Source of the DNA: a virus | DNA: 21,170 nucleotides | Direction: 5' to 3' (one strand) | Virus record (IMG/VR): IMGVR_UViG_3300007234_000137 | Coordinates: 1 to 21,170 of that record | Shown here: positions 1 through 21,170 of the stretch, in pieces | Layout: every line of letters begins with the position of its first letter | How positions within the stretch are numbered: position 1 is the first letter of the stretch | Translations under genes and position numbers: made by a program | The notes under the pieces: model-generated | Told to the model about the DNA's origin: nothing | Databases searched by the model: none | What the model saw: only the letters and a program-made list of their open reading frames with translations

Positions 1-265
1 TGACAATGTTCACCAGGTTAAGGTTTGATCTCACCTGTAGGATGTCCAACATCTTCTTGAATCTCAACACACCCCTTGAAACCAGTCTTGACTGTGCCAG
101 TGTGGTTGGCTGTGTCGCGAAGTCTTCCGCCACGCATGGACTTATCCTTCCACCATTGTCTGTTTCCGTGTCCAGGAAACCTGAGCAGTCGATTGATACT
201 GTGTAGTAAGCACCTTGTGGTTGTGCTGTGACCACTTTATTTGCTATAGGTAATACTGTTGCCAT
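1..265 (-). CDS. Unrecognised late gene, 5' part only (runs off window edge)
   Basis: An open frame of 88 codons begins with ATG at 263-265 and is still open at the window edge, so only the N-terminus (MATVLPIANK...) is present. A Shine-Dalgarno-like AAGGAA lies about 10 nt before the start. A perfect T4-type late promoter box TATAAATA sits just upstream (285-292), which suggests expression with the virion genes. The visible part is soluble, with no signal peptide, and mixes short hydrophobic stretches with Thr, Gln and Asp. I do not recognise the family. A virion or virion-assembly protein is a reasonable guess from the promoter alone. Confidence 0.75.
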   Translation of the reverse strand, partial: MATVLPIANKVVTAQPQGAYYTVSIDCSGFLDTETDNGGRISPCVAEDFATQPTTLAQSRLVSRGVLRFKKMLDILQVRSNLNLVNIV

Positions 266-284
266 TTGTTAAATTCCTTTGCTG

Positions 285-292
285 TATTTATA
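285..292 (-). promoter_or_regulatory. T4-type late promoter box
   Basis: On the minus strand this reads TATAAATA, the core of the T4 late promoter recognised by the phage sigma factor gp55. It lies 19 nt before the ATG at 265, leaving room for a leader of about 13 nt that contains AAGGAA. A second related box (AATAAATA) lies slightly further upstream, close to 300. Confidence 0.65.
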
Positions 293-302
293 CATGAAGT
301 AT

Positions 303-767
303 TTATTTTAGGAATACCCAACCACTTCCTAAACGACTACAGGCATTGTTTGTAAAGTGTCTACTATAATTTCGAACCTGTATAAATGCTTGATAGACCC
401 TACAAACACGTGTGCTAGTGGGATATGAATATATAACTCTCACTTTGCCATTTATTGGGTTTTTTTTGCTATACCAGTGTACTATCTTGCCGTCTTCTAA
501 GTTGTTTAATGCAAAATAGACTGCTTCTTTGTGCTGAGATTTTTCTTCATCATTAAGGCTGAATTTCATATATTGAATGGTGCTCCACAGCATTCCGGGG
601 GCGGTTGATGTAAATTCATCACCCAACCTCTCAGACATAGGTATGAAATTACCTTTTGTTTCTGCAAGGTAATCTTTGTTCGCAGAAGTAGAACATCCTA
701 CTAAAAATATGCTAATCGATATTATGATAACCCGGAACAATCTCGTATCCTCCATCCAACCTTTCAC
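303..767 (-). CDS. Lipoprotein with 17-kDa-surface-antigen-like C-terminal domain
   Basis: The 154-residue product has a signal peptide with a hydrophobic core at about residues 11-21 and a lipobox LVGC (Cys25), so it should be lipidated and exported. The C-terminal half holds the pattern CRVYQ...ACSRLGSGWVF, which resembles the end of the rickettsial 17-kDa antigen family (CREY...ACRQPDGSW). The start is GTG at 767, chosen because AAGGAG lies 8 nt before it. An ATG at 755 is the alternative. The gene overlaps the 3' end of the preceding gene by 56 nt, and that gene carries a related C-terminal pattern, so the two may form a pair. The role is unknown; an outer-membrane or periplasmic action on the host is inferred from export alone. 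Confidence 0.8.
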   Translation of the reverse strand: MKGWMEDTRLFRVIIISISIFLVGCSTSANKDYLAETKGNFIPMSERLGDEFTSTAPGMLWSTIQYMKFSLNDEEKSQHKEAVYFALNNLEDGKIVHWYSKKNPINGKVRVIYSYPTSTRVCRVYQAFIQVRNYSRHFTNNACSRLGSGWVFLK

Positions 768-1053
768 AGGCTATACTCCTTGTATTGACAATTTTTCCAT
801 TCAATCTCATTTTCCAATTGTAAATTCCACAACTTTTCGCAATGCCCATGCCGTGCAAGAAATCTTTAACACCGTCTTCACACACAACTTTTTCTATGGT
901 CTTTGTGTCGATAACATTACCTGAAGCATCTTTGGTGATCACCGTTTCTGTTTTGATTGTACAGTACTGATCTGACCAAGGGCCTCCTGCTTGTACCATG
1001 GAAATATTTACTACTGCAAACAGTAGAAAGGTTAGTACAATTAACAATCTCAT
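712..1053 (-). CDS. Secreted small protein with related C-terminal Cys motif
   Basis: The 113-residue product starts with a clear cleavable signal peptide (MRLLIVLTFLLFAVV..., likely cut after Ala22, before GGPW) and has no lipobox. The mature part contains four cysteines and a C-terminal pattern CGIYNWK...ACERLDGGYEIV. This matches in outline the end of the lipoprotein encoded next (303-767) and the 17-kDa antigen family. The ATG at 1053 is preceded by AAAGG at good spacing and follows the stop of the LPP20-like gene by one base. The product should be periplasmic or surface exposed. The exact role is unknown. Confidence 0.78.
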   Translation of the reverse strand: MRLLIVLTFLLFAVVNISMVQAGGPWSDQYCTIKTETVITKDASGNVIDTKTIEKVVCEDGVKDFLHGMGIAKSCGIYNWKMRLNGKIVNTRSIACERLDGGYEIVPGYHNID

Positions 1054-1054
1054 A

Positions 1055-1615
1055 TTAACCTTTCTTGAGAATCGATCTTGCTGTACTTTCTATTTCATTA
1101 GACTCAATTTTTTGAGATGAAATTTTTCGAGACAATATGTCTGCCTTAATCTTCTCAACGTCTTTCTTGTCCATCTCAATCAACACATAGGCTCTGTAAC
1201 TCTTTACACCTGTTGTATATATTTCACTCTTGGTAACAATGTAGTTTCCCACCATTGTATCTGTGATCATATTCACCACGGCATCTTGAGATCCTGCTTG
1301 AACATTTAAGTTCTCATTATTACCTGCTTCATTTTTTGTGATAGTGGTTCTGTTGTTCATTTCGCCATTGATTCTATCAGCCAGTTTTGCCTTGGCAAGT
1401 AATACTGATTTCTTAACTGCTAGTTCTAGGTCGGGAGACACAGCCGAAGCCGCCTCTTGATATTTGAACCAGGTTTCCCTATCGTATTCCACATACCATT
1501 TGGGAGTTTTGTTTACTACTCCGTTCTTGGATTGATCTGGTTTGATTGAATAGGTGCTACAATTGGCAACCAACATACCTAACAAGATCACTAGAACGAT
1601 GTTTAGTTTTTTCAT
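1055..1615 (-). CDS. LPP20-like lipoprotein
   Basis: The 186-residue product has a lipoprotein signal with lipobox VANC (Cys19). The mature region reads as an LPP20-type domain: TPKWYVEYDRE near the start, a helix rich in AxAKAKLAD (about residues 70-85), and a beta strand ending SYRAYVLIEMDKKDVEKI. LPP20-family proteins are bacterial outer-membrane lipoproteins of poorly defined function, also found beside envelope secretion genes. The start ATG is preceded by GAGAGGAAC. It lies between a 54-residue secreted or membrane peptide gene and the two 17-kDa-antigen-like genes, so these four genes probably form one envelope-directed transcription unit. Family assignment is from sequence pattern only. 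Confidence 0.78.
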   Translation of the reverse strand: MKKLNIVLVILLGMLVANCSTYSIKPDQSKNGVVNKTPKWYVEYDRETWFKYQEAASAVSPDLELAVKKSVLLAKAKLADRINGEMNNRTTITKNEAGNNENLNVQAGSQDAVVNMITDTMVGNYIVTKSEIYTTGVKSYRAYVLIEMDKKDVEKIKADILSRKISSQKIESNEIESTARSILKKG

Positions 1616-1625
1616 TTGTTCCTCT

Positions 1626-1790
1626 CTATTTTTTCAATCTATCTATCAGACTCGAAAGAGAGTCTAATATGTTTCTGAACATATCAGAAACAGCCGACAA
1701 ATTAAAATCGTTTGTGAATTGTTCATATCCAGCACCTATCATGGGATAGACTGCCAGGAATATACAAATCAATATTATAAATTTAATCAT
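1626..1790 (-). CDS. 54-residue secreted or membrane peptide
   Basis: A short frame from ATG (1788-1790) to TAG (1626-1628) encodes 54 residues. It has an N-terminal hydrophobic segment (IKFIILICIFLAVYPMIGA), then a polar, probably helical tail rich in Ser, Leu and Asp that ends LIDRLKK. It could be a cleaved signal peptide with an amphipathic helix, or a single-span membrane peptide. No Shine-Dalgarno sequence is visible. Instead, a promoter-like pair has its -10 box six bases before the ATG, so the message is probably leaderless. It is the first gene of the envelope lipoprotein group. Its size and layout would also suit a holin-like or spanin-like factor, but nothing specific supports this. 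Confidence 0.68.
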   Translation of the reverse strand: MIKFIILICIFLAVYPMIGAGYEQFTNDFNLSAVSDMFRNILDSLSSLIDRLKK

Positions 1791-1796
1791 ATTATA

Positions 1797-1824
1797 ATTG
1801 TAACATGTCTACCAAATTCGTCAA
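1797..1824 (-). promoter_or_regulatory. Sigma70-like promoter of the envelope gene group
   Basis: TTGACG (1819-1824) and TACAAT (1797-1802) are separated by 16 bp. The start codon of the 54-residue gene begins six bases after the -10 box, so transcription should start at or next to the ATG. The spacing matches the other promoters in this window. Confidence 0.55.
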
Positions 1825-1863
1825 CCTAGTTGATCTGTCTTAAAATTATTATTTTTCAATGGT

Positions 1864-2148
1864 TTATACCCCCATGAAATGTTTTAATAATCCCAAACTC
1901 AGTAAAGCAACACCAATGCTGTTGAGCACAATCAATGCTCTATCATGCCAGAGATATCCTACCCACAACCAACCTGCGACTCCTATCAATTGTATCGATA
2001 TGTTCCATGGAAATAAATTAATCGAGTGTAGTAACCAACCCATTATGACGAAGAAAACAGATACCCATTTCACATACCAACTAAGGTCATGTAGTGGTGT
2101 AACCTTTTTATATATTTTCTTACTATCTAGGTCTTTATGTTTTTGCAC
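1864..2148 (-). CDS. Small multi-span membrane protein (DUF6552-like)
   Basis: The 94-residue product has a charged N-terminus (about 25 residues) and then three hydrophobic segments at about residues 27-46, 50-67 and 70-90. They include the stretches WYVKWVSVFFVIMGWLL and GVAGWLWVGYLWHDRALIV. The layout resembles small membrane proteins common in marine phages, which I believe are filed as DUF6552; this name is from memory. The start is GTG, sharing one base with the upstream stop (TAGTG), with a strong GAGGAGGAAC before it. The next Met is internal, so GTG is the only sensible start. No function is established. Confidence 0.75.
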   Translation of the reverse strand: MQKHKDLDSKKIYKKVTPLHDLSWYVKWVSVFFVIMGWLLHSINLFPWNISIQLIGVAGWLWVGYLWHDRALIVLNSIGVALLSLGLLKHFMGV

Positions 2149-2513
2149 TAGTTCCTCCTCATCTGTGAAATTTCTGTAGCCTTATTTCTACCATCCTCGT
2201 TGTCGTCGGCAAAGACCGGGACTTGATTGCTTTTGTGCATGGTTGCTATACCAATTAGTTTTCTCTCTCCGGAATATGTCTGGGGTTCCATCCTGCCTTT
2301 TACAGCAACAGGTATCTTGTCGCCACATGGAACACCAGTCCTGTCCACCAAAGGTTCAATAACCAATGTCTCGGATCTATCCCTGGGTTTGATTTTATCT
2401 AATCCTTTTGATTCTAGCCATTCCTTGTGTTCTCTTCTTGCCTTCCGCAAAGATTCTGTGTTAGGCAATCGAATGCGTATTCTTTTTTTCTGTGGCACTT
2501 GTATGAAACCCAT
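2148..2513 (-). CDS. Unrecognised basic 121-residue protein
   Basis: The product has a strongly basic N-terminal third (KKRIRIRLP, RKARREHKEWLESKG) and a C-terminal part with GIATMHKSNQVPVF followed by an Asp/Glu-rich turn. No signal peptide or membrane span is present. A nucleic-acid-binding role is possible from charge alone; I do not recognise a family with certainty. The ATG lies five bases after a TATAAT box and has no Shine-Dalgarno sequence, implying a leaderless message. It overlaps the following membrane-protein gene by one base. Confidence 0.7.
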   Translation of the reverse strand: MGFIQVPQKKRIRIRLPNTESLRKARREHKEWLESKGLDKIKPRDRSETLVIEPLVDRTGVPCGDKIPVAVKGRMEPQTYSGERKLIGIATMHKSNQVPVFADDNEDGRNKATEISQMRRN

Positions 2514-2518
2514 TCTGT

Positions 2519-2546
2519 ATTATACTTGATTTTGTGTTAAAGTCAA
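2519..2546 (-). promoter_or_regulatory. Sigma70-like promoter, leaderless type
   Basis: TTGACT (2541-2546) and a perfect TATAAT (2519-2524) are separated by 16 bp. Only ACAGA lies between the -10 box and the ATG at 2513, so the predicted transcription start falls at the start codon. Confidence 0.65.
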
Positions 2547-2547
2547 A

Positions 2548-3207
2548 CTATGGTAAATTATGTTCTTTTATTGTGTTTAGAATAATTGACGTATATTCTA
2601 CGTTGATGCTCCAGGCCTTTATACCGTTTAGCAATTTCTCGTAATTCCAATTACGAGCACTGTACATCTGATTATCCCTCTCGGTACGGAACTCCTTGTA
2701 GGCAGGATGAGTATTCAATATACGAATCATATCTGAAACAGACTCACACTTGTGCGTGTATTTCTTCACACCAAAACGAGCATTGGGTATTCCCAACGGT
2801 TTCATATGCGGCTGTTTCATATTCCAGGTTCTCACACCAAACAGGGCATTGCCCTCCTGTGCGAAACGAGATGTGCCATAGTTGGACTCCACAATGGCCA
2901 TGGCCACTATTATGGACACCGGAACCCTCTCCGATGGATCGACCATCAGGTTGAGATAGGATACACATTTCTGCGTGGCGAATACGAAACTCTTTGAATC
3001 ATTGTAATGGAATTCAGGTTGATGGAAGCCATACAGTTTGGCCTTCTCTATCATTTGATTCTCTGTGACCCTTATGATCTTCCTCTCGACGAAACGATTG
3101 GGAGAGAATGATCCATACACATAGGCGAGCAATACAATGCTTATCCAAGCCAGCCATATAATGATGGTTCTTTTGATTTTTGGTTCCAACTTGGGTAATC
3201 TGAACAT
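2548..3207 (-). CDS. Membrane-anchored Bax-like glucosaminidase, candidate endolysin
   Basis: The 219-residue product has a basic N-terminus, one membrane segment at about residues 14-31 (IIIWLAWISIVLLAYVYG), and then a domain resembling the Bax/FlgJ group of N-acetylglucosaminidases. The stretch VPVSIIVAMAIVESNYGTSR holds the expected catalytic Glu (E107) and continues RFAQEGNALFGV, as in Bax. RILNTHPAYKEFR (about residues 163-175) also matches the family. The enzyme would cleave peptidoglycan glycan strands from the periplasmic side. An uncleaved N-terminal anchor is the pattern of signal-arrest endolysins, so host lysis is the likely role. A virion-associated or envelope-remodelling role is possible. 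ATG at 3207 has AAGGAG at suitable distance. Confidence 0.85.
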   Translation of the reverse strand: MFRLPKLEPKIKRTIIIWLAWISIVLLAYVYGSFSPNRFVERKIIRVTENQMIEKAKLYGFHQPEFHYNDSKSFVFATQKCVSYLNLMVDPSERVPVSIIVAMAIVESNYGTSRFAQEGNALFGVRTWNMKQPHMKPLGIPNARFGVKKYTHKCESVSDMIRILNTHPAYKEFRTERDNQMYSARNWNYEKLLNGIKAWSINVEYTSIILNTIKEHNLP

Positions 3208-3251
3208 TCGCTTACTCCTTGCTATTTTCGTCGTCCCTTGAATATTGTAGT

Positions 3252-3275
3252 TATGGTGCCCCGAAGGACACCATA
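3252..3275 (-). terminator. Stable UUCG-tetraloop hairpin after the 117-residue gene
   Basis: On the minus strand a ten-base-pair stem (TATGGTGTCC with GGGCACCATA, one G.U pair) is capped by a C(UUCG)G tetraloop. It begins five bases after the stop codon at 3280-3282. No run of T follows, so it may be an mRNA 3'-end stabiliser, a processing site or a weak terminator rather than a full intrinsic terminator. Confidence 0.6.
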
Positions 3276-3279
3276 GAAA

Positions 3280-3633
3280 TTAGATGGCTACTTTCGCGGC
3301 CTCTGTTTTTTGTGCAGGAGCAGTTGATAGGCTCTCTTGATATAGGGCCTCTGCTTTGGACATATAGTTGTTCCAATCTGCCTTGGACAGACCTGTGAAT
3401 CTTGTGATGTTGCCATCGGCAAGAATCTTGTAAGAACCAGCAAGTTTGTGAGAACCGTCCGGTTGGTACTTGTGTACTACACCCGTAGCCCTACCGTCCG
3501 CATTTTCTCTGCCTGGAATCATCATATACTTTCCAGACTTGCCGTTCCATGTTGTGTCAGTTTGTGTATCGGATTTGCATCTTTCGATCACTTGGTCCAA
3601 TACCAACTGTGCTTTTGCTGAACATTTATACAT
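3280..3633 (-). CDS. Unrecognised 117-residue cytoplasmic protein
   Basis: The product begins MYKCSAKAQLVLDQVIERC and continues with a Thr/Gly/Asp-rich middle that looks beta-structured (residues 26-80: GKYMMIPGREN, GVVHKYQPDGSHKLAGSYKILADG). It ends in an Ala-rich helix. No signal peptide or span is seen. It has its own perfect consensus promoter and a good ribosome site (GGAG eight bases before ATG), and a UUCG hairpin follows it. It therefore appears to be a single-gene transcription unit expressed strongly by the host RNA polymerase, as early phage genes often are. I do not recognise a family. Confidence 0.75.
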   Translation of the reverse strand: MYKCSAKAQLVLDQVIERCKSDTQTDTTWNGKSGKYMMIPGRENADGRATGVVHKYQPDGSHKLAGSYKILADGNITRFTGLSKADWNNYMSKAEALYQESLSTAPAQKTEAAKVAI

Positions 3634-3657
3634 ATTTGTTTCTCCTAAGTTACCATT

Positions 3658-3685
3658 ATTATAGCAGAAGATGGTAAACTGTCAA
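3658..3685 (-). promoter_or_regulatory. Perfect consensus sigma70 promoter
   Basis: TTGACA (3680-3685) and TATAAT (3658-3663) are separated by 16 bp. The ATG of the 117-residue gene is 24 nt after the -10 box, with GGAG in between. This is a conventional leadered promoter, unlike several others in the window. Confidence 0.8.
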
Positions 3686-3704
3686 CCACCTATAAGTTGT
3701 TGAT

Positions 3705-3851
3705 TTAATTGAGTTTTTTGCGCCATTTTTTGGCAATTTTGTCTCTGACCTTTTTCCAATAACTGATTCCCCATGGGGAATTGTTTTCTTCACATGCCTT
3801 TATCATTTTTTCGGCATTGTTTAAAAGTCTATATACCGTCTGTGGTGACAT
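3705..3851 (-). CDS. 48-residue basic protein
   Basis: ATG (3849-3851) to TAA (3705-3707) encodes 48 residues beginning MSPQTVYRLLNNAEKMIKAC and ending in a strongly basic helix (WKKVRDKIAKKWRKKLN). It overlaps the 3' end of the preceding gene by 23 nt, and the promoter of the next gene follows immediately. The basic C-terminus suggests nucleic-acid or protein binding. The family is not recognised. Tight packing and a plausible amino-acid composition favour a real gene. Confidence 0.55.
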   Translation of the reverse strand: MSPQTVYRLLNNAEKMIKACEENNSPWGISYWKKVRDKIAKKWRKKLN

Positions 3852-4242
3852 TTTCTGCTGTGTTGTTTTGTTTGTTATCTATATTATCATCATTAACTTG
3901 ATCTTCTTTAACCAAGGACGATGGTTGTTGTATGGGTAGTCCTGCCCTGTCAAACCAACGACCATCGGCAGTTTCGTATACATACGATCTAAAATTTTCT
4001 TTGTTCAAACCTTTTACTAAAATTGATCTTTTGTGTATCTTTCCTCGATAGTTGGTATAATTTTTATTAATCAGATAAACTTCTCCACTGAGTCTTTGAT
4101 ATATCCTATCTGCTTCGTTGTTAGAAATAACTATTTCTTTTGGTTGCTTGACTTCTGTCATTTCTGCATTACTATTACCGGCGATATTTTTTAAATTTTC
4201 TAGAATTTTTTTTCTCTTATCGCTGTGTTGTGTATCAGACAT
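3829..4242 (-). CDS. Unrecognised 137-residue charged protein
   Basis: I place the start at ATG 4242 (MSDTQHSDKRKKILENL...). It gives the 8-nt overlap ATGTCTGA with the upstream stop and has GAAGGTG before it. An in-frame ATG at 4260 would add six residues. The centre is probably beta-rich (EVYLINKNYTNYRGKIHKRSILVKGL, with SYVYETADGRWFDRAGLP). Both ends are low-complexity and rich in Asn, Asp and Lys. No signal peptide, span or catalytic motif is evident, and the function is unknown. Confidence 0.7.
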   Translation of the reverse strand: MSDTQHSDKRKKILENLKNIAGNSNAEMTEVKQPKEIVISNNEADRIYQRLSGEVYLINKNYTNYRGKIHKRSILVKGLNKENFRSYVYETADGRWFDRAGLPIQQPSSLVKEDQVNDDNIDNKQNNTAENVTTDGI

Positions 4243-4978
4243 CGTCACCTTCCATGACATAGAACGTTGAACTTTTTCCTGTTGAATCCTCTTCTAGATA
4301 AAAATTGTTGCCATCATAATTGAAACTATTGAATACTTTAAATCCGTCACAATCTTCGTATTCTATAGACATTTTTTTTGTGTCGAATCCTTCCGGACCA
4401 GTCTTGATAAGATCGCCTGTGTACCAACCACCCTTGTTGAAATACTGTCCAAACAGGTAATACTTGTCCTTGCAGGATTCGGAACCCGAGTTGTGTTCCG
4501 CAATACACTTGACTTTGACGCCCAGTTTTTTAAAATCTTTCATATCTATGTTTCTATCCTCCAGGAAGTTATCATCCTCATCTCGCAAAGCGTTACCATC
4601 CTTGTCCGTTTCCGATATGTTCATATACTGTCCATCTGACAACTCCGGTCCTGATGTGTGGCAGATATCTTCATATTCATAGAATTGTTTCGTGAATCTC
4701 GCTTCTTCTGGGATATCCTTGATCGTTTGTTCGTCCGGTCCCCAATCTATCTCGTTGATGTGCTGTGCCAAACCCTCGTCATTGCCTTCCCAATAGGAGA
4801 ACTGTGCCTCGGTAATCTCACCCATGGCTACTTCACCACCATATCTACCAAACTCTACCTTGAAGAATCTTTCCGGAGTCTTTATAGCACGTATTAATTT
4901 CTTTTGTTCCTTAATTTTTTTAGCAGACTTCTTTGGCATATTTTTTGATTTACTTTTTACTTTTTTCTTTTTTTGCAT
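4235..4978 (-). CDS. Unrecognised acidic protein with Lys-rich N-terminus
   Basis: The 247-residue product opens with a very basic tail (MQKKKKVKSKSKN..., about 30 residues) and then becomes strongly acidic. It has many Trp/Tyr/Phe residues and four Cys residues around 107-205 (ICHTSG, VKCIAEH, ESCKDKY, YEDCDGF). Paired cysteines could bind metal, but the spacing matches no motif I know. GGAGAAAA precedes ATG 4978. A downstream Met (MPKKSAKK) at 4939 is an alternative with no ribosome site. The gene overlaps the upstream one by 22 nt and the downstream one by 8 nt. Function unknown. Confidence 0.72.
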   Translation of the reverse strand: MQKKKKVKSKSKNMPKKSAKKIKEQKKLIRAIKTPERFFKVEFGRYGGEVAMGEITEAQFSYWEGNDEGLAQHINEIDWGPDEQTIKDIPEEARFTKQFYEYEDICHTSGPELSDGQYMNISETDKDGNALRDEDDNFLEDRNIDMKDFKKLGVKVKCIAEHNSGSESCKDKYYLFGQYFNKGGWYTGDLIKTGPEGFDTKKMSIEYEDCDGFKVFNSFNYDGNNFYLEEDSTGKSSTFYVMEGDDV

Positions 4979-5190
4979 TTTTTCTCCATCAATATCTGTT
5001 TGGGTGTCCTCGTACCCGGCATTAGTTTTACCAGTCTACAACTGAACAATTTCTTTTTGCCCTTACTCGTTAGTATAACAGGTTGTCCGTTTTCGTCAAT
5101 CTCTATGCCTTTGATTGGTGTTTCCACATTTCGGAATCTGCCCACACTTACCAGATCGCCCACTTGTATATCTACGGTATATTTTTTCAT
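4957..5190 (-). CDS. Small beta-barrel-like protein, 77 residues
   Basis: I choose the ATG at 5190 (MKKYTVDIQVGDLVSVGRFR...), which forms an ATGA overlap with the upstream stop. An ATG at 5208 is also in frame. The pattern VDIQVGDLVSVGRFRNV...PIKGIEIDENGQPVILTSKGKKKLFSCRLVKL is typical of a small SH3-like or KOW-like barrel, with a basic tail rich in Lys and Arg. A role in RNA or protein binding is possible but unproven. It lies between a membrane protein and the acidic 247-residue protein in one transcription unit. Confidence 0.7.
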   Translation of the reverse strand: MKKYTVDIQVGDLVSVGRFRNVETPIKGIEIDENGQPVILTSKGKKKLFSCRLVKLMPGTRTPKQILMEKKCKKRKK

Positions 5191-5435
5191 TGTTGTAACC
5201 AATTCCATACTGCTCTTAATCCTAAAAAGAAATACATCACTTCCATTAGTGTTCGAGGAATGTCTTTGTCTTTAATTCCCATACAAATCCAGATAATACA
5301 AGAACAACAGGCAATAGCCCAACCGATCCATTGAGTGGACACATCGGCACTACTCAAAATGAATATACTGATCATTGCTAATAGGAATCCTATCCATCTC
5401 CAACTGTCTATGTTTTGGTAGTATCTAATTTTCAT
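5187..5435 (-). CDS. 82-residue membrane protein
   Basis: Hydrophobic segments at about residues 13-31 (WIGFLLAMISIFILSSADV), 35-52 (QWIGWAIACCSCIIWICMG) and 63-79 suggest two or three membrane spans. The loop GIKDKDIPRTLME lies between the second and third. The start shares bases with the ligase stop (TAATG), so it is translationally coupled to the ligase gene. I do not recognise a function. A small PnuC-like or holin-like role is conceivable but has no motif behind it. Confidence 0.7.
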   Translation of the reverse strand: MKIRYYQNIDSWRWIGFLLAMISIFILSSADVSTQWIGWAIACCSCIIWICMGIKDKDIPRTLMEVMYFFLGLRAVWNWLQQ

Positions 5436-6721
5436 TATAATTTTTCCCCGGGTTCAAACCCTCTAAATCGTAAAAATCTTGGAAACCTCAGGCTGTATTC
5501 ATCTGTTGTATCCTGGTTCTGTGTTATGGCATCTGCCCTAACTTCCACAATTCTACCAATGAGATCATCTTTGTGTTTCCAAAACATATCTCTATCTGAG
5601 TCGGTAAGTCCTGATCCAACGTTGGTCTTGATAAACTTGTCCATGTCTGTTCCTTCTACTATCAGGGCACCTAGTTTGCCCACATTTCTTCCTGTGCCTT
5701 CTTCGACTGCTTTAACTGTAAGAGAAACTTCTATAAAAGGCTTTACTTTTAACCAAAGAGTAGATCTCTTACATTCATAAATTCCGTTTGTAGGCTTGAC
5801 CATTATGCCTTCGAACCCCCTGTCTATACACATCTTGTTGTAGTCTGCGAACTGTTTCTGTCCATCGTCGTCACTTAAATTTATTTTAACGTATTCGACT
5901 CTCGAAATATTTGGTCCAAAATTGTAATTGTCTAACCATTTCTTTCTTTCAGAAATTGGATCAACACAACTACCGTCCATGAAATTATAAAGTGGCATAC
6001 AGTCAAAAATATTGAGAACAGCATCATCTGTCTTTGCTCCACCTTTCCTATGGATCTCTCTCATCAATGTCTGGAAGTCATCACTCATGACCTCTCCATC
6101 GAATACCATCGATTCCGACATTTGGTCAAGCATCTCATCAAACTGTTGTAGTATTTTAGGAAAGTTATTCAATTCCTTGCCGTTCCTTGAGTACATTCTT
6201 ACCTCGTCCTTGTCCACGTCACAGATGGTAATCACCCTAACCCCGTCGAGTTTAGGTTCAACATACACCTCGCCCGTCATTTTCTTGTCGTGCTTTTTGG
6301 AATCATCTGCCAACATGCACTCGAACACGGGTACCTTTATGGTGCTGTGTTTATTGACGGTCTTGTGTGTGACACCACATCTCAGATCCTTTATCAGGAT
6401 CCTCCTGTACCAATCGTTCCATTCTTCCATGTTGGACCTATCACACAAATCTTGAATCATGTCTCGCATTTCGTTTCCTGTGAGAGTTCTATCTTCCAAT
6501 CTTCTCAAAACATCATCGAATTCAGTCTGTGTGATGCCCGTACCATCCTTTTTAGATAACGGCACTTTTTGTACACCGAATGTCCTGAAACCGTCCAATG
6601 CCGCTCCGATGCCATTAAAGAATCTAATGTTTTCGGCATCTGACTCCCTGCTGATTATTGCTTCTTTCTTTAATCTCGAATTGTCGGATTCAAGTTCTTG
6701 TATTATTTTCCATGGTTTCAT
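5435..6721 (-). CDS. ATP-dependent DNA ligase
   Basis: The product (428 residues from ATG 6721) seals nicks in duplex DNA through an enzyme-AMP intermediate and probably joins Okazaki fragments in phage replication. Nucleotidyltransferase motifs are in order: motif I EPKLDGVR with the AMP-accepting Lys157, motif III VFDGE (206-210), motif IV EGIMVK (304-309) and motif V WLKVKP (323-328). An OB-fold-like region follows from about residue 330 (VSLTVKAVEEGTGRNVGKLGAL, RIVEVRADAI). I prefer 6721 because it gives an ATGA overlap with the upstream stop and has TTAGGAG before it. An upstream in-frame start at 6763 would overlap more. Length and layout suit T4/T7-type phage ligases. Confidence 0.93.
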   Translation of the reverse strand: MKPWKIIQELESDNSRLKKEAIISRESDAENIRFFNGIGAALDGFRTFGVQKVPLSKKDGTGITQTEFDDVLRRLEDRTLTGNEMRDMIQDLCDRSNMEEWNDWYRRILIKDLRCGVTHKTVNKHSTIKVPVFECMLADDSKKHDKKMTGEVYVEPKLDGVRVITICDVDKDEVRMYSRNGKELNNFPKILQQFDEMLDQMSESMVFDGEVMSDDFQTLMREIHRKGGAKTDDAVLNIFDCMPLYNFMDGSCVDPISERKKWLDNYNFGPNISRVEYVKINLSDDDGQKQFADYNKMCIDRGFEGIMVKPTNGIYECKRSTLWLKVKPFIEVSLTVKAVEEGTGRNVGKLGALIVEGTDMDKFIKTNVGSGLTDSDRDMFWKHKDDLIGRIVEVRADAITQNQDTTDEYSLRFPRFLRFRGFEPGEKL

Positions 6722-7260
6722 TTTATTACTCCTAACATTGTAAAGTGATTTTCTATTGTCCACAAGTCTAAATCTATGGGTTCACCCCTTAAATTTTTAA
6801 CTGTTTTGGTAAATCCGGCCAATCTATATCTACGGAACGGGTATTGCCAAGTTGCATTAAGTTGCCATTCACCTTCCAGTATATGTTTGTCTGCATCAGA
6901 AATCAGGCACAATGGCATATGAATTGCTTCGATGGCATCTATGTGTCCTTCTAGATAGGCCTGTAATATCCGATTCTGTGGTATAGGATGTTCTAGATGT
7001 GCCTTGCCCTCTGTGGCTCCTTCCGCCGTGTAGTGTGCCGGACCTGGGCATCTTAGTTTCTGAGTATCTCTAAGATATCTCTGTAGGAAATAAAAGTATT
7101 TGCCTTTGACATCTCTGCTCACGTTCTCACTTAACAGATCCTGTTTAAACCGATCTAATATTTCTACATCCGCTTCGAGGGGAATCTTGCTGACAGATTT
7201 AAATTGTAGTCTTCCTACCAGTTCGCGATCTAGTCGCATGTATCTATCTAGTTCAAACAT
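6718..7260 (-). CDS. Unrecognised protein with EHPIP motif, possibly HNH-like
   Basis: The 180-residue product contains KAHLEHPIPQNRI (Glu90, His91), then MPLCLISDADKHILEGEWQL and a basic aromatic stretch (YPFRRYRLAGF). An acidic residue followed by His in a short hydrophobic strand, with a later His/Asp segment, is reminiscent of HNH-type nucleases that read E-H-x-x-P, but a full HNH triad cannot be assigned by eye. The gene overlaps the PD-(D/E)XK nuclease gene by 8 nt (ATGTTTGA) and the ligase by 4 nt, so it belongs to a DNA-processing unit. AAGGAG lies four bases before the ATG. A TTG codon just upstream is a less likely start. Confidence 0.75.
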   Translation of the reverse strand: MFELDRYMRLDRELVGRLQFKSVSKIPLEADVEILDRFKQDLLSENVSRDVKGKYFYFLQRYLRDTQKLRCPGPAHYTAEGATEGKAHLEHPIPQNRILQAYLEGHIDAIEAIHMPLCLISDADKHILEGEWQLNATWQYPFRRYRLAGFTKTVKNLRGEPIDLDLWTIENHFTMLGVIK

Positions 7261-7828
7261 CAAACTCCTTGTAGTCTACTATATTTCCATTTTTAAAAAA
7301 TATTATGTTTTCTTTTTTAACATATTCTAACACCTCTGCAAGTGATATATAGATTGCCTCTCTCAATGAGGATTTACTTTCTTTTAGCAATTTGTATTCC
7401 TCTACCTTTTTATCAAAGAGAGGATGCAGACTTTTTATAAATTCTTTTCCGATCCAATAACTGGCAACAGGCATTGCCTCACCTCCCTTGAAAAGGGAAT
7501 GTCCAAACCCTTCATAATCATATAATTTTTTAATAGAAGTTACCTTACTCATATCAAACATGGCACTTTGCCAGTTTTTGATAGTCGGGGTTTTATTGAA
7601 CCCACTGCTTTTAAATTCTATATTATGATAGCCATCGTTTGATGCCTTTGCATCGACTCCTCTTCTCCCGGGTACTTTTTCTATGGATGGCAGTATCTGT
7701 CTCATCTCTATGATTTGTAAAAGTTCTCTGTACCCATAGTTGTCTAAGGCATTTATTCCGGTTTTTTTGCGGAAGTTTTCTAAACAGTTAATACCATTTA
7801 CAAGATTTTCTATGTCTTCGTTATCCAT
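7253..7828 (-). CDS. Putative PD-(D/E)XK-type nuclease
   Basis: The 191-residue product contains GRRGVDAKASNDGYHNIEFK, followed by SSG. Asp59, Glu71 and Lys73 fit the D-(x)n-ExK active site of restriction-type endonucleases, within the usual strand pattern. Acidic residues in the preceding helix (Glu34, Glu41) could supply the remaining metal ligand. The rest, from TIKNWQSAMFDMSKV onward, gives no clear family. It overlaps both neighbours by 8 nt, downstream of a ParB-like gene and upstream of the EHPIP-motif gene and the ligase. Function as a DNA-cleaving enzyme is inferred from the motif alone. Host DNA breakdown, recombination or attack on competitors are all possible. Confidence 0.72.
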   Translation of the reverse strand: MDNEDIENLVNGINCLENFRKKTGINALDNYGYRELLQIIEMRQILPSIEKVPGRRGVDAKASNDGYHNIEFKSSGFNKTPTIKNWQSAMFDMSKVTSIKKLYDYEGFGHSLFKGGEAMPVASYWIGKEFIKSLHPLFDKKVEEYKLLKESKSSLREAIYISLAEVLEYVKKENIIFFKNGNIVDYKEFDV

Positions 7829-8927
7829 TGTTCTTACCCGAATATGGCATAAAGTCTGAACAGATATCGCCTTTCAACAATCCTATTGTCACTTTTGGTT
7901 CGTGTGGTGGATTAAATTGATCTGACTCATCTGCTTGTAATAGATATGCTTCTCTCATTAAAGTCGACATAGCCACAGGTGCGTCCCAAGAAGTACCTCG
8001 AGTGTGTTGCCACTGTTTCTTCGCGGCCGAATGTATGTTATTGGCATTTCTACCACAAACTTTGATCATTGCTGATAATATCTTGTCAATCCAATCTGCG
8101 GGTAAAAATTTAGTGGCACCATCTTCTTTGGCTAGTGCGTACATCTTGACCAGTCCGATGTAGATACCTTGATTGATCTCTCCACCTTCCTCTTCTCCAT
8201 AATACTGTTTGACACCCATTAGAATGTTTTCCAACACATCGGCATCACCCGTCATCTCCAATCCCTTGTAGGCGTAATCAAAATGTGAGAAGTAGTGGGG
8301 GTTGGGGCCACACTTGCCCGGAGATTTACGAACTCGTTTGGGTTCCAGATCTATCTGACATTTCTTGAACAGTGTGTCCACTGTGTAGGCGGTCTTGACC
8401 CTTGGGTTGTTCCTATCATTGTCCGCGTTGACATCATTGTGCCAACGATGTAACAGTCCTCTATGTATCTCTTCCGTGCCTGCTCTCAATATACCCGTGT
8501 CGTTCAGGATCTCGAATGCGATGGCATCAAATGACTGATGCGATGTCTCCACGAAAGTCATTGGTACCGCTTGGAATCCCAACACGGCTAATGCTACCGA
8601 TGTGTGTTGTCCATCAAATAAAAAATATCGCCCGTCTCTCTTGACCGCACTTGCTGGTCTCACCACCCTGGGATCGAACTTCTCACAGATACGAACCACA
8701 TGGGAAGGTCTTAGATCTCTTTGCACAGAATAATTGAAGCATAGGTTGTCGTTGATCTCGACCTGTGATATGCCCTGTGGCAATATCATCTCGGGATCTT
8801 TTTGTAATTCTTTCAGCCTATCTCTGGCCGTTGCTAATCTTGTCTTGAAATTGGCTACTTCCTCTTCACCATCCTTGTAGAACTCCTCGACCACTTGGTG
8901 GAGGGTTTTGATTTTGTCATCTGACAT
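7821..8927 (-). CDS. ParB/sulfiredoxin-fold domain protein
   Basis: The 368-residue product has a helical N-terminus (about residues 1-50). A ParB-like N-terminal domain follows: ISQVEIND at about 53-60, then RDLRPSHVVRICEKFDPRVVRPASAV and the signature FLFDGQHTSVAL (about 102-113), which matches the G-x-H/R core of this fold. The C-terminal 200 residues are helical and unrecognised. Such domains occur in partition proteins, in free-standing nucleases and ATPase-like enzymes, and in many phages. Here it heads a coupled unit with a nuclease, an EHPIP protein and a ligase, so a DNA-processing role is likely. The message has its own promoter and a leader of about 130 nt with two hairpins. AAGGAAGGA precedes the ATG. 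Confidence 0.85.
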   Translation of the reverse strand: MSDDKIKTLHQVVEEFYKDGEEEVANFKTRLATARDRLKELQKDPEMILPQGISQVEINDNLCFNYSVQRDLRPSHVVRICEKFDPRVVRPASAVKRDGRYFLFDGQHTSVALAVLGFQAVPMTFVETSHQSFDAIAFEILNDTGILRAGTEEIHRGLLHRWHNDVNADNDRNNPRVKTAYTVDTLFKKCQIDLEPKRVRKSPGKCGPNPHYFSHFDYAYKGLEMTGDADVLENILMGVKQYYGEEEGGEINQGIYIGLVKMYALAKEDGATKFLPADWIDKILSAMIKVCGRNANNIHSAAKKQWQHTRGTSWDAPVAMSTLMREAYLLQADESDQFNPPHEPKVTIGLLKGDICSDFMPYSGKNNG

Positions 8928-8952
8928 ACTATAATCCTTCCTTTGTTATAGA

Positions 8953-8982
8953 GACTGTGGAGTACCCAAAGGATACGCAGTC
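8953..8982 (-). promoter_or_regulatory. Leader hairpin 2 of the ParB-like gene (proximal)
   Basis: On the minus strand, outer arms GACTG/CAGTC enclose an inner stem GTATCC/GGGTAC (one G.U pair) with a three-base TTT loop. It lies 25 nt before the start codon and does not cover the ribosome site. There is no T run, so this is not a simple terminator. Confidence 0.55.
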
Positions 8983-8987
8983 TTTGT

Positions 8988-9019
8988 GTTGCCCCGAATA
9001 TGACGGGATCCGAGGCAAC
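8988..9019 (-). promoter_or_regulatory. Leader hairpin 1 of the ParB-like gene (distal)
   Basis: A nine-base-pair stem (GTTGCCTCG with CGGGGCAAC, one G.U pair) encloses a 14-base loop. Only five bases separate it from the second hairpin. The pair lies between the promoter at 9060-9087 and the ParB-like gene and may control stability, processing or translation. Confidence 0.55.
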
Positions 9020-9059
9020 GAGTTTATAGACATTTACTTTAATATGTCTTCTTAATACT

Positions 9060-9087
9060 ATATTAACACAAATTGCAGATTTGTCAA
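9060..9087 (-). promoter_or_regulatory. Sigma70-like promoter of the ParB/nuclease/ligase unit
   Basis: TTGACA (9082-9087) and TAATAT (9060-9065) are separated by 16 bp. The -35 box abuts the stop codon of the upstream gene. The message would have an untranslated leader of about 125-130 nt that carries two hairpins. Confidence 0.7.
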
Positions 9088-9390
9088 CTATGTAATAATT
9101 GAACTTTTTGCTGGTGTTTTGATACTAGATGTTGCGTTTGTGTATTCAGTCTGAACCCTTGAATTTGTTATTCCCATGGAAATGATATGATCTCTGGAAA
9201 TATTGATGTCCTTGTCCTGATCCATTGTCGCCACCCAAGTACCAAATGCCAAACCCTGAGGGCTCATCATTATTACCAAAGGTTTGACTATTGTGACATA
9301 TTTTTCTAGGTCGACAACAAACTTGGCAATTACTTCTTCTCCCGAGTCTAACTTGATTGTTACTATAGAGTTTGGTTCTATATTATGCAT
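9088..9390 (-). CDS. Sm-like small beta protein, 100 residues
   Basis: The N-terminal two thirds read as alternating short beta strands (NSIVTIKLDSGEEVIAKFV, KYVTIVKPLVIMM, HIISMGI), close to the strand pattern of LSm/Hfq-fold proteins. The tail is a flexible Ser/Thr stretch ending TPAKSSIIT. Similar small proteins are frequent in T4-like marine phages as far as I recall; this is memory, not a search. RNA binding is a plausible but untested role. The ATG lies six bases after a perfect TATAAT and has only GGA nearby, so the message is probably leaderless. It precedes the ParB-like gene but is separated from it by that gene's own promoter. Confidence 0.75.
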   Translation of the reverse strand: MHNIEPNSIVTIKLDSGEEVIAKFVVDLEKYVTIVKPLVIMMSPQGLAFGTWVATMDQDKDINISRDHIISMGITNSRVQTEYTNATSSIKTPAKSSIIT

Positions 9391-9396
9391 TCCAAT

Positions 9397-9425
9397 ATTA
9401 TAACGGATAAAAGATTAAATGTCAA
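9397..9425 (-). promoter_or_regulatory. Perfect consensus promoter, leaderless type
   Basis: TTGACA (9420-9425) and TATAAT (9397-9402) are separated by 17 bp. The -35 box overlaps the 3' end of the upstream SGNH-like gene. Six bases (ATTGGA) separate the -10 box from the ATG at 9390. Confidence 0.75.
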
Positions 9426-10086
9426 TGCTTTGAAAATATTGATCCCACCCTTGTTTGCTAGGATGGAAACCATCGTCTTGTAGAAGATTTTCCCTGACAC
9501 AAAATTCGTAAGGTGTTTGTGCAATCATGTTTTGTTTGTTTAAATTTTTATAGAACCAATTAGTTTTATCTATCTTGCCAAGACTATATTCGTGCTCATT
9601 GTCACCGTTATAGATGAATGTGTATTTAAACTTGATGTTCCGACTGTGCAGTGTTGACACACAGTTGAATATGTGGTACAGATTGTAATCATTATAAAAA
9701 CTGTTGCTGTTTTCCATAGATCTATTCTTAAAAGTTTCGCTCAACGGAATAGGATTGCCTTTTTTGTTTTTTGGAACAGTATTATCACCTCCACTGAAAA
9801 CATGTAACACGTTTCCTACAGGACATCTATAAGGATAGCCGTCATACAAGTTATCATGATTTTTATCGTTCCAAGGCACTTGAATAGATGTTCTGTTTAT
9901 ACCAGTAAACATTATAAAATAATTTTCATGTTGATAACGTAATTCCTGTAAAATTCTATGACTTATGAAATCGTTACCACATCCGTCCTGCCCAACAACT
10001 TTTGTGTTATTTCCAAAGTATTTTTTTATAATGCCAAACTCATACGCATCACGAATATAACTGCAACCTATTATAAAATGTTTCAT
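9415..10086 (-). CDS. SGNH-hydrolase-like protein 1
   Basis: The 223-residue product shows the block order of SGNH/GDSL hydrolases. Block I is FIIGCSY with Ser9 as candidate nucleophile (GCS in place of GDS), block II is DGCGND (Gly35-Asn38), block III is FTGINR (Gly62, Asn64), and block V is DDGFHPSKQGWDQYF with Asp205 and His208. Enzymes of this fold are esterases that often remove acetyl or acyl groups from sugars, lipids or cell-wall glycans. No signal peptide is present, so it would act in the cytoplasm or in the virion. The middle (residues 80-170) is family-specific and unrecognised. It closes a region that also holds a related gene at 10487-11125. Confidence 0.75.
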   Translation of the reverse strand: MKHFIIGCSYIRDAYEFGIIKKYFGNNTKVVGQDGCGNDFISHRILQELRYQHENYFIMFTGINRTSIQVPWNDKNHDNLYDGYPYRCPVGNVLHVFSGGDNTVPKNKKGNPIPLSETFKNRSMENSNSFYNDYNLYHIFNCVSTLHSRNIKFKYTFIYNGDNEHEYSLGKIDKTNWFYKNLNKQNMIAQTPYEFCVRENLLQDDGFHPSKQGWDQYFQSIDI

Positions 10087-10093
10087 AACAGTA

Positions 10094-10099
10094 ATTATA
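10094..10099 (-). promoter_or_regulatory. Extended -10 promoter candidate
   Basis: The minus strand reads TGATATAAT (extended -10 form TGnTATAAT) with no convincing -35 box. Seven bases separate it from the ATG of the SGNH-like gene at 10086, repeating the short spacing seen at other genes here. Confidence 0.4.
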
Positions 10100-10152
10100 T
10101 CATTGTCATGGTCTATAATAATTAAATTTAGATTTGCTTATTATTTGTTATC

Positions 10153-10437
10153 TTAGAAACTTTTTTTCTTGGCGACGTATTTTGCTATAAGATCTTTGGC
10201 TGTTTGATTCCAGTACACACCGGAGTCTCGCAACTGCTCGTTGGCTGTTCTCAATTTTTCCAATTTGTTTATCAACACTCGCAGGGTTCTGGGATTCAAT
10301 TGTTTTGTTGTTTCTACCAACTGTTCTAATCTTCTTATGATGTCATCGATGGCTGGGCATGTGATATCCGGCACTTTTGGTGCTTTCCTTTTTAACCTGG
10401 AATACACCAGTTTGTGCGAAGACATACGTCGTTTCAT
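10153..10437 (-). CDS. Small helical basic protein, 94 residues
   Basis: After a basic N-terminus (MKRRMSSHKLVYSRLKRKAPKVPD), the middle is probably a long helix or coiled coil (IDDIIRRLEQLVETTKQLN, LRVLINKLEKLRTANEQLRD). The end is a Lys-rich segment. No family is recognised. The start is either ATG 10437 or the in-frame ATG 10425. A seven-base-pair hairpin ends directly before 10437 and encloses a CTAAATA box, so expression may be promoter- or structure-controlled. Confidence 0.7.
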   Translation of the reverse strand: MKRRMSSHKLVYSRLKRKAPKVPDITCPAIDDIIRRLEQLVETTKQLNPRTLRVLINKLEKLRTANEQLRDSGVYWNQTAKDLIAKYVAKKKSF

Positions 10438-10459
10438 CTATCTGTATTTAGGCAGATAG
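10438..10459 (-). promoter_or_regulatory. Hairpin and late-promoter-like CTAAATA next to start codon
   Basis: CTATCTG and CAGATAG form a perfect seven-base-pair inverted repeat around CCTAAATA, ending at the ATG at 10437. CTAAATA resembles the late box TATAAATA with one change. If read as RNA, the hairpin would occupy the ribosome-binding region. Which reading is correct is undecided. Confidence 0.4.
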
Positions 10460-10486
10460 AAAAATCATTATGTGTGCATTCAATTA

Positions 10487-11125
10487 TTATGTATGTGTAT
10501 AATCCAATTTCTTTATGTCTTCGTTCACCATGGCGGCAAACATTTTGTAACACTTCAGGTCGGGGTGTTTTCCATCGGGTCCATAGTGGCGTCCTGCGTC
10601 ATGCCAAACATTGGTGAGGCTTCTAGAATTTATTATGGAGTTCTTGGGTAGTAGATTGCTTACAGCATAGTGTAAAATTTTTTTGTTGTTTGCTTCTCCG
10701 GAATACTGCACATCAAATATCGTGTGTAGGAGATTGAACCCGTCGTTGGTCTGATCGCTAAATTTTAGCATCTCGTCTCCTCCGGTTATAGAACGGCTGT
10801 TGCTTTCTGTGTAATGTTCTCTCCTGTGGGGTTCGGGCCAAAGTATAACGGCTAGATCAAAGTTTAAATTATGTAATATGCTATACCATATTCTTTTGAT
10901 TCTTTCGGCGCTGGCACCGGGACTGCCTAGGTTCCATACAGGAAATTCCAACATCGAGGGCCATGCGTGTGTTGATGGGGAACCAAACGCAAAGGTATAA
11001 CTGTCTCCCATACAGACTATTCTTTTGGACTGATCGAATGTATCCGTCCTATACCCGTGTTCTGTGTTCTCTGTCTTGCCAGGTTCGTGTTCTATCTTGT
11101 CTGTGTTGTAGTGTCCTATTTTCAT
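10487..11125 (-). CDS. SGNH-hydrolase-like protein 2
   Basis: The 212-residue product has a canonical block I VCMGDSYTFAFG (Ser42), a block II NLGSPGAS (Gly67-Ser72), a divergent block III region ILWPEPHRRE, and a block V GPDGKHPDLKCYKMFA with Asp184 and His187. The DGxHP signature is shared with the SGNH-like gene at 9415. Deacylation of a glycan is the most likely activity given the glycosyltransferase-like gene in the same coupled set, but the substrate is unknown. The start forms an ATGA overlap with the isochorismatase-like gene. No signal peptide is seen. Confidence 0.8.
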   Translation of the reverse strand: MKIGHYNTDKIEHEPGKTENTEHGYRTDTFDQSKRIVCMGDSYTFAFGSPSTHAWPSMLEFPVWNLGSPGASAERIKRIWYSILHNLNFDLAVILWPEPHRREHYTESNSRSITGGDEMLKFSDQTNDGFNLLHTIFDVQYSGEANNKKILHYAVSNLLPKNSIINSRSLTNVWHDAGRHYGPDGKHPDLKCYKMFAAMVNEDIKKLDYTHT

Positions 11126-11619
11126 GCGTTTAGAAACTCACTCATGGAACACAACCATGGATCAACGTCCTGTTTTTTCATTCCATAATTGTAAGGTGTC
11201 AGTTCAACGGGTTGTTGGAGTTTTTCATTAAAGGCAATGGTGCATTCCTTTATCACGAATACCTTGCAGGTATCCTGGAAAGTCAGGTTGGGTATATTGT
11301 CTATGGCACCTCTGATGTAATAACCCAGTTCCATTACACAATAATTGAAATGTAATCCTGCTATAAAAATTTTATCCACACTGTATTGTTCTATGAATGA
11401 ACCCAGGTTAAAAAGAATACAATCGCCCTCGTCCCATCTGCAGGGTTCGTTGTATATTTTTTTGTCTTTCAATGCTTTCAGCATGGATTGATCGGTTATG
11501 GATCTGGTGTATATTGGACAGTCTACATCTCCCAATAACTTTATTGTGTTATCTCGAGCGGTCAGTTCCAGTGGATCTGTATGCTCTCTCCAGAAATGAT
11601 TGAGTATCAGTGCTTTCAT
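11122..11619 (-). CDS. Isochorismatase-like fold protein, possibly inactive
   Basis: The 165-residue product contains VDKIFIAGLHFNYCVMELGY, the pattern around the catalytic Cys of isochorismatase/cysteine-hydrolase proteins (Gly88, Cys94). Before it lies a family-like opening MKALILNHFW. In active members the first strand carries an Asp (usually xxDxQ), and here the corresponding position appears to be Asn7, so the catalytic triad may be incomplete. ATGA overlaps couple it to the genes on both sides. It could act on a small amide or nucleotide-linked substrate, or be a structural partner. Assignment rests on one strong motif, so it is moderate. Confidence 0.62.
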   Translation of the reverse strand: MKALILNHFWREHTDPLELTARDNTIKLLGDVDCPIYTRSITDQSMLKALKDKKIYNEPCRWDEGDCILFNLGSFIEQYSVDKIFIAGLHFNYCVMELGYYIRGAIDNIPNLTFQDTCKVFVIKECTIAFNEKLQQPVELTPYNYGMKKQDVDPWLCSMSEFLNA

Positions 11620-12605
11620 ATAAGCAATTTGTATTCCATGTCTAGGTGTTTCAGGCTTTTATACAGTTTGAGATTGTGCGCCAAAACTGGTTTCATCTCC
11701 TCATACATTTTTTCTAGTTCCTTAATGTTTTTGCCTGATATATGGTTTATTACCTTATGTATCTCTTTCAACCTTTCATAGCCCGAACACTCGTCGTACT
11801 GTTCATTCCACCAGGGAGAAAATGTTTTGAATCCTATCTTGTTCAAGTGTTTCAGAAAATGTTTTGGCCCAAACAGTATAAATGGTGTTTCGTTGCTGAT
11901 CGGTCTTGCTGTTTTTTCGGATGGACAGAATGTCGTCCCGCTATGGAAGGACTCTGTGACAATCTCTAGGAAAAAACGATTATAAAACTCATTTAAAGTG
12001 TATGCGTCCGAGTGGGCGAAATAATGATCTTCGGGCCTTGTTTGTAAAACTATGGGTGTTGCTTTTGAAAAGTTTTCAAAATAATTTACAAGGTTGTTCG
12101 ACGCACACAGCCTAAACATTTTTTCCTTGTCTACGTTGTGTAGTCTGGCATTCTTATGGAAGGACAACAATGTTTTTTCTTTGTGTTCATTATACAACAC
12201 GCAGGAGATCCATAACCTTTCCCATCTGCTGGCCCCCACGAAAAACGCAAAATGATTTATATTGTTCCAATTTTTTGTGTTGGTCGTTTTTAGAGTCTGT
12301 CCATATAGAAAATGTGAATCGTCATAATACAGTTCTATATTTGGCCACACTGTTTTATCTTCTACAGGGTTTCCGGATACCAGTTTGACGTTTGTCTCGT
12401 TGACATTCTTTCTTTGGCATATCTCTTTCAGAACTTCGATTATATTTTTTTGTCCTAGATCTGTGTCTCTCAGGGATAACCCTTCTCCATGGAATGCTAT
12501 CTCTAGAACATAATCGTTGGATATTTCTCTATCAAGATCCTTTATCACTGTGTCGGCCTGATCACAGTAACCGTCGAATACTTTTATTTTATACTTTTTC
12601 AACAT
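11616..12605 (-). CDS. Putative glycosyltransferase (GT10-like C-terminus)
   Basis: The 329-residue product has an alpha/beta N-terminal half. Its C-terminal region is IVTESFHSGTTFCPSEKTARPISNETPFILFGPKHFLKHLNKIGFKTF (about residues 215-262), followed by WWNEQYDECSGYERL. The E-K-x-x-x-P-I...P-F-x-x-x-G-P pattern resembles the nucleotide-sugar site of fucosyltransferase-like enzymes (ITEKxxxALxxxxxPVxxG). Related proteins occur in T4-like marine phages to my recollection. It would transfer a sugar to a phage or host glycan in the cytoplasm. It follows the ssrA gene at once, has no visible ribosome site, and is probably read from the ssrA transcript. It is coupled by ATGA to the isochorismatase-like gene. 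Confidence 0.65.
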   Translation of the reverse strand: MLKKYKIKVFDGYCDQADTVIKDLDREISNDYVLEIAFHGEGLSLRDTDLGQKNIIEVLKEICQRKNVNETNVKLVSGNPVEDKTVWPNIELYYDDSHFLYGQTLKTTNTKNWNNINHFAFFVGASRWERLWISCVLYNEHKEKTLLSFHKNARLHNVDKEKMFRLCASNNLVNYFENFSKATPIVLQTRPEDHYFAHSDAYTLNEFYNRFFLEIVTESFHSGTTFCPSEKTARPISNETPFILFGPKHFLKHLNKIGFKTFSPWWNEQYDECSGYERLKEIHKVINHISGKNIKELEKMYEEMKPVLAHNLKLYKSLKHLDMEYKLLI

Positions 12606-12625
12606 AAAAAGTTAGTGCCCCACTT

Positions 12626-12660
12626 CTGTTGCAAGGCAGGGGCCGCCCCTGAGTTATTGG
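12626..12660 (-). other. Pseudoknot-like region downstream of tag
   Basis: After the stop codons, CAGGGG/CCCCTG form a tight hairpin, and GCCCC can alternatively pair with GGGGC near 12617-12621. Such competing or interleaved GC stems are what a tmRNA pseudoknot looks like at this place. A run of five T (12606-12610) follows close by and may mark a weak end of transcription. Confidence 0.5.
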
Positions 12661-12663
12661 TTA

Positions 12664-12741
12664 TTACGCCGCTAATCTCAATTCAGTTTTGCCTGGTAAC
12701 ATAAATGTTACATCAGCAAAACCTAATGCTTTTTTGTTTGC
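12664..12741 (-). other. tmRNA tag reading frame (25 codons plus stop)
   Basis: The resume codon is GCA at 12739-12741, preceded by TTTTTAAAT as in other alphaproteobacterial-type tmRNAs. The tag begins ANKKALGFAD and ends TELRLAA, followed by TAA TAA. The LAA end is the usual ClpXP-recognised degron. At 25 residues the tag is well over the 8-15 typical of most tmRNAs. Confidence 0.88.
12686..12722 (-). repeat. Long hairpin inside the tag frame
   Basis: GTAACAT/ATGTTAC form a perfect inner stem with a two-base loop (12696-12711). GTTTTGC/GCAAAAC form an outer seven-base-pair stem, with a small internal loop that can hold two further pairs. Ribosomes would have to open this stem while translating the tag. 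Confidence 0.75.
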
Positions 12742-12821
12742 ATTTAAAAACTGGACGTATCCTCGTACCTACTGGGCAAACTCCTGATACCTTTACACAC
12801 CCGTCGAAACCGATCACCCCC

Positions 12822-12854
12822 GAAAGGGATTACGTAAGCCACCAAGTAATAATT
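12822..12854 (-). other. Intervening segment between tmRNA pieces
   Basis: These 33 nt separate the CCA of the acceptor piece from the 5' G of the coding piece and should be removed during maturation. TTGGTGG inside it is complementary to CCACCAA at the acceptor end, so the precursor can fold its own CCA into a seven-base-pair hairpin. Confidence 0.75.
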
Positions 12855-12925
12855 TGGTGGAGGTGCAGGGAATCGAACCCTGGTCCGAAATGTTTATTTC
12901 GTATCAATCAACATTTACGTCAGTA

Positions 12926-12953
12926 TTTAAACATATAATAATATGTTTGTCAA
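12926..12953 (-). promoter_or_regulatory. Promoter of ssrA with palindrome in spacer
   Basis: TTGACA (12948-12953) is followed after 16 bp by TTTAAA (12926-12931), or after 17 bp by TTAAAT. The spacer and -10 overlap a perfect inverted repeat, AAACATAT and ATATGTTT with a four-base centre (12929-12948), which could be an operator. The tmRNA precursor would start about 12920. Confidence 0.6.
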
Positions 12954-12968
12954 TTAATTTTGGTAATT

Positions 12969-14180
12969 TTAACTGATTGTATCGAGATCCCTGGCAATAC
13001 TTAATTCTCGATCGATGACAATGATGTCCTGTTGATTTAGATTGTTCAATAATTGTTTGCTCTGTGAATAAATGTCTTTGCCTGATGTGCTCAGTCCCAG
13101 ATCTTTTGATGCCTGGGTAATAATTTGTTCGGACGACAAACGGTCATAATTTTTTTTACTCAATCTCTCATCACGTTTTGCCTTCTGTGCCACAGAATCT
13201 AGATCTATGTGAGTCTTGACATCTGGTAGACCCTTCAATCTCAGAGTATCTGCAATCAGTTGTGTGGCCGGTAATGACGCTGTTTGTTCTGACAGCGGAT
13301 TCAATTGACTAAAATTCTTTTCATAATTTTTAAAATATTCTTGCCAGTCGGTCGATCCCGATGTTATCGATATCAAATTTCTAATTTTCGGGTTCTCGAC
13401 AAAATTTAATAATGATATTGTATCTACTAATGAATTGGTATATGTACGTATCACTCCTAGATTTGTTGTTTCCTTGGTAATACGATTTACTATGTTTTTT
13501 CTTTTTTCAATCAAATTATTTTTCTGTATTAGAAGTATAGGATCACCTGCCAGCACAGCATCAAAGTTCGTCGCCGTTGTTTGTATGTCTGACAGTTTGC
13601 TGTCGAATGTCGCTTGGTTAAATGAGGTGCTGTCTGGCTGAACTGTGTCTATGTAATTGCTCAAGGCCTGCACGGCATTTTGAAAAAGTGTGTCCGTTGA
13701 CAATGCTCTGTTTGTAATTGTTTGTATGGATTCTCTGATCACTTTAAAATCTTCATCTAACTTTTGGTTGAGTGTTCCGAAATGATCATTCACTCCCTTG
13801 CCTGTGTTTTCGGCGTCGGTATCGAAGTTATAGGAAAGTATGCTTTCTATGGTATTACACAATCCAAGATGTTCTATGAATCGAGGAGTGGTTGTGTCCT
13901 CCGGACTGGTCTCTCCCAGCGAACCGTTCAAGAGATTTTGTGCGTGTGCTTCGATGTTGATGTACACAGGTCCCAGATTTAAGTACGGAAATAAATTTAA
14001 TGTAGATCTGGCGGAACTCTTATTACTATCTGTTATTATAGAATTGGCCGTTAACTTCTCTTCCGCTGTTCTTGTTTTTGGTGTCCATCCTATCGATGCT
14101 GAATTAACTGCATTTTGTAGATGTTGTTTATTAAAATTAGGAGCGGTCTGCGATAATGTTTTTAGTTTTTTCTTAATCAT
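12969..14180 (-). CDS. Probable virion protein of unknown family, 403 residues
   Basis: The product is largely helical and polar, rich in Ser, Thr, Asn, Gln and Leu, with no signal peptide or membrane span. Several stretches look like long helices (for example FKVIRESIQTITNRALS and DLDSVAQKAKRDERLSKKNY). No catalytic motif is evident. It starts two bases after the PAAR gene and probably shares its late transcript, so a baseplate or tail-associated role is the best inference. I do not recognise the family, and helical repeats could also fit an injected or scaffolding protein. Confidence 0.75.
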   Translation of the reverse strand: MIKKKLKTLSQTAPNFNKQHLQNAVNSASIGWTPKTRTAEEKLTANSIITDSNKSSARSTLNLFPYLNLGPVYINIEAHAQNLLNGSLGETSPEDTTTPRFIEHLGLCNTIESILSYNFDTDAENTGKGVNDHFGTLNQKLDEDFKVIRESIQTITNRALSTDTLFQNAVQALSNYIDTVQPDSTSFNQATFDSKLSDIQTTATNFDAVLAGDPILLIQKNNLIEKRKNIVNRITKETTNLGVIRTYTNSLVDTISLLNFVENPKIRNLISITSGSTDWQEYFKNYEKNFSQLNPLSEQTASLPATQLIADTLRLKGLPDVKTHIDLDSVAQKAKRDERLSKKNYDRLSSEQIITQASKDLGLSTSGKDIYSQSKQLLNNLNQQDIIVIDRELSIARDLDTIS

Positions 14181-14182
14181 TT

Positions 14183-14473
14183 CTAGTATCCGTTGGCAAA
14201 CACATTAGGTGATCCATACATCACTGCTGTACACGTAGGATCTCCTTTTCTCCCCACAGGTATTCCGTGTGCAAACACGTTCGGGGATCCGGAAAAGATA
14301 GGCATGGAATGTCCACAACATTTGTCCCCGCAGGGTTTCTTGTGTGTCGTGTTGAAATGGCCGACGCAACTCAGTCCTCTACCGTTGGCCTGGACGTCTC
14401 TGAAATGTCCTTTACGTACCATCCCGCTACAATGCGGGACATCTGGATCTCCTACTCGTGCTAAACCTGGCAT
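14183..14473 (-). CDS. PAAR-repeat baseplate spike-tip protein
   Basis: The 96-residue product shows the PAAR pattern: MPGLARVGDPDVPHC at the start, then repeated GSPNVFAHGIPVGRKGD and GSPNVFANGY, with several His and Cys residues able to bind the metal at the cone tip. PAAR proteins cap the gp5 or VgrG spike of contractile tails (gp5.4 in T4) and help pierce the outer membrane. Length is normal for a one-domain phage PAAR protein. No ribosome site precedes the ATG, but a late-promoter-like CATAAATA ends five bases before it. It is followed by the 403-residue gene with a two-base gap. Confidence 0.9.
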   Translation of the reverse strand: MPGLARVGDPDVPHCSGMVRKGHFRDVQANGRGLSCVGHFNTTHKKPCGDKCCGHSMPIFSGSPNVFAHGIPVGRKGDPTCTAVMYGSPNVFANGY

Positions 14474-14478
14474 AACGA

Positions 14479-14486
14479 TATTTATG
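14479..14486 (-). promoter_or_regulatory. Late-promoter-like box before PAAR gene
   Basis: CATAAATA on the minus strand differs from the T4 late box by one base. It ends five bases before the ATG at 14473, which would place the transcription start at the start codon. Confidence 0.45.
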
Positions 14487-14507
14487 TAGTAAAATTATGT
14501 GGGTATA

Positions 14508-14654
14508 TTATAATAAGTGCTTGTCTAAAAATCTTTTTGCGGATTCTTCGGCAGATTTTTTTAGAAAGTTCTCTATGCGATCTGCCAGGTCTTCTACATG
14601 CTTCTCGTACTTTTCTGGATTTTCTTCTAGGTCTTTTAAAAAATCGTCGTCCAT
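14508..14654 (-). CDS. 48-residue acidic helical protein
   Basis: ATG (14652-14654) shares one base with the nrdB stop (TAATG), and the frame ends at TAA 14508-14510. The product begins MDDDFLKDLEENPEKYEKHV and is highly charged throughout, probably one or two helices. Coupling to nrdB and sensible composition support a real gene. The function is unknown; a small partner of ribonucleotide reductase or an unrelated accessory factor are both possible. Confidence 0.62.
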   Translation of the reverse strand: MDDDFLKDLEENPEKYEKHVEDLADRIENFLKKSAEESAKRFLDKHLL

Positions 14655-15754
14655 TATAATTTAAATTTTGAGAATGAATCTTTCTTCACGTCCTGTTTGA
14701 TGCCACCAACGATATAAGATTCGACTTCTGTCTCTTGTGGAGCGACTTGCATACCTCTGGAACTTAACCAATGTTGTGTCCATGGTAGGGGATTTTGATT
14801 CCATGGAGTGTCAAACTCGGGATCAAACCCTAATGCTTTCAATCTTTTATTGGCTATGTGTTCTACATACTGTCCTAACAGTCTCTCGTTCAAACCTATG
14901 ATAGAGCCATCTTTGAACAGATGTTTTGCCCAGGCCTTTTCTTCCGCCACGCACTTCTTGAACATCTCGATCACGGTCTTATCTTGACCCTTCATTATCT
15001 TGACCATGTCCTTATCGTCACCTTTTTGCCAGGCTTTGATCACGTGTGTGGTTAGATTCAAATGTGTTGCCTCATCACGAGCAATCAATGAAAGTATCTT
15101 GGCAGACCCTTCCATTAACTTCAACTCTCCGAATGCAAATGTGCAGGCGAATGATACATAGAATCTCAAACCTTCCAACAAGTTCACATTGACCATTGCT
15201 AGATATAATTGTTTTTTGACTTCGTTGATATCTCCTTTGCCTTTGACCACATAGTCCTGTGCAAGTTCTGAGAACCTATCGTAATTCTCTGTGACCGACA
15301 CTGCTCTTTTCAGTATCTCGTCGTCGTTCAATATTGTGTCAAACACTTCTGATGGATCTGAGTACACGTTCTTCATGATATGCGTGTAGGCTCTAGAGTG
15401 TATGGTTTCGAAGAAATCCCAAGTCACGATACAGCCTTCCAACTCTGGGTTGGAACAGTAAGGTAGAAATGATAGACAAGGTCCTCTGCCTTGCACTGAA
15501 TCCAATAGTGTTTGATATTTTAAATTGGAAGTAAAGATATGTTTCTGTTCTGGTCTGAAGTTTTGGAAATCTGCCCGATCCTTCTGTAGAGATACTTCTT
15601 CCGCTCTCCAGAAGTAGCCCAACATTGTTTGGTTCAGTTTATCGAACTGTGGATATTTGAACACATCATACCTTTGGATCGCTTGATCTTCCCCAAAAAA
15701 CATGGGTTGTCTGCTCCAGTCCACTTCGTTCCTGTTGAATACTGTCTTTGCCAT
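14654..15754 (-). CDS. nrdB: Ribonucleotide reductase class Ia, beta (radical) subunit
   Basis: The 366-residue NrdB makes the tyrosyl radical needed by NrdA to convert ribonucleoside diphosphates to deoxy forms for phage DNA. The di-iron ligands are present: Asp85 (LLDS), Glu116 and His119 (FETIHSRAY), Glu194 (LLEGLRF), and Glu228 and His231 (ARDEATH). The radical tyrosine is Tyr123. The C-terminal tail ends FSKFKL, the part that docks on NrdA. It is transcribed after nrdA but also from its own perfect consensus promoter placed right after the nrdA stop. The ATG lies nine bases after the -10 box without a ribosome site. Length is normal for phage NrdB. Confidence 0.96.
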   Translation of the reverse strand: MAKTVFNRNEVDWSRQPMFFGEDQAIQRYDVFKYPQFDKLNQTMLGYFWRAEEVSLQKDRADFQNFRPEQKHIFTSNLKYQTLLDSVQGRGPCLSFLPYCSNPELEGCIVTWDFFETIHSRAYTHIMKNVYSDPSEVFDTILNDDEILKRAVSVTENYDRFSELAQDYVVKGKGDINEVKKQLYLAMVNVNLLEGLRFYVSFACTFAFGELKLMEGSAKILSLIARDEATHLNLTTHVIKAWQKGDDKDMVKIMKGQDKTVIEMFKKCVAEEKAWAKHLFKDGSIIGLNERLLGQYVEHIANKRLKALGFDPEFDTPWNQNPLPWTQHWLSSRGMQVAPQETEVESYIVGGIKQDVKKDSFSKFKL

Positions 15755-15763
15755 TGTAGTGTA

Positions 15764-15791
15764 ATTATACTATTTTATTATTTTTTGTCAA
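15764..15791 (-). promoter_or_regulatory. Perfect consensus promoter of nrdB
   Basis: TTGACA (15786-15791) and TATAAT (15764-15769) are separated by 16 bp. The -35 box is directly adjacent to the nrdA stop codon. Only nine bases separate the -10 box from the nrdB ATG, so the leader should be two or three bases at most. Confidence 0.78.
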
Positions 15792-18266
15792 CTATATCGC
15801 ACAGGCGTCACAGTGCTCTGGATCGTCTGTGTTTACTGTATCGTTGCTAGACCCATTTACCTTGCTGTGTCCGTTGACCGCGGCATGACCATTTACTTCT
15901 ATTGCTGTGTCTAACTCCACATCTTCACCTTCTTGAGAAGAGATAGTTTCGATACCAGATGGTTGATGATCTTCTTCCTCACCTTTGAAGTCGTAGGTGT
16001 TTTGATAGTAGGATGTTTTCCAACCATATTTGTAGGATGTCAACAGATCATTTGCCATTACTGAAAGGGGCACTTCGTTGTTTTCATAGTTTAACGGATT
16101 ATATGACCAGTTGCCGGAAATGGCCTGGTCAAAATACTTCTGCATCATCGCGACTATGTTGATGTAACCCTCGTTACTTTCCATCTCCCAAAGCAGTGTG
16201 TAGGCATTTTTCAATTTAGGAAATCCTGGCACAATCTGTTTGAGTGGACCTTTCTTGCTTTTCTTAATGGATAACAATGCTCTCGGTGGTTCAATACCGT
16301 TGGTCTCGTTCGAAACAACGGAAGAACTTTCCGATGGCATCTGTGCCGACAGTGTGCTGTGTCTCAATCCGTGCTTGGCGATGTCTTTTCTCAGGGCCTC
16401 CCAAGCATAACGAGTCTTGTGTGGCACAATTTTATCAATGTCTTTTTTGTAGGTGTCTATCGGTAGTAGACCATCTGCATATTTTGTTCTGTCAAATGCT
16501 TCACACCTACCTCTTTCTTCCGCTAGTTTATTACTTGCTTTCAATAGATTGAATTGGAATGCTTCAGAAAGTCTGTCTACTGCGTCCCAGGCCTCCCTGT
16601 CCTCATATTTCACTCCTAGTTTTGCTAGGTAATGTGCTAACCCTATGTATCCTATGCCCAACGATCTTCTTGCTAGTGTAGATTTCTCCGCCGCTTTGAC
16701 GGGATATTCCTGATAGTCTATTATCTCTTCCAATGCCCTCACAGCCAGATCACATAGGTTTTCCAGTTCTTCTAGATTGTTAAGTGCACCTACATTTATG
16801 GCAGAGAGAATACACAATGCTATCTCTCCTTCTGTGGAATCTATGTGTTGTATCGGTGTGGTTGGTAGAGTAATCTCTTGGCAGAGATTGCTCATGGAAA
16901 CCTTGTCCTTGAACGATGAATGAGAATTCACGTGATCGATGTTCATTATATAGATACGTCCTGTCTCTGCTCGCTCTTTCAACAGATCAAAGAACAGTTC
17001 CTGTGCAGATATCTTCTTACCATTGACAGATTTGTCTTTCTCATATTTCACATACAGTTCGTCGAATGCTTCAGTTCCAAATGCGTCATACAGTCCCGGC
17101 ACATCGTGTGGTGAGAAGAGTGTGATCTCCTCGTCATTGATAAATCTCTCGTAGAACAATTTAGATAATTGAATTGAATAGTCTAGTTTTCTAACTCGGT
17201 TATCTTCTGTACCTTTGTTGTTTTTCAATACCAGTATATCTTCAATCTCTTGGTGCCATATTGGAAAGTGTACAGTGGCTGAACCACCCCTCACTCCGTT
17301 CTGTGTACAACATCTAACGGTGCTTTCAAATTTCTTTAGGAACGGAACAACACCTGTGTGCTGTACTTCACCACCTCTTATCTTCGCATTGATCCCACGA
17401 ATTCTACCAGCATTGATCCCAATGCCAGCACGACGTGCCACATACAAACCAATAGCCATATCAGTACTAAAGATGCTAGGAAGAGTGTCGTCAGAATCGA
17501 CCAATACACACGAAGCAAACTGTCGTATAGGAGTTCTAACCCCAGCCATGACCGGTGTAGGAATGTTGATTTTAAATTGTGAAATTGCGTCATAATATCT
17601 TTTAACATAAGACATCCTTTTGTTTTTTGGATAGTCTGCGAACAGGGTCGCGGCAATCATCATGTACATGTCCTGCGGGGTCTCATACAGTTGTCCTGAA
17701 CTTCTGTCCTGCACAAGATATTTGTCCACCACCTGTCTCAGACCTGCGTAGGCGAAATTGAGATCTCGCTCTCTGCGTATCCAAGTGTTGAGTTTTTTGA
17801 TTTCGGTCTTGTTGTATTTCTCCACTATGCCCTTGTCATACACTCCCGATCTGATGTTCCTCATGATCAATTTTAGAAGGGGCATATACTCATACTGACC
17901 ATGGGCTTCTTTCCTCACATCGTATAGGAGCAGTCGAGCCGCGGCATACTGATAGTTGGGATTTTCCAGCGTGGTCAGGTCATTGGCCGATCGCACCAGC
18001 ACGTTCTGTATGTCCTTGGAAGTGATGCCATCGAAGAATTGAAGGTTTGCATTAATTTCTATTTGTGAGGCCGAAACCCCCGATAGTCCTTCACAGGCCT
18101 CCTCCACTACGAAATGAATTTTGTTGATGTCAAGTAGTTCTTGCCTACCGTCACGTTTGGAAATATTGATTGCTGATGTGTTTGTGTTGGTCATTATATT
18201 AAACTTCTCATGATTGATTGTCTTTTTGATACTGCTATTTATCGAGTCTTGTTTCATGTTGATCAT
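15792..18266 (-). CDS. nrdA: Ribonucleotide reductase class Ia, alpha (catalytic) subunit
   Basis: The product (up to 824 residues) opens with an ATP-cone-like regulatory domain (ISKRDGRQELLDINKI... to YQYAAARLLLYD, about residues 35-115), so dATP control is likely retained. Catalytic features are FASCVLVDSDD (first redox Cys), SNLCQEITLP (radical Cys with Asn and Glu), ALCILSAINVGA (second redox Cys), the Tyr pair in GWKTSYYQNTYD for radical transfer, and a C-terminal HCDACAI thiol pair. The linker before the tail holds a small repeat (VNGHAAVNGHSKVNG). The longest frame starts at 18266, but ATG 18194 has GAGAAG before it, begins close to the ATP cone and may be the true start. Without a phage thioredoxin in view, host reductants are presumed. 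Confidence 0.95.
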   Translation of the reverse strand: MINMKQDSINSSIKKTINHEKFNIMTNTNTSAINISKRDGRQELLDINKIHFVVEEACEGLSGVSASQIEINANLQFFDGITSKDIQNVLVRSANDLTTLENPNYQYAAARLLLYDVRKEAHGQYEYMPLLKLIMRNIRSGVYDKGIVEKYNKTEIKKLNTWIRRERDLNFAYAGLRQVVDKYLVQDRSSGQLYETPQDMYMMIAATLFADYPKNKRMSYVKRYYDAISQFKINIPTPVMAGVRTPIRQFASCVLVDSDDTLPSIFSTDMAIGLYVARRAGIGINAGRIRGINAKIRGGEVQHTGVVPFLKKFESTVRCCTQNGVRGGSATVHFPIWHQEIEDILVLKNNKGTEDNRVRKLDYSIQLSKLFYERFINDEEITLFSPHDVPGLYDAFGTEAFDELYVKYEKDKSVNGKKISAQELFFDLLKERAETGRIYIMNIDHVNSHSSFKDKVSMSNLCQEITLPTTPIQHIDSTEGEIALCILSAINVGALNNLEELENLCDLAVRALEEIIDYQEYPVKAAEKSTLARRSLGIGYIGLAHYLAKLGVKYEDREAWDAVDRLSEAFQFNLLKASNKLAEERGRCEAFDRTKYADGLLPIDTYKKDIDKIVPHKTRYAWEALRKDIAKHGLRHSTLSAQMPSESSSVVSNETNGIEPPRALLSIKKSKKGPLKQIVPGFPKLKNAYTLLWEMESNEGYINIVAMMQKYFDQAISGNWSYNPLNYENNEVPLSVMANDLLTSYKYGWKTSYYQNTYDFKGEEEDHQPSGIETISSQEGEDVELDTAIEVNGHAAVNGHSKVNGSSNDTVNTDDPEHCDACAI

Positions 18267-18338
18267 TTAGAATACTGTTGTTGTTAAAATAAACATTTCC
18301 TAATTATAAAGATCTAATTTAGTTAAGTCTACTAAAAA

Positions 18339-18368
18339 ATTATATGACACTATTATACAACTATACAA
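18339..18368 (-). promoter_or_regulatory. Weak promoter candidate upstream of nrdA
   Basis: TATAAT at 18339-18344 has TTGTAT 18 bp upstream. A second TATAAT is at 18352-18357 without a clear -35 box. The leader to 18266 would be about 65 nt. This is much weaker than the nrdB promoter. Confidence 0.3.
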
Positions 18369-19050
18369 CCAATGATCGATGTTTAAGTATTTCTTTTTCC
18401 AAGACTAAAAATTCTTTTTGGGAATGATGATGTCCGTACGGGTCTATTTTATTTTTTATGGTTTCTTTCATAGAATCGTGCATGATTTTATTACCAGAAA
18501 AAGAAAAAAGATCGATAATTTTTTTATCTTTTTCTATTAATTTTATTTTTTCCATTGCTTTTAAATTATTGATATGTATTTTTTCAAAATTATTACACAT
18601 ATCAAAAGCAATATAATCAACGTTGTTGCTAGATAACCATCCAGTGAACATTATTAAGTCCGTGAATAGAGAGTCCCAATACTGCCTAACGTCTGGAACA
18701 CAGCCATAATAATTATCGATCATGGACGACAGTTTGTCAATGTCCACAGAGTCGGATACTTTGTTAGGATCTAACAGTTCGGATCGTTGTATGGGCAACC
18801 AAGTTCCGTCGATGTCTTCCTCCTCTTTGGAAATTGCCATTTCAAAACGATGAGCATATGTTATGGGAATGATTACTAAATCTGGTTTATCATTTTGAGA
18901 AATCCATTCTACTGTACTTCTGACTGTTCTTCTGAAACTAGTGGCCACTTTGCTAATATTCACAAAATTTTTTTGATTAAGTTTTGATAAGAACTCTGTC
19001 GATGGTTTCCATTGCAACGAAAAACTGCAACCGTTTATTAAACAAGTCAT
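18361..19050 (-). CDS. SGNH-hydrolase-like protein 3
   Basis: The 229-residue product shares the layout of the two SGNH-like proteins elsewhere in the window. Its opening CLINGCSFSLQW (Ser9) mirrors FIIGCSY of protein 1. A strand DLVIIPITYAHRFE (about residues 57-70) stands where block III is expected, without the usual Gly-x-Asn. The C-terminal DPYGHHHSQKEFLVLEKEIL offers Asp203 with His207-209 in the block V position. It may be a divergent esterase or a protein that kept the fold without activity. It lies between the tailspike and nrdA genes. No ribosome site or strong promoter is visible before ATG 19050. Confidence 0.65.
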   Translation of the reverse strand: MTCLINGCSFSLQWKPSTEFLSKLNQKNFVNISKVATSFRRTVRSTVEWISQNDKPDLVIIPITYAHRFEMAISKEEEDIDGTWLPIQRSELLDPNKVSDSVDIDKLSSMIDNYYGCVPDVRQYWDSLFTDLIMFTGWLSSNNVDYIAFDMCNNFEKIHINNLKAMEKIKLIEKDKKIIDLFSFSGNKIMHDSMKETIKNKIDPYGHHHSQKEFLVLEKEILKHRSLVV

Positions 19051-19144
19051 TTTTATTAATTATTCAAATACAGATTCTTAGTGATCAATGGTGGCCGAGG
19101 ATTTATCACTTGTATTTTATGTGAATATTTACCTGTAGGTACAA

Positions 19145-20725
19145 TTAAACTATTTCCGTGATCTGATAATCGAAAGTGGCAGTGGTGTCGTTGTTAGTGG
19201 TATATTTCACTATGAATGTCTCGTTGCCCGCCGTGGAATCCAAAGCATCCACGTCCACAGACAATTCCACGCCGATGTCTGCTGTCTCTTCATAGTCGTC
19301 ATTGTAGGTTGGAGCAGTGCCTTCTTTGCCGACAAAGGTCAATACACCTGTTCTGGAATTTGATCCTCTGTCTATCTTGTACTTCACAGACACGCTGGTT
19401 CCGTTCGTGGCCTTGACTCTTATACCTGTCGTTGCCGCGACAGATTGATTGTTGGCCATTGTGAACTGTTTCACGGCCTTGTCCACGATCGCTACACCGT
19501 CCACGTCTTTCAACGGTACATATGATGTGCTTCTGAGATCGGATCTCTCAAAGTAATCAAATCGACTAGAACATTCATCTGCTGAAAATTGTATCACTGG
19601 AGACTCGTTGCCGTTGTTCTGGTCATATCCCTCAAAATTATTTCCCACGTTGTTTGCAAACCAGTTGCCCATGGAAATGATATTTCTGATAGTGCCTTGT
19701 GAATCCACTTTGATAGCATTCTTGCCGATAGTATTCCAAGTGCCGGCGATGAATTGGACGTTGCTTGGTCCCAGTGTCAATCCATTGGATGAGCCGTCCG
19801 TGTCATCTCCGATATAGGCACCGTAGTAACCGACGGAGAAATCACAGTTGATAAATCGTGCTGATGTCAGGTCATAGTCAAGGTCTACCAATCTGGCAAA
19901 CTTCGTGAACTGGCACTGATCAAACACGATGTTGGAACAAGGAAGAGCCGTTGTGCTTCTCACTGTCACTCCCTTGGAAGCAGATACATCTGCTCCGCCC
20001 GACGAATATGTTCCTTGAAATTTTACATTGTTGAAATATACTTTGGTGGCATTGTCTATAGACATTCCGCCATAGGCCTCACCGTTTTTAAGTGTTAAAT
20101 TTGATATCTGTATTTCTGTTGGGAAACTTGCAGAAAGAATTGAACCATATGTGTTACCGCTTAGGTCTTCTGTGACTGCCACTGGTGCATTGCCACCTGT
20201 TTGATAGATAATAGTTTTGTCTGTGCCCTCTCCTGTTAGGTGAGCATATCTCGGAATAGTGATTGATCCTGACACTTTATATGTTCCTGCCGGGAAAAAT
20301 AACATCCTGTGGGATCTTACATCTGCTTCGTCGGTGTCTGAATACAACTCGTCTATGGCTCTTTGTATTGCTAACTTGTCGTCTGTAGATCCGTCACCAA
20401 CTGCACCAAAGGCTTTTACAGACACATAATCGTCTAATCTTTCTTGTAGAGATCTTGTAACATTTGTTGTAGCACCCGTCAATATCGGTGTGCTAGATCC
20501 TAGGTAACCTTTGTAATAATATCCTGTTGCCGTACTAAAAATACTAGAGCCGCTTGTTAATATCTCTGTGTTGCCCACGGCTGGTGCACCGTCTGCCACT
20601 GTGCCATTACCTATGTACAGTTTCTGCTCGTCAATAACCCAACCCAACTCGCCTGCCGCGAGTTGTGGTAAGTCTGTAGCAAGACCTCTTCTATGTTGAA
20701 TTCGACTAATTTGGACAACGGCCAC
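19145..20725 (-). CDS. Tailspike with pectate-lyase-type beta-helix
   Basis: The 526-residue product begins with a short attachment-type module (residues 6-41: ISRIQHRRG, LPQLAAGELGWVIDE, KLYIGNG), common at the N-terminus of phage fibre proteins. It is followed by VSVKAFGAVGDGSTDDKLAIQRAID (101-125), the signature of the pectate_lyase_3 beta-helix family. Repeated short strands with Asn and Gly turns run to about residue 400, ahead of a distinct beta domain (residues 410-526). Such proteins bind and often cleave surface polysaccharide. Start is GTG at 20725 with GGAG ten bases before it. A late promoter lies upstream, consistent with a virion protein. Confidence 0.88.
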   Translation of the reverse strand: MAVVQISRIQHRRGLATDLPQLAAGELGWVIDEQKLYIGNGTVADGAPAVGNTEILTSGSSIFSTATGYYYKGYLGSSTPILTGATTNVTRSLQERLDDYVSVKAFGAVGDGSTDDKLAIQRAIDELYSDTDEADVRSHRMLFFPAGTYKVSGSITIPRYAHLTGEGTDKTIIYQTGGNAPVAVTEDLSGNTYGSILSASFPTEIQISNLTLKNGEAYGGMSIDNATKVYFNNVKFQGTYSSGGADVSASKGVTVRSTTALPCSNIVFDQCQFTKFARLVDLDYDLTSARFINCDFSVGYYGAYIGDDTDGSSNGLTLGPSNVQFIAGTWNTIGKNAIKVDSQGTIRNIISMGNWFANNVGNNFEGYDQNNGNESPVIQFSADECSSRFDYFERSDLRSTSYVPLKDVDGVAIVDKAVKQFTMANNQSVAATTGIRVKATNGTSVSVKYKIDRGSNSRTGVLTFVGKEGTAPTYNDDYEETADIGVELSVDVDALDSTAGNETFIVKYTTNNDTTATFDYQITEIV

Positions 20726-20763
20726 GATTAATAAACTCCGTAAATTTTGTTAAACATTTACAG

Positions 20764-20771
20764 TATTTATA
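20764..20771 (-). promoter_or_regulatory. T4-type late promoter box of the tailspike gene
   Basis: TATAAATA on the minus strand directly follows the nuclease stop codon and lies 38 nt before the GTG start of the tailspike, leaving a leader of about 32 nt that includes GGAG. Confidence 0.7.
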
Positions 20772-21170
20772 TTAAAGAACTGACTTATAATATTGCTCTA
20801 CTCTATCAAACCATTTGCCCAACCACTTGTCGTAATCATCTATTTCAAAGGTTTGATATTCATTATTCTGTGTGCATATAAAGATACGACCCGTGCGTAT
20901 ATCTGTGTCAAATAACTTGTTGTGTGCCTCCGCATAGGCCACTAACTGTAGGAAATAGTCCTCCACCCATTCCGCCTTCTTTAGTTTGCGTGCCTGTTTG
21001 AAATCCATTATGGCAGGTGCACCGTTGTACACGCCCACGAGATCCGTGGTGCCCGCATACAGTTCCGGATAGTAGAGATTGATCTCTGACCCCCATACCT
21101 CGTCCACGCCCTTCAAACCGTGCTCGATGATCACATTGGCCATCTCGTGTGCCTTCTGCTGTATGAGATT
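20772..21170 (-). CDS. PD-(D/E)XK nuclease, RecB/Cas4-like, 3' part only
   Basis: The frame stays open to the window edge, giving 132 residues that begin NLIQQKAHEMANVII. An internal Met at 21143 is unlikely to be the true start. The core reads WGSEINLYYPELYAGTTDLVG, then APAIMDFKQARKLKK, then QLVAYAEAHN. This is the E...GxxD...DxK...QxxxY order of RecB-family and Cas4-like exonucleases, with Asp and Lys of the active site present. Such phage nucleases degrade linear DNA or process recombination ends. The gene ends directly before the late promoter of the tailspike. Confidence 0.85.
   Translation of the reverse strand, partial: NLIQQKAHEMANVIIEHGLKGVDEVWGSEINLYYPELYAGTTDLVGVYNGAPAIMDFKQARKLKKAEWVEDYFLQLVAYAEAHNKLFDTDIRTGRIFICTQNNEYQTFEIDDYDKWLGKWFDRVEQYYKSVL

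Follow-up and report, generated by a model that had tools for sequence, protein, structure and literature searches.

Here we show that the minus strand of an IMG/VR virus record of 21,170 bases (G+C 39.7%), analysed whole and hereafter called the window, carries at positions 12953-12614 a permuted tmRNA gene of alphaproteobacterial type together with its own promoter-like element. Very probably, judged from its sequence, the gene belongs to an unclassified marine T4-like myophage, a relative of the Kyanoviridae, and gives rise to a working two-piece tmRNA, which would act by the mechanism set out below. The initial annotation of this DNA had proposed a phage-borne, permuted two-piece tmRNA of a kind known from alphaproteobacteria, and Rfam models RF04321 and RF01849, the related phage genes and a tree bear this out.

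Gene structure and RNA models

The gene matches RF04321 (tmRNA_permuted) at 12918-12664 (minus strand; 100.2 bits, E 8.5e-19) and RF01849 (alpha_tmRNA), one of the models that the annotation had suggested running in Infernal, at 12970-12614 (minus strand; 76.9 bits), both scores lying well above the respective gathering thresholds of 47 and 50. ARAGORN also calls a permuted tmRNA at 12950-12573 (minus strand), with the tag ANKKALGFADVTFMLPGKTELRLAA followed by two stop codons. As the annotation had read from the letters, the acceptor half precedes the coding half, and CACCTCC-ACCA (12865-12855) and GGGGGTG (12821-12815), both on the minus strand, rebuild one acceptor stem in which all seven pairs form between the separately encoded halves, the alanine identity pair G3-U70 included, next to a CCA end. 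The T arm is regular (CAGGG-TTCGATT-CCCTG), and the tag frame runs from an alanine resume codon to an Ala-Ala end and a double stop (GCA ... GCG GCG TAA TAA), which agrees with the LAA-ending tag described earlier; the P2 helix is placed solely by the Rfam alignment. The interval first given for the RNA, 12611-12920, fits it, with the promoter-like element falling just outside. The consensus promoter scan of the window skipped this element (TTGACA-17-TTAAAT) because the scan requires the second base of the second hexamer to be A. The parts of the gene are as follows.

12925-12953, minus: promoter-like element, TTGACA (12953-12948), 17 nt, TTAAAT (12930-12925); conserved in relatives, just outside the RNA
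12855-12918, minus: acceptor half, with T arm, acceptor 3' strand CACCTCC (12865-12859) and encoded ACCA (12858-12855); from the RF04321 and RF01849 alignments and pairing in 60 relatives
12822-12854, minus: spacer of 33 nt between the halves, presumably removed; placed by its position between CCA and GGGGGTG
12614-12821, minus: coding half, with 5' strand GGGGGTG (12821-12815), D-like loop, P2-type 3' strand, mRNA-like region and 3' hairpin; from the RF01849 alignment to 12614, 3' end approximate
12661-12741, minus: tag reading frame, resume codon GCA, 25 codons (ANKKALGFADVTFMLPGKTELRLAA), then TAA TAA; from ARAGORN and the tag families in relatives
12685-12723, minus: predicted hairpin inside the tag frame (RNA fold), of uncertain meaning
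12616-12644, minus: 3' hairpin around the conserved GCAACAGAA loop, then CTAACTTTTT; a covarying helix in relatives that also matches a terminator-like scan

Conservation among related phage genes

Relatives were anchored on nrdB, the window's NrdB protein bringing in 80 viral loci. An RF04321 search of 50 records found 29 over the cut-off and two more at E 0.001; the records are fragments, so that absence of the gene from one of them is weak evidence. The permuted tmRNA lies approximately 2 to 4 kb from nrdB in many viral contigs, usually on the same strand. One close relative (L002; NrdB 96% identical), which has similar PAAR and 403-amino-acid genes, carries no tmRNA at the corresponding site, and the tmRNA is therefore dispensable in some relatives.

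Across 60 distinct phage genes the halves pair at 7/7 positions; because these genes share ancestry, neither this count nor those that follow stand for independent events. The acceptor stems are of three types, GGGGGTG/CACCTCC, GGGGTGG/CCACTCC and GGGGCTG/CAGCTCC, each with G3-U70, and the T stems of the same genes take many different paired forms. The promoter-like element is present in 62/62 distinct relatives as TTGAC(A/T), 17 nt and TTAAAT or TATAAT (TAAATA once), and GCAACAGAA is enclosed by a sequence-variable helix in 60 of 62. Matched changes of this sort, on separately encoded sides of one stem, are difficult to account for unless the RNA is functional. Weak RF04321 matches below the cut-off also occur in two related phage records (G037:C1:75041-75187 and G027:C1:38-116) and may be tmRNA genes that have decayed, diverged or been cut off.

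Tag families

Long tags of 22-25 amino acids are encoded by 26 of the 29 nrdB-linked genes, a set that comprises the loci found through nrdB that lie over the RF04321 cut-off and that includes one near-identical contig. Most of these tags fall into two conserved families. Class A, to which the window belongs, has a KALGFADLTV-like core, an LRLAA-like end and 22-25 amino acids (14 loci); class B has an AFKPEVTVP core, an ELVAA end and 23 amino acids (11 loci). The remaining four loci comprise one other long tag (ANKRFVSEVKIPSNFVVGRELLAA), two ADENLALAA tags and one locus without an assigned tag. For comparison, tags in the tmRNA database are most often 10 amino acids long (PMC11915505). Two loci with approximately 80% identical NrdB (L212 and L215) have a permuted tmRNA with the short tag ADENLALAA and long inserts, and the same phage group thus holds both short and long tags.

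When the whole viral collection was scanned with sequence patterns for the two families (KALGFADLTV..LRLAA-type and AFKPEVTV..ELVAA-type tags), 33 class A and 51 class B stretches were found. CCACCA lies within 230 nt upstream of 51/51 class B and 30/33 class A stretches, the stored DNA of the other three ending too near for this to be judged. The C-terminal Ala-Ala is kept in all tags compared, and variable sites fall mainly at third codon positions with the amino acids held. Class A tags have a pairwise pN/pS of 0.29 and class B tags one of 0.28, although the collecting patterns constrain part of each peptide, including the class A core, and so lower the class A pN. This mostly synonymous change suggests selection on the tag peptide, a reading that the sequences support without proving it because of that same constraint. 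The class A core occurs in none of 398 Pseudomonadota and 297 Pelagibacterales genomes, a class A tag had no match by tblastn, and no match to the tag was seen among solved structures. Neither were the tag peptides found in the literature text searched, outside which lay most subscription papers and all supplements. Provisionally, then, the long conserved tag families are undescribed, whereas the presence of permuted tmRNA in such phages is known.

Most class A genes show unusual conservation in the spacer (12822-12854), which contains a GGTGGCTTATGTAATCCCT-like block, though the spacer is expected to be discarded; the block is absent from class B and SAR11, and could be a processing or folding signal. 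Among the class A and B genes, closely related ones differ widely in their T arms, with TTCGANN-type as against GGCAGTA-type loops, as if the arm had been exchanged between genes.

Relationship to known tmRNAs and origin

The initial annotation had left open whether such a gene was already described in this phage group, and genes of the kind have been: the OM43 myophage Melnitz has a published two-piece ssrA (PMC9004378), and a permuted tmRNA is annotated as SsrA in Pelagibacter phage Mosig EXVC030M (MT647606; Kyanoviridae). Among 133 unique phage tmRNA structures 53 are two-piece, 50 of them marine or aquatic, and a permuted tmRNA was reported in 17 of 47 Melnitz-clustered contigs (PMC9004378). 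Melnitz resembles the window in having a permuted ssrA of alphaproteobacterial rather than host type, in being a T4-like marine myophage and in the patchy presence of the gene within its group (PMC9004378). Its ssrA adjoins a transcription coactivator and a predicted glutamine riboswitch, whereas the window's gene lies near PAAR and nrdB. No glutamine riboswitch was found at gathering score in the window, at E up to 1 near the gene, or beside 20 relatives, and the window therefore does not have the Melnitz-type arrangement of this riboswitch with ssrA. Mosig shares the permuted tmRNA but differs in its tag (GEDNFALAA, 9 amino acids) and neighbourhood; its gene has no DNA similarity to the window's by blastn, and a similarity search with it did not find that of Melnitz. 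When the window's gene was searched by blastn against 50,697 phage records, the matches were short T-arm matches only, mostly in tRNA genes.

The nearest bacteria to the window's tmRNA in a tree of 63 tmRNAs are SAR11 (Pelagibacterales): the phage copies group with them against other Alphaproteobacteria (support 100/99). Those phage copies that encode long tags make up a single, long-branched group (96/87). A SAR11-like origin of the phage tmRNA is likely rather than proven, because the root consists of nine other alphaproteobacterial genes, the tag columns were partly retained and some branches are long. SAR11 genes have the same gene order, their acceptor region reaching 89% identity over 53 nt in the closest instance, and one of them (L271) has the same CCTTGCAACAGAA 3' loop as the window's gene. 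In contrast, the spacer is approximately 12 nt in L271, the SAR11 gene inspected, and 33 nt in the window, and the comparison of tags with SAR11 ssrA that the annotation had suggested showed a difference, SAR11 tags having 9 amino acids (for example ANESYALAA) against 25 in the window. The earlier proposal of capture from a host is thus upheld for an old capture, by the nesting of the phage copies with Pelagibacterales, but not for a recent one, since these copies form a long-branched clade with tags of their own; the same clade argues for an old capture followed by spread or persistence among phages.

Proposed mechanism and alternative explanations

According to our model, one precursor would be transcribed from the gene's own sigma-70-like promoter, as promoter conservation suggests, and the spacer would be cut out by tRNA-processing enzymes to give separate acceptor and coding RNAs that stay joined through base pairing, for which covariation argues. 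Host AlaRS would charge the RNA through G3-U70 and host SmpB would bring it to stalled ribosomes, where the ribosome would resume at GCA and add the 25-amino-acid, LAA-ending tag; this should mark the product for ClpXP-type proteases. In an infected cell whose mRNA is being degraded, the likely benefit would be that ribosomes are recycled and broken proteins cleared. Least certain is the last step, in which the tag's long, conserved inner portion probably makes tagged products fare differently from those with the host's 9-amino-acid tag. Gene form, promoter, pairing, CCA, G3-U70 and tag frame are read from the DNA; the remaining steps draw on knowledge of the tmRNA family.

With regard to the long tags, we tentatively suggest, as a possibility on the unlikely side, that the phage lineage has remodelled a captured tmRNA, such that a long selected peptide of its own, in two unrelated families, replaces the host-type degron and alters the fate of stalled proteins in infection, for example by directing them to a different protease, adaptor or location. 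The alternative of an ordinary rescue tmRNA that supplements that of the host, its tag length and inner sequence playing no particular part and stemming from an unsampled long-tag bacterium, has a probability that approaches an even chance without reaching it. The patchy presence of the gene and the Ala-Ala kept throughout are in keeping with such a tmRNA, and the 22-amino-acid tag that ARAGORN gives to one alphaproteobacterial gene (L279) indicates that long tags can occur in bacteria; the ordinary-rescue reading accounts less readily for two unrelated long families in which the full length is conserved and most changes are synonymous, or for the absence of the class A core from the Pseudomonadota and Pelagibacterales genomes searched. 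We think it distinctly unlikely that the extra codons are instead kept for a hairpin that the coding piece requires, with the peptide largely a by-product. A hairpin is indeed predicted by RNA folding within most tags, and that of class B is more stable than synonymous recodings in 14/14 sequences (mean z -1.94), but these 14 are close relatives and not independent. In class A the mean z is -0.24, the window's own hairpin is not stronger than its recodings (z -0.62), and third positions vary while the amino acids hold. The idea that the long tag arises from read-through of the P5 hairpin was set aside: a P5-like hairpin is still predicted around the stop codon, most clearly in L218, and the tag-internal hairpin looks to be additional to it.

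It is quite improbable that the phage tmRNA acts against host trans-translation by competing for SmpB, AlaRS or ribosomes, because the tag frame, stop codons and Ala-Ala end are conserved and a mere competitor would not need them. Finally, the window is a metagenomic virus record, and the annotation had named a host-phage assembly chimera as a finding that would overturn its reading. This is almost certainly not the case: a second metagenome holds a contig that agrees with the window at 99.9% along 11,209 bases spanning the gene, such genes lie near nrdB in many contigs, and no sampled bacterium has the window's tag. Returning to the remodelling that we suggest, tags that are long, seemingly selected as peptides and missing from the probable donor lineage raise the possibility that phage trans-translation goes beyond copying a host rescue RNA, and tag swapping would make such a wider use testable.

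Genomic neighbourhood

Upstream of the tmRNA lie genes for a 403-amino-acid protein, a PAAR-motif protein, nrdB and nrdA, of which the first three are placed as follows.

12969-14180, minus: 403-amino-acid protein of unassigned family, the upstream neighbour; no Pfam or PHROGs match, similar protein after the PAAR gene in L002
14183-14473, minus: PAAR-motif protein (Pfam PF05488, phrog_281)
14654-15754, minus: nrdB, ribonucleotide reductase small subunit, the anchor for related loci (Pfam PF00268; 63-64% to T4-like cyanophages and pelagiphages)

The flanking proteins at 12969-14180 and 11616-12605 matched the near-identical contig only, and the proteins downstream of the tmRNA have no family matches in Pfam or PHROGs. 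In view of these neighbours on both sides, the description of the surroundings as a virion-gene region is right only in a loose sense. No SmpB match was found among the 20 window proteins against Pfam, the record being a genome fragment, which fits reliance on host SmpB. Elsewhere in the window, 19145-20725 on the minus strand encodes a tail-spike-like protein with a major tropism determinant N-terminal domain and a pectate-lyase-like domain.
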